Positions 1-64,000 of a DNA stretch of 64,000 bases are shown in pieces; positions within the stretch are counted from its first letter, which is position 1; every line of letters starts with the position of its first letter. The stretch is from Aliiroseovarius salicola. GTDB lineage: Bacteria > Pseudomonadota > Alphaproteobacteria > Rhodobacterales > Rhodobacteraceae. The stretch covers positions 372,001-436,000 of the forward strand of contig NZ_JAQIIO010000003.1 of the NCBI RefSeq assembly GCF_027891095.1, given 5' to 3'. The position numbers and the translations under genes were made by a program. The notes under the pieces are model-generated. The model did no database searches. It was not told where the DNA came from and was given only the letters and a program-made list of their open reading frames with translations.

Positions 1-34
1 GCGCGGCTTTCTGATTCTGTACTAAGTTTGAAAC

Positions 35-226
35 TTAGTGGGTCAGGATGGTCATCGAGCTCAGTTCGCTGGAGATTTTGTCGGCCAGCGAGGTGGTGCC
101 ACCCGAGACCGAAGTCAGCACGGCGATGCCCAGACCCACGATGGCTGCGGTCAGCACGACCCAGTCGACGGTCACGGCGCCATCTTCGTCAGATTTGAAT
201 TTGTTGATCAGGTTGAAGAGTTTCAT
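35..226 (-). CDS. Flp family type IVb pilin, copy 3 (distal)
   Basis: A 63-residue class III prepilin, the structural subunit of Flp/Tad adhesion pili, processed by a TadV-type prepilin peptidase. A short charged leader (KFKSDEDG) ends at Gly16, followed by AVTVDW and a hydrophobic stretch of about 20 residues. The usual Flp motif is G|XXXXEY; here Glu+5 and Tyr+6 are Asp and Trp. An ATG lies two codons upstream (232), but the AAGGA ribosome site is only 2 nt from it and 8 nt from the ATG at 226, and copy 1 has only the shorter start. The protein is identical to the other two copies. No tad assembly genes are in the window; they may lie to the left. Confidence 0.85.
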   Translation of the reverse strand: MKLFNLINKFKSDEDGAVTVDWVVLTAAIVGLGIAVLTSVSGGTTSLADKISSELSSMTILTH

Positions 227-276
227 GGTCATATTCCTTGAATGTCTAGTTGGTCAGGTCACTTAAGGTGAGAACC

Positions 277-468
277 TTAGTGGGTCAGGATGGTCATCGA
301 GCTCAGTTCGCTGGAGATCTTGTCGGCCAGCGAGGTGGTTCCGCCCGAGACCGAAGTCAGTACGGCGATGCCCAGACCCACGATGGCAGCGGTCAGTACG
401 ACCCAGTCGACGGTCACAGCGCCATCTTCGTCAGATTTGAACTTGTTGATCAGGTTGAAGAGTTTCAT
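277..468 (-). CDS. Flp family type IVb pilin, copy 2
   Basis: Second of three tandem pilin genes, with the same 63 residues as its neighbours. The nucleotide differences from copy 3 that I could read (for example at the Lys, Ser, Ala and Asn codons) are synonymous. The ribosome site AAGGA lies 8 nt before the chosen ATG; an in-frame ATG two codons earlier (474) is too close to it. The repeat unit, gene plus intergenic spacer, is 242 bp, the distance between successive stop codons. Expression is probably from a promoter upstream of copy 1, since no terminator is visible between copies. Confidence 0.85.
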   Translation of the reverse strand: MKLFNLINKFKSDEDGAVTVDWVVLTAAIVGLGIAVLTSVSGGTTSLADKISSELSSMTILTH

Positions 469-518
469 AGTCATATTCCTTGAATGTCTAGTTGGTCAGG
501 TCACTTAAGGAGTGAACC

Positions 519-710
519 TTAGTGGGTCAGGATGGTCATCGAGCTCAGTTCGCTGGAGATTTTGTCTGCCAGCGAAGTGGTCCCGCCAGAGACCGAAGTC
601 AGTACGGCGATGCCCAGACCCACGATGGCTGCGGTCAGTACGACCCAGTCGACGGTCACGGCACCATCTTCATCACTCTTGAACTTGTTGATCAGGTTGA
701 ACAGTTTCAT
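519..710 (-). CDS. Flp family type IVb pilin, copy 1 (promoter-proximal)
   Basis: First gene of the pilin triplet in the direction of transcription. It has the same 63 residues as the downstream copies, with a leader ending in Gly16 and the D/W variant of the processing motif. The start at 710 is fixed by a strong ribosome site, GGAGGG, 6 nt upstream; the reading frame stays open to 803 but the extra residues are not pilin-like. The upstream flank differs from that of copies 2 and 3, so this copy carries the native leader and the other two look like duplications of gene plus spacer. Confidence 0.87.
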   Translation of the reverse strand: MKLFNLINKFKSDEDGAVTVDWVVLTAAIVGLGIAVLTSVSGGTTSLADKISSELSSMTILTH

Positions 711-1124
711 ATTCGTCCCTCCGGTTAGGTGTTCAGTCACGTTGTCTTCCAAGCGCAACTCTGTGAACCACCTATGTTTCAGATCCTCAGTGCCGCTCGG
801 CATGGATAAAAATTAGCCTGTTGATTGGGGCAAGAGTTGGGCAGGTTTCGTTCCTTTTTGGGAATCTTAACTTTTTTTGTGACTTTGAGGGTAAGCTCAT
901 GAAATATATGCGGAATAAAAATAGAAAAAATTAATTTCATAATGGGAGAAGTCGTGGCGGTGGCAATTTATGTCACGAGTTTGATAGGAATTTCTGGTGT
1001 TTTTGCCTGCGATTTGCAAAAAATCGAATAGAAAAGAAAGGGAATAATCCCAAAGCAGAGGTCCTTGTTTGCAGAGAGGGCCCAAATAACAGAGACAGGC
1101 AGCAAGAGAGCAGTGTTGAATGCC
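711..1124. other. AT-rich intergenic region, divergent promoters
   Basis: About 410 bp without a convincing gene, between the pilin genes (leftward) and the lytic transglycosylase (rightward). The part from about 830 to 1060 is markedly richer in A and T than its surroundings. It should hold the promoters of both transcription units, but I could not assign clear -35/-10 pairs. An 11-codon reading frame at 898 follows a GAGGG sequence but is too short to call. Confidence 0.5.
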
Positions 1125-1973
1125 ATGAAATATGTGGGGAAACTCACGGTTGTGTCTGTTGCTTTGACAGCATGGATCGGGCTCTGTTTGGTCGCGGGTC
1201 CGGCGCGTGCCGAGGAGGCGCCTCCTGCATTTCCAGAATTTACCTTCAAGAAAATTGGAGTTCCCAGCGGAGCGGGAAAACGGATCACTGTTCAGATCGA
1301 CCCGGAAGAGCAGGCGCGTGTATTGGCCCCGCTACCTTCTGCGGCGCAAACGGATGATGACAGCAATACAAACGACGACCTGATCCCAAGCGGATATGAA
1401 TGGTTCTGGAGCACCGTTTCACCAAAGACTGACGGTGGTGGCCCTGCCAATCTTCAAAAAGCTCTGTCGGCGCTGGAAATGAAAGAGGGGTTTGCGGCCC
1501 CTCGGTTGCAGCATCTTCAGGATATTGCGTCCCTGTATGGCATCGAAATTCTCAAAGCCACGGTTGGAACAAGTGTTTCCCCTGCATGGGTGCTGGCGCT
1601 GATCTCGGTGGAAAGCTCAGGACAGGCGGATGCTGAAAGCCATGCTGGCGCGCAGGGTGTCATGCAGCTTATCCCCGATACGGCTGCCCGGTTTGGCGTA
1701 GGCGACCCGCTGGATCCTGCGCAGAACATCAAAGGGGGCGTGGCCTATCTGTCGTGGCTCATGACACATTTCAACGGCGACCCCATTTTGGCGATGGCCG
1801 GATATAATGCTGGCGAAAACGCCGTGACCCAGAATGGTGGAGTGCCGCCATATGCCGAGACCCGCGCGTATATTCCAAAAGTCCTGGCAGCCTGGCAGGT
1901 GGCCAAGGGCCTGTGTTTAACCCCTCCTGAATTGTTGACCGACGGCTGTGTATTTGCCGTGAAAGGATCCTGA
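1125..1973 (+). CDS. Lytic transglycosylase (SLT domain), exported
   Basis: Cleaves the MurNAc-GlcNAc bond of peptidoglycan with anhydro-muramyl formation, in the periplasm. From the chosen ATG the protein has 282 residues: a signal peptide (MKYVGKLTVV... ending GPARA) and a C-terminal SLT domain. The catalytic Glu is in ISVESSG (residue 163), followed by GAQGVMQLIP, the DP-DPAQNI segment, AGYNAG and PPYAET, all family hallmarks. The frame is open to 1065, and a GTG at 1113 is a possible alternative start, but only the ATG at 1125 begins with a compact signal peptide. It is followed after 1 nt by the HAD-UbiA gene, so the two are probably co-transcribed. Confidence 0.88.
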   Translation: MKYVGKLTVVSVALTAWIGLCLVAGPARAEEAPPAFPEFTFKKIGVPSGAGKRITVQIDPEEQARVLAPLPSAAQTDDDSNTNDDLIPSGYEWFWSTVSPKTDGGGPANLQKALSALEMKEGFAAPRLQHLQDIASLYGIEILKATVGTSVSPAWVLALISVESSGQADAESHAGAQGVMQLIPDTAARFGVGDPLDPAQNIKGGVAYLSWLMTHFNGDPILAMAGYNAGENAVTQNGGVPPYAETRAYIPKVLAAWQVAKGLCLTPPELLTDGCVFAVKGS

Positions 1974-1974
1974 T

Positions 1975-3408
1975 ATGAGTGTGAAGCCCCTTGTGCTGGA
2001 TGTGGATGGGACGTTTTTGCGCACAGATATGTTGTTTGAATGTTTCTGGGCGGGGCTGGGGCGCGATCCATGGGCGACACTCCGGGCGAGTTTTTCGCAT
2101 TTCACCGATCCCGCTGCCTTAAAGACGGCTCTGGCCGAAATCACGCCTTTGCGAACCGATCTGCTTCCGGTTTCAGAACCGGTGCGGGATCTGGCAAACC
2201 GTGCGCTGGAGGAAGGGCGCGAGGTGGTGCTGGCATCCGCCTCACATATTTCTCAGGTCAAACCCTTGGCCGAGCATCACGAACTGTCAGAGCGCGTGTT
2301 GGCGACACAGGGGATGAGCAATCTAAGGGGCTATGCCAAGGCAGATGCATTGGTAGAACTCTACGGTGAAGGTGGGTTTGACTATGCGGGCAATGCGCCG
2401 GTGGACATGGCCATCTGGAAGCAGGCGGATGTGGCCTATGTGGTGGGGGATGAAAAATCAGCGGGCGAGCTGCGTGACATGGGCAAAGAGGTGCGCGAAC
2501 TTCCCGGAGGGTGGACCGCCAAATCCCTGATCAAGAGCTTCCGCCCACATCAATGGGTCAAGAACATCCTTCTGTTCCTCCCCCTCATTGCAGCCCATGA
2601 TTTTTCATTCGGGACGATTTTTCTGGCACTGTTGGGCATTGTCAGTTTCTCGGCAGCGGCTTCATCGATCTATCTGGTCAATGACCTCCTCGATCTCGAA
2701 GCGGATCGCTTGCACGTGAAGAAATGCAAGCGCCCCTTTGCTTCGGGGGCTGTGCCGATCCAGGTTGGGATGGCCGCTTTTGTTGGTCTGGCCGCCCTTG
2801 CGCTTGGACTCGCGGCGATACTTGCACCTGCATTCCTGGGCGTTGTTGCGTTTTACATGCTTCTGTCTCTGGCCTATTCGCTGAAATTAAAGCGGATGCG
2901 CTGGGTGGATATTGCGGTGCTGGCCAGTCTTTACACATTGCGCGTGGTCGCAGGGGCGGCCGCAACCGGCATTTATGTGTCGGGTTATCTGCTGGTGTTC
3001 ATCTTCCCGGTCTTCCTGGCGCTGGGGTGTGTGAAACGGCTGACAGAATTGACACTTGCCACATCGGATGATCGCCTGCCCGGACGTGGGTATGGTCGCC
3101 CGGATCGCCCGGATCTCCTGAATGTGGCCGGGTTGGGTGTGGTCGCATCTCTGGTCGCATTCTTCCTTTATTCCTTCACCGATCAAGCCATCGAGCTTTA
3201 CAAAACACAGTGGTTGATCTGGGTGGCGGAGCTTCCGATGGCGTGGTGGATGATCCGTATGGTGCGGCTGGGCTGGTATGGAAAACAGGATTACGACCCG
3301 ATTGTTTTTGCGATGAAGGACAAACGCGGTATTGGCCTGATGCTGATGTCTATCTCGATCATGTTCTATGCCGCCGGTCTTTGGCACAATTTGATGGGGC
3401 TGGGCTGA
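1975..3408 (+). CDS. HAD-like phosphatase fused to UbiA prenyltransferase
   Basis: A 477-residue two-domain protein. Residues 1-180 are HAD-like, with the nucleophile motif DVDGT (9-13) and a late VVGDE acid motif. Residues about 185-475 form a polytopic UbiA domain with both Asp motifs, NDLLDLEAD (236-244) and YSLKLKRMRWVD (301-312). In mycobacteria a UbiA member (Rv3806c) moves phosphoribose from PRPP to decaprenyl phosphate, and a phosphatase then removes the 5'-phosphate; a fusion of the two activities fits this. I infer that role because DprE1- and DprE2-like genes face it across a terminator. The ribosome site AAGGA lies 7 nt before the ATG. Substrates are not proven by sequence. Confidence 0.8.
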   Translation: MSVKPLVLDVDGTFLRTDMLFECFWAGLGRDPWATLRASFSHFTDPAALKTALAEITPLRTDLLPVSEPVRDLANRALEEGREVVLASASHISQVKPLAEHHELSERVLATQGMSNLRGYAKADALVELYGEGGFDYAGNAPVDMAIWKQADVAYVVGDEKSAGELRDMGKEVRELPGGWTAKSLIKSFRPHQWVKNILLFLPLIAAHDFSFGTIFLALLGIVSFSAAASSIYLVNDLLDLEADRLHVKKCKRPFASGAVPIQVGMAAFVGLAALALGLAAILAPAFLGVVAFYMLLSLAYSLKLKRMRWVDIAVLASLYTLRVVAGAAATGIYVSGYLLVFIFPVFLALGCVKRLTELTLATSDDRLPGRGYGRPDRPDLLNVAGLGVVASLVAFFLYSFTDQAIELYKTQWLIWVAELPMAWWMIRMVRLGWYGKQDYDPIVFAMKDKRGIGLMLMSISIMFYAAGLWHNLMGLG

Positions 3409-3528
3409 TCCGGTCGACCATATGAAACCCGTGCCTGCTCCGCGCCGCGGATGGGATCGGGATTGGCGCGGGTTAGCCATCATATTGCCAGAGCAAGTCG
3501 CTATCTCAAGTGAGGGAATGGGGTGAAA

Positions 3529-3557
3529 GAAAAAAGGGGCAGAACGCCCCTTTTTTT
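3529..3557. terminator. Bidirectional intrinsic terminator
   Basis: A perfect stem AAAAAGGGGC / GCCCCTTTTT with an AGAAC loop, flanked by A and T runs, lies between the convergent HAD-UbiA and SDR genes and can end transcription from both sides. Confidence 0.85.
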
Positions 3558-3584
3558 GTGTCGGATTTGTAGACTAGTAACGTG

Positions 3585-4355
3585 TCAGATCGACATTTTC
3601 TTGAAGATGAACTCCGGGATATGGCGAATGATCAACATGATGTATCGCCAGAAGAACGGCGTGTAGATCACGTTCTTCTTTTTCTTCACGGCATTCGATA
3701 TGTCACCTGCCACCTTTTCTGGAGTGGCGACGAGGAACATGCCCTCGACATCCCATGTCATCGCCGTATCGACAAAACCGGGCTTTACGGTGACCACATG
3801 TCCACCTGCACGGGTCAGGCGATTGCGAAGGCCAGAAAGATAGGTGGCAAAACCCGCTTTGGCAGAGCCGTAGACATAATTGCCGATCCGGCCGCGATCA
3901 CCGGCAACAGACCCAACGCCAACAACAGTGCCCGCCCCGCGCGCTTCGATGACAGGGGCCAGTTTCTGCAAGAACCGGGCAGGGCCGGCGTAGCTGTCCA
4001 TTACAGTGCCGTCGATCAACGAAGGGTCCTCGTCGATGGCGTCTTGTGGTGGCATGGAGCCGACAAAAACGGCTGCGTTGATCACACCCACCACTTCGCT
4101 GACCCGGTCGATGATCGGGTCGAAGGTTTTCGGATTGCGGGCGTCAAACTTGATGGCTTCCGCGTGTTGCCCGCGTGCGCGCATATCGGTGGCGCTGCGC
4201 TCGAGATCTTCCATGTCACGCCCGGCCAAAAGCACAAAGGCACCCTCTGAGGCCACTTTCCGGGCAAAGGCGCGGGCCATAGAGGACGTGGCGCCAAGAA
4301 TGATCCAGGTTTCGTCTGTCACGGTGTCGGGCAAGTTGGTCATGTTGTCCTTCAT
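3585..4355 (-). CDS. SDR reductase, DprE2-like
   Basis: A 256-residue short-chain dehydrogenase with the NAD(P) motif GATSSMAR near the N-terminus, a conserved Ser (VGVGSVAG) and the catalytic YxxxK in YVYGSAK. The C-terminus is hydrophobic and basic (TPFFWRYIMLIIRHIPEF), as in DprE2-type enzymes that act on membrane-anchored polyprenyl sugars. DprE2 reduces the 2'-keto intermediate made by DprE1 to the arabinose epimer. Its ATG overlaps the stop of the upstream oxidase by 4 nt (ATGA), indicating translational coupling. Assignment to this substrate is inference from gene pairing; the fold call is firm. Confidence 0.8.
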   Translation of the reverse strand: MKDNMTNLPDTVTDETWIILGATSSMARAFARKVASEGAFVLLAGRDMEDLERSATDMRARGQHAEAIKFDARNPKTFDPIIDRVSEVVGVINAAVFVGSMPPQDAIDEDPSLIDGTVMDSYAGPARFLQKLAPVIEARGAGTVVGVGSVAGDRGRIGNYVYGSAKAGFATYLSGLRNRLTRAGGHVVTVKPGFVDTAMTWDVEGMFLVATPEKVAGDISNAVKKKKNVIYTPFFWRYIMLIIRHIPEFIFKKMSI

Positions 4356-5662
4356 CCTGTATTCCTCAGGCCCAGACGGCGGGTCATATCAGTTTCAAGA
4401 GAGCGTTCCGGGTCGGATTTGTCAGCAATTGCAGCCCAATCACCATGTTCAGGATACATCGCTTTTATGGCGTCACCTGTGGCAAGTGCATCCTTGGCCA
4501 GATACAGACGACCATTCGCCTGGGCTGTCATCTTTTCTAGCTCTGCAATCAGATCTCGGGCAGCGTCGCGTGCCGGGAAATCTACGGCAAGCGTATATCC
4601 TTCCATCGGGAAAGACATATGACCGGCGCGCCCGTCACCCATCCGTTTCAAAACGGCGAGCGGCGAAGCCAGCCCGGCACCTGCGATCCGGTCCAGCATG
4701 CCTTTCAGCGCGCCCACTTCGGATAGGGGCACGACGTTCTGGAACTGGTAAAACCCTCGTTTGCCATAAAGGCGGTTCCAGTCATGGATCTTGTCGAGCG
4801 GGAAGAAAAAATCGTCAATCCGTTTGACCGAGCTTTTGCCAGATGTTGGCACGCGACGATAGTAGGTGGCGTTGAAGCCTCGCACCACCGGGCCGGAAAG
4901 TGCCCAATTTGGGGCATCCCGCGGCACGGATCTTGGGGATTTCGCCTTTGGGAGCAACCCCTTGGCCAGTTCCGCTTCTTCCACGATACCGCGTCCCAGT
5001 GCAGCCCCTTGGGCGGTGGCATCAATCCAGCCCACGCAATATTCGGCGGTGGAGGCGTCAAGCAGCGAGATATGACGCTCCCAGTTTTCAGCCCGCTGTT
5101 CCGTGACCATCATCACATCGCCGGGGCAGGGTTTCATCTGCAATGTCGCCTCAGCAATCACGCCGGTCTGTCCAATCCCCCCCATTGTCGCACGGAAGAG
5201 GGCGACGTTTTTCTTGGGTGTGGCCACCACACGTTTGCCGTTCTGTATGAGTGTGACCGACAGCACATGCTGGCCAAAGCTTCCGGTGTTGTGATGGTTC
5301 TTGCCGTGCACATCCTGTGCGATACAGCCGCCCACTGTGGCGAAACCCGTGCCGGGCAGAACTGCGGGGATCCAGCCCTGCGGCGCAAAGATATGCGCAA
5401 GCTCGCCAATGGTGATCCCTGCCTCAACCGTGACCTGCCCGGTTTCAGCATCAAATCCAATGATGCGGTTCATGCGTGTCATGTCGATGGCGCGACCGTC
5501 ATTGTTCAGGGACGCGTCCCCATATGAGCGACGATTACCGACCGCCGGACCACCCTCTTTGGTCAGGTCCGCCAGTTTGCGGGCGCGCTCCGGTCGGGCC
5601 ATTGCACCGCTGGCACGCAGCACACGGCCCCAGCCTGTATAATCAATTATTTTCCAGCTCAT
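4352..5662 (-). CDS. FAD-dependent oxidase, DprE1-like
   Basis: A 436-residue FAD_binding_4 oxidoreductase. The FAD-site motifs are GNRRSYGD (about 42-49) and LPGTGFATVGG followed by HGKNHH and GSFG (about 103-130), which closely follow the DprE1 pattern. DprE1 oxidises the C2 hydroxyl of polyprenyl-phosphoryl ribose. The start at 5662 is chosen because it overlaps the flippase-like stop by 4 nt (ATGA) and begins MSWKIIDYTGWGR; an earlier ATG at 5740 would add 26 residues unlike the family. It forms a three-gene coupled operon with the SDR and the membrane protein. Confidence 0.82.
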   Translation of the reverse strand: MSWKIIDYTGWGRVLRASGAMARPERARKLADLTKEGGPAVGNRRSYGDASLNNDGRAIDMTRMNRIIGFDAETGQVTVEAGITIGELAHIFAPQGWIPAVLPGTGFATVGGCIAQDVHGKNHHNTGSFGQHVLSVTLIQNGKRVVATPKKNVALFRATMGGIGQTGVIAEATLQMKPCPGDVMMVTEQRAENWERHISLLDASTAEYCVGWIDATAQGAALGRGIVEEAELAKGLLPKAKSPRSVPRDAPNWALSGPVVRGFNATYYRRVPTSGKSSVKRIDDFFFPLDKIHDWNRLYGKRGFYQFQNVVPLSEVGALKGMLDRIAGAGLASPLAVLKRMGDGRAGHMSFPMEGYTLAVDFPARDAARDLIAELEKMTAQANGRLYLAKDALATGDAIKAMYPEHGDWAAIADKSDPERSLETDMTRRLGLRNTG

Positions 5663-6666
5663 GCTTTTGTCTTTCTTGTCGTGAGCGAATGGCGTTCGGC
5701 CAATGGGAAGATCAAAAGACCGATCCCGATGGCAAACCAAAGCGTTGTGACGCGGATAATGGCGGTGGCGGGTACAGAGACCTCCAGCGGCACCCCTTCG
5801 AGGGCTAAAAGCGCGATCATTGCAGCCTCTGCACCACCGACCCCTCCGGGGGCTCCGGTCAGGCCGCCAGCGAGCGTGGAGAAGACAAAGATAGCAACCG
5901 CAGTGGCAAATCCAATGTCAGATCCCAGCCAGACCAGAAGCAGATGAAAGGCATAACCTTCGGCAATCCAACCGATTACGCCCAAAATCGCGGCGCTGGT
6001 CATCAGTGTCGGTGAGGTGAAGGCAGAAAGAGATTTTGCAGCGCGTCTGATTTTGACCCATAGCCGGGCAAAACGACCCGTGACGCGATGCCCCATCTTG
6101 GCAAAACCAGCGAGCAGAGCAGGGCGTGTGGCCACAAAACCCGCAATCAGCGCGAGGAGTGCAACCGGCACGCCCCCCGCAATGCCTTTCATGGAAAAGG
6201 ATAAGGCCATGGCGAGGATTAGGGCCATTGCCGTCAGATCGGAGGCGCGGTCAACCAGCACCAAAGGCGCGGTGCGTTCAAAATTCCAACCTGTTTCGCG
6301 TTTCAGCCAACGCATGCGGACCAGCTCACCCACGCGGCCCGGTGTGACCGACATGGCAAAACCGCCGAGGAAATGGCGCAGATCCTGTGCAAGCCCCGTA
6401 GGCAAGCCAAGACGGCGGGCAAAGATATGCCAGCGCAAACCCCGAAAGAGGTAATTCACAAGGGACAAAACCAGAAGAAACAAAACCTGCCAGATCGAAA
6501 GCTTGGCGATCTGTGCGCGGGTTTCCTCCCATCCGGTGGCAGCGGCCAGACCGATGAGACCGACCATTACAAGCCCAAACAGCCCGGCCAGAACCAGTGT
6601 ATCCCGCAACCGGCGGGATGGGGCAGGGGTGCCCGAGGAAACTGAATTTGTACTGCTCATTGTCAT
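5659..6666 (-). CDS. Flippase-like membrane protein (LPG synthase TM / PF03706 type)
   Basis: A polytopic protein of 335 residues with about seven hydrophobic segments and the family signature stretches FRGLRWH, GRVGELVRMRWL and LTGAPGGVGGAEA. Members of this fold include lysylphosphatidylglycerol synthase membrane domains and AglD-type proteins linked to lipid-carried sugars. As first gene of an operon with DprE1- and DprE2-like enzymes, it could move or handle the finished lipid-sugar; this is inference. The start is uncertain: ATGs at 6666 and 6660 are both plausible, and no strong ribosome site is visible. Confidence 0.75.
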   Translation of the reverse strand: MTMSSTNSVSSGTPAPSRRLRDTLVLAGLFGLVMVGLIGLAAATGWEETRAQIAKLSIWQVLFLLVLSLVNYLFRGLRWHIFARRLGLPTGLAQDLRHFLGGFAMSVTPGRVGELVRMRWLKRETGWNFERTAPLVLVDRASDLTAMALILAMALSFSMKGIAGGVPVALLALIAGFVATRPALLAGFAKMGHRVTGRFARLWVKIRRAAKSLSAFTSPTLMTSAAILGVIGWIAEGYAFHLLLVWLGSDIGFATAVAIFVFSTLAGGLTGAPGGVGGAEAAMIALLALEGVPLEVSVPATAIIRVTTLWFAIGIGLLIFPLAERHSLTTRKTKA

Positions 6667-6785
6667 TGCCGAAGTTGTGGCGAAAGAATGCGGCGAGAAT
6701 ATGAAACAATCCCTCAAAATACGAGGTATTTGTGATAGGCTTGGCGTATTGAAACAGCCATTGATTTATTATCGGGGAGATTGTC

Positions 6786-7847
6786 ATGCCCGTCATCGCC
6801 GGTGACCTTTCGTTTTTCATGGGGCCCCAGCAACTTGGTGCGCCCGATGACCTGTTGCAGCCGATCCTCGATTTCATCGATAGCGCCAGATCGCGCCAAA
6901 ACCTGATGATTGCCATTCAGGAAGTGGACCACCCGGATATTGCAAATGCGATCATCAGGGCGCGGTTGCGCGGTGTGGTGGTGGATTTGGTGCTGGAGCA
7001 GAGCTATCTCCTGGCACAGCGACGGCCTGCAAGCCTGGACGATGCCCATGAGGCTAAGGGCAAGCATGAGGTGAACCGAAAGCTGTTCAACGCGATCCTT
7101 CGGTCAACGGCTGATGTGAAGGTCGATTTCAACCCCTCCATCTTTCACCAGAAATTCATGGTTCTGGGCAACCGCGTGCTGACGGGGTCTACAAATTTTA
7201 CTGAAACCGGGGTTACACGTAACCTCAACCATCTGGTTGTGGTCGATGATGCCGAGGTGGCGAATGCGTTCAAGGCTGAGTTTCGTGAGATCCGAGTGGG
7301 CAATTTTGGCAAGGCCAGCGTCGCGCATGGTCCGGCCCCGAAAGAGGCCAGAGTGTCCGGCATGCGGATCAAGCCCCTGTTTGCCCCGGATCACGCGCCG
7401 GAAATGGAGATCATGAAACAGATCCTCAAGGCCAAGTCGCGCATTGATTTCGCGGTTTTCACCTTTTCGAAAAGCTCAGGCATTGATGATGCGCTGATCG
7501 CGGCGCATCGGTCGGGGATTTCGGTGAACGGGGTGTTGGACAAGCGGCAGGCGAACCAGAAATGGGCGGCGAAACACACGCTGTCCGATGCCGGTGTCAG
7601 CCTGTCGATGGCACAGGGTGGGGCCGGGTTTGGCAAGCTGCATCACAAGCTGATGGTGATCGATGATGATGTCACTGTTATTGGCAGTTTCAACTACACG
7701 GGCCCTGCCAACAAATCGAATGACGAAAACATCATGGTGATCGGTGACGGAGACGAGACTGACCCCGCAGCCATTGCCCTGCAGCGCTCGGTCAATGCGG
7801 CGGCTCGGGCAGAGATTGACCGGATTATCTCTACATTCGGCGAATAG
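6786..7847 (+). CDS. Phospholipase D-like protein with two HKD-type repeats
   Basis: A 353-residue PLD-superfamily protein. The C-terminal repeat has an intact HxKxxxxD motif (H286, K288, D293) followed by GSFNYT. The N-terminal repeat keeps H121 and K123 followed by GSTNFT, but the expected Asp position holds Gly128. Family members act on phosphodiester bonds in lipids or nucleic acids and pair two HKD half-sites. There is no signal peptide, and one acid is missing, so activity is uncertain. The ribosome site GGGGAGA lies just upstream. It is a single-gene unit divergent from the flippase-like gene. Confidence 0.8.
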   Translation: MPVIAGDLSFFMGPQQLGAPDDLLQPILDFIDSARSRQNLMIAIQEVDHPDIANAIIRARLRGVVVDLVLEQSYLLAQRRPASLDDAHEAKGKHEVNRKLFNAILRSTADVKVDFNPSIFHQKFMVLGNRVLTGSTNFTETGVTRNLNHLVVVDDAEVANAFKAEFREIRVGNFGKASVAHGPAPKEARVSGMRIKPLFAPDHAPEMEIMKQILKAKSRIDFAVFTFSKSSGIDDALIAAHRSGISVNGVLDKRQANQKWAAKHTLSDAGVSLSMAQGGAGFGKLHHKLMVIDDDVTVIGSFNYTGPANKSNDENIMVIGDGDETDPAAIALQRSVNAAARAEIDRIISTFGE

Positions 7848-7903
7848 CAGCCGTCGCTATCCGCTGCACCACCTTTGCGGTGGGTTCGCGATGGGTGCGA
7901 GAC

Positions 7904-8200
7904 TTACATTTCAACAAGGTCGTAGTGCCGGATGTGGCGCGCCGCCACCAGCTCGGCCTCTTCCGGGGCAATATGCGGCGAGTTGTAGTCCTCTCCCACA
8001 AAGGCCTTGAGCGCATCAAGATCTTTCCAGACCATAACAAAGCTGAACTCGTTTGGTGTCTCCGGTCGCGCCGCACCGGGCAGGATTGAGACAATCCCAT
8101 CCGTGCTGTTCATGAGCGGGATGGCGGTGTTGTGGAAAAACTCACTGAACTCTTTTTCTTTACCGGGATGCGTGGTGACTTGAAATATCCTGATGATCAT
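7904..8200 (-). CDS. ABM-fold (dimeric alpha/beta barrel) small protein
   Basis: A 98-residue protein of the antibiotic biosynthesis monooxygenase / heme-degrading-like fold, with the opening MIIRIFQVTTHPGKEKEF and central VMVWKDLDALKAFVG typical of this family. Such proteins are small cytoplasmic dimers with varied or unknown substrates. The ribosome site GGGAGG is 5 nt before the ATG. It lies in its own unit between the PLD-like gene and scoB. No specific function can be assigned. Confidence 0.72.
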   Translation of the reverse strand: MIIRIFQVTTHPGKEKEFSEFFHNTAIPLMNSTDGIVSILPGAARPETPNEFSFVMVWKDLDALKAFVGEDYNSPHIAPEEAELVAARHIRHYDLVEM

Positions 8201-8304
8201 CGTGACCTCCCAATATGGCCCGTGGGGTCTCCCATGGGCGGGGCTGCAAGGATGACATTATAGCATATCAGTGCTGGTGGATTGCCAGAGTAGCCCCAAA
8301 AGCG

Positions 8305-8334
8305 AAAAGGCCCCCCGAACGGGAGGCCCTTTCT
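8305..8334 (-). terminator. Terminator of scoAB
   Basis: On the minus strand the stem GGCCTCCC / GGGGGGCC (one G-U pair) with a GTTC loop is followed by TTTTCGCTTTT, just after the scoB stop codon. Confidence 0.8.
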
Positions 8335-8353
8335 GATCAGGTAGGGTCAAATC

Positions 8354-8983
8354 TTAGTTGACGATGGTCGCCTCGGTTGCGGCGCGCAGCTCGTCCTCAG
8401 ACACGCCATCGGCGGTCTCGACGATCTTCAGGCCACCCTCAACAACATCCAGCACACCCAAGTTTGTGATGATGCGGTCAACAACCGATTGCCCGGTCAG
8501 GGGCAGTGTACAGGCCTTGAGGACCTTGCTGTCGCCATGCTTGTTGGTGTGATCCATCACAACCACCACACGGCCAACACCAGCCACCAGATCCATAGCG
8601 CCGCCCATGCCTTTGACCAGCTTGCCGGGGATCATCCAGTTGGCGAGGTCGCCGTTTTCCGCCACTTCCATCGCGCCCAGGATCGCCATGGCGATCTTGC
8701 CGCCACGGATCATGCCGAAGCTCATCGAGCTGTCGAAATAGGCGGTTTGCGGCAGTTCGGTGATGGTCTGCTTGCCGGCGTTGATGAGGTCGGCGTCGAT
8801 CTCATCCTCGGTCGGGAAGGGGCCCATGCCCAGCATGCCGTTTTCCGATTGCAGGGTCACGGTCACACCCTCGGGGATGTAGTTGGACACCAGCGTCGGG
8901 ATGCCGATGCCGAGGTTCACATACCAACCGTCCTGCAGTTCCTGTGCCGCGCGAGCGGCCATTTGATTGCGGTCCCAAGCCAT
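8354..8983 (-). CDS. scoB: 3-oxoacid CoA-transferase subunit B
   Basis: Beta subunit (209 residues) of succinyl-CoA:3-ketoacid CoA-transferase, which activates acetoacetate with CoA from succinyl-CoA. The catalytic Glu motif is [10 protein letters not shown] (about 46-55), preceded by the [10 protein letters not shown] glycine loop. It is separated from scoA by 3 nt. The window also encodes leucine breakdown, one product of which is acetoacetate, so the pair may serve that flux, as well as PHB or ketone-body use. Length matches the stand-alone subunit. Confidence 0.93.
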
Positions 8984-8986
8984 GTC

Positions 8987-9700
8987 TTAAGCCTCCCGGA
9001 TGGTGCGTTGTTCGATGCGCTTCTCGTGCTCGCCTTGGATGATGCGATGCACGTAGATGCCCGGCAGATGGATCGAGTCCGGATCCAGCGAGCCGGTCGG
9101 CACGATTTCTTCGACTTCGACCACGCAGGTTTTGCCGCACATGGCAGCCGGCGGGTTGAAGTTGCGGGCGGTCTTGCGGAAGACAAGGTTGCCGGTTTCG
9201 TCGGCTTTCCAGGCTTTCACGATGGACAGATCGGCAAAGATGCCTTCTTCCATGATATAGGTCTCGGCTTCGCCATTCGGGCCGGTGGGGAAGTCTTTGT
9301 GCTCTTTGCCCTCGGCAATCACGGTGCCCACGCCGGTCTTGGTGTAAAAGCCGGGGATGCCGTGACCGGCGGCGCGCATGCGCTCGGCCAGCGTGCCCTG
9401 CGGATTGAATTCCAGCTCCAGCTCACCCGAGAGATACTGGCGCATGAATTCCGCGTTCTCGCCCACGTAAGACGAGATCATTTTCTTCACCTGCTTGGTT
9501 TGCAGCAGGATGCCAATGCCGAAATCGTCAACGCCCGCATTGTTCGACGCAAAGGTCAGATCCTTCACGCCACTTTCCTTGATCGCGTTCAGCAGAAGTT
9601 CGGGGATGCCGCACAGTCCAAACCCGCCCGCGGCAATCAGCATGTCGTCGGACAGAAGGCCGTCCAGGGCCTCGGCCGCCGAGCCGTATACCTTTTTCAT
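8987..9700 (-). CDS. scoA: 3-oxoacid CoA-transferase subunit A
   Basis: Alpha subunit (237 residues) of the CoA-transferase; the CoA-binding glycine loop is IAAGGFGLCGIPELL near the N-terminus. The frame is open upstream to 9895, but the ATG at 9700 has AGAGGA about 8 nt before it and matches the family start (MKKVYGSAAEALDG). First gene of the scoAB operon, divergent from the SLC13-type transporter, with which it shares a 186-bp intergenic region. Confidence 0.93.
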   Translation of the reverse strand: MKKVYGSAAEALDGLLSDDMLIAAGGFGLCGIPELLLNAIKESGVKDLTFASNNAGVDDFGIGILLQTKQVKKMISSYVGENAEFMRQYLSGELELEFNPQGTLAERMRAAGHGIPGFYTKTGVGTVIAEGKEHKDFPTGPNGEAETYIMEEGIFADLSIVKAWKADETGNLVFRKTARNFNPPAAMCGKTCVVEVEEIVPTGSLDPDSIHLPGIYVHRIIQGEHEKRIEQRTIREA

Positions 9701-9886
9701 GAAAACTTTCCTCTCGTCAGTTCTGCGCAAGTTCTGGCGTGAGGAGGTTGTGGTGTCAACGAAACAGGGGTGAAAATGGCTGTTTCGGGTATTTCTACTA
9801 TGTCGTTTTCCTGTTTGTGCGCGCAATTTTCTTGCTGGCTGCAAATTTCTGTTAAGAATGGGGAAAAGAAAAATATCGGAGGGGCA

Positions 9887-11770
9887 ATGGAACAATTGGC
9901 ATTCACATTCGAAATGGGCGTGGTCTGCGCGATGCTGGGCTTCACCGTGTTTTTATTTGTATCCGAGATTGTTCGAATAGATCTTGCCGCGATCCTTGTT
10001 CTGGTGATTTTGGGGATCCTCAGTTATCACCCCGCTCTGGCCAATCTTGCGGACGTCAATCAACTGTTTAACGGGTTTGCGTCAAACGCGGTGATTTCGA
10101 TCATTGCGGTGATGATTGTCGGTGCGGGCCTTGATAAAACCGGGATCATGAACAAGGTTGCCGCCACGATCATGCAGCGTGGCGGTGCGTCCGAAAAACG
10201 GATCCAGCCCATTGTTGCAGGGACGGTAGGGGTCATTTCCAGTTTCATGCAAAACGTGGGGGCCGCCGCCCTGTTTTTGCCCGTAATCAGCCGGATTTCT
10301 ACCCGTTCGGGCATACCAATGAACCGGCTCGCCATGCCGATGGGCTTTTGTGCAATCCTTGGTGGGACCATGACTATGGTTGGTTCTTCTCCATTGATTT
10401 TGTTGAATGATTTGCTTCAAACTGCCAACTCCAGCCTGCCAGAAAACCAACAGATGGAGCTTTTCGGGCTGTTCTCGGTCGCTCCGGTCGGGGTGGTTCT
10501 GGTTCTCAGCGGTATTCTCTATTTCCTGCTCTTGGGGCGCTGGGTTCTGCCCGAAAGCGGGACGGTTAGTGATACGTCGGTCGGGCAGGGCACATCGGAT
10601 TATCTCAAGCGCGTTTACGGTCTTACGGCGTCTGTTTACGAGGTCGAAGTGCCGGGCGACAGCCCGTTGGTCGGGAAAATCCTGGCGGATGTGAACCTTG
10701 AAAACCACCTCTACATCATCTCGACATTTTATCGCGGCAAAACCTCGATGGTGCAGGTTTTGACGGCCGAGATCGCCGCCCCCTGTCGGCTTGCGATTAT
10801 CGGGAAAAAGGATGAGGTCGATTGCTTTGCCGAGAAATACGGGTTGAAAGTGCGTCCGCAACTTGATGTCTTCACAGAAGAATTTGCCGCCACAAACGCC
10901 GGGATCGCCGAATTGGTGATCCCACCTGAATCGGACCTGATCGGCAAGTCCCCGCGTGAGCTCCTGTTGCGCAAGACATATGGTCTTTCTCTTCTGGCCA
11001 TCCATCGCCGGGAAGAGACATTGAGCCACGTGGAGACAGATGACCACGAGCCAACCCAGATTGGCCTGGAGAAATTTGAGCTGGGCGATATGCTTGTGAC
11101 CCATACGCGTTGGGACAATCTAACCCGCCTTCAGGGCAATCAGAATTTCGTCATCATGACATCCGATTTCCCACAGGAAGAACTGCGGCCGCATAAAGTG
11201 GGCTGGGCAATGCTGTTTTTTGCGCTGTCGCTGTCGCTGATCCTCTTTACCGACGTGCGCCTGTCGCTGTGTCTTCTAACCGGGGCTGTCGGGATGCTCT
11301 TGTCGCGTGTGTTGTCAATTGACGAGGCTTACAATGCGGTTGGCTGGAATACCGTATTCCTGCTCGCGTGCCTTATCCCACTGGGGCAGGCGGTGCAAAA
11401 CACCGGTACCGCAGAGTGGATTGCCCAGCAAATTCTGACGGCCCTTGATGGTTGGCCTATCTGGTCACTTCAGGCAGGCATCGCGGTGCTCGCTACAGGA
11501 TTTTCGCTGGTGATGTCCAATGTCGGGGCCACCGTCCTTCTGGTCCCGCTTGCTGTGTCGATTGCCGTGGCAGCCGGGGCGAGCCCGGCGCTCTTTGCGC
11601 TCACCGTAGCAATCTCAACTTCCAATTCGTTCATCATCCCAACCCATCAGGTGAACGCACTGATTATGGGACCGGCAAGCTACAAAGTGAAAGACTTCGT
11701 CAAGGCTGGCGGCATTATGACTGTGCTCTTCCTTGTGATCTCGCTGATCATGCTGAACATCGTGTTCTGA
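9887..11770 (+). CDS. SLC13/DASS-type anion permease with central RCK_C domains
   Basis: A 627-residue membrane transporter. Two hydrophobic halves (about 1-220 and 430-627) flank a soluble stretch holding two TrkA_C-like domains, recognisable by YEVEVPGDSPLVGK and LVIPPESDLIGKSPREL. The halves carry SxxN-type hairpin motifs (GGTMTMVGSSPLILLND and STSNSFIIPTHQ) as in sodium-coupled dicarboxylate/sulfate carriers. The substrate cannot be told from sequence. The start at 9887 is set by GGAGGGG just upstream; the frame runs open from 9770. Divergent from scoAB. Confidence 0.82.
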   Translation: MEQLAFTFEMGVVCAMLGFTVFLFVSEIVRIDLAAILVLVILGILSYHPALANLADVNQLFNGFASNAVISIIAVMIVGAGLDKTGIMNKVAATIMQRGGASEKRIQPIVAGTVGVISSFMQNVGAAALFLPVISRISTRSGIPMNRLAMPMGFCAILGGTMTMVGSSPLILLNDLLQTANSSLPENQQMELFGLFSVAPVGVVLVLSGILYFLLLGRWVLPESGTVSDTSVGQGTSDYLKRVYGLTASVYEVEVPGDSPLVGKILADVNLENHLYIISTFYRGKTSMVQVLTAEIAAPCRLAIIGKKDEVDCFAEKYGLKVRPQLDVFTEEFAATNAGIAELVIPPESDLIGKSPRELLLRKTYGLSLLAIHRREETLSHVETDDHEPTQIGLEKFELGDMLVTHTRWDNLTRLQGNQNFVIMTSDFPQEELRPHKVGWAMLFFALSLSLILFTDVRLSLCLLTGAVGMLLSRVLSIDEAYNAVGWNTVFLLACLIPLGQAVQNTGTAEWIAQQILTALDGWPIWSLQAGIAVLATGFSLVMSNVGATVLLVPLAVSIAVAAGASPALFALTVAISTSNSFIIPTHQVNALIMGPASYKVKDFVKAGGIMTVLFLVISLIMLNIVF

Positions 11771-11774
11771 CGAC

Positions 11775-11810
11775 AAAAAAGCCCCGTCGATTACTCGGCG
11801 GGGCTTTTTG
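11775..11810. terminator. Bidirectional terminator between transporter and topA
   Basis: The stem GCCCCGTCG / CGGCGGGGC (one G-U pair) with an ATTACT loop is flanked by A6 and T5 runs, between two convergent genes. Confidence 0.87.
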
Positions 11811-11829
11811 TTCATTCTGAACAGAGAGT

Positions 11830-14394
11830 TTACTTCTTTGCAGCGGCTTTTTTCTTTGGGGCAGCCTTTTTGCGGGCAGGCTTTTTCTTTGCTGCTTTTT
11901 CCGCGATCAGCGCCACGGCCATCTCCATGGTCACGTCTTCGGGCTTCACATCGTTGGGGATCGTGGCATTCACCTTTTCCCATTTCACGTAGGGGCCATA
12001 GCGTCCGTCCAGAACGTTCACCGCACCACCGCCTTCGGGGTGTTCCCCCAATTCCTTGAGAGCTTTGGCGGCGGTTCTCCCACGCCCGCGACCCGGATTT
12101 GCACGTTTTTCGGCTAGCATTTCCACCGCGCGGTTCATGCCAATTTCAAAGACGTCGAGCGTTTCCTTGAGATTCACATAGACCGGCTTTTCCTCGTCCG
12201 GGCGCTGGTGTGCAATGTAGGGGCCGAACCGGCCCAGGTTGGACTGTACCATCCCCCCATCCGGGTGCTGGCCGATGTCGCGCGGCAGGGTCAGAAGCGT
12301 TAGGGCCTGCTCGAAAGTAAGCTCATTCGGACCCCAACCGGGCAGGAATTCCTTGCCCTGTTTGGGCAGGGAAGAGCGTGGCGGTTTCTTATTTTCCGGT
12401 GTGGCTTCGCCGCGTTGCACATAGGGACCAAAACGGCCGGATTTCAGGTGAATTTCGTCACCATTATCCTCGCCCAGAACGCGTTCATACCCTTCTGCCC
12501 CTTCACCCGAAATCGGTCGGGTGTAGTTGCATTCCGGGTAATTGCCGCAGCCGACAAACCCACCAGTGCGCGAAGTCTTGAGGTGCAGCTTGCCTTCACC
12601 ACATTTCGGGCAGATGCGCGGATCCGATCCATCCTCGCGCGGTGGGTAAAGCTGCGGAGCCAGAGCGGCGTCCAGTTTGTCGAGCACTTCTGAAATGCGC
12701 AGCTCGGATGTTTCGCCAATGGCGGCGGAAAAGTCGCGCCAGAAACGGGTCAGCACATCCTTGTAATTGGCGTCCCCGGCCGAGATTTCGTCCAGCTCTT
12801 CTTCGAGGTTCGCGGTGAACTCATAGCCCACATATTTGCGGAAGAAGTTGACCAAGAAGATGGTCACGATCCGGCCTTTGTCCTCGGGGAACAGGCGGTT
12901 CTTGTCCTTCCGGACATACTCGCGGTCCTGGATCGTGGTGATCACCGACGCATAGGTCGAAGGGCGACCGATGCCCAGCTCTTCCATGCGTTTTACCAGC
13001 GTGGCCTCGGTGTAACGGGGCGGGGGCTGGGTGAAGTGTTGTTCGGGCGTGATGTTGCGTTTGTCAGCGGCTTCGCCCTGCATGATCTGCGGCAGGCGCT
13101 TGTCGCCATCATCAACAACCGCATCATCGCGGCCTTCTTCGTAAACCTTCAGAAATCCTTCGAACACAACCACTTGTCCGGTGGCGCGCAGGCCAACCTG
13201 ACCGTCATCCGATCCAATTTCAACGGTCGTGCGCTCAAACCGCGCGCTTTCCATCTGGCTGGCAAGCGTACGCTTCCAGATCAGGTCGTAAAGCTTGCGT
13301 TGATCGGGTTCGAGCTTGGCAAGGTCCTGGGCCGATACACTCATATCCGTTGGGCGGATACATTCGTGTGCTTCCTGCGCGTTCTTGGCCTTGTTCTTGT
13401 AAACACGCGGGTTGGGCGGGATGAACTCCTTGCCGTAGCGTGCGGTGATTGCTTCACGGGCTTCAGCCACGGCTTCCGGTGCCATGTCGATCCCGTCGGT
13501 CCGCATATAGGTGATGTACCCGGCTTCATAGAGCCGTTGTGCGGTGGACATGGTTTGCCGGGCACCAAAGCCGAATTTGCGGCTGGCTTCCTGCTGCAAT
13601 GTCGAGGTCATAAAGGGTGCGGAGGGGTTGCGGTTGGCGGGTTTCGCCTCGACCGAGCGCACCATCAGATCACGTGAGGAAATCGCCTGCACCGCCATCT
13701 CGGCGGCAGTTTCATTCTCAAGGCTGTGCTTCTCGAGCTTGTCGCCGCCCAGCACGGTCAGCTTCGCTTCGAATTCCTGCCCTCGCGGGGTGGAAAGAAG
13801 AGCTTTGACCGACCAATATTCCTTGTTGTTGAAGGCTTCGATTTCCTGCTCGCGCTCCACGATCAGGCGCAGGCAGACCGATTGCACACGGCCAGCTGAG
13901 CGGGCACCGGGCAGTTTGCGCCACAGCACCGGCGACAGGTTGAAGCCCACAAGGTAATCCAGCGCGCGGCGGGCGAGGTAAGCCTCGACCAAATCGCTGT
14001 CCACCTGGCGCGGGTTGGCCATCGCATCCAGAACCGCATCCTTGGTGATCGCGTTAAAAGTCACGCGCGAAACCGGCGTGTCCTTCTTGATTGACCGGCG
14101 TTTGCGCAGCGCTTCTTCGAGGTGCCATGAAATTGCTTCCCCTTCGCGATCGGGGTCGGTTGCGAGGATCAGTGCGTTGTCTTCTTTCAGCGCATCGGCA
14201 ATGGCACGGACGTGTTTTTTGGAATCATTGCCCACCTCCCATGTCATATCGAACCCGTGGTCAGGGTCGACCGACCCGTTCTTGGCTGGCAGGTCACGTA
14301 CATGGCCGTAAGAGGCCAACACGGTGTAATCCTTGCCAAGATATTTATTGATGGTTTTGGCCTTGGCCGGGCTTTCGACAACAACGACGGGCAT
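11830..14394 (-). CDS. topA: DNA topoisomerase I
   Basis: Type IA topoisomerase (854 residues) that relaxes negative supercoils. It has a Toprim domain (VVVVESPAKAKT with its Glu, and ATDPDREGE), and the active-site Tyr lies in GYITYMRTDG (Tyr296). One four-Cys zinc ribbon (CPKCGEGK...GCGNYPEC) precedes several TopoI_C repeats (for example SGRFGPYVQRG, LGRFGPYIAH and DGRYGPYVKW). The last 24 residues are almost all Lys, Ala and Pro, a basic DNA-binding tail seen in alphaproteobacterial TopA. The start at 14394 is set by GAGGA 6 nt upstream; an ATG six codons earlier is less likely. Confidence 0.95.
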   Translation of the reverse strand: MPVVVVESPAKAKTINKYLGKDYTVLASYGHVRDLPAKNGSVDPDHGFDMTWEVGNDSKKHVRAIADALKEDNALILATDPDREGEAISWHLEEALRKRRSIKKDTPVSRVTFNAITKDAVLDAMANPRQVDSDLVEAYLARRALDYLVGFNLSPVLWRKLPGARSAGRVQSVCLRLIVEREQEIEAFNNKEYWSVKALLSTPRGQEFEAKLTVLGGDKLEKHSLENETAAEMAVQAISSRDLMVRSVEAKPANRNPSAPFMTSTLQQEASRKFGFGARQTMSTAQRLYEAGYITYMRTDGIDMAPEAVAEAREAITARYGKEFIPPNPRVYKNKAKNAQEAHECIRPTDMSVSAQDLAKLEPDQRKLYDLIWKRTLASQMESARFERTTVEIGSDDGQVGLRATGQVVVFEGFLKVYEEGRDDAVVDDGDKRLPQIMQGEAADKRNITPEQHFTQPPPRYTEATLVKRMEELGIGRPSTYASVITTIQDREYVRKDKNRLFPEDKGRIVTIFLVNFFRKYVGYEFTANLEEELDEISAGDANYKDVLTRFWRDFSAAIGETSELRISEVLDKLDAALAPQLYPPREDGSDPRICPKCGEGKLHLKTSRTGGFVGCGNYPECNYTRPISGEGAEGYERVLGEDNGDEIHLKSGRFGPYVQRGEATPENKKPPRSSLPKQGKEFLPGWGPNELTFEQALTLLTLPRDIGQHPDGGMVQSNLGRFGPYIAHQRPDEEKPVYVNLKETLDVFEIGMNRAVEMLAEKRANPGRGRGRTAAKALKELGEHPEGGGAVNVLDGRYGPYVKWEKVNATIPNDVKPEDVTMEMAVALIAEKAAKKKPARKKAAPKKKAAAKK

Positions 14395-14615
14395 GCAATC
14401 CTCACGACTCAATGGGACCGCCGGGCGGCCTTGTATCTGGGGGCTGTAGATGTGGCCTCGATGGGGGGCTTGTCAATGGCGCTTCTCTCTATAATAGGGG
14501 CAACAGTGTCGCGCCCCCTTTAGGGGGCGGAAAAATGCTGGGTGAAATTGGGTGAGGCAGAACATTTGTGGAACGCCCTCTTCCCCTAAGATCGGCGGAT
14601 TGATAAAGAGGCGAT

Positions 14616-17018
14616 ATGAGCGATATTGATGACGACGATCTGTTCGAAGCCTTTGACGCGGGTGAACCTGCGAAACTCTCGCTGTCGCAGCGGGCGATGG
14701 GAATGGCGGCTGAACGCCCCGCGCCCTATCTTGATGGATTGAACCCGGCACAGCGTGAGGCAGTTGAGGTGTTGGACGGTCCTGTTCTGATGCTTGCGGG
14801 CGCTGGAACCGGTAAAACCAAGGCGCTGACCACGCGGATTGCGCATCTCTTGAACACCGGTACAGCGCGACCGAATGAGATCCTCGCCGTAACCTTCACC
14901 AATAAAGCTGCGCGCGAAATGAAAGATCGTGTGGCGGGCTTGTTGGGGCAAACGGTTGAGGGGATGCCCTGGATGGGGACGTTTCACTCGATCGGGGTGA
15001 AGCTTTTGCGGCGCCATGCCGAGCTTGTGGGATTGAAATCCAACTTCACCATTCTGGATACGGATGACCAGATTCGGCTGATGAAACAGCTGATTGTCGC
15101 GGCGAATATCGACGAGAAACGCTGGCCCGCGCGGCTGCTGTCTGGTGTGATCGACAATTGGAAGAACCGCGCGTGGACACCTGCGCAAGTGCCGACCGGA
15201 GAGGCCTCTGCGTTTAACGGGCAGGGGGTGGATCTTTATCACCAGTACCAGGAACGGCTGAAAACGCTGAACGCTTGCGACTTCGGTGACCTGCTGCTCC
15301 ACACTGTGACCATCTTCCAGAAGCATGAGGACATTCTGGGCCAATATCAGCGCTGGTTCCGCTACATCCTTGTCGACGAATACCAAGATACCAACGTCGC
15401 CCAGTATCTCTGGCTGCGCTTACTCGCGGCGGGGCACAAGAACATCTGCTGCGTAGGGGATGATGACCAGTCGATCTATGGATGGCGCGGCGCCGAGGTG
15501 GGTAATATCCTGCGGTTCGAGGCGGATTTCCCCGGTGCAAAAGTGGTCAAGCTGGAACAGAACTACCGCTCCACCGCGCATATTCTGGGCGCTGCTGCGG
15601 GTGTTATTCGCGGCAATGAAGGCCGGTTGGGCAAAGAGCTTTGGACCGACGCCGAGGGCGGTGAGAAGGTGCGCCTGATTGGCCATTGGGACGGCGATGA
15701 AGAGGCCCGCTGGGTCGGCGAAGAGATTGAGGCGATGCAGCGTGGCACACGTGGGCAGGATCCAAGGTCGCTTGACGATATGGCAATCCTTGTCCGTGCC
15801 TCGCACCAGATGCGCGCCTTTGAGGATCGGTTCCTGACCATTGGGCTACCTTACCGCGTGATTGGCGGCCCTCGGTTTTACGAGCGGATGGAAATCCGTG
15901 ATGCGATGGCCTATTTCCGGTTGGCTGTGTCGCAGGACGATGATCTGGCGTTTGAGCGGATCGTGAATACCCCGCGCCGGGGGCTGGGCGACAAGGCGGT
16001 GCAGACCATTCAGGTCACGGCGCGCACGAACGGTGTGTCGCTGGTCGAAGGGGCAAAGCTTGCCGTGGAGCAAGGTGCAATTAAGGGCAAGGGTGGCAAG
16101 GGGCTGGCGGAGCTCGTGGCCGGGCTTGATCGTTGGCACAAGAAGCTTAACGACGAGGCGGATACCCATGTGGAATTGGCCGAAATGATCCTTGATGAGT
16201 CGGGCTATACCGGCCATTGGCAAAACGACAAGACGCCAGAAGCACCGGGACGGCTTGAAAACCTCAAGGAGCTTGTGAAGGCGCTGGAGGGATTTGAGAA
16301 CCTGCAAGGCTTCCTCGAGCATGTCAGCCTGATCATGGACAATGAGAGCGAAGACGCTGAGGAGAAGGTGACCATCATGACCCTGCACGCGGCCAAGGGG
16401 CTGGAATACCCCGCCGTATTCCTGCCGGGCTGGGAAGACGGGCTTTTCCCGTCGCAGCGGTCGATGGATGAAAGCGGGTTGAAGGGCCTCGAAGAAGAAC
16501 GCAGGCTCGCCTATGTGGGCATCACCCGCGCCGAAGAAGTCTGCACCATTTCATTTGCCGCGAATCGACGCGTTTATGGCCAGTGGCAATCGCAACTTCC
16601 CTCGCGATTTGTCGATGAACTGCCGGAAGAACATGTCGAGGTGCTGACCCCGCCCGGTCTTTACGGCGGCGGTTATGGGGCTGCGTCTGGGGGCGGCTAT
16701 GGCAGCTCGCAGATCGAAGAGCGTGCGGTGCGGGCCGACGCCTATAACTCGCCCGGATGGAAGCGGATGCAGGCCAATACTGGCGGGCGCCTGCGGGCCA
16801 AACCCAGCCCGAACGAGGCCAAGGGGCTGGTGATTGATCTTGAGGCCACAAGTTCCTTCACGCAGGGAGACCGCGTGTTCCACAACAAGTTCGGCTATGG
16901 CACCGTGATGGGGATAGAGGGCGACAAGTTGGATATCGAGTTCGACAAAGCGGGCGCCAAGAAAGTAATCGCGAAGTTCATCGTGCCTGCGGCGGAGGCG
17001 GGTGATATCCCGTTCTGA
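14616..17018 (+). CDS. uvrD: UvrD/PcrA-type DNA helicase
   Basis: Superfamily 1A 3'-5' helicase (800 residues) of nucleotide excision and mismatch repair. The motifs in order are: Walker A AGAGTGKT (61-68), motif II VDEYQDT, motif III GDDDQSIYGWRG, motif IV QNYRST, motif V TLHAAKGLEYP and motif VI RLAYVGITRAEE. The C-terminal end has the Tudor-like module GDRVFHNKFGYGTV that binds RNA polymerase in PcrA/UvrD proteins. The acidic N-terminus (DIDDDDLFEAFD) is a family variant. Divergent from topA. Confidence 0.93.
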   Translation: MSDIDDDDLFEAFDAGEPAKLSLSQRAMGMAAERPAPYLDGLNPAQREAVEVLDGPVLMLAGAGTGKTKALTTRIAHLLNTGTARPNEILAVTFTNKAAREMKDRVAGLLGQTVEGMPWMGTFHSIGVKLLRRHAELVGLKSNFTILDTDDQIRLMKQLIVAANIDEKRWPARLLSGVIDNWKNRAWTPAQVPTGEASAFNGQGVDLYHQYQERLKTLNACDFGDLLLHTVTIFQKHEDILGQYQRWFRYILVDEYQDTNVAQYLWLRLLAAGHKNICCVGDDDQSIYGWRGAEVGNILRFEADFPGAKVVKLEQNYRSTAHILGAAAGVIRGNEGRLGKELWTDAEGGEKVRLIGHWDGDEEARWVGEEIEAMQRGTRGQDPRSLDDMAILVRASHQMRAFEDRFLTIGLPYRVIGGPRFYERMEIRDAMAYFRLAVSQDDDLAFERIVNTPRRGLGDKAVQTIQVTARTNGVSLVEGAKLAVEQGAIKGKGGKGLAELVAGLDRWHKKLNDEADTHVELAEMILDESGYTGHWQNDKTPEAPGRLENLKELVKALEGFENLQGFLEHVSLIMDNESEDAEEKVTIMTLHAAKGLEYPAVFLPGWEDGLFPSQRSMDESGLKGLEEERRLAYVGITRAEEVCTISFAANRRVYGQWQSQLPSRFVDELPEEHVEVLTPPGLYGGGYGAASGGGYGSSQIEERAVRADAYNSPGWKRMQANTGGRLRAKPSPNEAKGLVIDLEATSSFTQGDRVFHNKFGYGTVMGIEGDKLDIEFDKAGAKKVIAKFIVPAAEAGDIPF

Positions 17019-17108
17019 TCCGCATGGTTCACCACCATTGACGCGCATCAATGCTAATATCCGTTTAAAAACCTATCGTGATGGCACCTTTTTGAAAGGA
17101 GCCATTCG

Positions 17109-17816
17109 ATGCCCGTTCAACCCACATTTCGAACCCATGCTATTTTCGCTGGTATTTTCTTCATTATCGCAACCGCGTTTCTGTTTGTTGGCGAAGCCTT
17201 TTACAAACCCGGTCTGACGCCGCCGGACGTGATGGCAAAGGCGGTTGCGGCCAAAGCACAAATCAGATTGGGGATCCTGATCGAGTTTTCCTGCGTGTTG
17301 GCGATCCCCTTGATTGCCATCACGCTTTACCCGGTTCTTCGGCTGGTCAGCCCGATGCTGGCCGTTGGCTATGTCGGATTTCGTGTTTTTGAGGCGGCCC
17401 TGTTTGCCAACATGGAAATCGACAGGATGTTTGTGCTGGCTCTGTCTGAGACACTGGCTGCGCACCCGTCGGTGTCGCCGGAAACATTGGAGGTTCTTGC
17501 GCAGAGCCTGATCGGAGGCGCAGCCTGGTCGGGGACCAGCGGCCCGATTTACAATCTGGTTTTTGTCATTGGGATGTTGATGCTCAACTGGATGTTATGG
17601 GACTCACGGCTGGTGCCGCGCTGGATTGCCGGATGGGGGCTGATATCGGCGATGGTCTTGGGGTCAATCGCGGTCACCGTGTTTTTCACATCGATCCCCG
17701 ACACCCTTGCAATCGCGCTTATCGCACCCTTGGCCATTCAGGAAATGGTCCTTGCGCTGTGGTTCATCTTCAAAGGATTTGACCAGACGGCCCTTGCGCG
17801 TGCTTTGAACGCTTAA
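17109..17816 (+). CDS. DUF4386-type integral membrane protein
   Basis: A 235-residue protein with about six hydrophobic segments; the pattern AGIFFIIATAFLFVG, GYVGFRVFEA and the late LVPRWIAGWGLI fits the DUF4386 family, whose function is unknown. The ribosome site AAAGGAG lies about 7 nt before the ATG. It stands 90 bp downstream of uvrD and is convergent with the sRNA array on the minus strand. No catalytic residues can be recognised. Confidence 0.75.
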   Translation: MPVQPTFRTHAIFAGIFFIIATAFLFVGEAFYKPGLTPPDVMAKAVAAKAQIRLGILIEFSCVLAIPLIAITLYPVLRLVSPMLAVGYVGFRVFEAALFANMEIDRMFVLALSETLAAHPSVSPETLEVLAQSLIGGAAWSGTSGPIYNLVFVIGMLMLNWMLWDSRLVPRWIAGWGLISAMVLGSIAVTVFFTSIPDTLAIALIAPLAIQEMVLALWFIFKGFDQTALARALNA

Positions 17817-17896
17817 CGGATCAGCATCTCAATAAGCGATGTCTGTGGGTTGACCGCGCGTCCCTGTCCGGGACCATCCAATTCGAAGGGTAAGAC

Positions 17897-17976
17897 AAAA
17901 AAACGGCGTTGCCCGGGAGGAGGTGGGCAACGCCGTTCTTTGTCTGATGCGGTCCTCAGGGAGGAGGAGAAGACCG
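17897..17976 (-). ncRNA. CcsR-like sRNA unit 4, ending in the array terminator
   Basis: Two hairpins on the minus strand, each with CCUCCUCCC in the loop. The first (17950-17976) has an 8-bp stem with one G-U pair. The second (17902-17937) has a perfect 13-bp stem AACGGCGTTGCCC / GGGCAACGCCGTT and is followed by seven U residues, so it also acts as an intrinsic terminator for the whole DUF1127-sRNA transcript. Confidence 0.82.
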
Positions 17977-17990
17977 GCTCAGGGCGCGTT

Positions 17991-18052
17991 CAGGTCAGGG
18001 AGGAGGAGACCTGTCAGCGATGTGGATGACCCCGGGAGGAGGTGGGGCATCC
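17991..18052 (-). ncRNA. CcsR-like sRNA unit 3
   Basis: Two hairpins on the minus strand with CCUCCUCCC loops: 18024-18052 (stem GGATG-CCCC with one bulged base) and 17991-18013 (6-bp stem CAGGTC / GACCTG). The 10-nt spacer between them matches the short within-pair spacing of the other units. Confidence 0.8.
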
Positions 18053-18063
18053 GAAACTTTGGG

Positions 18064-18137
18064 GCGGCAGCCTCCTAGGGAGGAGGAATGGAGGCTGCCG
18101 CATCCCGAGGCCTGCATAAAGGGAGGAGGAGCAGGCC
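18064..18137 (-). ncRNA. CcsR-like sRNA unit 2
   Basis: Two hairpins on the minus strand with CCUCCUCCC loops: 18109-18137 (7-bp stem GGCCTGC / GCAGGCC, extended by CCG/CGG beyond a bulge) and 18064-18101 (perfect 12-bp stem GCGGCAGCCTCC / GGAGGCTGCCGC). Confidence 0.82.
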
Positions 18138-18155
18138 CGGAAAAAGTGATCGACT

Positions 18156-18221
18156 GGCGGGGGCAGGGAGGAGGAAGCCCCCGCCGTCAATCTCGGCACC
18201 GCAGGGAGGAGGAGCGATGCC
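18156..18221 (-). ncRNA. CcsR-like sRNA unit 1
   Basis: Nearest to the DUF1127 stop codon. Two hairpins on the minus strand with CCUCCUCCC loops: 18195-18221 (8-bp stem with one G-U pair) and 18156-18185 (perfect 9-bp stem GGCGGGGGC / GCCCCCGCC). In Rhodobacter sphaeroides four homologous RNAs, CcsR1-4, each with two such stem-loops, are co-transcribed with and processed from the RNA of a DUF1127 gene; the arrangement here is the same. Confidence 0.82.
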
Positions 18222-18240
18222 AGGGAAAAACGTGCGAAAC

Positions 18241-18456
18241 TTATGCGCCGTAGGCGGCTTTGCTGGCGATCGACTGGATCTCACCGCGGGCAATGCCCAG
18301 ATCGTCCAGCTCGCGGAGCGACAGTTTGCTCAGCTCGCGAACTGTTTCGCGGTAGATGGCGCGTTTTGCCATGGCTTCTTTGAAGTCAGCCAGCAGGGCG
18401 ATCAGACGGTCAGCGATTCCAGCGTGGGCGTTCAGGATTTCGGTGGCGTGTGCCAT
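18241..18456 (-). CDS. ccaF1: DUF1127 small protein, CcaF1-like
   Basis: A 71-residue protein ending in the DUF1127 (YjiS-like) motif RELSKLSLRELDDLGIARGEI. In R. sphaeroides the 71-residue CcaF1 (RSP_6037) is an RNA-binding protein that helps mature the CcsR sRNAs encoded directly downstream; here the same order holds, with the first hairpin 19 nt after the stop codon. The ribosome site is weak (GTGAG about 8 nt upstream). The homologous locus is controlled by alternative heat-shock type sigma factors, but I could not place such a promoter confidently in the upstream 300 bp. Confidence 0.87.
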   Translation of the reverse strand: MAHATEILNAHAGIADRLIALLADFKEAMAKRAIYRETVRELSKLSLRELDDLGIARGEIQSIASKAAYGA

Positions 18457-18789
18457 GGGTCTTACTCACTTTTCGTTTCGGTGCGGGGCTTGTGTCAGCC
18501 AGTCCGCGGAATTTCGTGTGGCGCCGTGTTGGCGTCGTTGAGCGTTATTTGGCGCCAATGCTGCATTTGCACAATCCCCGAAGCTGTCATTGCCGCTATG
18601 CAGAAAATGCATATGTGATGTTGATCTATTCTCCGGCTTGCGGTTTTTTCGTCCGCGGTGCAGGGGGCGGGTTCTGCTTTGGGCTTGCAACTGGCCTGAA
18701 AGCACACAAGTAATGTGGCACCCCGTTAATGTGGCACCCTGTGGCCATGCCGGTTTGGGGAAGTTCAATTGCAAGAAAGCGAAACGAAA
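18457..18789. other. Intergenic region with two short direct repeats
   Basis: About 330 bp between the DUF1127 gene and mrp, which are divergent, so it should hold both promoters. Visible structure: TGGCGCC at 18519-18525 and again at 18550-18556, 31 bp apart on the DUF1127 side, and TAATGTGGCACCC at 18711-18723 and 18727-18739, 16 bp apart on the mrp side. No gene and no clear -35/-10 pair. Confidence 0.5.
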
Positions 18790-19863
18790 ATGCGCGATAA
18801 GATCATGTCCACTCTTTCAGCGGTTGCTATGCCGGATGGCGGTGATCTCGCCTCACGCGATATGATCCGCGCTCTGAATGTAGATGGGGGGCATGTCAGC
18901 TTCGTGATCGAAGCAGCGACACCCGAGGCAGCTGCCGGGATGGAACCGCAACGACGTGCGGCTGAGGCGGCTGTGGCCGCGCTGGACGGTGTTGAAAAGG
19001 TTTCGGCCATTCTCACGGCGCATGGTGTGGCACCGGCCAAGCCTGCCCAGGCAGCTCCGAATCTAAAAATTGGTGGACATCCGAAACCTCAGGCAGGGCC
19101 GATGGCAGTGCCGGGTGTAAAGAACATCATCGCGATTGCATCGGGCAAGGGCGGTGTGGGAAAATCCACGGTCAGCTCTAACCTCGCCGTGGCACTGGCC
19201 AAGGCGGGGCGCAAGGTGGGGCTGCTGGATGCGGATATTCTCGGCCCATCACAGCCACGCATGATGGGCACAAATGCACGCCCGTCCTCCCCGGATGGGG
19301 AAAAGCTGGTTCCGGTTGAGGCCCATGGGGTCAAGCTCATGTCGATTGGATTGATGCTGAAATCCGACCGCGAGTCGGTGGTCTGGCGCGGACCGATGCT
19401 GATGGGCGCGCTTCAGCAAATGTTGTTTCAGGTCGATTGGGCGCCGCTTGATGTGCTGATCATCGACCTGCCGCCCGGCACTGGTGACGTGCAGTTGACG
19501 CTGGCACAGAAATCGCAACTGACCGGTGCAGTTGTGGTGTCCACCCCGCAGGATGTTGCCTTGTTGGATGCCCGCAAGGCAATTGATATGTTCGGTAAGG
19601 TCAATGTGCCAATCCTTGGGCTGATCGAAAACATGTCGAACTATATCTGCCCGAGCTGCGGTCACGAAGCGCATTTGTTTGGCCATGGTGGCGTGAAGGC
19701 GGAAGCCAAAGAACTGGGTGCGCCATTCCTGGGGGAATTGCCCCTGTCGCTGGATGTGCGCCTGGCTGGTGATGCTGGATCGCCTGCGGTTCTTGATGGG
19801 GGTGCGATTGCAGAGGCCTATGGTCAAGTGGCGCAAAGCCTGATGGAGCGTGGCCTGGCTTAA
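18790..19863 (+). CDS. apbC: Mrp/ApbC-family iron-sulfur cluster carrier ATPase
   Basis: P-loop protein of about 357 residues that carries Fe-S clusters to apoproteins. It has a short N-terminal DUF59-like region, a linker, the deviant Walker [10 protein letters not shown] (about 119-126), the switch motif DLPPGTGD, and the cluster-binding CxxC in [14 protein letters not shown]. Start: a TTG at 18769 has a better ribosome site (GGGGAAG 6 nt upstream) than this ATG and would add seven residues; either is possible. It is single-gene, closed by a terminator, and lies just before the dcw leader. Confidence 0.9.
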
Positions 19864-19888
19864 ACGCGACATCAATTACACAACATCT

Positions 19889-19917
19889 ACGCTCGCCTCT
19901 TTGGCGGGCGTTTTCTG
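19889..19917 (+). terminator. Terminator of mrp
   Basis: The stem ACGCTCGCC / GGCGGGCGT (one G-U pair) with a TCTTT loop is followed by TTTTCTGTTT, 26 bp after the mrp stop. Confidence 0.83.
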
Positions 19918-19939
19918 TTTAAGGGGCAGATGAGTGGAA

Positions 19940-20120
19940 TGGGAATAGGTGGGACGCGCTTTGCTCTGTGAATTGGGAAATCATGGGTGCGATGGGAAAT
20001 TATGGTCATTTGGCTGTAAATCCCATGGAAATGCATAGGGAATTGGTAAAATTACTCTAGATTTTAACGTCAAACTCGTGCATTTCATGCGGAAGTCAAA
20101 AAAATTGGGAAATATTGGGA
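19940..20120 (+). promoter_or_regulatory. Candidate MraZ operator array (TGGGN boxes, 10-bp phase)
   Basis: TGGGN boxes on the plus strand occur at 19940 and 19950; at 19974, 19984, 19993 and a TGGTC at 20003; and at 20106 and 20116. Except for one 9-bp step, boxes within a set are 10 bp apart, i.e. 5-nt boxes with 5-nt spacers. Escherichia coli MraZ binds three direct TGGGN repeats separated by 5 nt near its own promoter. Here the array lies 450-630 bp before mraZ in an AT-rich stretch. Binding is inferred. Confidence 0.55.
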
Positions 20121-20257
20121 ATTTTTCTACTCCCAGTTCTGGCACAACATTTAGTGGTTATTGGTTAAAGAAAACACTATGGGTTCCAATTTGTTAATAG
20201 ATTCAATGCTGTTCCCATCGACTGCATCGTGATTCTGAGGTGCTGAATATATAAAAA

Positions 20258-20292
20258 TCCCATTTAGGGGTATTGCATCCCATGAATTCCCG
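20258..20292 (-). promoter_or_regulatory. Candidate MraZ boxes overlapping the leader promoter
   Basis: In reverse orientation, TCCCA lies at 20258 and 20278 and TCCCG at 20288, all on a 10-bp grid, with the middle position (20268) missing. The last two lie within the spacer region of the promoter proposed at 20273-20301, where a bound protein would block RNA polymerase. Confidence 0.45.
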
Positions 20293-20301
20293 CGCTATTA
20301 C
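20273..20301 (+). promoter_or_regulatory. Candidate sigma-70 promoter of the dcw leader
   Basis: TTGCAT (20273-20278) and TATTAC (20296-20301) are separated by 17 bp. Transcription would begin near 20308, placing the downstream terminator about 205 nt from the start. Confidence 0.5.
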
Positions 20302-20307
20302 TGGTAT

Positions 20308-20512
20308 CCATGATGAGGACGGGATTTAAGAGGCAAAAAGACCTCAAGTGACACTCCCAAGTCAGGTTTCATACAGGCACCCGCTTCATCAGGTTAGAAG
20401 ATCCGGCGCGTACGCGAGCAGACATCCCCCCAGGTGGCGCGCGCGACTGGACACCCGGCAACGGGCATGACGGCGGATTGATCAGTGGCAGCAGATCAAT
20501 TCGCCGTTTTTA
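20308..20512 (+). ncRNA. upsM: UpsM-like sRNA from the mraZ 5' leader
   Basis: From the proposed start near 20308 to the intrinsic terminator at 20470-20512 the RNA would be about 205 nt. In Rhodobacter sphaeroides the abundant sRNA UpsM, also about 200 nt, arises by partial termination in the 5' UTR of mraZ and is cleaved under stress, influencing dcw expression. Position, length and terminator agree. The sequence similarity to UpsM itself was not checked, and the 5' end is a prediction. Confidence 0.65.
20470..20512 (+). terminator. Terminator/attenuator ahead of mraZ
   Basis: A 14-bp stem ACGGCGGATTGATC / GATCAATTCGCCGT (one G-U pair) with a 9- to 10-nt loop is followed by TTTTTAATTT. It lies 60 bp before the mraZ start, so dcw expression from an upstream promoter would need read-through. 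A second hairpin (GGGATCCGC / GCGGTCCC, one bulge) follows at about 20519-20554. Confidence 0.85.
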
Positions 20513-20571
20513 ATTTAAGGGATCCGCAATGATCACGCGGTCCCGCGAGAGGACAGGAAAGGAACCGGAGC

Positions 20572-21087
20572 GTGGCACGCAGGTTCAGAGGTGAAAGCCA
20601 CCATAAGGTGGATGCAAAGGGTAGGGTCTCGATCCCCGCCCTGTTTCGCCGTGTTCTTGAGGCGGGCGACCCGGATCACCGTGAGGGCGACAATCCAAAC
20701 CTGGTGATTGTTTATGGCGATCATCGCCGCAACTATCTTGAATGCTATACGATCGAAGCGATTGACGAGGTCGATGACCAGATCGCGAAATTGCCGCGCG
20801 GCTCGATCGAGCGGCGTATGCTGGAGCGTCTGTTCAACGGGCAATCCTTCCCGACATCTGTAGATGAAACCGGTCGATTGGTGCTGCCGGCCAAGCTGCG
20901 CCAGAAGATCGGGTTGGAGAAAGAAGCGTTTTTCATTGCAACCGGAGACACCTTTCAGATCTGGAAACCCGTGACGTTCGACGAAATTGAAACGGCCAAG
21001 ACCGAGGCCTGGCTGGAAGACCAGCCCGATGACTTTGACCCGTTGACGTTGCTTGGCGGTGTTGGGATATCAGGATCAGGAGAGTAA
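20572..21087 (+). CDS. mraZ: Transcriptional regulator MraZ
   Basis: A 171-residue AbrB-fold DNA-binding protein, first gene of the dcw cluster. Two swapped-hairpin domains are seen: [13 protein letters not shown] (about 14-26) and [15 protein letters not shown] (about 98-112). The start codon is GTG, with AGGAACCGGAG just upstream. In other bacteria MraZ represses or activates its own operon; TGGGN boxes resembling its operator lie upstream here. One nucleotide separates its stop from rsmH. Confidence 0.94.
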
Positions 21088-21088
21088 A

Positions 21089-22093
21089 ATGTCACCTTCT
21101 GCCAAACCTGAACGCCCCCATATTCCTGTATTGCTGAGGCCGCTCCTTGAGGCGGTCTCTTCTGACTCTGGGGCCATCTCTGGCGACTGGGCTGATGGCA
21201 CTTTTGGGGCCGGTGGCTATACCCGTGGTCTTTTGGATGCCGGGGCTGATTGGGTGGCCGGGATTGACCGCGATCCGATGGTGTTCGAGATGGCCAAGAC
21301 ATGGGCCGATGACTATGGTGACCGCCTGGCGCTGTGCGAAGGCACGTTTTCCGAGCTGGACACGCTTGCCGGACGCCCGCTGGACGGGGTTGTGCTGGAT
21401 CTGGGTGTGAGCTCGATGCAGCTGGATCTGGCAGAGCGTGGGTTTTCCTTCATGCGGGACGGGCCATTGGATATGCGGATGAGCCAATCCGGTCCCTCCG
21501 CTGCGGATTTTGTGAGTACGGCTGATGAGGCCGACATCGCCGATGTGATTTTCCAATATGGCGAAGAGCGTGCGTCGCGTCGGATCGCTAAGGCCATCGT
21601 CAAGGCGCGGGCAGAGCAGCCTTTTGAAACCACATTGCAACTTGTTGATGTGGTCGAGAAATGCCTGCCGCGTCCAAAGCCGGGGCAAAGCCACCCCGCG
21701 ACACGTACATTTCAGGCCATCCGTATTGCGGTAAATGATGAATTTGGCCAGCTGATTGAAGGGCTTGAGGCCGCAGAGCGTGCGCTTAAACCTGGTGGCA
21801 AACTGGCTGTTGTGACGTTTCATTCGATGGAAGACCGCGTGGTGAAGCGGTATTTGCAAGCGCGGGCCTCGATCGGCGGGGGAGGGTCGCGTTACGCACC
21901 CGAACGTGCTGAAGAGGTGCCCACTTTCACGCTCACGCCGAAAAAGGCCATTGGCCCGGACGAAGAAGAGCTGCGTGAAAATCCGCGGGCCCGTTCTGCC
22001 CGTCTTCGGGTGGCCACACGCACCGATGCGCCTGCGGGTCAAGTTGACCGTAACAAGCTTGGCCTTCCGAAAATTGTTCTTAAGGGGGGCTGA
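21089..22093 (+). CDS. rsmH: 16S rRNA (cytosine1402-N4)-methyltransferase
   Basis: SAM-dependent methyltransferase of 334 residues (MraW/RsmH) that modifies C1402 in the ribosomal P site. Visible motifs are [13 protein letters not shown] at the N-terminus, [15 protein letters not shown] for [21 protein letters not shown], and the C-terminal [13 protein letters not shown]. The start at 21089 is fixed by AGGAGAG 4-5 nt upstream; the frame is open to 21053 inside mraZ. Confidence 0.95.
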
Positions 22094-22095
22094 TC

Positions 22096-22449
22096 ATGCG
22101 GTCGCTTCTTTATATCTGTTCCGCCCTCGCTGTGATGGGATTGGCTTATTGGGCCTATTCGGAAAACTACAAAACAAAGGCAGCGCTGGATACTGTGGAA
22201 GACCTGCAGCGTGATATTGGACTAATGCAGGAAGAGCTTTCGGTATTGCGAGCGGAATGGGCTTATCTCAATCGCCCGGACCGGTTGCGTGATCTTGCCG
22301 AAATGAATTTCAACCGCCTTGGTCTGCTTCCACTGGCACCGGAACAATTTGGGCGGGTCGACCAGATCTCTTATCCGAGTGACGACCCACTGGTGGTGAC
22401 GGAAACCATCGAAGTGAGTGGTGAAATTGGTGGGGAGACTGCGGAATGA
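22096..22449 (+). CDS. ftsL: Cell division protein FtsL
   Basis: A 117-residue bitopic protein: a short N-terminus, a single transmembrane segment (LLYICSALAVMGLAYWAY) and a periplasmic coiled coil (TVEDLQRDIGLMQEELSVLRAEW) followed by LNRPDRLRDLAEMNF, a conserved FtsL stretch. It joins FtsB and FtsQ in the divisome. Two nucleotides separate it from rsmH, and its stop overlaps the ftsI start by 4 nt. Confidence 0.9.
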   Translation: MRSLLYICSALAVMGLAYWAYSENYKTKAALDTVEDLQRDIGLMQEELSVLRAEWAYLNRPDRLRDLAEMNFNRLGLLPLAPEQFGRVDQISYPSDDPLVVTETIEVSGEIGGETAE

Positions 22450-24242
22450 ACCGGATCCCGCTACGCCCGCTTGCCCGTATCCTTGACGCTCGCGCCAAGG
22501 GAGAAAACCCGGATCAGATTGAGCGTGAGAACCTGCATGACCGTCATGAGGTGATCCGCGACAAGGTGCGCCTGCAGACTGAAGGGCGGCTTTTGGTTCT
22601 GGCTGGTGTTTTCCTGTGCGCATTTGTGACCGTCGGAGCCAAAATGGCGATTTTGGCGGCATCTGAGGCGCAAGAGCCTCGGGCGCAGGCACCGGGAGCG
22701 GCAATTGCCACAGCGCGCGCCGATATTGTTGATCGCAATGGGCGCATTCTGGCCACCAACCTTGTCACCCATGCGTTGTATGCGCAGCCACCGCAAATGG
22801 TGAACCCGGAGCGCGCTGCGGCGGAACTGGTCAAGATTTTCCCGGACCTGAAGGAAGATCGACTTCTCAAGGATTTCACGGGCAAGCGTAAGTTCCTGTG
22901 GATCAAGAAAAAACTCAGCCCCGAGCAAAAGCAGGCGGTGTTTGAGATCGGTGAGCCGGGGCTTTTGTTTGGACCGCGAGAGATGCGTCTGTTCCCCAAT
23001 GGCAGACTTGCTGCCCATGTGATGGGAGGGGCAAGTTTTGGCAAGGAAGGCGTCTCGGCGGCCGAAGTGGTCGGTGTTGCAGGTGTCGAGAAACAGTTTG
23101 ATGACTATCTGCGCGACCCGGCCAATGGCGGCGCTCCGCTTCAGTTGTCGCTTGATCTGACCATCCAATCTGCAATCGAGCAGGTTCTTTATGGCGGGAT
23201 GAAGCTTTTGAACGCCAAAGGGGCGGCATCCGTGCTGATGGATGTGCATACCGGTGAGGTGATCTCGGTGGTGTCCCTGCCTGATTTTGATCCGAACAAT
23301 CGCCCGCGCCCTCTGACGGTGGCAGATGCAGGCAAAGATCAATCCGACAGCCCGCTTTTCAACCGCGCGGTTCAAGGGGTGTATGAGCTTGGTTCGACCT
23401 TCAAGATCTTTACTGCCATTCAGGCGATGGATCTGGGGCTGGTTGGTCCCGAAACGGTGATCGACACCGGGGCAACGATGAAAATCGGCAAATTCCGCAT
23501 CAAGGAATATAAAAACAAGAACTACGGGAAATTGTCCGTGGCCGACGTTATTGTGAAATCTTCCAACCGGGGCACCGGGCGCATGGCGCTGGAGATCGGG
23601 GCAGAGCGCCAGCAGGAGTTCCTGAAAGATCTGGGCTTCTTCGAACGCACCCCGTTTGAACTGGTAGAGGCGAGTGGGTCTACCCCGCTGTTGCCGCCCC
23701 GTTGGGGCAAATTGTCGACCATCACGGTTTCATATGGGCATGGCTTATCTTCAAGCCCAATGCACCTGGCTGCTGGATATGCAGCAATTGCCAATGGCGG
23801 TTACAAGGTGACGCCGACCGTTCTGAAGCAATCCCATGTCGCGCGTGGGCCGCGTGTGATGACCGAAGCCTCGGCCATTGCGGCCCGGCAGATGCTTCGC
23901 AAAGTTGTCACCGAAGGCACCGCCTCATTCGGTGAGGTTGAAGGGTATCAGGTGGCGGGCAAAACCGGAACTGCCGACAAACCCAAACCGCAGGGCGGAT
24001 ATTACGACGATAAGGTGATCAACACATTTGCCAGCATGTTCCCGGCCAATAATCCGAAATACGTGCTGATCGTGACGCTGGACGAACCGATGGATACTTC
24101 TGGATCCGAACCCCGTCGCACGGCTGGCTGGACATCCGTTCCGGTTGCTGCTGAAATCATTCGCCGGGCGGCTCCCCTCCTAGGACTCAAGCCAGAGATT
24201 GAACCTCTGGACGCTTCTGCGCTAACACTCACCTCGAACTGA
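22446..24242 (+). CDS. ftsI: Septal peptidoglycan transpeptidase FtsI (PBP3)
   Basis: Class B penicillin-binding protein of 598 residues that cross-links septal peptidoglycan. One N-terminal membrane anchor (about 48-70) is followed by the PBP dimerisation domain and the transpeptidase. Catalytic motifs are SxxK Ser317-Lys320 (GSTFK), SxN Ser372-Asn374 and KTG 506-508. The cytoplasmic N-terminus of about 45 residues is longer than in E. coli. Coupled to ftsL by ATGA. Confidence 0.95.
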   Translation: MNRIPLRPLARILDARAKGENPDQIERENLHDRHEVIRDKVRLQTEGRLLVLAGVFLCAFVTVGAKMAILAASEAQEPRAQAPGAAIATARADIVDRNGRILATNLVTHALYAQPPQMVNPERAAAELVKIFPDLKEDRLLKDFTGKRKFLWIKKKLSPEQKQAVFEIGEPGLLFGPREMRLFPNGRLAAHVMGGASFGKEGVSAAEVVGVAGVEKQFDDYLRDPANGGAPLQLSLDLTIQSAIEQVLYGGMKLLNAKGAASVLMDVHTGEVISVVSLPDFDPNNRPRPLTVADAGKDQSDSPLFNRAVQGVYELGSTFKIFTAIQAMDLGLVGPETVIDTGATMKIGKFRIKEYKNKNYGKLSVADVIVKSSNRGTGRMALEIGAERQQEFLKDLGFFERTPFELVEASGSTPLLPPRWGKLSTITVSYGHGLSSSPMHLAAGYAAIANGGYKVTPTVLKQSHVARGPRVMTEASAIAARQMLRKVVTEGTASFGEVEGYQVAGKTGTADKPKPQGGYYDDKVINTFASMFPANNPKYVLIVTLDEPMDTSGSEPRRTAGWTSVPVAAEIIRRAAPLLGLKPEIEPLDASALTLTSN

Positions 24243-24293
24243 TGACGCATCCGCGCCCTGTATGCGCGCGCGTGCTAAACTGAGGGGGCCGGT

Positions 24294-25784
24294 ATGGCCG
24301 ATGACATCATGACAAAGACGCTCGCGGACCTTGGCCTGACCGCTCAGCGCGCACGCGAGGCGCAGATTACCGGTCTTTCGGTGGACAGCCGACTGGTGAA
24401 GCCGGGGCATCTTTTTGCCGCCCTTCCCGGGGCGCAGATGCATGGTGGTGAGTTCATCCAATACGCTTTGCGAATGAAAGCCGCAGCAATCCTGACCGAT
24501 CCGGAAGGTTCGCGAATTGCACGGGAAGAACTGGACAACTCGGATGCCGCCCTCATTGTCGTCGAAGATCCGCGTATGGCACTGGCCTATGCCGCAGCTC
24601 TTTGGTCGGGTGCACAGCCCGAGAATATGGTTGCGGTCACCGGAACCAATGGCAAGACGTCTGTGGCCAGCTTCACCCGCCAGATCTGGGAGCATCTGGG
24701 GCTTCAGGCCGCCAATCTGGGCACGGCTGGCGTCGAGGGTGCCTATACTGCCCCAATGACACACACGACCCCTGAGCCGATCACGCTGCATAAGCTGCTG
24801 GCTGACATGGCCTCAGCCGGGATCACCCATGCCTCGATGGAAGCGTCTTCCCATGGGCTGGCACAGCGGCGTCTAGATGGCGTGTGCCTGACGGCGGCCG
24901 GGTTTACCAACTTCACGCAGGATCACCTCGATTATCACGCCACGTTTGAAGAGTATTTCCACGCCAAATCCGGCCTCTTCCGTCGCGTTTTGCCGGATGA
25001 CGGCACGGCTGTGATCAACATGGATGACCCGAAAGGACAGGAATTGTTCGATCTGGTGCTGGCACGTGGTCAGCATGTTATCCGTGTGGGCAGTCGCGCG
25101 GAATGTGACCTGCGCTTGCTCGCGCGCCGATTTGACGGCACAGGACAGGAATTGCGTTTTGACTGGTTGGGTGAAGCCTATACCGCACGGCTGGATCTCA
25201 TCGGGGGTTTTCAGGCTGAAAATGTGCTGCTCGCCGCCGGGTTGGCGATTGCCTGCGGGGCAGAGCCTTCTGATGTCTTTGAAACGTTCAGAGAACTCGA
25301 AACTGTGCGGGGCCGGATGCAATTGGCTGCAACCCGCAATAATGGCGCTTCGGTATATGTCGATTATGCCCATACACCTGATGCGCTCATGACCGCGCTC
25401 AGGGCCATACGTCCGCATGTGCTAGGCCGTCTTGTGGTGGTGTTTGGCGCGGGCGGGGATCGCGACACCTCAAAGCGCAAGCTGATGGGCGAGGCTGCCG
25501 CAGCCCATGCCGATGTTGTGTTCGTCACGGATGACAACCCGCGTACCGAAGATCCGGATGCCATTCGTGCGATGGTGATGCAGGGTTGTCCGAAGGCGAA
25601 TAATGTTGGAGATCGGGCCGAGGCGATTTTGCGCGGTGTCGATGCTCTTGGACCGGGAGATACGTTGCTGATCGCGGGCAAAGGTCATGAGACAGGTCAG
25701 ACCGTGGGCAATGATGTGTTGCCGTTTGATGACGTGGAACAGGCATCGGTGGCTGTGGCCGCCCTGGACGGGAAACTCGCATGA
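24294..25784 (+). CDS. murE: UDP-MurNAc-tripeptide synthetase (meso-DAP)
   Basis: Mur ligase of 496 residues adding meso-diaminopimelate to UDP-MurNAc-L-Ala-D-Glu. The ATP loop is GTNGKTS, and the specificity motif DNPR (TDDNPRTEDP) marks meso-DAP rather than lysine. The ribosome site GAGGGGG lies just before the first ATG; an in-frame ATG five codons later is less well placed. The last codons overlap murF by 4 nt. Confidence 0.95.
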   Translation: MADDIMTKTLADLGLTAQRAREAQITGLSVDSRLVKPGHLFAALPGAQMHGGEFIQYALRMKAAAILTDPEGSRIAREELDNSDAALIVVEDPRMALAYAAALWSGAQPENMVAVTGTNGKTSVASFTRQIWEHLGLQAANLGTAGVEGAYTAPMTHTTPEPITLHKLLADMASAGITHASMEASSHGLAQRRLDGVCLTAAGFTNFTQDHLDYHATFEEYFHAKSGLFRRVLPDDGTAVINMDDPKGQELFDLVLARGQHVIRVGSRAECDLRLLARRFDGTGQELRFDWLGEAYTARLDLIGGFQAENVLLAAGLAIACGAEPSDVFETFRELETVRGRMQLAATRNNGASVYVDYAHTPDALMTALRAIRPHVLGRLVVVFGAGGDRDTSKRKLMGEAAAAHADVVFVTDDNPRTEDPDAIRAMVMQGCPKANNVGDRAEAILRGVDALGPGDTLLIAGKGHETGQTVGNDVLPFDDVEQASVAVAALDGKLA

Positions 25785-27199
25785 GCTTGTGGACGGCAAA
25801 AGAGGCCGCAACGGCCACGGACGGAGAGATCCGAGGTGGGGACTGGGTGGTTGATGGTGTTTCAATCGACACCCGAACGATCCAGCCCGGAGATCTGTTT
25901 GTTGCCCTGAAAGCCGCGCGTGATGGGCATGATTTTGTGGCACAGGCGATTGCCGCCGGGGCCGGGGCCGCTTTGGTCAGCCGTATTCCCGATGGTGTCG
26001 GTGATGATGCGCCCTTGCTTCTGGTCGATGACGTGTTACCTGCGCTCGAAGATCTGGGCCGCGCAGCCCGCGCCCGCACCAAAGCCCGCGTCGTGGCGGT
26101 GACGGGATCTGTTGGCAAGACATCCACCAAGGAAATGCTGCGCGCCGTTCTGACACCGCAGGGTAAGACCCACGTGGCGGAAGCGAGCTATAACAATCAC
26201 TGGGGCGTGCCTTTGACCCTCGCCCGCATGCCTGCTGACACAGAATTTGCCGTGATCGAGATCGGCATGAACCATCCGGGCGAGATCGCACCACTGTCAA
26301 TGCTGGCGCGTCCACATGTGGCGATGGTCACAACAGTCGCCGCCGCCCATCTGGAAGCTTTTGACGACATCGACGGGATTGCCCGCGAAAAAGGCTCTAT
26401 TTTTGAGGGGCTTGAACCGGGGGGCGTGGCCGTGGTGAATGGCGATTTGCCCACCACTCCGATCCTGATCGAGGCGGCAGGAGGGGCGCAGGTTGAGCGC
26501 TTTGGGGCAGATGCAGTCAATGCGAACCACCTGACACATGTGTCCCTGAACGAAGAGGCGACGATCTGCAAAGGATGTGTCGCGGGGCTGGAGTATCTAT
26601 TCAAAATCTCAACTCCTGGGAGGCATTTTGCAAGCAATGCGCTCGCGGTCCTGATCGCAGCCCAAGCTTTGGGGGCCGATGCCGCCCTTGCAGCTCGCGA
26701 CATGCCACTTTGGCAGCCTCCAACTGGGCGCGGCACCCGCGAAAATGTTGTGCTGGATCCAGCAGAAGGGCTTTCAGTCACATTGATCGATGACGCGTTT
26801 AACGCAAACCCGACATCAATGGCGGCTTCGTTGGAAGTTTTATCGATCATGCAGCCGACGGATGGGGTCGGGCGGATCCATAAGGGACGCCGGATCGCTA
26901 TTCTCGGAGATATGCTTGAACTAGGCCCTGATGAGGTTGCGTTGCACGAAGGCCTTGCCGAATTACCCTATCTGGCTGGTATCGACGTGGTGCATTGTGT
27001 TGGCGCGCGTATGAAGGCGCTGTGGTTGAAACTACCTGTCGACAAACAGGGGGAATGGGTGGCCAGCGCGCCCGAGATCCAGCCGACGTTGAATGCACTG
27101 GTGGATGCGGGTGATATTGTGCTGGTGAAGGGATCAAAGGGATCCAAAGTCAGCCTCGCGGTTGACGCGCTCAGGAAATTGGGCCATCCGGTCGGGTGA
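25781..27199 (+). CDS. murF: UDP-MurNAc-tripeptide-D-Ala-D-Ala ligase
   Basis: Mur ligase of 472 residues that adds D-Ala-D-Ala to the tripeptide precursor. The N-terminal domain carries VSIDTRTIQPGDLFVAL, the ATP loop is GSVGKTSTKEM, and YNNHWGVPLTL, EIGMNHPGEI and DDAFNANPTSM follow in the usual order. Translationally coupled to murE (ATGA). About 100 bp separate it from mraY. Confidence 0.95.
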   Translation: MSLWTAKEAATATDGEIRGGDWVVDGVSIDTRTIQPGDLFVALKAARDGHDFVAQAIAAGAGAALVSRIPDGVGDDAPLLLVDDVLPALEDLGRAARARTKARVVAVTGSVGKTSTKEMLRAVLTPQGKTHVAEASYNNHWGVPLTLARMPADTEFAVIEIGMNHPGEIAPLSMLARPHVAMVTTVAAAHLEAFDDIDGIAREKGSIFEGLEPGGVAVVNGDLPTTPILIEAAGGAQVERFGADAVNANHLTHVSLNEEATICKGCVAGLEYLFKISTPGRHFASNALAVLIAAQALGADAALAARDMPLWQPPTGRGTRENVVLDPAEGLSVTLIDDAFNANPTSMAASLEVLSIMQPTDGVGRIHKGRRIAILGDMLELGPDEVALHEGLAELPYLAGIDVVHCVGARMKALWLKLPVDKQGEWVASAPEIQPTLNALVDAGDIVLVKGSKGSKVSLAVDALRKLGHPVG

Positions 27200-27300
27200 A
27201 TGTAGGGTATTGCCGGACCTGTTGATCGGTGAAATGAAAAAAAATGCGTCCACCGCGATCAGGTGGAGTCGTGTGGGCGCAGGTCAAAGGAACGGTTCTG

Positions 27301-28383
27301 ATGCTTTACTGGCTTACCGAATTTTCAGACGGCGGCGATGTCTTCAATCTGTTCCGCTATATCACCTTTCGGTCAGGTGGAGCGTTTTTCACGGCTTTGC
27401 TGTTTGGCTTCATGTTCGGCAAGCCGCTGATCAATATCCTGCGTAAAAAGCAGGGCAAAGGGCAGCCGATCCGCGATGATGGACCGCAAAGCCATCTGGA
27501 AAAGCAGGGCACGCCCACCATGGGAGGCTTGTTGATCCTGTCAGCCCTGCTGGTCGCCACGCTTCTCTGGGCGCGTTGGGACAATCCATTTATCTGGATC
27601 ACGCTGTTTGTCACCTATGGGTTCGGACTGATTGGCTTTGCTGATGATTTTGCCAAAGTGTCGAAGAACAATACCGCAGGTGTTTCAGGCAAGATCCGCC
27701 TGGCTCTTGGGTTGCTGATTGCGGCAATTGCCGGGATCTGGGCATCCTGGGCACATCCTGAAGCCTTGCAATACCAGTTGGCATTCCCCTTCCTGAAAGA
27801 CACGCTTTTGAACATGAGCTTTCTGTTCATCCCTTTCGTGATGATCGTGATTGTGGGCTCTGCCAATGCGGTGAATCTGACGGATGGCCTGGATGGGCTT
27901 GCGGTGATGCCGGTGATGATTGCCGCCGCCACGCTGGGGGTGATTGCCTACGCGGTTGGCCGGGTCGACTTTACGCAATACCTCGAAGTTCACTATGTGC
28001 CGGGCACGGGTGAGCTTTTGATCTTCACCTCTGCCCTTATCGGTGGGGGGCTTGGGTTCTTGTGGTACAACGCTCCGCCCGCAGCTGTTTTCATGGGGGA
28101 TACGGGCTCTCTTGCTCTTGGTGGTGCTCTGGGGGCGATTGCGGTTGCCACGAAGCACGAGCTGGTTTTGGCCATTGTGGGTGGGCTGTTTGTCGTCGAA
28201 GCGCTCTCGGTGATCATTCAGGTGCTTTACTTCAAACGCACCGGAAAACGCGTGTTCCTGATGGCGCCAATTCACCACCATTTTGAACACAAAGGCTGGA
28301 AGGAACCGCAGATCGTAATCCGCTTCTGGATCATCTCGTTGATCCTTGCGCTGATCGGACTGGCGACGCTGAAAGTCCGCTAG
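27301..28383 (+). CDS. mraY: Phospho-MurNAc-pentapeptide transferase
   Basis: Polytopic enzyme of 360 residues that makes lipid I from UDP-MurNAc-pentapeptide and undecaprenyl phosphate. Signatures are [32 protein letters not shown], the Mg-site [15 protein letters not shown] and the histidine loop [13 protein letters not shown]. The start at 27301 has AAAGGAAC about 7 nt upstream; the frame is open from 27244. Confidence 0.95.
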
Positions 28384-28410
28384 GCGGTGAACATTAGCGC
28401 TGCAAGTTTG

Positions 28411-28458
28411 GCCCCGTCGTATGCCTCCGGCGGGGATATTTCTTGCAAGAGGAAAGGC
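28411..28458 (+). repeat. Dispersed intergenic repeat, copy A
   Basis: A GC-rich stem (CCCCGTCG / CGGCGGGG) runs into GGGGATATTT, then TTGCAAGAGGAA. The same order, hairpin, GGATATTT, then CAAGAGGAA-like, recurs at 40166-40224 and, inverted, at 53823-53877. Confidence 0.6.
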
Positions 28459-28521
28459 GTAGGGCTTTCGTTTTTTGCGCCACTGGTCTAGCCATAAATA
28501 ATCGAACTTGGAGGCGCGCGC

Positions 28522-29919
28522 ATGATCCCGGTCAAAGGTTACGAAGGGCAAAAGGTTGCAGTTCTCGGGATGGGGCGCTCGGGGCTTGCCACAGCCCATG
28601 CGCTTGAAGCGGGCGGCGCTGATGCGCTTTGCTGGGACGACGGGCAAGAGGCGCGCGAGAAGGCCGAGGCTCAGGGGCTTACGCTGCATGATCTGAACAA
28701 GGGCAACGCGTGGGAAGATGTTGCTGCGCTTATTGTCAGCCCTGGCATCCCACATCTTTATCCGGAACCCAACAAGCTTATCGCCCGCGCGATGGAGGCG
28801 GGTGTACCGGTCGACAATGACATCGGTCTGTTCTTCCGCAGCTTTGCCACTCAGGAGTGGGACAATTTCGAACAGCTTCCGAAAGTGGTTGTTGTGACCG
28901 GTTCCAATGGCAAATCCACCACGTCGGCGCTGATCCATCACGTGATCGAAGCCTGTGGTCGTCAGGCGCAGCTCGCAGGCAATATTGGCCGTGGGGTTCT
29001 GGATATCGATTCCGCGCATGATGGCGAGGTGGTGGTGCTTGAACTGTCGAGCTATCAAACGGACCTTGCGCGCGCGCTTACACCGGATGTGGCGGTGTTC
29101 ACCAATCTTTCTCCCGATCATCTGGACCGGCATGGCGGGATGGGCGGTTATTTCGCTGCCAAGCGCCGCCTGTTTGCCGAAGGCGGACCTGACCGTGCCG
29201 TGATTGGTGTGGATGAGAAAGAGGGTGTTTATCTTGCAGGGCAGCTAAGTGAAGGGGCCGCCGATGACCGGGTGATCCGGGTGTCGGTTGACCGAAAGCT
29301 CACAGGACCCGGCTGGCAGGTTTTTGCCCGCAAAGGGTTCTTATCGGAGTATCGCAAGGGGCGTCAGGTGGGCTCGATTGATCTGCGTGCGATCAAGGGG
29401 CTGCCCGGCAGTCATAATCACCAGAACGCCTGCTGCGCCTATGCTGTCGCACGCACGCTGGGGCTGGCGCCGCGTCAGATTGAAGCAGCGTTTTCGAGCT
29501 TTGCCGGGCTGCCGCACCGCTCGCAGCTGGTGGGCGAAAAGGATGGTGTGGCCTTCGTGAACGATTCGAAAGCCACAAATGTCGACAGTGCCCGTGCCGC
29601 TCTCGGTGCGTTCACGAATATTCGCTGGATTGCTGGGGGGCTTGGCAAGGATGGCGGAATTGAAAGCTTGCGGGGGGATCTCGGCGGGGTCACCAAAGCC
29701 TATCTGATTGGCCATTCCGCACGGGAATTTGCCTTGCAGATCGGGGATTTACCCCACGAGATTTGTGAAACGATGGAGGCTGCGGTTGCTGCCGCCGCTC
29801 GGGATGCCGAGCCGGGAGATACGGTGCTATTAGCACCGGCAGCGGCTTCGTTTGATCAATATCCGGATTTCGAAAAACGCGGGGAAGATTTCTCGCGTCT
29901 GGTGCAGGCGGTTATCTGA
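28522..29919 (+). CDS. murD: UDP-MurNAc-L-Ala-D-Glu ligase
   Basis: Mur ligase of 465 residues that adds D-glutamate to UDP-MurNAc-L-Ala. It has an N-terminal Rossmann domain ([12 protein letters not shown]), the ATP loop GSNGKSTT, then [19 protein letters not shown] and NDSKATN. GGAGG lies about 7 nt before the ATG. It is the last dcw gene in this window; ftsW and murG do not follow directly. Confidence 0.95.
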
Positions 29920-30006
29920 TTTTCTGTCAGATCGGTTCTTTGTAGAAGACTGATCCACGTTCGCGCTAACTGTATTCCGCGGTATGCGAATGCGGCGAAA
30001 AATAAC

Positions 30007-30020
30007 GTGTTTATAAACAC
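30007..30020. promoter_or_regulatory. 14-bp perfect palindrome before the DUF3422 gene
   Basis: GTGTTTATAAACAC reads identically on both strands and lies 84 bp before the DUF3422 start. It resembles a dimeric repressor site; no regulator is identified. Confidence 0.4.
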
Positions 30021-30103
30021 TTGCAATGTATGTGGGCTCTGTTAACGCTTCGGCTCAGGAGGAATGCCCCAATCAGGTGATGGGGTGTCAGGAGGACAGT
30101 GCA

Positions 30104-31384
30104 ATGTTTCCATTGGCGGATCACAAGGATCGTTACGGTCTGGCAAACGAGCTGCATGCCCGACCTTTTCCGCCGGTCTCGGCGCCCGCTGTTGCGGCCT
30201 ATCTGGCCGTGAAACGGCCCTCGGATGCGGCAAAGCGCGACCGCTCCGCAGATCGCGCGCATCTGATCGAACTTCTGGATCGCTTCGGCGCGCCCCATCC
30301 GCAGCCCGATGCCAGCCATTATTACGGTCAGATTGGACGGCATCACCTGAAATGGGAGAGCCACACCGAATTTGTCACCTACACGGTGTTCATGGACGGC
30401 TTGGCAGATCGTCCGTTTGATCCTTCCAAGTTTGATGTCTTCCCCGAAGACTGGGTGGCCCGTGCACCGGGAGTACGGATGACCTCCGCGCTGATCCAGA
30501 TCCAGGAGCAGCCTCCTGAAGAAGTCATGATGCACGCAATCGCCGACTGGTTTGTCGCAGAAAGCGTGGCGGTGAGCTGGGTGCTGGATCGGGCTGCGAT
30601 TGTCATGGGGGATTTCCGTATCGATCCGGCTGGGCATATGCGATTTTCGGTCTTTGTCGCCCCTGGAACCGGGCGACGGCGGACCGGTCGCATTGTCCAG
30701 CGGATCTGTGAGATCGAGACCTACAAGAGCATGTCGATGCTTGGGCTGAACCGTGCCCGGCGCCTGCATGCGCGTCTGGGCGTGCTTGATGGCGAGTTGT
30801 CGCGCGTGGTTCAGGAAATGGGGCAGGGGGAAGATGCCGCCAGCACCTTGGACGAACTCTTGTCGATCTCGGCAGAGCTTGAGGATCTGATGGCGCGGAA
30901 CTCTTTCCGTTTCGGAGCCACACAAGCCTACCGCGCGATCGTGAACCAGCGCATCGAAGTGCTGCGCGAAGAACGATTCAACGGGCGTCAGACGTGGCGA
31001 GAGTTTATGATGCGCCGCTATGATCCTGCCATGCGCACGGTGGAGAGTGCAGAAACACAGCTGACTGCGATGGCACAACGCGCGAAACGCGCCGGGGATT
31101 TGCTTCGGACACGGGTTGATGTAGAGCGCTCGGCGCAGAACCAGGCTCTGCTTGAAAGCATGGACAAACGGGCGCAATTGCAACTGCGCCTGCAGGAAAC
31201 GGTTGAAGGGCTGTCAGTGGTGGCGATCAGTTACTATGCCGTCTCACTGGCGAGCTATTTTGCCTATCCGCTGACGGGATGGATGGGGATCAGCAAGGGA
31301 ATGCTAACCGCGATGCTCACCTTGCCGGTTGTTGTTCTCGTATGGATGATGGTGCGGCGCATCCGCCATTCGATTGACAAATAA
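30104..31384 (+). CDS. DUF3422 family protein with C-terminal membrane segments
   Basis: A 426-residue protein matching the DUF3422 pattern from its start (DHKDRYGLANELHARPFP) through the long central coiled-coil-like part to two hydrophobic C-terminal segments (about 380-420). Function is unknown; the family is common in alphaproteobacteria. The start at 30104 is set by GGAGG about 6 nt upstream, although the frame is open from 30026. Single gene, following murD by 184 bp. Confidence 0.82.
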   Translation: MFPLADHKDRYGLANELHARPFPPVSAPAVAAYLAVKRPSDAAKRDRSADRAHLIELLDRFGAPHPQPDASHYYGQIGRHHLKWESHTEFVTYTVFMDGLADRPFDPSKFDVFPEDWVARAPGVRMTSALIQIQEQPPEEVMMHAIADWFVAESVAVSWVLDRAAIVMGDFRIDPAGHMRFSVFVAPGTGRRRTGRIVQRICEIETYKSMSMLGLNRARRLHARLGVLDGELSRVVQEMGQGEDAASTLDELLSISAELEDLMARNSFRFGATQAYRAIVNQRIEVLREERFNGRQTWREFMMRRYDPAMRTVESAETQLTAMAQRAKRAGDLLRTRVDVERSAQNQALLESMDKRAQLQLRLQETVEGLSVVAISYYAVSLASYFAYPLTGWMGISKGMLTAMLTLPVVVLVWMMVRRIRHSIDK

Positions 31385-31453
31385 TGTCTCTGAGGTGGGA
31401 TCTTCTACCCCGATGTCACAGCGATGAATATATCGTCGTCGTTTTCTATTGGC

Positions 31454-32353
31454 TTATCGGCGCAGGCGGGGATCCAACGCATCACGCAACCCATCCCCTA
31501 TGTAATTCACGCTGAGAACTGTCAATGAGATCGCCAGACCGGGCCAGAGCACACGCCATGGGGTCAGCGTCATGTAATTGGTGCCGTCAAACAAAAGCCT
31601 TCCCCATGTCGGGAAATCGGAGGGAAAGCCAAGCCCAAGGAAGGACAGCGCACTTTCAGTGATGATCGCATTGGCGATGCCCAGCGTGGCCGAGACCATG
31701 ATCGGGCTCATCACATTGGGAAGGATATGGCGCAGGATCATCATCCGGTTAGAGGTGCCGACGGATCGGGCGGCGAGAACAAACTCGCGCTCCTTCAATG
31801 CCAGCACATCGCCGCGCACAATCCGCGCAGTCTGCATCCAGCTGGTGATGCCAATGATGAAAACGATCAGCAGAAATATCCCGGTTTCGGCGCCAAAAGC
31901 CGCGCGTAACGTATCGCGCCAGAGCATGATGATGACAAGTAGGAGAGGGAGCAGGGGCAGGGCGAGAAACAGATCGGTGAGCCGCATGAGCGGCCCGTCC
32001 AGCCGCTTGAAAAACCCTGCCAGAACACCAATCAAGGCCCCGAGGAAAAGCGACAACAACATCGCCACGACACCCACCAGAAGTGAGACACGACCACCCT
32101 GCAGAACGGCGGCAAACGTGTCACGGCCCAGCTGGTCTGTCCCCATCGGGTGCGCCCAGCTCGGTCCTTGGTTTTTCGCGCGAATGTCGATCTTGCTGGG
32201 ATCAAGGTCCCACAAAATGGGCCCGAGGATCACCATCAAAGTGATCAGGACAAACACCGCCATGCCCAGCATCGCACCCTTGTGACTGCGAAACTGCTGC
32301 CAGATGTCCAGCCATTTGGAATGGGGGGGCGTGTTTAGGGATGTCTCACTCAT
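31454..32353 (-). CDS. Peptide ABC transporter permease (DppC/OppC type)
   Basis: Inner-membrane permease of 299 residues. An N-terminal OppC_N segment (FRSHKGAMLGMAVFV) is followed by five further hydrophobic spans, and the ATPase contact (EAA) loop reads AARSVGTSNRMMILRHILPN. It ends AGLAISLTVLSVNYIGDGLRDALDPRLR, typical of DppC. The start at 32353 (MSETSLN) overlaps the upstream permease by 8 nt; an ATG 20 codons earlier lies deeper in that gene. Last gene of the binding protein-permease operon. Confidence 0.9.
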   Translation of the reverse strand: MSETSLNTPPHSKWLDIWQQFRSHKGAMLGMAVFVLITLMVILGPILWDLDPSKIDIRAKNQGPSWAHPMGTDQLGRDTFAAVLQGGRVSLLVGVVAMLLSLFLGALIGVLAGFFKRLDGPLMRLTDLFLALPLLPLLLVIIMLWRDTLRAAFGAETGIFLLIVFIIGITSWMQTARIVRGDVLALKEREFVLAARSVGTSNRMMILRHILPNVMSPIMVSATLGIANAIITESALSFLGLGFPSDFPTWGRLLFDGTNYMTLTPWRVLWPGLAISLTVLSVNYIGDGLRDALDPRLRR

Positions 32354-33356
32354 ACCGCACCCTCGGATCCAGTAAGCCGTAGAGGATGTCGGCCACGAGG
32401 TTAAACAGCACAATCAACACCGCAAAGATGAAGGTGAGCGTTTGCACCAGCGGAATATCTGCCCCCTGAATGCCTGTGATCAGCAGTTGCCCCAGCCCGT
32501 TCACCTTGAACACCTGTTCTGTGATGATCGCGCCGCCAAACACCTGCGGGACACCAAGCGCAATCACAGTCACCACGGGAATGAGCGAGTTACGCAGCAC
32601 ATGGACCAGCACCACGGTCTTTTCGGTGAGCCCCTTGGCGCGCGCCGTGCGCACATAGTCCTGATTGAGGTTGTCCAGCATCGAGGCGCGCATGAAGCGA
32701 CTAATCTGCGCGGCAGTGTATAATGCGAGCACGAAGACCGGCATTGCCATCTGGCGCAGCTGATAGATAAAACTCTCCCAGTTGGTGACCTCATGTGTCG
32801 TGTCATAGATCGACGGGAACCATCCAAGCCCAACCGAAAACACCACAATCATCAATACACCGGTGAAAAAGGTTGGCACCGAAAATCCGATCATCGAGAT
32901 GAACGTGCCAATCTGATCGAACCAGCTGTATTGTCGATAGGCCGAGAGGACGCCAATTGGAACAGCGATCAGGATGCCAACCACATAGGACAGGCCAACC
33001 ACCCACAATGTCTGCGGTAAACGCTCGACAATCAGGTCCACAACGGGTGAGCGTGTCGACCAGCTGCGCACACGCAGGCGCTCGCCATCGCCAATTGTCC
33101 AGCCCGTGACCTGCTCTAGAATATTCAGCGGCTCGTTGATGAAAAACTGTTTGCACCAAAGCAGATAGCGGATGTGGATAGGCTCGCCCAAACCCAAACT
33201 CACTCGGATCTTTTCCCGCACCTCAGGTGGGATTGTCATCGGCAGATTGCCGGTCGGATCATTGGGGGCCAGATCCAGCAGCAGAAAGATTATAAAGCTG
33301 ATGAACAGCAATACGGGTACGGTAAAGATCAAGCGCCGCAATGTGTAATTGAACAT
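32346..33356 (-). CDS. Peptide ABC transporter permease (DppB/OppB type)
   Basis: Inner-membrane permease of 336 residues with six predicted spans. It has the N-terminal MFNYTLRRLIFTVPVLLFIS and the ATPase contact loop YVRTARAKGLTEKTVVLVHVLRNSLIP. A periplasmic loop of about 60 residues after the first span is longer than in simple DppB proteins. It forms the channel with the DppC-type partner directly downstream. It follows the binding-protein gene by 69 bp. Confidence 0.9.
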   Translation of the reverse strand: MFNYTLRRLIFTVPVLLFISFIIFLLLDLAPNDPTGNLPMTIPPEVREKIRVSLGLGEPIHIRYLLWCKQFFINEPLNILEQVTGWTIGDGERLRVRSWSTRSPVVDLIVERLPQTLWVVGLSYVVGILIAVPIGVLSAYRQYSWFDQIGTFISMIGFSVPTFFTGVLMIVVFSVGLGWFPSIYDTTHEVTNWESFIYQLRQMAMPVFVLALYTAAQISRFMRASMLDNLNQDYVRTARAKGLTEKTVVLVHVLRNSLIPVVTVIALGVPQVFGGAIITEQVFKVNGLGQLLITGIQGADIPLVQTLTFIFAVLIVLFNLVADILYGLLDPRVRYE

Positions 33357-33425
33357 ATCGCCGTCTCGCCGGGCTGGTGTTGAATGGCGGCCCCGTTTGG
33401 GCCACCACTTGTTAGGGTCGCGCCT

Positions 33426-35129
33426 TTACTTTGCCCGCGTCCAATCCGCAATATTCCACAAATGGCTGTCCCATGCATTCAGGCGAATACCTTCAAGCGA
33501 GTTGGCATGACCAATGGTGGTGCCACGGTTGATCAGAGGGATCATTGCCCCCTCTTGCATCAACATGTCATTGAGCTGTTTGACAATCTCACCACGGGTC
33601 TCAGTGCCTGATGTGCTGGCCAGCTTGGTGACCAATGCATCGTAATTCGGGTTGCAATAGCGCGGCATGTTGAAGCCCAGCCAGTTGTTCGACGGGTTCG
33701 GGATCTCGCCACAGGTCCAGTTGGTCATGTAAGTTTCCGCATCGGTGCCGGGGAAGAGATTGGTGTACATCTCAATATCGGCATAGAATTTCTGGTAGGT
33801 ATCCGGGCTGGACTGATCCCCGCCAAAGAACACGGCAGCGTCCACGTTCTTCAACTCGGTTTCCACGCCAATCTCTTCCCACCACGCCTTGATCAGTGCC
33901 TGAGTGTCCTGACGCACGGCGTTGGTTGAGGTCTGAAAAAGGATCGACAGGCGCACACCGTCTTTCGACCGCACGCCGTCGGCACCGCGCGACCACCCGG
34001 CCTCATCAAGGATCTGATTGGCCTTGGCGACATCCTGAACCAAGCATTCGTCATTGGCGGTGGACATGTTGTAATCTGGGGCCGTGACCACATTGCAGGT
34101 CGGTTGGCCGGCAAATCCATATCCCACTTCCGCCAGTGTACCCCGGTCGATTGCCACGCTCAGTGCCCGCCGCACGGCAGGATCAGTGAGGAACGGGTGG
34201 GGGCCACCCTCAAGCGTTGATCGCGCATCCGCGAGATCGGGGGATGGATTGGTAAGGTTCACCATCAGGCGTTCGACGGAGTTCGAGAAAGCGGCAGCCA
34301 CTTTGCCACGTCCGGCGGCCTCCATCTGGGCCAGAATGACGGGATCGATTTGCAGGTTCCAAGCGTAGTCGAACTCGCCCGTTTCCAGAACCGCACGAGC
34401 GGCCGCAGCAGCATCGCCCCCACCTTTAAACGTCACAGTGGCAAATCCGGGTTTGGCTGCGTCCCGATAATGTGGGTTTGCCTCAAAACTGACCACATCA
34501 TTGGCTTTGAAGTCAGCAACACGGAACGGACCGGTCCCATGTGGGGCAAAGTTTTCAGCCGTGCAATTTGGGGCATTGGCCCCTACGCAGTTTTCAAACT
34601 GCGCCTTTTGGATGACCGGGCTTTCCATGCCTACGAATGGACCATAGGGGAAAGGCTTGGGTTTGGAAAAGTTGACCTTCACAGTGAGTGGATCAAGGGC
34701 TTCGACGCTATCGACATCGGAGAATTTGGTCAGTTGCTGGCATCCGCCGTCCGGATTCATGCAGTAGCCCGCGGTAAAGGCCACGTCGTCTGCGGTGAAG
34801 TCGCTCTCGTCAGACCATTTCAATCCGGGTGTGATCTTCCAGGTGATCGACATCAAATCCGCACTGATCCCACCATTCTCAACTGTCGGGATCTCAGTGA
34901 CCAGCCAGGGGATAAGCTGCCCTCCATCATCGTAGCGAGCCAGGGGTTCAATCACCATCGACGCGGCGTGAACGTCTTTTGTGCCGCCGGACAGGAACGG
35001 GTTCATGATCGAAACAGCCTGCCAATAGAGAATATTCAGATGCCCATCGCTGCCACGTTCGGCAAGCGCAGCAGTGCCGGTTGATGCGGCGAGGGCCGCA
35101 GCCCCCAAAAGTCCAGATGTTAGTTTCAT
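33426..35129 (-). CDS. Peptide ABC transporter substrate-binding protein
   Basis: Periplasmic binding protein (SBP_bac_5 family) of 567 residues with a signal peptide (MKLTSGLLGAAALAASTGTA). The family motif is seen in TPGLKWSDESDFTADDVAFT, and later FLTDPAVRRALSVAIDR. The ligand is probably a peptide or related solute and cannot be specified. The start at 35129 is fixed by GGAGGAAATA directly upstream. First gene of a leftward operon with both permeases; the fused ATPase gene lies divergently on the other side. Confidence 0.92.
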   Translation of the reverse strand: MKLTSGLLGAAALAASTGTAALAERGSDGHLNILYWQAVSIMNPFLSGGTKDVHAASMVIEPLARYDDGGQLIPWLVTEIPTVENGGISADLMSITWKITPGLKWSDESDFTADDVAFTAGYCMNPDGGCQQLTKFSDVDSVEALDPLTVKVNFSKPKPFPYGPFVGMESPVIQKAQFENCVGANAPNCTAENFAPHGTGPFRVADFKANDVVSFEANPHYRDAAKPGFATVTFKGGGDAAAAARAVLETGEFDYAWNLQIDPVILAQMEAAGRGKVAAAFSNSVERLMVNLTNPSPDLADARSTLEGGPHPFLTDPAVRRALSVAIDRGTLAEVGYGFAGQPTCNVVTAPDYNMSTANDECLVQDVAKANQILDEAGWSRGADGVRSKDGVRLSILFQTSTNAVRQDTQALIKAWWEEIGVETELKNVDAAVFFGGDQSSPDTYQKFYADIEMYTNLFPGTDAETYMTNWTCGEIPNPSNNWLGFNMPRYCNPNYDALVTKLASTSGTETRGEIVKQLNDMLMQEGAMIPLINRGTTIGHANSLEGIRLNAWDSHLWNIADWTRAK

Positions 35130-35427
35130 TATTTCCTCCGGAGGTTTGGCAGGGGCAAAAATTGCGATCATCGCATGAAGGTGGAAAGATTGCGGATCAC
35201 CAGGGTGTATTGAACATCAATTTGAGAATATCCTTAACTCGTTACCTATGTGAGAGATTCCATTTGCGAATTACTAGAGTTTGGCGAATTTTCCTTTGAA
35301 ATTCAATTCCGCATTGCGTTGGTGTAGAGTGATCGACAGCTGGGGATTACTGAAAATTGACACCCGTTTCATCGGGATGCTCGAGATATGAAATGCGATT
35401 TGAATTCGGTCAAGATAGGATCATGTA
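35130..35427. other. Divergent promoter region of the peptide transporter
   Basis: About 300 bp of AT-rich sequence between the binding-protein gene (leftward) and the fused ATPase gene (rightward). It must hold both promoters. I see a TTGACA-like sequence near 35356 but no well-spaced -10, and no gene. Confidence 0.45.
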
Positions 35428-37296
35428 ATGCTGGACAAGTCGGAGAATATTGCTTCTGGGGCCTCTGGAATGCGAAAGCCGCTTGTTCAGTTTGATCGCC
35501 TGAAAGTGGTGTTTCAGACCAGAAATGGCCCTGTAACGGGGGTTGAAGACGTATCCTTCTCAATCCATCCCGGTGAGACGGTTTGTGTGGTTGGGGAAAG
35601 CGGATCGGGCAAATCCGTCTCCTCCCTGTCCCTGATGGGGCTTGTGGGGTACGGCGGTGGTAAAGTGGCCGACGGTCAGGTGTTGTTTCAACGGCGTGAC
35701 CTAAATGAGATCGATATGGCCAACGCCGAAGAAGAGGACATGCGCCTCTTGCGTGGAAACGATATCGGCATGGTGTTTCAGGAACCGATGACCGCGCTCA
35801 ACCCGGTGTTCACGGTGGGGTACCAGCTGGCAGAAGGTCTGCGGCATCACAAGGGGATGAGCAAGCGGGACGCGCGAGAGCATGCGACCCAGCTGTTGAA
35901 ACAGGTGCGCATCCCTGAACCGGAACGGCGGTTGGACCAATACCCTCATGAACTTTCCGGTGGGATGCGGCAGCGCGTTGTGATCGCCATGGCACTGGCC
36001 TGCGAACCGCGTCTGCTGATCGCGGATGAGCCCACAACTGCGCTCGATGTGACAATTCAGGCGGAAATCCTGGCCCTGATCAATCGGCTCAAGCGTGAGA
36101 CTGGCACCGCTGTGATGTTTGTCACGCATGACATGTCTGTGGTTGCCCAGATGGCAGATCGGGTGGTGGTCATGTATCGCGGGCACAAGGTTGAAGAAGG
36201 TCCGGTCGAGCAGATCTTTGCCGCACCGAAACACGACTACACCAAGGCGTTGTTGGCCGCCGTTCCGAAACTGGGAGATATGCGGGGCAAACTCACCCCG
36301 GAACCGATGCGGTTGATGGGGCAGGAAGAGGACCATGATCGTGCAATTACGCCCGTCGAAAGTACGCAGGAACCTTTGCTCTGCGTGCGCGGCCTGACCA
36401 CCCGTTTTCCGGTGAAAGGCGGGCTGCTACGGCGGACGGTGGCCCAGGTTCATGCGGCAGAGGATGTCTCATTCACTTTGAACAAAGGGCGCACGCTGGC
36501 TCTGGTCGGGGAAAGCGGCTGTGGTAAATCCACGGTGGGGCGTTCCATTCTGCGATTGGTGGAGCCGACAGGGGGCGAAGTCACGCTGGAGGGCACCGAT
36601 ATTCTGTCGCTCGGCCCGGATGCGTTGCGCAAGGCCCGGATGCAGATGCAGATGGTGTTTCAAGACCCGTTTGCCTCGCTCAATCCGCAGATGACATTGA
36701 TGGAGCAGGTGGCCGAACCCCTGCGTAACTTTACCAGCCTTCGGGGCCGCGACCTGATCGATCGTGTGGCACATCTGTTTGACCGGGTGGAGCTGCCGCA
36801 AAGCTTCCTGCGCCGCTATCCGCACGAGCTTTCGGGCGGACAACGCCAGCGCATCGCCATCGCGCGCGCGCTGGCTCTGAACCCCAAACTGATCGTCGCC
36901 GATGAAGCGGTGTCTGCGTTGGATGTCTCGGTACAGGCGCAGGTTCTCAACCTGATGATGGAGCTGCAGGCAGAGCTTGGCCTGTCCTATCTTTTCATCA
37001 GTCACGACATGGCGGTGGTAGAACGTGTCGCCCATGATGTCGGGGTCATGTATCTTGGTCGGATCGTCGAAATCGGACCCCGTCAGGCGGTGTTTGAAGA
37101 TCCGCAGCACCCCTATACCAAGGCCCTGCTCAAAGCGGTGCCTATTGCCGATCCGGCCCAGCGAGTTCTGGACCGTGACGTGTCCTTCAAACCAATCCCA
37201 TCCCCTATCCACCCTCTTGGCCACATCCCACCCCCTTCGATCTATGAAGAGGTGTCGCCGGGGCACAAAGTCTTGGTCTCTGATTGCGGATATTGA
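35428..37296 (+). CDS. Fused double ATPase of the peptide ABC transporter (DppD-DppF type)
   Basis: A 622-residue cytoplasmic protein with two complete ABC domains. The first has Walker [10 protein letters not shown] and signature LSGGMRQRV; the second has Walker [10 protein letters not shown], signature LSGGQRQRI and a C-terminal oligopeptide-binding tail. In many transporters these are separate DppD and DppF genes. AGGA lies 8 nt before the ATG. It is the natural partner of the divergent binding protein and permeases, as no other ATPase gene is nearby. Confidence 0.92.
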
Positions 37297-37297
37297 G

Positions 37298-37549
37298 GCG
37301 TTCAAGCGGTTGACGGTGGCGCATCAGGAGGCGTTGGCGCAGGATGCGGCGCGGGCGCTCATTCGGCCTGCGGTTGCGGAGGCGATGGTGCGGTTTGAGG
37401 GGGCGGCGGCGGCGCGGTTTTTTGACACGCCGCATCTGGTGGAATTTGCCGGGGCGCGGGTGGAGATTGTGGTCAGCGTGGTGGAGGAAAGTGCGAGCGG
37501 GCAGCCGGTTGCAGTAACTGCAAGTCAAGAATCCAATCCGTTGAGTTAG
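37298..37549 (+). pseudogene. Coding remnant of unknown origin
   Basis: Directly after the ATPase stop, about 80 codons in another frame have strongly G/C-ending codons and an alpha-helical, Ala-rich product (for example LTVAHQEALAQDAARALIRP, then PHLVEFAGARVEIVVSVVEE). The frame has no plausible own start, and its last ten or so codons (TASQESNPLS) change character, as if the gene end had been replaced. I do not recognise the family. A 3' fragment left by the insertion of the neighbouring Rhs material is one explanation. Confidence 0.35.
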
Positions 37550-37606
37550 ACTGGTAGCGCTGATCAATCTCTAGCCCCCAAAATCAATCATACGAGATAT
37601 CCAAGT

Positions 37607-37978
37607 CTAGCGTGTTCCAGTGCTACCGAGACCAACGAAAACCAACTCGGGCAAATTAAGCACCCAAGGATCCTCTCTTTCGCAAGAGAACAATTCCAGT
37701 CTTTTACCATCCGATAGATAAAAAGCTGGATCAATTGGGAAGTCAGAACTCTGGTATCTGACGTCAACGACCTGCAACCCTTCCAACGTGTTACAGATTT
37801 TTTCTGATTTTTCATCCTCGTACCCAATCGAGATAGAATTTGCCTCGACAACTCTCCATGCAGATTGACAACTCAAGCTCCAATCCAACCCTGAGACGAC
37901 AAGAGTCGTGTTATCCCAAGAGCAAAATGAAATCTTGAGTGGCAGAGCCGATCTTATTTTAGAAGTTAAATCCTTCAT
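37607..37978 (-). CDS. Probable immunity protein next to the Rhs tip
   Basis: A 123-residue cytoplasmic-type protein with no signal peptide and no recognised family. It is called an immunity protein from context: its ATG is 1 nt after the stop of the Rhs-tip frame, with AGGAGG inside the end of that frame, so the two are translationally coupled, as toxin and immunity genes are. The base composition is visibly poorer in G and C than the neighbours. The frame is open to 38017, but the ATG at 37978 has the ribosome site. Confidence 0.6.
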   Translation of the reverse strand: MKDLTSKIRSALPLKISFCSWDNTTLVVSGLDWSLSCQSAWRVVEANSISIGYEDEKSEKICNTLEGLQVVDVRYQSSDFPIDPAFYLSDGKRLELFSCEREDPWVLNLPELVFVGLGSTGTR

Positions 37979-37979
37979 T

Positions 37980-38810
37980 TCATTCCTCCTGTTCAATATG
38001 TGTCCTGCTGCGCACATACTGCTTGCGTTCCGCTCTAGTCAAATTACTTGGTGGCTGTGGTGGCTTTCCAGTTCTTGGATCAATAGGCTGTCCATTAGAA
38101 TTCTCAAAAGAGGCACGACGAGGGTTTCTGCCATCTGGGTCCATCACTCTAACCTTTGACCCATCTGGTAGAGTATATTGCTTCCCAACCAACTTCCCAC
38201 TGGTGGGGGATACAACCGGCTTACTTTGATACCCAGCATCTTCAAACTCACTAACCATTTGGCGTTGGCTCGTAGGTAATGAGACACCGCTTGAATGTTT
38301 GACATCGCCCAATCGGCCACTTCCGGGCACCTTTGCAGTCCCGCGCTCATCAGCGACAAGATCTTTCACTGTTGATTTGACAGCCCCACCGACTTTTTCG
38401 ACGACTTTTGCGAGACCCTTGCCAACAGTGGCCCCTATGACCACATCCCCGGCAACGCCTGCTACGGCTTCGCCGACGCTGACGCTCCCATTAGAAACGC
38501 TCTGAACCGTCTGATAGGCGTCATGAACAGCGATGGCCGCCGAGACTGCTTTATACGCTGCAACTGCGCCCCAGACGGCCAATGGTACGAAGTTCCCGTT
38601 GGGATCACTGAGGTTCACCGGATCGTTAAACGAGTAGGAGCACCTGTTTGTTCCGGCTCCTGGTTGTGTGACTTCGAACCAGTCGGGTTGGATGAACATG
38701 GCGAGTTTGGGGGCGTCGTAGCGGGCGCCCGCGCATGTAGTCCTCGTTGGTCGCCCGCGTGAGAGTGATGGCGCCAGGATCAGTCGGGAAGTTGGCCGCG
38801 CTGTTGCCAA
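37980..38810 (-). pseudogene. Truncated Rhs core end with C-terminal toxin-like tip
   Basis: Read leftward, the frame begins in a degenerate Rhs core end (ARYDAPKLAMFIQPDWFEVT, GTNRCSYSFNDPVNLSDPNGN), which in intact Rhs proteins closes the shell before a variable toxin. A hydrophobic linker and a polar tip of about 110 residues follow (from GSGRLGDVKHSSG to THIEQEE). The core seems frameshifted: upstream codons ending EDYMR lie in another frame, in line with where DYMxARYYD would be expected. There is no room for a full Rhs gene, because an M20 peptidase starts at 38946. The toxin activity is not identified. An orphan tip plus immunity gene is the best description. Confidence 0.62.
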
Positions 38811-38945
38811 TCTCGTTCAAGGGCAGAAAGCGGAGCACGACATCTCTTTGTTCCGGTTTGACCGGTTTTACGGTGGTTCCACGCTGGAGCTTGGCTGCTT
38901 GATGTGACACTCTCTTCCGGTAATGACGTGATCAAGGAACGCTCC

Positions 38946-40109
38946 ATGCCCATCAAGAACCGCTTTGCCGAATTGCAGCAGGACATCACGGCCTGGCGTC
39001 GTGATTTTCACGAGCATCCCGAAATCCTGTTCGAGACCCACCGTACGGCGGGGATCGTGGCGGAAAAACTCGCTGAATTTGGGTGCGATGAGGTGGTCAC
39101 GGGAATTGGACGCACCGGGGTTGTTGGTGTGATCAAGGGGCAGAAAACCGGATCCGGCAAGGTAATCGGGTTGCGGGCGGATATGGATGCGCTGCCAATT
39201 CTTGAACAGACGGGGTTGGATTATGCCTCAAAGACCGAAGGTGCAATGCATGCCTGTGGGCATGACGGGCATACGGCGATGCTGTTGGGCGCGGCCAAAT
39301 ACCTGTCCGAGACGCGCAATTTCGATGGGACCGTTGTGGTGATCTTCCAGCCCGCCGAAGAAGGTGGCGGCGGCGGCAAGGAGATGTGTGACGACGGGAT
39401 GATGGATCGGTTTGGCATTCAGGAAGTCTATGGCATGCACAATTGGCCCGGTCAGCCGGTGGGGAGCTTTGCGATCCGCCCCGGTCCGTTCTTTGCGGCA
39501 ACTGACATCTGGACCGTGACATTTGAGGGCAAGGGCGGACACGCCGCCAAGCCCCACACCACTGTGGATACGACGGTGATGGCAGCGCAGGCGGTGACCG
39601 CGCTTCAGACCATCGCGGCGCGCAACGCCAATCCGGTGGAGCAGCTGGTGGTGAGCGTGACCTCGTTTGAGACATCATCCACAGCCTTCAACGTCATCCC
39701 GCAACAGGTTGTGGTCAAAGGCACGACGCGGACATTGTCAGGTGAGATCAGGGATCTGGCACAGGTGCGGATCACCGAGATATGTGAAGGGATTGCCGCG
39801 ACCTTCGGTGGCGTGGCCACAGTGGAATATAATCGCAATTATCCGGTGATGGTGAATCACGAAATGCAGACCGAATTTGCAGCGGATGTGGCCCGGAAGG
39901 TCTCTGGGGACTGCAATGATGCGCCTCTGGTGATGGGTGGAGAAGACTTCGCCTTCATGCTCGAAGAACGACCGGGTGCCTATATCCTGGTGGGCAATGG
40001 CGACACGGCGATGGTCCATCACCCGGAGTATAATTTCAACGATGAGGCCATTCCCGCGGGATGCAGCTGGTGGGCAGAAATTGCCGAACAAAGGATGCCG
40101 ATCGGGTAA
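38946..40109 (+). CDS. M20 family amidohydrolase (hippurate hydrolase-like)
   Basis: Metal-dependent aminoacylase/carboxypeptidase of 387 residues. Metal-site motifs are MHACGHDGHTAMLLGAAK and FQPAEEGGGGGKEM, with the RRDFHEHPEI opening and GGEDFAFMLEERPG near the end. Family members remove acyl groups from amino acids such as hippurate or indole conjugates; the substrate here is open. AAGGA lies 7 nt before the ATG at 38946. Single gene, downstream of the Rhs remnant and convergent with moaA. Confidence 0.9.
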   Translation: MPIKNRFAELQQDITAWRRDFHEHPEILFETHRTAGIVAEKLAEFGCDEVVTGIGRTGVVGVIKGQKTGSGKVIGLRADMDALPILEQTGLDYASKTEGAMHACGHDGHTAMLLGAAKYLSETRNFDGTVVVIFQPAEEGGGGGKEMCDDGMMDRFGIQEVYGMHNWPGQPVGSFAIRPGPFFAATDIWTVTFEGKGGHAAKPHTTVDTTVMAAQAVTALQTIAARNANPVEQLVVSVTSFETSSTAFNVIPQQVVVKGTTRTLSGEIRDLAQVRITEICEGIAATFGGVATVEYNRNYPVMVNHEMQTEFAADVARKVSGDCNDAPLVMGGEDFAFMLEERPGAYILVGNGDTAMVHHPEYNFNDEAIPAGCSWWAEIAEQRMPIG

Positions 40110-40165
40110 AGTCGCCTGCCGCATTGTTCGGGGCGCTGCTGGTGGCTCACGTTGTGAGCCTAAAA

Positions 40166-40224
40166 GGGGCGCTGCCCCTCGACCTGCGGTCTCACCCCGG
40201 GATATTTTGAGACAGAAGATGAGG
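40166..40224 (+). repeat. Dispersed intergenic repeat, copy B
   Basis: The small hairpin GGGGC-GCT-GCCCC, then ACCCCGGGATATTTT and GACAGAAGATGAGG. It has the same architecture as the copies at 28411 and 53823. A separate 7-bp hairpin (GGCTCAC-GTT-GTGAGCC) lies just before it at 40144-40160. Confidence 0.55.
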
Positions 40225-40230
40225 TGATGG

Positions 40231-40252
40231 GGCGGCTGATCGATCAGCCGCC
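40231..40252. other. 22-bp perfect palindrome over the moaA stop codon
   Basis: GGCGGCTGATC / GATCAGCCGCC is perfectly symmetrical and includes the codons for the last two Gly residues and the stop of moaA. In RNA it can form a 9-bp stem with the loop TCGA. No U tract follows, so it is not a standard terminator; it could end transcription with Rho, protect the 3' end, or be a protein site. Confidence 0.6.
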
Positions 40253-41290
40253 GGTATGGCTCATGTGGCGCTGGGTCTGCCCTGCGACTGACTGACGGGA
40301 ATAGTCGAAGTCATGACCTTTGGGTTTGCGCGCGATAGCAGCATGGATCGCTTCGATCAGATGAGCGTCATCGTCATTCTCGCGTAGCGGTGCGCGCAGA
40401 TCCGTCATGCCGTCATGGCCAAGGCATGTGTAAAGCTGGCCGGTGCAGCTCATCCGCACGCGGTTGCAGCTTTCGCAGAAGTTATGGCTGAGTGGCTGGA
40501 TCAGACCAATTTTCTGGCCGGTTTCTTCAAGGCGCATATAGCGGGCCGGACCGCCGGTATTGTCGCCCAGATCGGTAAGCGTATAGCGCGTTGCCAGTTC
40601 ATTTCGAAGATCGGTGAGCGACCAGTATTGGCCCAGACGCGCGACCTCGTCCATATCGCCCATTGGCATGACTTCGATGAAGGTCAGGTCCATGTCGCGT
40701 TCGGCACAGAAGGACACAAGGTCAAAAAGTTCCGACTGGTTGAAATCTTTCACCGCAACTGCGTTGATCTTTACCCGCAGCCCAGCTTTTTGCGCCGCTT
40801 CGATGCCGCGCAATACCTGGGGCAGGCGACCCCAGCGGGTGATTTTGGCAAATTTCTCTTCGTCCAGCGTGTCGAGCGAGACATTCACACGGCGCACTCC
40901 GCAGGCGTAAAGCTCATCGGCGAAACGGTGCAGTTGTGAGCCATTTGTGGTGAGGGTCAGTTCGTTGAGTGCCCCGCTATCGAGATGGCGCGACATGGCG
41001 CGGAAAAACTCCATGATCCCACGGCGCACAAGGGGTTCCCCCCCGGTAATCCGCAGCTTTTTTACGCCCAGCCCGATAAACGCGGTACAGATCCGGTCAA
41101 GCTCTTCCAGCGACAGAAGGTCCTTTTTTGGCAAAAAGGTCATGTGTTCGCTCATGCAATAGGTGCAGCGGAAATCGCAGCGATCGGTGACCGACAGACG
41201 CAGATAGGTCACTGGCCGCAGAAATGGATCGACCAAGCGCGGCGCGTCCGGGGAGACGGAAGAGGATGGATGTTGTGCAGTGTTTTCCAT
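40244..41290 (-). CDS. moaA: GTP 3',8-cyclase MoaA
   Basis: Radical SAM enzyme of 348 residues for the first step of molybdenum cofactor synthesis. The N-terminal cluster is Cys38, Cys42 and Cys45 (CDFRCTYC), the C-terminal cluster is in [13 protein letters not shown], and the chain ends with the functionally important Gly-Gly (MSHTGG). The length is usual. No other moa genes are adjacent. It is divergent from the lipoprotein gene. Confidence 0.95.
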
Positions 41291-41364
41291 GACGCGAACC
41301 TATGCCTGTGATGGGCCGTATGCAAGGGCAGGGGCATCAAATCTCCATTGATCCAGGATCAAAT

Positions 41365-41856
41365 ATGCGTCACGTTCACCATATGAAAAACTATGTTTTA
41401 CTCCCCGCAATTGGGCTTGTCCTCTCAGGATGTGCCGGAATTGAAATCCCTCAATTTCTTCCGATGCCATCTGATCCGGATAGAACTTCGGCGCCTGTTT
41501 CCTCAACCGCGCCACCACCGCCGGTGGAGGGGGTGACTGTTGAAGAGTTGAGTGCGGTAGGCCCTGAAGACGTGCAGGGGTCAGCAAGTGCATCTTCGGC
41601 CTCTGATGGCGTGATTGGCACCACGATTGCCACTTTGGGTAACGCAACTGATCCCGGTTTCTGGATGGAAACCCCATTGGTTGCGACGGTCAGGGAAGGG
41701 CGGATCAAATCCAATGTGACCGGCCGTACCGTCAAGGTCACCTTGCGTCCGATACCGGGGCCGGCGGGGGCTGGTAGCCGGATATCTCTATCAGCGCTGC
41801 AATTGTTGGATCTACCCTTGGATGGTCTTCATAAGCTTGAGGTGTCTGGCCTGTGA
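41365..41856 (+). CDS. Rhodobacteraceae lipoprotein of unknown function
   Basis: A 163-residue protein with a lipoprotein signal peptide (YVLLPAIGLVLSGC; lipobox LSGC), a Pro/Ser/Thr-rich linker and a C-terminal domain with TLGNATDPGFWMETPLV and GSRISLSALQLLDLPL. Homologues in this family are often labelled D-galactarate dehydratase, which the sequence does not support. The start at 41365 has AGGA 7 nt upstream; the ATG at 41383 (MKNYVL) is an alternative. It overlaps the acyl-CoA ligase gene by 4 nt. Confidence 0.75.
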   Translation: MRHVHHMKNYVLLPAIGLVLSGCAGIEIPQFLPMPSDPDRTSAPVSSTAPPPPVEGVTVEELSAVGPEDVQGSASASSASDGVIGTTIATLGNATDPGFWMETPLVATVREGRIKSNVTGRTVKVTLRPIPGPAGAGSRISLSALQLLDLPLDGLHKLEVSGL

Positions 41857-43493
41857 CAACAGACCAATGGCTTGCTGAAGGTCGGGCGCGAAAACAAGTG
41901 CGCCGCTGGGCGAGCTGGGATGATATGCGGGCCGAGTTTTCGTGGGACATCCCCGATCACCTCAATATCGCAGAACGCTGTTGTGACAGCTGGGCAGCGA
42001 TGGATCCCGCGCGGGTTGCCCTGACCCACGTTACACAGGATGGCGTCGCCAGAGAGTGGAGTTTTGGCGAGCTTCGCGACTTGTCTGACCAATTTGCAAC
42101 TGTGTTGCAGGGGTCCGGTGTGACCAAAGGTGACCGCGTTGCGGTGTTGTTGGGGCAGGGGCCAGAGGTTCTGGTTGCACATTTTGCGGCTTATAAAATT
42201 GGTGCAGTCGTGCTGCCGCTCTTTACACTATTTGGGGTGGAAGCTCTGCGTTACCGGCTTTCGGACAGTGGGGCGAAAGCGGTGGTGACGGACGCTGAAG
42301 GCATGATCAAACTGTCTGAGATTCGCGAGGATCTTCCGGGTCTAACGCGTGTGTTCGTGACTGATGATGTCGCTGGAACAGCAAGCTTTTATGATTTGAT
42401 CAACGCAGCAGAGCCGCTGAGTGAGCGCGTGATGACAAAAGCCGAAGACCCGGCGCTGATGATCTACACGTCCGGTACAACCGGTGCGCCCAAAGGGGTG
42501 TTGCACGCGCATAGGTTCCTGTTGGGGCATTTGCCCTGTGTCGAAACCTACAACCCTGATTTTCCGCAGGCGGGGGACAAGGGTTGGACGCCTGCGGATT
42601 GGGCCTGGATCGGCGGGCTGATGGATCTGGCCATTCCGTTTCTTTACTTCGGTATTCCCATCGTCAGTCACCGGATGCGCAAGTTCGAGGCAGACGCGGC
42701 CTACCGCCTGATCGCTGATCATAAGGTCCGCAACCTTTTCCTGCCGCCAACTGCACTGAAACTGATGCGACAGTCGGGTGCTGTGCCCCCAGAGGTGGAT
42801 ATTCGGTCCATCGGGACCGGCGGGGAAAGTCTTGGGACAGAGCTTTTGAGATGGGCGCGTGGGGCCCTGAAGGTGGAGCTCAGTGAGTTTTACGGCCAGA
42901 CCGAATGTAATCTGGTTGTGTCCTCTGCGGCCGGGGCGATGACGGTAAAGCCGGGGTCAATGGGGCAACCCGTGCCCGGTCACGATGTGACGGTGATTGA
43001 TAAGAACGGCCAAGAATGTGCTCCGGGAGAAATGGGGGAGATTGCGGTGCGCGCGCCAGATCCGGTCATGTTTTTGCGCTACTGGAACCTGCCAGAGAAG
43101 ACGCAAGATAAGTTTCAGGGGGACTGGATGCGCACCGGTGATCTCGCCGTGCGCGATGCATATGGATATCTGACCTTTGCCAGCCGCGATGACGATGTGA
43201 TTACCTCAGCAGGTTATCGCATTGGCCCGTCCGAGATTGAAAACTGCCTGATGGCCCATCCCGATGTGGTGATGGCCGCCGTAATTGGCGTGCCGGATGA
43301 TCTGCGCACCGAAATCGTCAAAGCCGTTGTGGTGCTGCGCCAAGGTTGTGATGCCACAGGCAAGGATCGGGAACTTATTGATCTTGTGAAATCCCGGATC
43401 AGCCCGCATGTGGCACCACGCATCGTGGAATTCGCAGACGCCCTGCCGATGACAGCCACCGGCAAGATCATGCGGCGTGAATTGCGGGGCTAA
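41853..43493 (+). CDS. AMP-forming acyl-CoA synthetase
   Basis: ANL-superfamily ligase of 546 residues that activates a carboxylic acid through an acyl-AMP. Motifs are the P-loop MIYTSGTTGAPKG, FYGQTECN, WMRTGDLAV and the C-terminal catalytic Lys in MTATGKIMRRELRG. It resembles medium-chain acyl-CoA synthetases; the substrate is open. The start codon is GTG, overlapping the lipoprotein stop (GTGA). Convergent with the AlkD-like gene, 9 bp away. Confidence 0.88.
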   Translation: MTTDQWLAEGRARKQVRRWASWDDMRAEFSWDIPDHLNIAERCCDSWAAMDPARVALTHVTQDGVAREWSFGELRDLSDQFATVLQGSGVTKGDRVAVLLGQGPEVLVAHFAAYKIGAVVLPLFTLFGVEALRYRLSDSGAKAVVTDAEGMIKLSEIREDLPGLTRVFVTDDVAGTASFYDLINAAEPLSERVMTKAEDPALMIYTSGTTGAPKGVLHAHRFLLGHLPCVETYNPDFPQAGDKGWTPADWAWIGGLMDLAIPFLYFGIPIVSHRMRKFEADAAYRLIADHKVRNLFLPPTALKLMRQSGAVPPEVDIRSIGTGGESLGTELLRWARGALKVELSEFYGQTECNLVVSSAAGAMTVKPGSMGQPVPGHDVTVIDKNGQECAPGEMGEIAVRAPDPVMFLRYWNLPEKTQDKFQGDWMRTGDLAVRDAYGYLTFASRDDDVITSAGYRIGPSEIENCLMAHPDVVMAAVIGVPDDLRTEIVKAVVVLRQGCDATGKDRELIDLVKSRISPHVAPRIVEFADALPMTATGKIMRRELRG

Positions 43494-43502
43494 CCTAGTA
43501 AT

Positions 43503-44267
43503 TTACTCTTCCGTTGCTGAATCCTGAGGCTCTGAGGTGTCGATCTCTTCAACTGGTGCAGGCACATCCTCCGGTGTGAAACCGATATATTTTCCGGCTT
43601 CCTTTACAGCGAAATCTTTCATGATGTGACCGTGTTCCATGAGGAACTCCCGCACACGGTCCGGGTCATGTTTCGACAGATCTCGCAGCCACCAAGCCAC
43701 AGCCTTTTGCATGGCGCCATGCTTTAGGGTGGCCGCTGAGGCAACCCAGCCCAAGATCCGCTCACGTGCCTCGCGTTCCTCGGGTTTCGGATGGTTCTGC
43801 TTGGTCCATGGCAGGGTGATTACCAATGCGGCCCGCCGGATCCAGAGTGTGTCGGGCCACGGTGCCGCCTCAATCCATTCCTCAACTTCGTCAAGACGTG
43901 TGGGATCAGCCACGAGGCGTTTTTGCCCCGCCATGCAAGCGTGATCGGCAATGGCCCAGCTGTCGAACTGTGGCACCCAGCTTTTGATCAACTCCCAAGT
44001 GGCGTCATCCGGGCGAATGCGCGCTTGTGTCAGCAGCTTCGCAGCCGCGATACGTGCCTCGAAAATATCTGTGTTCCAGAGTTCATCTGCCAGGGCCACA
44101 CGCTCATCCACACTCAACTCTTTGCGCCAGGTTTTGGTCAGATCATTGAGTGTCGGGTTCGCTACGCCCAATACTTCGCGGGTCTGTTTGTGATAGGTGG
44201 CACTTTCCACCGCCCGTTTCGGGTCGATATGCGCGCGTATCGCGTTCAGGGCGTCATCGATGGTCAT
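43503..44267 (-). CDS. AlkD-like DNA alkylation repair protein
   Basis: A 254-residue HEAT-repeat protein of the DNA alkylation repair family, glycosylases for bulky or charged alkylated bases. Visible family stretches are GVANPTLNDLTKTWRK, DIFEARIAAAKLL, WVPQFDSWAIADHAC (Trp/Asp of the active cleft) and HGAMQKAVAWWLRDL. A tail of about 20 residues rich in Glu and Pro is extra. The start overlaps the stop of the PNPOx-like gene by 4 nt, so the two form an operon. Confidence 0.83.
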   Translation of the reverse strand: MTIDDALNAIRAHIDPKRAVESATYHKQTREVLGVANPTLNDLTKTWRKELSVDERVALADELWNTDIFEARIAAAKLLTQARIRPDDATWELIKSWVPQFDSWAIADHACMAGQKRLVADPTRLDEVEEWIEAAPWPDTLWIRRAALVITLPWTKQNHPKPEEREARERILGWVASAATLKHGAMQKAVAWWLRDLSKHDPDRVREFLMEHGHIMKDFAVKEAGKYIGFTPEDVPAPVEEIDTSEPQDSATEE

Positions 44268-44812
44268 TCATTATCTCCAAGGACGCCAGTGGGCAGCCCA
44301 TCAATTGTTGCGGTGTTTTTTGCGGCCCAGTAGTCTTCGACCGGTTCTGGTTTGGCTTTTAAGGCGGGCAACAGGATGTTCCGGTCACCGGTCAGTTCCA
44401 TTTGCGGAACGGCATAGCCGCAGGAGGTCTGCACCATCTCAACCTGCATATCGTAGATCTGTCGTGCTGCGTAGTCTTCCCCAAATCGGGCAATCAGTTC
44501 GTTCCAGTTATCATCCCGCGGGTGAAGTGTCCGCGCAGTGCCATAAGCGCGCAGGATCTGAGGGCGTTTGCCAAAGCTGCACCACATCAGGGTCATCCGA
44601 TTGAGTGCGCGAAGGTGCCCCGCCGTTTCATTGCCCGACCCCGTGTAGTTCAGCCAGAGGATCCGGTTTGGTCCCATGACGCGAAGGCTGTCCATCCCTT
44701 TGGGCGAGACATTCACCCGCCCCTCGGGCGCTGCTGTGCCGGTAAAGAACATGGGTTGTTCTTCGATAAAGGCGCGGTGGCTATCTTCGATCTTGTCAAA
44801 CTGTTTCGCCAT
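44264..44812 (-). CDS. Pyridoxamine 5'-phosphate oxidase-like protein
   Basis: A 182-residue flavin-binding split-barrel protein; QPMFFTGTAAPEGRVNVSPKG and RILWLNYTGSGNETAGHLR are typical of this PNPOx-like family, which is distinct from the true PdxH. Likely FMN- or F420-type oxidoreductase or binding protein, with the substrate unknown. It is upstream of and coupled to the AlkD-like gene and 17 bp downstream of glmS on the same strand. Confidence 0.8.
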   Translation of the reverse strand: MAKQFDKIEDSHRAFIEEQPMFFTGTAAPEGRVNVSPKGMDSLRVMGPNRILWLNYTGSGNETAGHLRALNRMTLMWCSFGKRPQILRAYGTARTLHPRDDNWNELIARFGEDYAARQIYDMQVEMVQTSCGYAVPQMELTGDRNILLPALKAKPEPVEDYWAAKNTATIDGLPTGVLGDNE

Positions 44813-44829
44813 GAAAGGCTCCTGTCCGG

Positions 44830-46650
44830 TTATTCCACTGTGACCGATTTTGCGAGGTTGCGCGGCTGGTCAACATCCGTGCCTTTGGCAATGGCGGTGT
44901 GATAGGCGATCAGCTGCGCCGGAATTGCATAAAGGATCGGCTGCAACAGCTCAGGTGCTTCTGGCATGGTGATGGTATTCCACACACCGTCACCGGCGCT
45001 GTCCGCTGCTCGAACATCCGAGATAAGCAACACGCGACCACCACGCGCCATCACCTCCTGCATGTTCGAAACAGTCTTGTCGAAAAGCCCGTCATGGGGT
45101 GCCATGACCACAATTGGAGTATGCTGGTCGACCAATGCGATTGGGCCGTGTTTCAGCTCGCCTGATGCATAACCTTCGGCGTGGATATAGCTGATTTCTT
45201 TCAGCTTTAACGCACCTTCCAGCGCGAGTGGGAACATTTGTCCGCGACCGAGGAATAAAACATCCCGTGCCTCAGCCAGCTTGGTTGAGATTTTTTGGGT
45301 GATGTCGTCAATGGACAAGGCTGCTGACATCAATCCAGGCAATTGCCTCAGCTCGGCCAGCTTCCCGGCCAGCACATCGGCACTCATATGACCGCGTTGG
45401 TGGGCTGCCTTCAGCGCCATAATGGCGAAGCTGGTAAGCTGCGCAGTGAAGGCTTTCGTTGAGGCGACGGACACCTCGACACCTGCATGGATTTTAACCG
45501 CCACGTCACTTTCACGGGCAATCGAGCTTTCGGGGACGTTGATCAGGCTGATGATGTGATCGGCTTTGTCGCGAGAGTAGCGCAGGGCGGCAAGCGTGTC
45601 AGCGGTTTCCCCGGACTGGCTGACGAAAAGCGCTGCGGTGCCGGGGCTGAAGGGCGCTTCGCGATAGCGGAATTCAGATGCCACGTCGATATCCACGGGC
45701 AGGCGGGCATAGTGTTCAAACCAATATTTCGCGGTGAGACCCGCGTAATAGGCCGTGCCACAGGCAACAATGGACAGGCGGTCGATTTTTGAAAAATCGA
45801 CCGGGCCAAGATCCATGGTGATCTGATCGTTCTGCACATAGGCTGACAGGACTCCCCCAACCACAGTGGGCTGCTGGGCGATTTCTTTCGCCATGTAGTG
45901 CTTATAGCCGCCTTTTTCTGCCATGCTGGCATCCATGCGTACCTGTTTCATGGGCCGATTGGCATGTTGGTTCCGAGCGTCAAAAATTTCGGCTCCCGCG
46001 CGGGTGATCACGGCCCAGTCCCCTTCTTCAAGATAGGTGACTTTGTCGGTCATCGGGGCAAGTGCTATGGCATCAGATCCCACGAACATTTCACCGTCCC
46101 CATGGCCGATGGCCAGCGGGCTGCCCCTGCGGGCCGCGATTATCAAATCGTCTTGCCCATCAAAGAGAAAACAAAGTGCAAAAGCTCCGTCCAGCCGCGC
46201 CAGCGTGGCCTTGACGGCTTCAACCGGGGACACCCCTTTTTCCAGATGGCTTTGCGCCATCAGGGCAACGGTTTCCGTATCGGTTTCGGTGCAGAAGTTG
46301 ATGCCTTCTGCTGCCAGTTCTTCACGCAGTTCGCGGAAGTTTTCGATGATCCCGTTATGCACCACCGCCACAGGACCCGCGCGATGTGGGTGGGCGTTGT
46401 CGGTTGTGGGGGCGCCATGGGTGGCCCAGCGGGTGTGACCGATCCCGGATTTGCCTTGCAGCGGATTATGCACAAGTTCATCGGAGAGGTTTACCAGTTT
46501 GCCCACGGCGCGGCGGCGGTCTAGCCTGTTGTCTTTGTTGACCGTGGCAATGCCCGCACTGTCATACCCGCGATATTCCAGCCGTTTCAGCGCTTCGACC
46601 AAAATCGGAGCGGCTTCGTGATTACCCAATACGCCGACAATTCCACACAT
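44830..46650 (-). CDS. glmS: Glutamine-fructose-6-phosphate aminotransferase
   Basis: Makes glucosamine-6-phosphate, the first step to UDP-GlcNAc. The protein has 606 residues: an N-terminal glutaminase domain with nucleophile Cys2 (MCGIVGVLG), then two SIS sugar-isomerase domains (SQSGETADT, then EGALKLKEISYIHAEGYASGELKHGP) and the canonical C-terminus NLAKSVTVE. One nucleotide separates it from glmU, an operon of the same pathway. Confidence 0.96.
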   Translation of the reverse strand: MCGIVGVLGNHEAAPILVEALKRLEYRGYDSAGIATVNKDNRLDRRRAVGKLVNLSDELVHNPLQGKSGIGHTRWATHGAPTTDNAHPHRAGPVAVVHNGIIENFRELREELAAEGINFCTETDTETVALMAQSHLEKGVSPVEAVKATLARLDGAFALCFLFDGQDDLIIAARRGSPLAIGHGDGEMFVGSDAIALAPMTDKVTYLEEGDWAVITRAGAEIFDARNQHANRPMKQVRMDASMAEKGGYKHYMAKEIAQQPTVVGGVLSAYVQNDQITMDLGPVDFSKIDRLSIVACGTAYYAGLTAKYWFEHYARLPVDIDVASEFRYREAPFSPGTAALFVSQSGETADTLAALRYSRDKADHIISLINVPESSIARESDVAVKIHAGVEVSVASTKAFTAQLTSFAIMALKAAHQRGHMSADVLAGKLAELRQLPGLMSAALSIDDITQKISTKLAEARDVLFLGRGQMFPLALEGALKLKEISYIHAEGYASGELKHGPIALVDQHTPIVVMAPHDGLFDKTVSNMQEVMARGGRVLLISDVRAADSAGDGVWNTITMPEAPELLQPILYAIPAQLIAYHTAIAKGTDVDQPRNLAKSVTVE

Positions 46651-46651
46651 A

Positions 46652-48007
46652 TCAGTTTGCCCCCTGTTTGCGGGCTTTGAGAGCCTTGAGTTTCTTGAAC
46701 AGTTTCACCGCCAAACCCGGTTTGATCTGCTGGTCTGCCCGCGCGATCGACAATGCGCCATCCGGGACATCTTTTGTAATGGTCGAGCCTGAGGCCGTCA
46801 TCGCCTCATCTCCTACCCGCACCGGGGCCACAAGCATCGTATCCGATCCAATAAAGGCACGGTGACCAATATGGGTGTGGTGTTTCATCACCCCGTCATA
46901 GTTGCAGGTCACGGTGCCCGCACCCAGATTGGCCTCGTCCCCGACGAACGCATCACCTACGTAGGACAGGTGATTGACCTTTGCCCCTTCACCAATCTGC
47001 GCGTTCTTGATTTCTACGAAATTTCCGATCTTGGCGCCATTTGCCAGTTCCGCCCCAGGGCGCAGTCGCGCAAAGGGACCAACGATAGATCCGGCAGACA
47101 CATGGCAGCCCTCGAAATGGCTGAAGGCGCGCAGGCGCGCACCACTTTCCACGGTCACATCAGGCCCGAAATAGACGTTGGGTTCGATAAACGCATCGCG
47201 GCCGATGACCGTATCGAGCGAGAAAAACACGGTGTCTGGGGCTTGCAAAGTGACGCCGTCTTCCAGCGCCTCTGCGCGACGGCGGGCTTGGAACAGCTCT
47301 TCTGCGGCAGCCAGTTCCGAGCGAGAGTTGATGCCCAGTGTTTCGGCTTCATCACAGCTTACGGCCACAGACTTCAAACCACGCGAATTGGCCACAGCAA
47401 CGATATCAGGGAGGTAGTATTCGCCGGCCGCATTGTCATTGCCAACATTGTCGAGCAGGTCGAACAGAAGCCCGGCATCCGCAGCCACAACACCGCTGTT
47501 GCAAAGGGTGATGGCGCGTTCTTCTTCCGTGGCATCCTTGTATTCCACAATGCGTGACAGCTGCCCATTTTCAACCACCAGACGCCCGTAACGCCCGGGA
47601 TCAGCGGCTTCAAACCCCAAGACAACAATATCTGCCCCGTCACGACGGGTCATTGCCATCTCTTCAAGGGTCTCTGCACGAATGAAGGGTGTGTCGCCAT
47701 AGAGCACAAAGGCATCGCCTTCAAATCCGGCCAGCGCGTCCTGAGCCTGAAGCACAGCATGCCCGGTGCCAAGTTGTTCGTCCTGAACGGCAATTGTGAT
47801 GTCTGGGTCAATATTTTCGGCGGCTTTCTGAACAAGATCAGCGCCATGCCCCACAACAAGAACAGTTCGATCGGCATTCAGCTCGCGGCCAGACCCCAGA
47901 GTATGCGCAAACAGGGGCGCATTGCCAACCTCATGCAACACCTTCGGAAGGTCTGATTTCATGCGCGTGCCCTGGCCTGCGGCGAGGACGATCAAAGCTG
48001 TTGTCAT
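46652..48007 (-). CDS. glmU: Bifunctional GlmU (GlcN-1-P acetyltransferase / GlcNAc-1-P uridylyltransferase)
   Basis: A 451-residue enzyme that finishes UDP-GlcNAc. The N-terminal pyrophosphorylase has LAAGQGTRMKSDLPKVLH and a C-terminal left-handed beta-helix has hexapeptide repeats (PFARLRPGAEL, GNFVEIKNAQIG, HLSYVGDAFVG, GAGTVTCNYDG). First gene of the glmU-glmS operon, divergent from gph. Confidence 0.96.
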   Translation of the reverse strand: MTTALIVLAAGQGTRMKSDLPKVLHEVGNAPLFAHTLGSGRELNADRTVLVVGHGADLVQKAAENIDPDITIAVQDEQLGTGHAVLQAQDALAGFEGDAFVLYGDTPFIRAETLEEMAMTRRDGADIVVLGFEAADPGRYGRLVVENGQLSRIVEYKDATEEERAITLCNSGVVAADAGLLFDLLDNVGNDNAAGEYYLPDIVAVANSRGLKSVAVSCDEAETLGINSRSELAAAEELFQARRRAEALEDGVTLQAPDTVFFSLDTVIGRDAFIEPNVYFGPDVTVESGARLRAFSHFEGCHVSAGSIVGPFARLRPGAELANGAKIGNFVEIKNAQIGEGAKVNHLSYVGDAFVGDEANLGAGTVTCNYDGVMKHHTHIGHRAFIGSDTMLVAPVRVGDEAMTASGSTITKDVPDGALSIARADQQIKPGLAVKLFKKLKALKARKQGAN

Positions 48008-48148
48008 ATCGATCTGCTCTTTTAAATCCGTTCATCCCGTTTTACCTCTTGGGAAAACCCCTGCAAGGGGGCAAGGTTCAATTAACCTTACCATGGGTTA
48101 CAAAACGAAGCAGAGTAAGGCAGGGGGCGGCAGGGAATTGCCGATATC

Positions 48149-48829
48149 ATGATGCAGACCGTGATTTTTGATCTGGACGGAACACTGGCGGATACCTCTG
48201 GCGATCTGATTGCTGCGGCCAATGCCTGTTTTCAGGCGCTTGGCCATGGTGAAGTGCTCGACCCGTTGGCGGATGCGCTGACAGCCTTTCACGGCGGGCG
48301 GGCGATGTTGACACTTGGGTTTGAGCGCTTGGGGGTAGACACATCGGATGTGGTCGACCGGGAGTTCCCAAATCTTCTTGTGCACTATGAGCAGGGGATT
48401 GATCGGCACACGGTGCTTTATCCCGGCGCAATTGATGCTGTGGAGAGGCTGCGGGCAAATGGCTACGCCGTCGGGATCTGCACCAACAAACCCGAAGGGC
48501 TGGCCGAACTGCTGCTTATGCGCCTTGGGATCCGCGACCTGTTTGGATCTCTGATCGGCGCGGATACATTGCCAACTCGAAAACCGGATGTGGCGCCGTA
48601 TGCAGCTTCGGTGGAGAGGGCTGGGGGCGTGGTCGGGAAATCCCTGATTATCGGAGATACAGTGACCGACCTGAACACAGCGCGGGCAGCGGGTGTTCCC
48701 TGCATCCTTGTGGGGTTCGGCCCTGAGGGTAGCGGCGTTGCGCGCTTGAACCCCGATGCGCTTTTGGATCACTACGACGGTTTGGATCAGATCGTTGCCC
48801 GTCTGATAGGACATCCGGTCTTGGTATAA
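48149..48829 (+). CDS. gph: Phosphoglycolate phosphatase-like HAD hydrolase
   Basis: HAD subfamily IA phosphatase of 226 residues, with the nucleophile motif DLDGTLADT near the N-terminus, a helical cap, a Thr in GICTNKP, Lys in TRKPDVAPY and the acids in IIGDTVTDLNTA. Most such genes in this group act on 2-phosphoglycolate, but substrate range is hard to read from sequence. Two adjacent ATGs (48149, 48152) make the exact start open. Divergent from glmU. Confidence 0.82.
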   Translation: MMQTVIFDLDGTLADTSGDLIAAANACFQALGHGEVLDPLADALTAFHGGRAMLTLGFERLGVDTSDVVDREFPNLLVHYEQGIDRHTVLYPGAIDAVERLRANGYAVGICTNKPEGLAELLLMRLGIRDLFGSLIGADTLPTRKPDVAPYAASVERAGGVVGKSLIIGDTVTDLNTARAAGVPCILVGFGPEGSGVARLNPDALLDHYDGLDQIVARLIGHPVLV

Positions 48830-48868
48830 GATAGGACCATTTTGATGAGCGAGGTTTTTTGCCGGTAA

Positions 48869-49021
48869 TTTCACCCGACTTCGCCCAACCTGCCGCAGAC
48901 CGACCGCATTCTGCGCGCTGTGCTGGATCTGCGGCTTCCGCTGACTTTCAGTCTTGAAGACTGCGCCCAGATTGCCCGGATCATTCGAGCTGAGATCTCA
49001 TCGGCTTTTCAACGAACCTGA
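48869..49021 (+). pseudogene. Remnant of a DegT-type aminotransferase C-terminus
   Basis: A frame of 50 codons with no start reads SPNLPQTDRILRAVLDLRLP and EDCAQIARIIRAE, similar to the last 40-50 residues of DegT/DnrJ/EryC1 sugar aminotransferases (NLPxTxR...LP...L...DixxI...). It starts abruptly after a stop codon, so the rest of the gene has been lost. The similarity is from memory and should be searched. Confidence 0.35.
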
Positions 49022-49025
49022 CGGG

Positions 49026-49925
49026 TCACTGAGTTTTTTCGTCGCCTAGAATTTCACTTTTCAACCATTCTGCAAAGGCAAGGATCCGCGGGTCGGGATG
49101 TGGTGTTTCCGGAAAGACCAGATACATCCCGCGGGGGCTGGGAATGGTCATGGGGTGAAGACGCAGAAGCTGCCCCTGCGCCTCGTCCGTCTGGGTCAGG
49201 CGCGCATCCGCCAGCGCCACACCGTTGCCGGACAAGGCCAGGTCGAGCATCCTCGCACGGTTCTTGTATTCGACGCTCATGAGCTGTGGCACCTCTTCCA
49301 GCCCTGCCGCCAGAAACCAGTCATGCCAGTCCGTTTCACGCCCCTGAATGTAACCAAGCGTCAGTTTTGCGATCTGATCTGGAGGAAGGGGGAAGGGTGC
49401 CCCATCCACATAAGATGGCGCACAAACCGGTCCGATCCTGTCCCCGTGAAGGTGTAGGGCTGTCAGCCCCGGCCAATTTCCATCGCCATAGCGAAGGCCT
49501 GCCTCCAGATCATCGGATTGAAAATCAACTAGACGATCCTCGAACATCAACTGGACCTTTAGGTCCGGATATAGATCGTGAAACCGGGAGAGCCGTGGCA
49601 ACACAAGGCGGTTGGTATAAAAGGGGGCCGCCGAAATTCTCAAGCTGCCGGACATTTTCCGGGAAGCCATGTCTGTTGTCGCGGTTTCCAACTGGTCCAG
49701 CGCCTGCGTGATGGTTGGCGCGAGCTCAGCCCCGACTGGTGTCAGCCTGACCTCTCGCGTGAGGCGACGGAATAACTGCACCCCCAGATGCTCTTCCAGC
49801 GCCTTGATCTGATGGCTCACCGCTGCCTGTGTGACGCATAATTCATTCGCGGCCTCTTTAAAACTTTGATGACGCGAGGCGGCTTCAAAGACGCGCAGTT
49901 GGTTCAGGTTCGGCAATTTACGCAT
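49026..49925 (-). CDS. LysR family regulator, GcvA-like
   Basis: A 299-residue regulator with an N-terminal winged helix (PNLNQLRVFEAASRHQSFKEAANELCVTQAAVSHQIKALE in outline, at about 4-44) of the GcvA type, and a C-terminal substrate-binding domain. LysR proteins often control the divergent neighbour: here that is a gene for a 77-residue protein starting 120 bp away. The effector is unknown. Confidence 0.88.
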   Translation of the reverse strand: MRKLPNLNQLRVFEAASRHQSFKEAANELCVTQAAVSHQIKALEEHLGVQLFRRLTREVRLTPVGAELAPTITQALDQLETATTDMASRKMSGSLRISAAPFYTNRLVLPRLSRFHDLYPDLKVQLMFEDRLVDFQSDDLEAGLRYGDGNWPGLTALHLHGDRIGPVCAPSYVDGAPFPLPPDQIAKLTLGYIQGRETDWHDWFLAAGLEEVPQLMSVEYKNRARMLDLALSGNGVALADARLTQTDEAQGQLLRLHPMTIPSPRGMYLVFPETPHPDPRILAFAEWLKSEILGDEKTQ

Positions 49926-50045
49926 GTTACATACCTTAGAAAATCTAAAGTATCATGTGAAAAACCATCGTTTGTTGTCAAATCCACCATTCGGTTAAGC
50001 TCTTCTCAGGCGCCTCGAATGAAACACTGTCCCGAGGAGAATGAC

Positions 50046-50279
50046 ATGGCACATCAACCAAAAACGCAGCTGACACTGAGTGAATATGACCTGATGTTGT
50101 TGCGCAGTGGATTTATCCTGCCGGGGGATCACCGCTATCTGACGCTGGGAGAGCGCATTCCACTGTCGCGATTAAAACCGGTTTTTGGTCAAGTGATGCA
50201 TAAGATTGCAATGTGGCTTCACGCCATCGCTGACCGGATTGATGTGAAGTCATCCCGATCCGAGACAGCGGCACTTTGA
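50046..50279 (+). CDS. Small hypothetical protein
   Basis: A 77-residue protein with no recognised family; the C-terminal half (GQVMHKIAMWLHAIADRID) looks like an amphipathic helix. The start at 50046 has GAGGAGA 5-6 nt upstream, a strong site, and a terminator follows the stop codon. This supports a real gene. It lies divergent to the LysR-type gene and may be its target. Confidence 0.65.
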   Translation: MAHQPKTQLTLSEYDLMLLRSGFILPGDHRYLTLGERIPLSRLKPVFGQVMHKIAMWLHAIADRIDVKSSRSETAAL

Positions 50280-50308
50280 CTGCGTAAAATCATATCTGAC
50301 ATTGAATT

Positions 50309-50334
50309 GGAGCGGGAATTGCCCGCTCCTTTTG
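50309..50334 (+). terminator. Terminator after the small hypothetical gene
   Basis: A perfect 8-bp stem GGAGCGGG / CCCGCTCC with the loop AATTG, followed by TTTTG. Confidence 0.83.
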
Positions 50335-50432
50335 TTGGTTATCGAGAGGCTGGCTGTGCTCTCAGCTGATCTTCGTATGTTTTTGCGACGCTGCGTCCCC
50401 ATTGACGCGAATCTCCCGCTTCGTCTAAGAAC

Positions 50433-50446
50433 TGAACAACCGTTCA
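50433..50446. promoter_or_regulatory. Candidate operator of the leucine operon
   Basis: The inverted repeat TGAAC-AACC-GTTCA lies 59 bp before the ivd start. Its shape suits a dimeric TetR- or MerR-type repressor of acyl-CoA catabolism, but no regulator gene is adjacent and the site does not match a consensus I know well. Confidence 0.4.
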
Positions 50447-50504
50447 ATAATGGGCAAGAGACATATACGACCGGCAGACCCGGCCATATTCAGAGGATCC
50501 AGCC

Positions 50505-51665
50505 ATGTTCATGCAATCTATGAATTTCGACCTTGGGGAAGACGTCAACGCACTGCGTGAGATGGTACATCGTTTTGCGCAGGAACGGATCAAGCCGATC
50601 GCGGAACAGGTCGACAAGACCAATGAGTTTCCGAACGAGCTGTGGAAAGAGTTTGGTGATCTGGGCCTGCTGGGTGTGACCACTCCCGAAGAATATGGCG
50701 GATCGGACATGTCCTATCTGGCCCATGTTGTGGCGGTGGAAGAGATTGCCCGAGCTTCGGCCTCGGTCTCGCTGTCCTATGGCGCGCATTCGAACCTCTG
50801 CGTGAACCAGATCCGCCGCAACGCCACCGACGAACAGAAGGCGAAATACCTGCCGAAGCTGTGTTCGGGTGAACATGTGGGCGCATTGGCCATGTCCGAA
50901 GCGGGCGCTGGCTCGGATGTCGTGGGCATGAAACTGCGGGCGGAAAAGCGCAACGGCTACTATGTTCTGAACGGCACCAAGTTCTGGATCACCAACGGCC
51001 CCGACGCCGATACCCTTGTGGTTTACGCCAAGACCGACCCGGATGCTGGCGCGAAGGGCATCACCACCTTCCTCATCGAAAAAGACATGAAGGGCTTCAG
51101 CACCTCCCCGCATTTCGACAAGCTTGGGATGCGCGGCTCCAATACTGCTGAACTCATCTTCGAAGGCGTGGAAGTGCCGTTTGAGAACGTGCTGGGTGAA
51201 GAGGGCAAAGGCGTTGCCGTTCTGATGTCCGGGCTGGATTATGAACGCGTCGTGCTCTCGGGCATCGGCACCGGCATCATGGCCGCCTGCATGGATGAAA
51301 TCATGCCTTACCTGAAAGAGCGCAAACAGTTTGGCCGCCCGATTGGCGACTTCCAGCTGATGCAGGCCAAGATCGCCGATATGTATACCGCGATGAACTC
51401 GGCCCGCGCTTATGTCTACGAGGTTGCCAAAGCCTGTGATCGCGGTCAGGTGACACGCCAAGACGCCGCTGCCTGTGTGCTATACGCCTCCGAAGAAGCA
51501 ATGAAACAGGCCCATCAGGCTGTACAGGCCATGGGTGGCGCCGGCTTTATGAACGAAAGTGCCGTCTCGCGCTTGTTCCGTGACGCCAAGCTGATGGAAA
51601 TCGGCGCCGGCACCTCGGAAATCCGCCGTATGCTGATCGGCCGAGAGCTGATGGCGAACCAGTAA
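50505..51665 (+). CDS. ivd: Isovaleryl-CoA dehydrogenase
   Basis: FAD-dependent acyl-CoA dehydrogenase of 386 residues converting isovaleryl-CoA to 3-methylcrotonyl-CoA. AMSEAGAGSDV and FWITNGPDAD bind flavin and substrate, and the catalytic Glu is placed as in isovaleryl enzymes (GLDYERVVLSG). The context settles it: methylcrotonyl-CoA carboxylase genes follow. GAGGA lies 7 nt before the first ATG (50505). First gene of the operon; its TAA overlaps the next ATG by 1 nt. Confidence 0.93.
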   Translation: MFMQSMNFDLGEDVNALREMVHRFAQERIKPIAEQVDKTNEFPNELWKEFGDLGLLGVTTPEEYGGSDMSYLAHVVAVEEIARASASVSLSYGAHSNLCVNQIRRNATDEQKAKYLPKLCSGEHVGALAMSEAGAGSDVVGMKLRAEKRNGYYVLNGTKFWITNGPDADTLVVYAKTDPDAGAKGITTFLIEKDMKGFSTSPHFDKLGMRGSNTAELIFEGVEVPFENVLGEEGKGVAVLMSGLDYERVVLSGIGTGIMAACMDEIMPYLKERKQFGRPIGDFQLMQAKIADMYTAMNSARAYVYEVAKACDRGQVTRQDAAACVLYASEEAMKQAHQAVQAMGGAGFMNESAVSRLFRDAKLMEIGAGTSEIRRMLIGRELMANQ

Positions 51666-52204
51666 TGACGCGCTGGGCGATCATATGCGCCCTGACCTGT
51701 GTGGGGGCTCCGGCCCTTGCACAGGACGTCATTTATTCGTTTGACGCGACAGTGAACTGTCTTGCGGAAAAGGGCGAAGAAGGCGAAGCGCATCAGTGTT
51801 TTGGCACATCTGCGAATGCCTGTATGGAAACAACCGACGGTGGTTGGTCCACGTTGGGCATGGTGCAATGCCTTGATGCTGAGTTGAAAGACTGGGATCG
51901 CCGATTGAACACCGCTTACGGGCTGTTGATGAAACACAGCAAAGAAGTTGATGCGGAAATGGCTGAATGGGGCTCAAGCGCCCCCAGTCAGGCGGAAGCT
52001 CTGCGAAAAATGCAGCGCGCCTGGATCCCCTTCCGCGATGCCTCCTGCGAATACGAACGCTCGACCTGGGGGGGCGGCACGGGCGGCGGACCGGCCAGCT
52101 TGTCCTGCTTTTTACACCTGACCGCCCAACAGGCCTGGTCCTTGGAAAAGAACGTTGAGGCTTATGAAGCTGCGACCTGCAACCACGAAGGATGCACAGA
52201 ATGA
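51665..52204 (+). CDS. Secreted LprI/DUF1311-like protein inside the leucine operon
   Basis: A 179-residue protein with a signal peptide ([19 protein letters not shown]) and a Cys-rich mature part. [21 protein letters not shown] and [16 protein letters not shown] are the DUF1311/LprI signature; LprI of mycobacteria inhibits lysozyme. Its start overlaps the ivd stop by 1 nt and its stop overlaps the mccB start by 4 nt, so it is fully embedded. Why a periplasmic protein sits here is unknown. Confidence 0.82.
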
Positions 52205-53805
52205 AACTGAACTCACAAGCGATGCCGGGATCAGAGGCCTATAAAGCCAATCGTGACGGACATTTGGAGGCGCTGGATGTGGCAGCGGCTGCTGCCGAAA
52301 AGGCGATGCAGGGGGGCGGGGAGCGCTCTCGCGACCGCCATCTGTCGCGCGGCAAAATGCTGCCCCGCGACCGCGTATCGAACCTGTTGGATCCGGGCAG
52401 CCCGTTCCTCGAAATCGGCGCGACGGCTGCCCATGGTATGTATGACGATGCCGCCCCCTGTGCAGGCGTGATCGCCGGGATCGGGCAGGTGCATGGTCAG
52501 GAAGTGATGATCGTCTGTAATGATGCCACCGTAAAAGGCGGCACCTATTACCCGATGACGGTGAAGAAACACCTGCGCGCACAGGAGATTGCCGAGGAAT
52601 GCAACCTTCCCTGCATCTACCTTGTGGACAGCGGCGGAGCGAACCTTCCGAACCAGGACGAGGTGTTCCCAGATCGCGACCATTTCGGCCGCATCTTCTA
52701 CAATCAGGCGCGCATGTCGGCCAAGGGCATCCCGCAGATCGCCGTGGTGATGGGGTCCTGCACCGCTGGCGGCGCTTATGTGCCCGCCATGTCAGACGTG
52801 ACCATCATCGTGAAAGAGCAAGGCACCATCTTCCTTGCCGGTCCTCCGCTGGTGAAGGCGGCAACCGGTGAGGTCGTGTCCGCCGAAGACCTTGGCGGCG
52901 GTGACGTGCACACCCGTCTTTCTGGCGTGGCCGACTACCTTGCCGAAGACGACGCCCACGCGTTGGCGCTCGCCCGACGGGCCGTGGAAAGCCTGAACCG
53001 CGAAAAGCCTTTCACGGTGAAATGGCAGGAACCGGAAGAACCGCTTTATGATGCAGAAGAGCTGCTGGGCGTAGTCCCCGCAGATTTGAAAACGCCTTAC
53101 GACATCCGCGAGGTTATCGCCCGCATCGTGGATGGTTCACGTTTCGACGAATTCAAACCGCGTTTCGGTGAAACCATCGTCTGTGGCTTTGCCCATCTGA
53201 TGGGCTGCCCAATTGGCATAATCGCCAACAATGGCGTGATTTTCTCGGAAGCCGCACAAAAAGCCGCGCATTTTGTCGAGCTCTGCTCGCAGCGCAAGAT
53301 CCCGCTGGTGTTTTTGCAAAACATCACCGGCTTCATGGTCGGCCGTAAATATGAAAACGAAGGCATCGCACGCCATGGCGCCAAGATGGTGACCGCCGTG
53401 GCGACCACCTCAGTGCCGAAAGTGACCATGGTTGTGGGCGGCTCTTATGGCGCGGGCAACTACGGCATGGCCGGTCGCGCCTATCAGCCGCGTTTCATGT
53501 GGACCTGGCCGAACTCGCGCATCTCGGTCATGGGCGGCGAACAGGCGGCGGGCGTGCTCGCCACCGTGAAACGTGACGGGATTGAACGTAAAGGCGGGGA
53601 ATGGTCAGCTGAGGAAGAGGCAGCCTTCAAACAGCCCACTATTGACATGTTCGAAGAGCAATCCCACCCGCTCTATGCCTCTGCCCGCCTTTGGGATGAC
53701 GGGGTGATCGACCCGCGCAAATCGCGCGAAGTGCTTTACCTGTCACTCCTTGCCGCCCTCAACGCTCCGATCGAAGACACCAAATTCGGCGTATTCAGAA
53801 TGTAA
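52201..53805 (+). CDS. mccB: Methylcrotonyl-CoA carboxylase beta subunit
   Basis: Carboxyltransferase subunit (534 residues) that moves CO2 from carboxybiotin to 3-methylcrotonyl-CoA. It has two crotonase-fold halves; [21 protein letters not shown] and the later [15 protein letters not shown] mark the MCC type. The ATG at 52201 overlaps the previous stop (ATGA). Followed after 101 bp by mccA; the gap holds a hairpin and a dispersed repeat. Confidence 0.95.
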
Positions 53806-53822
53806 GCCAGAGAGGGAAGGCC

Positions 53823-53877
53823 TGTTCTTCCTCTTGCCATAAATATCCTCGGGGGTCCGGGGGCAGACAGCCCCCGG
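53823..53877 (-). repeat. Dispersed intergenic repeat, copy C (inverted)
   Basis: On the minus strand, a perfect 8-bp hairpin (CCGGGGGC-TGTCT-GCCCCCGG) is followed by ACCCCCGAGGATATTTATGG and CAAGAGGAAG. It lies between mccB and mccA, where the hairpin could adjust the relative expression of the two. Confidence 0.6.
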
Positions 53878-53906
53878 TTCCGCCGCCCGAAAAAAGGAAC
53901 AAATAG

Positions 53907-55841
53907 ATGTTCAAGAAAATTCTGATTGCCAACCGGGGCGAGATCGCTTGCCGAGTGATGGACACCGCCCGCAAGCTGGGTGTGGCAACAGTGGCGGTTT
54001 ATTCCGATGCGGATGCAAACTCCCGCCATGTAAAGCTGGCCGATGAGGCAGTTCACATCGGCCCACCGCAGCCCGCCGAAAGCTATCTTCTTGGGGATCG
54101 CATTATTCAGGTGGCGCTGGAAACTGGTGCGCAGGGCATCCACCCGGGCTATGGCTTTCTCTCTGAAAACCCCGACTTCGTGGACGCGGTTGAACAGGCG
54201 GGTCTGACTTTCATTGGTCCGTCTGCCGACGCGATCCGCAAAATGGGTCTGAAGGACGCAGCCAAGAAGCTGATGGTAGAGGCAGGCGTTCCAGTTGTGC
54301 CTGGCTATCATGGCGAGGATCAGGACCCGGCGCTGCTGGCATCCGAGGCTGAAAAGATGGGCTATCCGGTTTTGATCAAAGCCGTCGCAGGCGGTGGCGG
54401 CAAAGGGATGCGCCGTGTGGATGATCCCAAAGACTTCGCCGACGCGCTCGCCAGCGCACAGGGTGAAGCACAGACCGCTTTCGGCAATGCCGATGTTTTG
54501 GTTGAGAAATATATCCTCAGCCCGCGCCATATCGAAGTGCAGGTCTTTGGTGATGGCACCCATGCGGTGCACCTGTTTGAACGCGACTGTTCACTGCAGC
54601 GCCGCCACCAAAAAGTGATCGAAGAAGCACCTGCGCCGGGCATGACCGAAGAGGTGCGTGAGGCAATGGGTATGGCGGGTGTACGCGCCGCTGAAGCCAT
54701 TGGCTACAAGGGTGCAGGCACGGTGGAATTCATCGTGGACGGCGCAAATGGTCTGCGCACCGATGGGTTCTGGTTCATGGAAATGAACACGCGCCTGCAG
54801 GTGGAACATCCCGTGACCGAAGAAATCACTGGTGTGGATCTGGTCGAATGGCAGTTGCGCGTTGCCTCGGGGGAAGGTCTGCCCAAGCAGCAGGACGAAC
54901 TCTCGATCAACGGTCACGCGTTTGAGGCGCGACTGTACGCAGAGGATGTGCCGAAGGGCTTCCTTCCTGCCACCGGCACACTGACCCACCTGAAATTCCC
55001 CGAAGGCGCACGCGCCGATACCGGCGTTCGGGCCGGGGACACGATCAGCCCATTTTACGACCCGATGATCGCCAAGCTGACCGTGCATGCGGCGACCCGT
55101 TCGGCGGCGCTCCGCATGATGTCGACGGCGCTTGCCCACACCGAAGTGGCGGGCTCGGTGACGAACCTCGCCTTTCTCGGTGCCCTGACCCGGCATGATG
55201 GATTTGCGGTGGGGGACGTGGACACGGGCCTCATCGACCGCGATCTTGACGCGTTGATTGACGAACCGGGCCCGACCATGAGCGATATCGGCGCGGCTGC
55301 GCTCTGTGCGCTGGATTTGCTGAAACCCAAAGGCAACGGCTTCACGTTGTGGGGTGGTCTCAACCATTTCGTCACATTGACCCATGCAGACGAGAGCGTG
55401 GATGTGGTTGTCACCTCGCGTGGTGCCGATCATCACATTATCACCGTGGGTGAGGAGCAGATCGAAGCCACACGTATTCATGGCCAGTGGAAAATGGGTG
55501 GTGATCGCGGCCCGCGCGTGGCCAAGGCGGGCAACGTGGTGACCGTATTTGCGCAGTCTGGACTTGAATTCCATGTTGTTGATCCGCTGGATCAGGACGC
55601 AGGAGCCGGGGCGGGCGCAGGGGTGATCGAAGCCCCGATGCCGGGCCTAGTGAAAGCTGTGTTTGCTGAGGCCGGTCAAGAGGTAAAACAGGGCGACCGC
55701 CTTGCTATCCTTGAAGCGATGAAGATGGAGCATTCGCTGGAAGCGGCACGCGACGGCGTGGTGGCAGAAGTGCTCTGTGCCGCAGGTGATCAGGTCGAAG
55801 CCGGGGCGCCGCTTGTGCGTCTGGAGGAAGAGGATGAGTGA
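53907..55841 (+). CDS. mccA: Methylcrotonyl-CoA carboxylase alpha subunit (biotin-containing)
   Basis: A 644-residue subunit: biotin carboxylase with N-terminal FKKILIANRGEIACRV, the ATP-grasp loop GGGGKGMRRV and EMNTRLQVEHPVTE, a middle BT-type domain, and a C-terminal biotinyl domain with the modified Lys in LEAMKMEHSL. Carboxylates biotin with ATP and bicarbonate for MccB. The stop overlaps the next gene by 8 nt. Confidence 0.95.
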   Translation: MFKKILIANRGEIACRVMDTARKLGVATVAVYSDADANSRHVKLADEAVHIGPPQPAESYLLGDRIIQVALETGAQGIHPGYGFLSENPDFVDAVEQAGLTFIGPSADAIRKMGLKDAAKKLMVEAGVPVVPGYHGEDQDPALLASEAEKMGYPVLIKAVAGGGGKGMRRVDDPKDFADALASAQGEAQTAFGNADVLVEKYILSPRHIEVQVFGDGTHAVHLFERDCSLQRRHQKVIEEAPAPGMTEEVREAMGMAGVRAAEAIGYKGAGTVEFIVDGANGLRTDGFWFMEMNTRLQVEHPVTEEITGVDLVEWQLRVASGEGLPKQQDELSINGHAFEARLYAEDVPKGFLPATGTLTHLKFPEGARADTGVRAGDTISPFYDPMIAKLTVHAATRSAALRMMSTALAHTEVAGSVTNLAFLGALTRHDGFAVGDVDTGLIDRDLDALIDEPGPTMSDIGAAALCALDLLKPKGNGFTLWGGLNHFVTLTHADESVDVVVTSRGADHHIITVGEEQIEATRIHGQWKMGGDRGPRVAKAGNVVTVFAQSGLEFHVVDPLDQDAGAGAGAGVIEAPMPGLVKAVFAEAGQEVKQGDRLAILEAMKMEHSLEAARDGVVAEVLCAAGDQVEAGAPLVRLEEEDE

Positions 55842-56520
55842 TTATCCATTCCGCCTGCACCACGTGCAATATGGCCGCTCGATCCGTGTTCTCTGGCTGA
55901 TTGAAGAGATCGGGCTGGAAGAAAAGCTTGGGACTCCACTTGAAGTGGTGGATTACCAGATCGGGTCAAAAGAAATGTTCGAGGGGGGGCTGAATAAGGT
56001 CTCCCCGGCGACCCGCATCCCCGCGCTGGAACTCGGTGACATCACCATGAGCGAAAGCGGGGCCATTGTTCAGTATCTGATCGAGGAATACGCCCCCAAT
56101 CTGGGGGTGGCCCCCGGTCAGCCTGGGCGCACGGATTTCCTGCAATGGATCCATTACGCCGAAACCATGGCGAGCCTGATTGAACAGCTCAATCTTCAGA
56201 TGGTGTTCCTGCGTCCGCCCGCAAAACCCAGCCCGATTGTGATCAAGCTGAATGTGGCCCGGTTGCGGCACACGCTGGCTGGGCTGGAGGCGCGGCTTGC
56301 GGGGCGCGATTGGCTTCTGGATCAGGGGTTTTCGGGTGCAGATATCATGCTGGGGTTCAACCTCTTTGCCGCGCCCTACTACGTCAAACTGGACGCGTTT
56401 CCCAATATTCTCGCCTATAAGGCACGCATCGAGGCGATGCCATCTTATCAGCGTGTTGTGGCTCGCGAAGGAGAACAGAGATTTTATGCTCAGGATTTCT
56501 ATCCTGTGCCTGAAACGTGA
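55834..56520 (+). CDS. Glutathione S-transferase family protein
   Basis: A 228-residue GST with a thioredoxin-like N-terminal domain (HHVQYGRSIRVLWLIEEIGL, then SPATRIPALEL and SESGAIVQYL) and a helical C-terminal domain. The catalytic residue is probably Ser or Tyr near position 12-14. Its ATG overlaps mccA by 8 nt, placing it in the leucine operon, maybe for detoxifying reactive acyl-CoA intermediates (inference). The frame is open from 55777. Confidence 0.87.
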   Translation: MSDYPFRLHHVQYGRSIRVLWLIEEIGLEEKLGTPLEVVDYQIGSKEMFEGGLNKVSPATRIPALELGDITMSESGAIVQYLIEEYAPNLGVAPGQPGRTDFLQWIHYAETMASLIEQLNLQMVFLRPPAKPSPIVIKLNVARLRHTLAGLEARLAGRDWLLDQGFSGADIMLGFNLFAAPYYVKLDAFPNILAYKARIEAMPSYQRVVAREGEQRFYAQDFYPVPET

Positions 56521-56528
56521 GGACGCAT

Positions 56529-57386
56529 ATGTCTGATTATGTAGAAATCTTCGAAGTTGGCCCGCGTGATGGGTTGCAAAACGAAAAGCGCCAGATCCCG
56601 ACAGTCGAGAAGATCGCTTTGGTGGACCTGCTCTCCGGGGCTGGTTTCAGGCGGATCGAAGTGGCTAGCTTTGTCAGTCCCAAATGGGTGCCCCAAATGG
56701 CCGATAGCGCTGATGTGCTGGCCGGGATCACCCGTGCGCCGGGCGTATCTTATGCGGCGCTCACCCCAAATATGCGGGGCTTTGAGGGGGCTGTGGCCGC
56801 CAAAGCGGATGAAATCGCCATCTTCGGTTCCGCCTCAGAAGGATTTTCCAAGGCTAATATCAATTGTTCGATTGAGGAAAGCCTTGAGCGGTTTCAGCCG
56901 GTGGCAGAGGCCGCCAAAGCCGCAAATCTGAAAATGCGCGGCTATATCTCCTGCGTGACCGACTGTCCCTATGACGGCGAGACACCACCTGAGAAAGTGG
57001 CATGGGTGGCCGAGAAGCTGATCGCGATGGGCTGTTACGAAATCAGCCTTGGTGACACGATTGGCAAAGGGACGCCGGAAACGATTACGCGCATGTTGGA
57101 TGTGGTTCTGGGCGTAGCCGGGCCAGAGATGTTTGCCGGTCACTACCACGACACATCTGGCCGCGCCTGTGACAATATCGAGGCCTCGATTGAAAAGGGT
57201 CTGCGGGTATTTGACGCCGCTGTTGGCGGTCTAGGGGGGTGCCCCTATGCACCGGGAGCACAGGGCAATGTTGCCACCGAAGCCGTCCATGACCGTGTGA
57301 TAGCACTGGGAATGACCACCGGGTTGGATCGCACCATCCTGGACAAAGCCGCCGACTTGGCGCGGCGTATGCGAGTTGAGGGATAA
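56529..57386 (+). CDS. mvaB: Hydroxymethylglutaryl-CoA lyase
   Basis: TIM-barrel lyase of 285 residues splitting HMG-CoA to acetyl-CoA and acetoacetate, the last step of leucine breakdown. The substrate motif is VGPRDGLQNE, the metal His pair is in GHYHDTSGRA, and the signature Cys is in GGLGGCPYAPGAQGN. The ATG at 56529 has GAGGA 5 nt upstream; a GTG at 56517 in the same frame is weaker. Confidence 0.95.
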   Translation: MSDYVEIFEVGPRDGLQNEKRQIPTVEKIALVDLLSGAGFRRIEVASFVSPKWVPQMADSADVLAGITRAPGVSYAALTPNMRGFEGAVAAKADEIAIFGSASEGFSKANINCSIEESLERFQPVAEAAKAANLKMRGYISCVTDCPYDGETPPEKVAWVAEKLIAMGCYEISLGDTIGKGTPETITRMLDVVLGVAGPEMFAGHYHDTSGRACDNIEASIEKGLRVFDAAVGGLGGCPYAPGAQGNVATEAVHDRVIALGMTTGLDRTILDKAADLARRMRVEG

Positions 57387-57388
57387 CA

Positions 57389-58174
57389 ATGGGTTACGAA
57401 ACGATTTCGATTTCAATGGATGAGCGTGGCGTGGCCACCTTGCTTTTGGATCGCGCGGAAAAGCACAACGCTATGTCGGCGCAGATGATCGAGGAACTGA
57501 CCGATGCAGCCCACAAGCTTGGCGTGGATCACAATGTTCGTGTGGTGATCCTGACCGGTGATGGCAAGAGCTTTTGTGCCGGTGGCGATCTGCGCTGGAT
57601 GCAGGATCAGATGGCCGCCGATCCGGTCACGCGTGGGGTTGAGGCGAAAAAGCTCGCCATGATGCTCAATGCGTTGAATACCATGCCGAAACCATTGATT
57701 GCGCGGGTACAGGGACAGGCCTTTGGCGGAGGGGTCGGTATGGCGTCGGTCAGCGACATCGCTATCGGTGTGGAAGGCGCAAAATTTGGTCTGACCGAAA
57801 CGCGACTGGGGTTGATCCCGGCCACCATTGGTCCCTATGTCCTGGCCCGTCTGGGCGAGGCGATGGCGCGGCGTGTCTTCATGTCAGCGCGAATTTTTGA
57901 TGCTGAAGAGGCGGTCACACTGGGTCTCTTGGCAAAAGCGGTGGAAGCAGATGATCTGGACGCAGCGGTGGAAGCCGAGGTGAAGCCATATCTCAGTTGC
58001 GCCCCCGGTGCTGTGGCCGAGGCCAAGGCCCTGGCCCGCCGTCTCGGACCACCGATCACCGAAGAGATCATCGATGAGACCATCGCCGGTCTGGTATCGC
58101 GCTGGGAAAGCCCCGAGGCGCAGGATGGCATTGCAGCTTTTTTCGCCAAGGAAAAACCTAGGTGGCAAATGTGA
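57389..58174 (+). CDS. liuC: Methylglutaconyl-CoA hydratase (crotonase family)
   Basis: Crotonase-fold enzyme of 261 residues; the oxyanion-hole stretches are KSFCAGGDLRWMQ and GQAFGGGVGMASVSDIAI, with the catalytic Glu in TETRLGLIPATIGPYV. The specific function, hydration of 3-methylglutaconyl-CoA to HMG-CoA, is inferred from the operon, which has all other steps. Two nucleotides after mvaB. Last gene of the operon. Confidence 0.88.
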   Translation: MGYETISISMDERGVATLLLDRAEKHNAMSAQMIEELTDAAHKLGVDHNVRVVILTGDGKSFCAGGDLRWMQDQMAADPVTRGVEAKKLAMMLNALNTMPKPLIARVQGQAFGGGVGMASVSDIAIGVEGAKFGLTETRLGLIPATIGPYVLARLGEAMARRVFMSARIFDAEEAVTLGLLAKAVEADDLDAAVEAEVKPYLSCAPGAVAEAKALARRLGPPITEEIIDETIAGLVSRWESPEAQDGIAAFFAKEKPRWQM

Positions 58175-58268
58175 ATGGAAAGGGGGCGGCCTCAATCCCG
58201 AGTGTTTTGCTTGTGATTAGGGCGGGTGAGTCTCTTTTCAACCCCAAAAAGCGACATCGTTGCAAAAA

Positions 58269-58303
58269 GGAGATGGCCATCACGGCACATCTCCTATTTT
58301 TTT
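58269..58303 (+). terminator. Terminator of the leucine operon
   Basis: A perfect 8-bp stem AGGAGATG / CATCTCCT with a 10-nt loop, followed by ATTTTTTT. Confidence 0.85.
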
Positions 58304-58527
58304 GATTAACAGGTGATGAAACTGACCATTTTTGTGGGGTTAAAAAACCTCAAAAAATCTCCGGAAACCCCTGTTAAACAAGGATATGCTTCACAGGTGA
58401 GACAATGTGACGGACTTTTATAACACAGTTTGAATAATTGACCCGCTCGGTTGACCCGACAACAGTGCGGCGGTAAACCGCACATAGCTAGCGAAATGTG
58501 GATTAAACCACATAAAAGGAGCCACAC
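58304..58527 (+). promoter_or_regulatory. Leader and promoter region of the nuo operon
   Basis: No gene is seen in this 220-bp stretch. TTGACCC occurs twice, at 58438 and 58451, 13 bp apart; either could be a -35, with weak -10 candidates. Two perfect 6-bp hairpins follow, GTGCGG / CCGCAC near 58465-58483 and ATGTGG / CCACAT at 58495-58512, the second ending just before the AAAGGAG ribosome site, so it could restrict translation of nuoA. Confidence 0.45.
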
Positions 58528-58893
58528 GTGGAAGACCTTCTCAGGGAATATCTCCCGATCATCATTTTCCTCGGACTTGCCATCATTATCGGTCTCGTAC
58601 TGATCATCGCTGCCGTTGTCCTGGCTGTCCGCAACCCCGATCCCGAAAAACTCAGCGCTTACGAATGTGGTTTCAACGCATTTGATGACGCACGGATGAA
58701 GTTCGACAGCCGGTTTTATCTGGTGGCGATCCTATTCATCATTTTCGATTTGGAAATCGCCTTCCTGTTCCCTTGGGCCGTGGCCTTCAAGGGCGTCGGG
58801 CTGGTTGGCTTCTGGTCGATGATGGTGTTCCTCGCCGTGTTGACCATTGGCTTTGCCTATGAGTGGAAGAAAGGGGCGCTCGAATGGGAGTGA
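58528..58893 (+). CDS. nuoA: NADH dehydrogenase subunit A
   Basis: Membrane subunit of complex I, 121 residues, three hydrophobic segments, with the conserved loop ending in [18 protein letters not shown] (its Cys lies at the quinone site) and [13 protein letters not shown]. The start codon is GTG, with AAGGAG 7 nt before it. First gene of the nuo operon; it overlaps nuoB. Confidence 0.95.
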
Positions 58894-59417
58894 TGACCGG
58901 AGCAAACACGGCGCAGGGCGACCGTGAACACGCCACCCGTCTGCTGAATGATCAGCTGGCGGATAAGGGATTTTTGCTGACCACAACCGATGACATCATC
59001 AACTGGGCCCGCACCGGGTCACTGCACTGGATGACCTTTGGTCTGGCGTGTTGCGCTGTTGAGATGATGCATGCTTCGATGCCACGTTATGATCTTGAGC
59101 GCTACGGGGTCGCCCCGCGTGCTTCCCCGCGTCAGTCGGACGTGATGATCGTGGCAGGGACGCTGACCAACAAGATGGCGCCGGCGCTGCGTAAGGTTTA
59201 CGACCAGATGCCAGATCCTCGCTACGTGATCTCTATGGGATCCTGTGCAAACGGTGGCGGCTACTACCACTATTCCTATTCGGTTGTGCGCGGCTGTGAC
59301 CGCATCGTGCCGGTTGACGTCTATGTGCCCGGCTGCCCGCCGACGGCAGAGGCGCTGGTATACGGCATCCTGCAGCTGCAACGCAAAATCCGCCGCACCG
59401 GCACGATTGTGAGGTAA
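58884..59417 (+). CDS. nuoB: NADH dehydrogenase subunit B
   Basis: Peripheral subunit carrying the N2 [4Fe-4S] cluster, 177 residues; the ligands are the Cys pair in [10 protein letters not shown], the Cys in GSCANGG and the Cys in VPGCPPT. The ATG at 58884 overlaps nuoA by 10 nt; an ATG at 58893 (MTGANTA) overlaps by 1 nt and matches Rhodobacter homologues as I recall them, so the start could be three codons later. Confidence 0.95.
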
Positions 59418-59420
59418 GCG

Positions 59421-60029
59421 ATGAGTGAAGCCCTGAATGAACTTGGAGCGACGCTGGAAGCAAAGCGCCCAGATTGTGTGCTGAGCTGGGAGGTTGCCTA
59501 TGGCGAGCTGAACGTGAACGTTCCGCTCTCGGCCATCCCTTCCTTCATCGAATTTCTGAAGACTGACAAAGCCTGCAAGTTTTCGAGCCTAGTGGATTTA
59601 ACCGCCGTGGATTACCCGTCACGCGAAGAGCGTTTCGACGTGGTTTACCACTTCCTGTCGATGTACACCAACCAGCGCATCCGCGTGAAAGTGGCCGTGC
59701 GCGAAGAAGAAATGGTGCCCTCGATCACCGAGGTTCACCCCTCGGCGGGATGGTTCGAACGCGAAGTCTTTGACATGTTCGGCATCCTTTTTTCCGGGCA
59801 CCCGGATCTGCGCCGCCTGCTGACCGACTATGGTTTCCGCGGCTATCCGCTGCGCAAGGACTTCCCGACCACCGGTTATACTGAAGTGCGCTATGACGAG
59901 GTCGAGAAACGTGTGGTCTATGAACCTGTGTCACTCACTCAGGACTACCGCCAGTTTGACTTCATGTCGCCATGGGAAGGGGCTGATTACATCCTGCCCG
60001 GCGATGAGAAAACCGACGAGGCAAAATGA
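59421..60029 (+). CDS. nuoC: NADH dehydrogenase subunit C
   Basis: Peripheral-arm subunit (30-kDa type) of 202 residues, with the family signature [20 protein letters not shown] in outline and [13 protein letters not shown]. It is separate from nuoD, unlike the NuoCD fusion of E. coli. Three nucleotides after nuoB. Its stop overlaps an unannotated small reading frame that begins at 60026. Confidence 0.95.
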
Positions 60030-60166
60030 TGGCTCTGCTGATTGAATTCATCGAGCTATTCACAGCTTCGATCCTGCTGCTTGGGGCATCACCCTTTTTT
60101 AAAACAAGCTGCGGATCACCTTTTAAGGTGAAAATCACCACGAAAGATTGGGGAAAGCGCCAATGA
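60026..60166 (+). CDS. 46-residue ORF coupled to nuoC and nuoD
   Basis: A short frame begins ATGATG over the nuoC stop (overlap 4 nt) and ends at a TGA over the nuoD start (overlap 4 nt). The product has a hydrophobic N-terminal half ([22 protein letters not shown] cut short here, about 4-25) and a basic C-terminal half ending KDWGKRQ. It would be a small membrane-associated protein made with complex I. Against it: a CACCTT-TT-AAGGTG palindrome lies inside, so the spacer may simply be structured, and conservation was not tested. Confidence 0.4.
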
Positions 60167-61386
60167 TGGACGGAACCAAAGGCTTCAACGACGCCGAGAC
60201 CGGCGAACAGAAGATCCGCAACTTCAACATCAACTTTGGCCCGCAACACCCGGCGGCACACGGCGTGCTTCGGATGGTGCTGGAGCTGGATGGTGAGATT
60301 GTGGAGCGCGCTGACCCGCATATCGGCCTGCTGCATCGCGGCACCGAAAAGCTGATGGAAAGCCGCACCTATCTGCAAAACCTGCCCTATTTCGACCGGC
60401 TCGATTACGTGGCCCCGATGAACCAGGAACATGCCTGGTGTCTGGCCATTGAAAAGCTGACCGGTGTAGAAGTGCCGCGCCGCGGCCAGTTGATCCGCGT
60501 GCTCTTCTCCGAGATTGGCCGGATCCTGAACCACCTTCTGAACATCACCACGCAGGCCATGGACGTGGGCGCGCTGACGCCGCCGCTCTGGGGCTTTGAA
60601 GAGCGTGAAAAGCTGATGATCTTCTACGAGCGCGCCTGTGGTGCCCGCCTGCATGCCAACTATTTCCGTCCCGGTGGTGTGCATCAGGACCTGCCGCCGG
60701 AGCTGATCGACGACATCGAAACCTGGGCCAATGAGTTCCCGGAGAAGATCGCCGATATCGACGGGCTGCTGACCGAAAACCGTATCTTCAAACAGCGTAA
60801 CGCCGATATCGGTGTAGTGAATGAAGAAGACATTCTGAATTGGGGCTATTCGGGCGTGATGGTCCGTGGTTCGGGCCTCGCCTGGGATTTGCGCCGTGCG
60901 CAACCTTATGAATGTTATGACGAATTCGAGTTCCAGATCCCAGTGGGTAAAAATGGCGACTGTTATGACCGTTACCTCGTCCGCATGGAAGAGATGCGCC
61001 AGTCGCTGAAGATCATGCATCAGGCGATCGAGAAATTGCGCGCTCCCGAAGGGCAGGGCGACGTTCTGGCCCGTGGCAAGCTGACTCCGCCTAATCGCAG
61101 CGACATGAAGCGCGACATGGAAAGTCTGATCCACCACTTCAAGCTTTACACCGAAGGGTTCAAGGTTCCGGCCGGCGAAGTTTACGCCGCTGTGGAAGCC
61201 CCGAAAGGTGAGTTCGGCGTCTATCTCGTCTCGGATGGGTCGAACAAACCCTACCGCGCCAAGATCCGCGCGCCGGGGTATCTGCACCTTCAGTCGATGG
61301 ATTATGTGGCCGGTGGCCACCAGCTCGCCGACGTCGCCGCCATCATCGGCACCATGGATATCGTGTTTGGGGAGATCGACCGCTAA
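60163..61386 (+). CDS. nuoD: NADH dehydrogenase subunit D
   Basis: 49-kDa subunit of complex I, 407 residues, at the quinone site and derived from hydrogenase large subunits. Signatures are [18 protein letters not shown] and [16 protein letters not shown]; the C-terminus [12 protein letters not shown] is canonical. GGGGAAAG is about 6 nt before the ATG at 60163. It shares 1 nt with nuoE. Confidence 0.96.
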
Positions 61387-62513
61387 TGCTCCGCCGTCTG
61401 CATCATGAACAGCCCGAAAGCTTTGCTTTCACCGCCGCCAACCTTGCTTGGGCGGAAGGGCAGATCACCAAATATCCCGAAGGGCGTCAGGCCTCTGCGG
61501 TTATTCCGCTTTTGTGGCGTGCCCAGGAACAGGAAGGCTGGCTTTCGAAGCCGGCAATTGAAGCCATCGCCGACATGCTCGGCATGGCCTATATCCGCGT
61601 GCTGGAAGTGGCGTCTTTCTACTTCATGTTCCAACTGCAACCGGTTGGCTCCGTCGCTCATATCCAGATCTGTGGCACCACGTCCTGCATGATCTGCGGC
61701 GCGGAAGACCTGATTGCCGTCTGTCGCGAAAAGATCGCCGACAAGCCGCATCAACTCTCGGAAGATGGCAAGTTCAGCTGGGAAGAGGTTGAGTGCCTCG
61801 GTTCCTGCACCAACGCCCCGATGGCGCAGATTGGCAAAGATTACTACGAAGATCTGACGGCCGAGGGTTTCGCCAAGATGATCGATGAGATGGCCGCCGG
61901 TCAGGTGCCGGTACCAGGCCCGCAGAACGGCCGTTACGCGGCCGAACCGCTTTCGGGTCTGACCTCGCTTACTGAATATGATAGCGGCAAGACCAAGTAT
62001 AATGCGTCTGTGCAGCTTGCGACCGATATCGGTGACAGCATCAAACGGATCGATGGCACCGAAGTGCCGCTCTCGACACCTTGGCTGGGCAAGAACGCCA
62101 CTGGCACCAAGGCGACCCCGCCGAAAGCTGCCGAAACCGGCAAACCTGCCAACCAGCAGAAAAAACCTGCTGCAAAGAAGGCAAAAGCCGACAAGGCTGA
62201 AGCAGCCGCTCCTGCTGCAACCGGTAAGCCGAAAAAACCGCGCACCATGAAAGCGCCGCGCAAGGCGGGTGCCGATGATCTGAAGCAACTCAAGGGCGTT
62301 GGTCCGAAGCTGGAACAGACGCTCAATGAGTTGGGTTTCTGGCATTTCGACCAGATCGCCAAATGGGGTGCGGATGAAATTGCCTGGGTGGATGACAACC
62401 TGAAATTCAAAGGCCGGATCGAACGCGATGGCTGGATCGAACAGGCCAAGATCCTCGCGGAAGGCGGCGAGACCACGTTTTCGAACAAGGTCAAGAAGGG
62501 CGACGTCTATTAA
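61386..62513 (+). CDS. nuoE: NADH dehydrogenase subunit E with C-terminal extension
   Basis: 24-kDa subunit with a [2Fe-2S] cluster (N1a); ligands are in ICGTTSC and ECLGSC. The core ends near residue 180-200; the chain then continues to 375, about twice the length of E. coli NuoE (166). The extra part is a Lys/Ala/Pro-rich linker (about 230-295) and a helix-hairpin-helix-like module ([20 protein letters not shown]), a fold that usually binds DNA. Similar extensions are known in Rhodobacteraceae; the role is unclear. Confidence 0.94.
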
Positions 62514-62534
62514 GGACGGGATAAGGGAATGACG

Positions 62535-62762
62535 ATGGCACAAGATCCACAGAACAGCATTGGCCGGGAAGGGCGGTTGGCGGGCATCGTCATCGCCATG
62601 ACCGGCGCGCTGTGGGTTGGTGCCTCCTGGGTCGGGAAAAGCCTCGATTGGTCCATGCGGACCATGGCTCTGGTGGATCTCATGGCCCTGGCCGGGTTCG
62701 TGTTTGGCCTGGTGGTAACATATCGGATCTGGCGCAAATCACGCCAGAATGACGAAGGATAA
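62535..62762 (+). CDS. DUF5337 small membrane protein of the nuo operon
   Basis: A 75-residue protein with two hydrophobic segments (LAGIVIAMTGALWVGASWVG and LVDLMALAGFVFGLVVTYRI in outline) and a basic end. Its place between nuoE and nuoF is typical of Rhodobacteraceae, where it is named DUF5337. Function is unknown; a complex I accessory or assembly role is possible. The ATG at 62535 sits 6 nt after AAGGGA; the ATG at 62529 abuts that site and is unlikely. Confidence 0.8.
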   Translation: MAQDPQNSIGREGRLAGIVIAMTGALWVGASWVGKSLDWSMRTMALVDLMALAGFVFGLVVTYRIWRKSRQNDEG

Positions 62763-62769
62763 GAGCGAA

Positions 62770-64000
62770 TGCTGCAGGATAAAGACCGGATCTTTACCAA
62801 CCTTTACGGCATGCACGACCGTACCCTTGCGGGTGCAAAAGCGCGTGGCCATTGGGACGGCACAGCCGGGATCATCAAAAAAGGTCGTGACTGGATCATT
62901 GATCAGATGAAGGACTCGGGCCTGCGGGGCCGTGGTGGCGCGGGTTTCCCGACCGGTCTGAAATGGTCGTTCATGCCAAAAGAAAGCGACGGTCGCCCGG
63001 CCTATCTGGTGATCAACGCGGATGAATCCGAGCCCGGCACCTGTAAAGACCGTGAGATCATGCGCCATGATCCGCATACGCTGATCGAAGGGGCGCTGAT
63101 CGCGTCTTTCGCCATGAACGCCAACACCGCCTATATCTATATTCGCGGCGAGTTCATTCGTGAACGCGAAGCGCTTCAGGCTGCGATTGACGAAGCTTAT
63201 GACGCGGGTCTTCTGGGCAAGAACGCTGCGAAATCCGGCTGGGATTTTGACCTCTTCCTGCACCACGGGGCCGGCGCCTATATTTGTGGCGAGGAAACCG
63301 CTCTGCTGGAAAGCCTTGAGGGCAAAAAAGGCATGCCGCGCATGAAACCTCCTTTCCCGGCGGGCGCTGGTCTTTATGGCTGCCCGACCACGGTGAACAA
63401 CGTGGAATCGATTGCTGTTGTGCCGACCATCCTGCGCCGAGGCCCTTCGTGGTTTGCAGGGTTTGGCCGTCCGAACAACGCGGGCACCAAACTGTTTGGC
63501 ATCTCGGGTCACGTGAACAACCCCTGTGTGGTTGAAGAAGCTATGTCGATCTCGTTTGAAGAGCTGATCGACAAACATTGCGGCGGCATTCGCGGCGGCT
63601 GGGATAATCTCAAAGCCGTGATCCCCGGTGGTTCGTCGGTGCCCTGTGTAACCGGCGAAAACATGCGCGAAGCGATCATGGATTTTGATTATCTGCGCAA
63701 TGAGCTGGGCTCGGGTCTGGGTACCGCTGCCGTCATTGTGATGGACAAGCAGACTGACATCATCAAAGCGATTTGGCGCTTGTCGAAATTCTATAAACAC
63801 GAAAGCTGCGGGCAGTGTACCCCGTGCCGCGAAGGCACCGGCTGGATGATGCGCGTGATGGATCGCCTGATGCGCGGTGAAGCCGAGGTCGAGGAAATCG
63901 ACATGCTGTGGGACGTGACCAAGCAGGTCGAAGGCCACACCATCTGTGCTTTGGGTGATGCGGCTGCATGGCCGATCCAGGGCCTGATCCGCAACTTCCG
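62770..64000 (+). CDS. nuoF: NADH dehydrogenase subunit F (partial, runs off the end)
   Basis: 51-kDa subunit that binds NADH, FMN and the N3 [4Fe-4S] cluster. About 410 residues are present and the 3' end is outside the window. NADH/FMN-site motifs are [16 protein letters not shown] and [15 protein letters not shown]; the cluster Cys residues are in [15 protein letters not shown], with the fourth in [12 protein letters not shown]. Seven nucleotides after the DUF5337 gene. Confidence 0.96.

Follow-up and report, generated by a model that had tools for sequence, protein, structure and literature searches.

A probable CcaF1-CcsR/cuckoo-RNA operon with eight hairpins in Aliiroseovarius salicola, and a candidate LysR-type operator in its promoter

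What kind of element is formed by a row of identical 9-mers lying behind a small DUF1127 gene, on which strand would it act, and how might it be controlled? In the 64-kb stretch of DNA that was analysed (hereafter the window), the sequence GGGAGGAGG was found in eight exact copies on the plus strand, beginning at positions 17915, 17959, 17998, 18034, 18078, 18121, 18166 and 18204 (span 17915-18212), and a search of both strands of the window revealed no copy beyond these eight. None of 100 shuffled sequences reached eight motifs (mean 0.69, maximum 4), and the whole genome holds 18 copies of the 9-mer, that is, the eight of the array and ten scattered singles. The steps from motif to motif are 44, 39, 36, 44, 43, 45 and 38 nt; coding on the plus strand was rejected, as these steps are not all multiples of three. 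The initial annotation had placed the array behind a DUF1127 gene, and the Pfam match confirmed this: the hairpins lie directly 3' of that gene on the same minus strand, the whole locus covering 17893-18456 (Table 1). Between uvrD and the array, a gene for a DUF4386 protein is encoded on the plus strand (window 17109-17816), for which no relatives were found within the short flanks of the other 109 loci.

Table 1. Features of the locus and of related sites in the same genome. Plain numbers are window positions (L, locus; G, genome; C, contig).
Feature	Position	Strand	Basis
DUF1127 gene, 71 codons, CcaF1-like small protein	18241..18456	-	Pfam PF06568, E 5.1e-11
Hairpin 1, 9 pairs, loop motif 18204-18212	18194..18222	-	fold; arm comparison in 18 genomes
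Hairpin 2, 16 pairs, loop motif 18166-18174	18148..18192	-	fold; CcsR1 match 1-2
Hairpin 3, 12 pairs, loop motif 18121-18129	18103..18142	-	fold
Hairpin 4, 12 pairs, loop motif 18078-18086	18064..18101	-	fold; CcsR1 match 3-4
Hairpin 5, 9 pairs, loop motif 18034-18042	18024..18052	-	fold
Hairpin 6, 6 pairs, loop motif 17998-18006	17991..18013	-	fold
Hairpin 7, 10 pairs, loop motif 17959-17967	17946..17980	-	fold
Hairpin 8, 21 pairs, loop motif 17915-17923, stem into GUUUUUUU	17893..17945	-	fold, sequence; CcsR1 match 7-8
Rfam ar14 (RF02344) match over hairpins 6-8	17899..18025	-	68.3 bits, gathering score 58.8
Putative LysR-type operator TATGCATTTTCTGCATA (YATGC-N7-GCATR), continuing into GCGGCAATG	18597..18613	-	palindrome in 21/21 genus loci
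Conserved promoter core GATTGTGCAAATGCAGCA, then -10-like CGCCAAAT	18559..18576	-	upstream alignment, genus
Extended operator, copy 1	window DUF1127 promoter		
Extended operator, copy 2	45 bp behind LysR gene, before sRNA		
Extended operator, copy 3	G000:C27:24892-24908 (L319)	-	between elongation factor P gene and small frame
SorX/SorY-like sRNA	L132:1368-1517 (G000:C23:285613 region)		between LysR and purL-like genes, same operator as window

The locus is very probably a CcaF1-CcsR or cuckoo-RNA (CIN1) operon read from the minus strand. Hairpins 6-8 were matched by the Rfam family ar14 above its gathering score, and a second ar14 match, over hairpins 1-2, reached 40.0 bits, under the curated score. 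The CcsR1 family (RF02791), whose Rfam entry reads 'Conserved CCUCCUCCC motif stress-induced RNA 1', matched hairpins 7-8 (35.6 bits, E 7.6e-7), hairpins 1-2 (34.0 bits, E 2.4e-6) and hairpins 3-4 (31.9 bits, E 9.9e-6) in the 921 bases searched, all three under the gathering score of 65.3 bits, and gave no match to hairpins 5-6 at E <= 0.1. Other families found below threshold were ar7 (E 1.9e-4) and 6C RNA (E 0.06 and 0.07). The 71-aa DUF1127 product, the hairpin pairs, the terminator-like end and the matches to ar14 and, below threshold, to CcsR1 bear out the earlier proposal of a CcsR1-4 type sRNA locus, and the RNA array is thus an additional member of an already described locus type.

When the minus strand was folded from 17885 to 18240, all eight CCUCCUCCC copies were unpaired, each in the loop of its own hairpin as initially proposed. 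The fold energy was -173 kcal/mol, shuffled sequences averaged -111 (z -11.6), and none of the 100 shuffles folded as stably. The stems had been put at 6-13 bp, of which the lower end holds and the upper does not (Table 1). That the stems are mutually unrelated yet self-complementary was borne out in 18 genus genomes, where the mean score was 9.20 between the two arms of a hairpin and 3.69 between arms from different hairpins, the latter being about the level of shuffled arms (2.72-3.75). Furthermore, in all eight hairpins arms of the same genome paired better on average than arms mixed across these genomes (same-genome/cross-genome scores, hairpins 1 to 8: 8.83/6.53, 10.81/8.29, 8.53/6.09, 10.71/6.69, 7.36/4.54, 6.71/5.44, 7.26/6.30 and 13.22/10.70). 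An alignment of 20 of the 21 genus loci (L020 left out), imperfect in places, showed 36 of 69 consensus pairs kept via two-sided changes in one or more sequences (a single one of these 36 pairs is long-range and lies outside the hairpins); hairpin 1 was not recovered as a helix by RNAalifold in these 20 loci. By the arm tests and the two-sided changes, the stems are therefore conserved as pairs in related genomes, a point on which the initial annotation had made its reading depend. The loops, in turn, were exact in 142 of 144 cases in the 18 genomes, an invariance that is partly built in, since loops had been preselected at <=1 mismatch; arm tests and loop count exclude the three genus loci with seven hairpins. 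The claim of fixed loops on changing stems thus stands. Since the loops are near-invariant and the arms co-vary, selection appears to hold the loop and the existence of a stem, not the stem sequence.

The conserved hairpin number and pairing could also mean that the hairpins are mainly processing or stability elements, or that the DUF1127 protein binds them within the 3' UTR of its own message for autoregulation, with mRNA pairing being secondary. Published work describes CcaF1 as binding RNA and affecting CcsR maturation, in that raised CcaF1 disturbs this maturation and shortens the half-life of CcsR1 (PMC10253847, PMC8307010). We consider this unlikely to be the principal role, because the loop is anti-Shine-Dalgarno and stays constant while the stems turn over, and because small RNAs with two, three and four such loops, the two-loop RNA being that of R. 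sphaeroides, are described as stress-related (PMC3927594). The autoregulatory reading is, however, compatible with that of a CcsR-type operon and does not exclude it.

As to the strand, the long stem of hairpin 8 runs on the minus strand into GUUUUUUU, an intrinsic terminator-like end that was read by eye and that agrees with the claim that the last hairpin is a terminator. The terminator scan reported hairpin 8 on the plus strand only, with a weaker CTTT tail, and we take the missing minus-strand call to be a limit of the consensus scan. A large number of hairpin loops with GGA is the hallmark of CsrB, and if the plus strand were the functional one, its eight GGA-bearing loops, closed by a hairpin 8 that also scores as a terminator there, could make up a CsrA/RsmA sponge like CsrB or RsmY. 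This is very improbable: the longer U run is on the minus strand, all eight Rfam matches at E <= 0.1 fall on it, both the promoter core and the DUF1127 gene are oriented along it, and a search for CsrA (PF02599, E <= 0.001) gave no match in this genome, which is 99.98% complete (among 14 named genomes searched as a control, three were positive, namely E. coli, B. subtilis and T. maritima). The plus-strand sponge was rejected on the lack of a CsrA match and on the terminator direction. The tandem layout, and one family genome with 25 tandem pairs of mostly near-identical units, might suggest a DNA repeat that arose by mobility or slippage and has no role as RNA. This is scarcely credible and was rejected, because different hairpins have unrelated stems (3.69, as opposed to 9.20 within a hairpin), corresponding arms co-vary across genomes, and the array keeps its place next to DUF1127 and mrp.

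The CcsR-type array had further been described as four pairs of hairpins. No such grouping is visible from the motif spacing within the window (36 to 45 nt), and of the proposed pairs CcsR1 matched 1-2, 3-4 and 7-8 in register but left 5-6 unmatched. We keep the four-pair reading because of the CcsR1 matches, the presence of UUUC before odd hairpins only, and the spacing in other genera. In 18 genus loci UUUC precedes 36 of 72 odd and 0 of 72 even hairpins, and in other genera, where the duplicates L049 and L050 were dropped and L078 was kept, 21 of 103 odd and 3 of 103 even ones (loci with fewer than four hairpins excluded); the Rfam CcsR1 model starts with GUUUC, and this placement is as expected if units start there. 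In 26 loci from other genera the step within a pair is 39.2 nt (sd 5.7) as opposed to 62.9 nt (sd 15.0) between pairs. The genus array is compact, with a weaker contrast of 39.7 within versus 43.8 between pairs in 18 loci, all of these averages excluding loci with an odd number of hairpins or fewer than six. Moreover, when the terminal hairpin is omitted, the first hairpin of a pair is weaker than the second, in other genera (7.30 versus 10.18) as in the genus (7.94 versus 9.54). Two or more hairpins occur in 68 of 108 loci, a set from which the duplicates L049 and L050 were removed and in which L078, a duplicate hairpin-less locus, was retained, and their number is even in 55 of the 68.

A relative of the DUF1127 gene was found in 36 of 61 genomes searched, including all 21 of the genus, and further loci were taken from the best 80 of 227 relatives. 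Eight hairpins are present in 18 of the 21 genus genomes and seven in the other three (L020-L022), with loops at <=1 mismatch. Across the family, sampled as one genome per genus and each at least 95% complete, tandem motifs occurred in 114 of 150 genomes and a reversed control pattern in 25, of which 24 bear arrays. In a draw of 289 genomes from the class, 16 matched, of which 4 were among the 5 family members and 12 among the 284 others; the reversed control also hit 12 genomes, so the pattern is at background outside the family in that draw. The gene mrp is a neighbour in at least 59 and uvrD in at least 40 of 110 loci with short flanks, a number that counts three genomes twice (L049, L050 and L078 are identical in contig to L022, L034 and L048, respectively).

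Array size and presence vary among these loci. One family genome (L208, G446:C1:334949-336119) holds the 25 tandem motif pairs mentioned above, which looks like a recent expansion, and two loci from Stappia and kin (L086 and L111) have, behind a single DUF1127 gene, two three-hairpin arrays about 600 nt apart. In L075, L097 and L048 (the same as L078) the DUF1127 gene lies beside uvrD without a CCTCCTCCC hairpin at <=1 mismatch; by eye, the folds of L048, L075, L078 and L097 showed just one or two terminator-like hairpins behind the gene and nothing resembling an array of the CCUCCUCCC type. The array may have been lost, or never gained, in these lineages. For five further DUF1127 genes of this genome (L170, L172-L175), the 450 bases downstream lack CCTCCTCCC, and the sequence before the frames read lacks, at <=1 mismatch, a palindrome of the kind described below.

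Comparison of the 21 upstream regions of the genus revealed a conserved block made up of a palindrome, TATGC-N7-GCATR, and, 39 bp from the start of this palindrome (38 in one genome), TTGTGCA-NN-YGCAGC. In many genomes of the genus the core is followed by sequence resembling CCCCATNTT, and in the window by CGCCAAAT; the latter is poor as an RpoH site, judged by what we take to be the RpoH consensus, and a sigma-70 promoter scan found no promoter. The window palindrome is the sole exact TATGCA-N5-TGCATA in the genome and, in our reading, shows the T-N11-A geometry that would fit LysR-type sites, with its centre some 65 bp before a predicted transcription start near 18540. A LysR-type operator, absent from the initial annotation, is clearer here than an RpoH promoter. 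Where a locus has two or more motifs, the core (<=1 mismatch) was found in 61 of 71 cases and the palindrome (<=2 mismatches) in 63 of 71, as compared to 1 of 39 and 34 of 39 loci with fewer motifs (three genomes are doubled in these counts; shuffle rates 0.05% for the core and 10% for the palindrome). The palindrome therefore tracks DUF1127 genes generally, and the core tracks hairpin loci.

The core, as CATTGTGCA-NN-YGCAGCA, also precedes a P-II/ammonium-transporter gene pair in 6 of 13 genus genomes at <=1 mismatch (G005, G006, G008, G009, G011 and G012; loci L161, L164, L166, L167, L168 and L169, with both genes Pfam-checked in L168). There it abuts GCAC-N6-GTGC, which we take to be NtrC-like, and no palindrome was found in the 60 bases before it. 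As the core occurs without the palindrome elsewhere, it was not counted by itself in favour of LysR control.

YATGC-N7-GCATR occurs at 16 sites in the genome, compared to 2 for a control pattern. A tail, AGC-N-GC-NN-TG, which was defined after inspection of the first two sites, follows the palindrome at 3 of the 15 sites examined (one of the 16 had no locus), and these three extended operators are listed in Table 1; the third, in L319, gave no Rfam match at E 0.1. The window site and the one before the LysR-linked sRNA have 13 of 14 letters in common from GCATA on. The exact published LsrB/VtlR box, GCAT-N3-TG-N3-T (PMC7486931, PMC8844928), is absent from the window promoter, which reads GCAT-AGC-GG-CAA-T and is one base off. 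The exact box is present in none of the 21 genus cuckoo promoters, 20 of which have the GG form, and in 13 of the 21 genus LysR-linked sRNA promoters. Over all genera, and with promoters of more than 1 mismatch excluded (25 of 30 LysR loci kept; L049 and L050 dropped, L078 retained), it was found in 8 of 57 hairpin-locus, 13 of 25 LysR-sRNA and 9 of 33 other DUF1127 promoters, the loosened form GCAT-N4-G-N3-T in 55 of 57, 22 of 25 and 26 of 33, respectively. Of the 12 remaining palindrome sites in the genome, two (L314 and L318) also have the loosened box, which therefore proves little by itself.

The candidate operator may be bound by an LsrB-like LysR protein encoded elsewhere in the genome (G000:C23:285678-286610). 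This protein has the LysR domains PF00126 and PF03466, and its closest PDB entry is 9hh1 (E 9e-78; next best 5e-35), which is described as the LsrB protein of A. tumefaciens (PMC11975290). At E 1e-60 the gene is present in 30 of 37 genomes searched and in 21 of 21 genus genomes, where the palindrome behind it is exact in 19 and differs by one base in the other two. Among loci from other genera or families, the frame was recognised in seven (not in L305 and L308), and in these the palindrome is exact in three, one base off in one, and two or three bases off in three. The LysR gene (L132) is flanked on one side by the sRNA and a purL-like frame with AIRS and FGAR-AT linker domains and on the other by a frame in divergent orientation, truncated where the locus ends, without a Pfam match; trxB is not among these direct neighbours. 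The sRNA matched SorX (RF02784) at 50.6 bits, over the cut-off of 46.6, and SorY (RF02651) at 51.9 bits, under the cut-off of 111. All 12 LysR-sRNA loci searched at E <= 1e-4, nine of them from the 21 of the genus, have a SorX or SorY match, that to SorX being above the curated score in 8 of the 12 and that to SorY below it in all 11 loci that list one.

Our hypothesis is that the two sRNA loci may be under the control of an LsrB-type regulator via the shared operator, which is well conserved and is the new part of this work. In Rhizobiales, VtlR/LsrB is described as activating AbcR sRNAs together with DUF1127 or orthologous small genes (PMC7486931, PMC12595884, PMC8844928). We see even chances for a wider proposal, in which an LsrB/VtlR-type redox LysR protein of Rhodobacterales directly activates, through ATGC-N7-GCATAGC-N-GC-NN-TG, not only the DUF1127-cuckoo/CcsR operon but also the SorX/SorY-like sRNA next to the regulator's gene; LsrB, an anti-Shine-Dalgarno sRNA and DUF1127 would then form a redox circuit ancestral in Alphaproteobacteria, with the long array as an addition made in Rhodobacterales. 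No title or abstract among the matches listed linked a LysR regulator to ccaF1-CcsR, the main papers on the locus lying outside that scope and possibly describing the operator.

Anatomy, conservation, co-varying stems, synteny and the conserved promoter palindrome are observed; transcription, processing, stress induction and mRNA binding would follow by analogy with R. sphaeroides. A stress or redox input would act at the promoter, through an RpoH-type factor in R. sphaeroides and here possibly through an LsrB-like activator too. One minus-strand transcript from near 18540 would carry the DUF1127 protein, the eight hairpins and the terminator in hairpin 8, and RNase E, with a part for the DUF1127 protein, would cut between the pairs to give four two-hairpin sRNAs. 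For R. sphaeroides, processing of the locus, a role of RNase E and an RpoHI/HII promoter are described (PMC10253847, PMC7866481), the second of these reports having RNase E and then PNPase act on CcsR1-4. Under stress, the CCUCCUCCC loops, eight of them exposed per transcript, could pair with purine-rich ribosome binding sites, that is, the Shine-Dalgarno regions of mRNAs, and so lower translation or stability.

Exact loop complements at start sites are few, with one convincing case in this genome. The number of sites with GGGAGGAGG 3-9 nt before an ATG ranges from 0 to 7 among the genus genomes; 17 of the 21 have one, and at least three of these sites lie inside the cuckoo locus itself. The clearly recurring site is before a DUF4212 gene (PF13937), where GGGAGGAGG is exact in 10 of 18 orthologues and GGGAGGTGG precedes the start in the other 8; the gene was not found in 3 of the 21 genus genomes. 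This makes the DUF4212 gene a candidate target, though a weak one.

Compared with known systems, the locus has in common with CcaF1-CcsR1-4 of R. sphaeroides a DUF1127 gene for 71 aa, the length also given for CcaF1 (PMC10253847), four two-hairpin units, CCUCCUCCC loops and a final terminator, a comparison made via the Rfam models and descriptions and not via the R. sphaeroides sequence. Unlike there, the CcsR1 model is sub-threshold on three units and misses the third (hairpins 5-6), and the RpoHI/HII promoter is weakly recognisable. The cuckoo RNAs, or CIN1, and ar14 (SmelA075 and SmelA099 of Sinorhizobium) have identical loops on free stems, as here, but these rhizobial families are described with three or four hairpins (PMC3927594), as opposed to eight. 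With the array, a known stress-RNA locus is confirmed for a further genus and its rule can be given in numbers: loops are frozen, stems are free yet always paired. The promoter result may matter more. SorX of R. sphaeroides is reported to come from the 3' UTR of ompR-1 (PMC8625941), whereas the SorX/SorY-like sRNA lies here between the LysR and purL-like genes. LsrB, for its part, is called unique to Rhizobiales, with trxB said to be its constant neighbour there (PMC11975290). Since trxB is not directly beside the LysR gene here, and since the assignment is by PDB similarity and not by a tree, we call the protein 'LsrB-like' only; the window box is, in addition, one base off. What the Rhizobiales LsrB/VtlR-AbcR1 regulon has in common with the present case is an LsrB-like LysR gene and, next to it, an sRNA of the anti-Shine-Dalgarno type, together with a DUF1127 gene with a similar operator. 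If LsrB-like control is true, CcsR, SorX/SorY and the rhizobial AbcR-DUF1127 circuit would belong to one regulon under a redox sensor.
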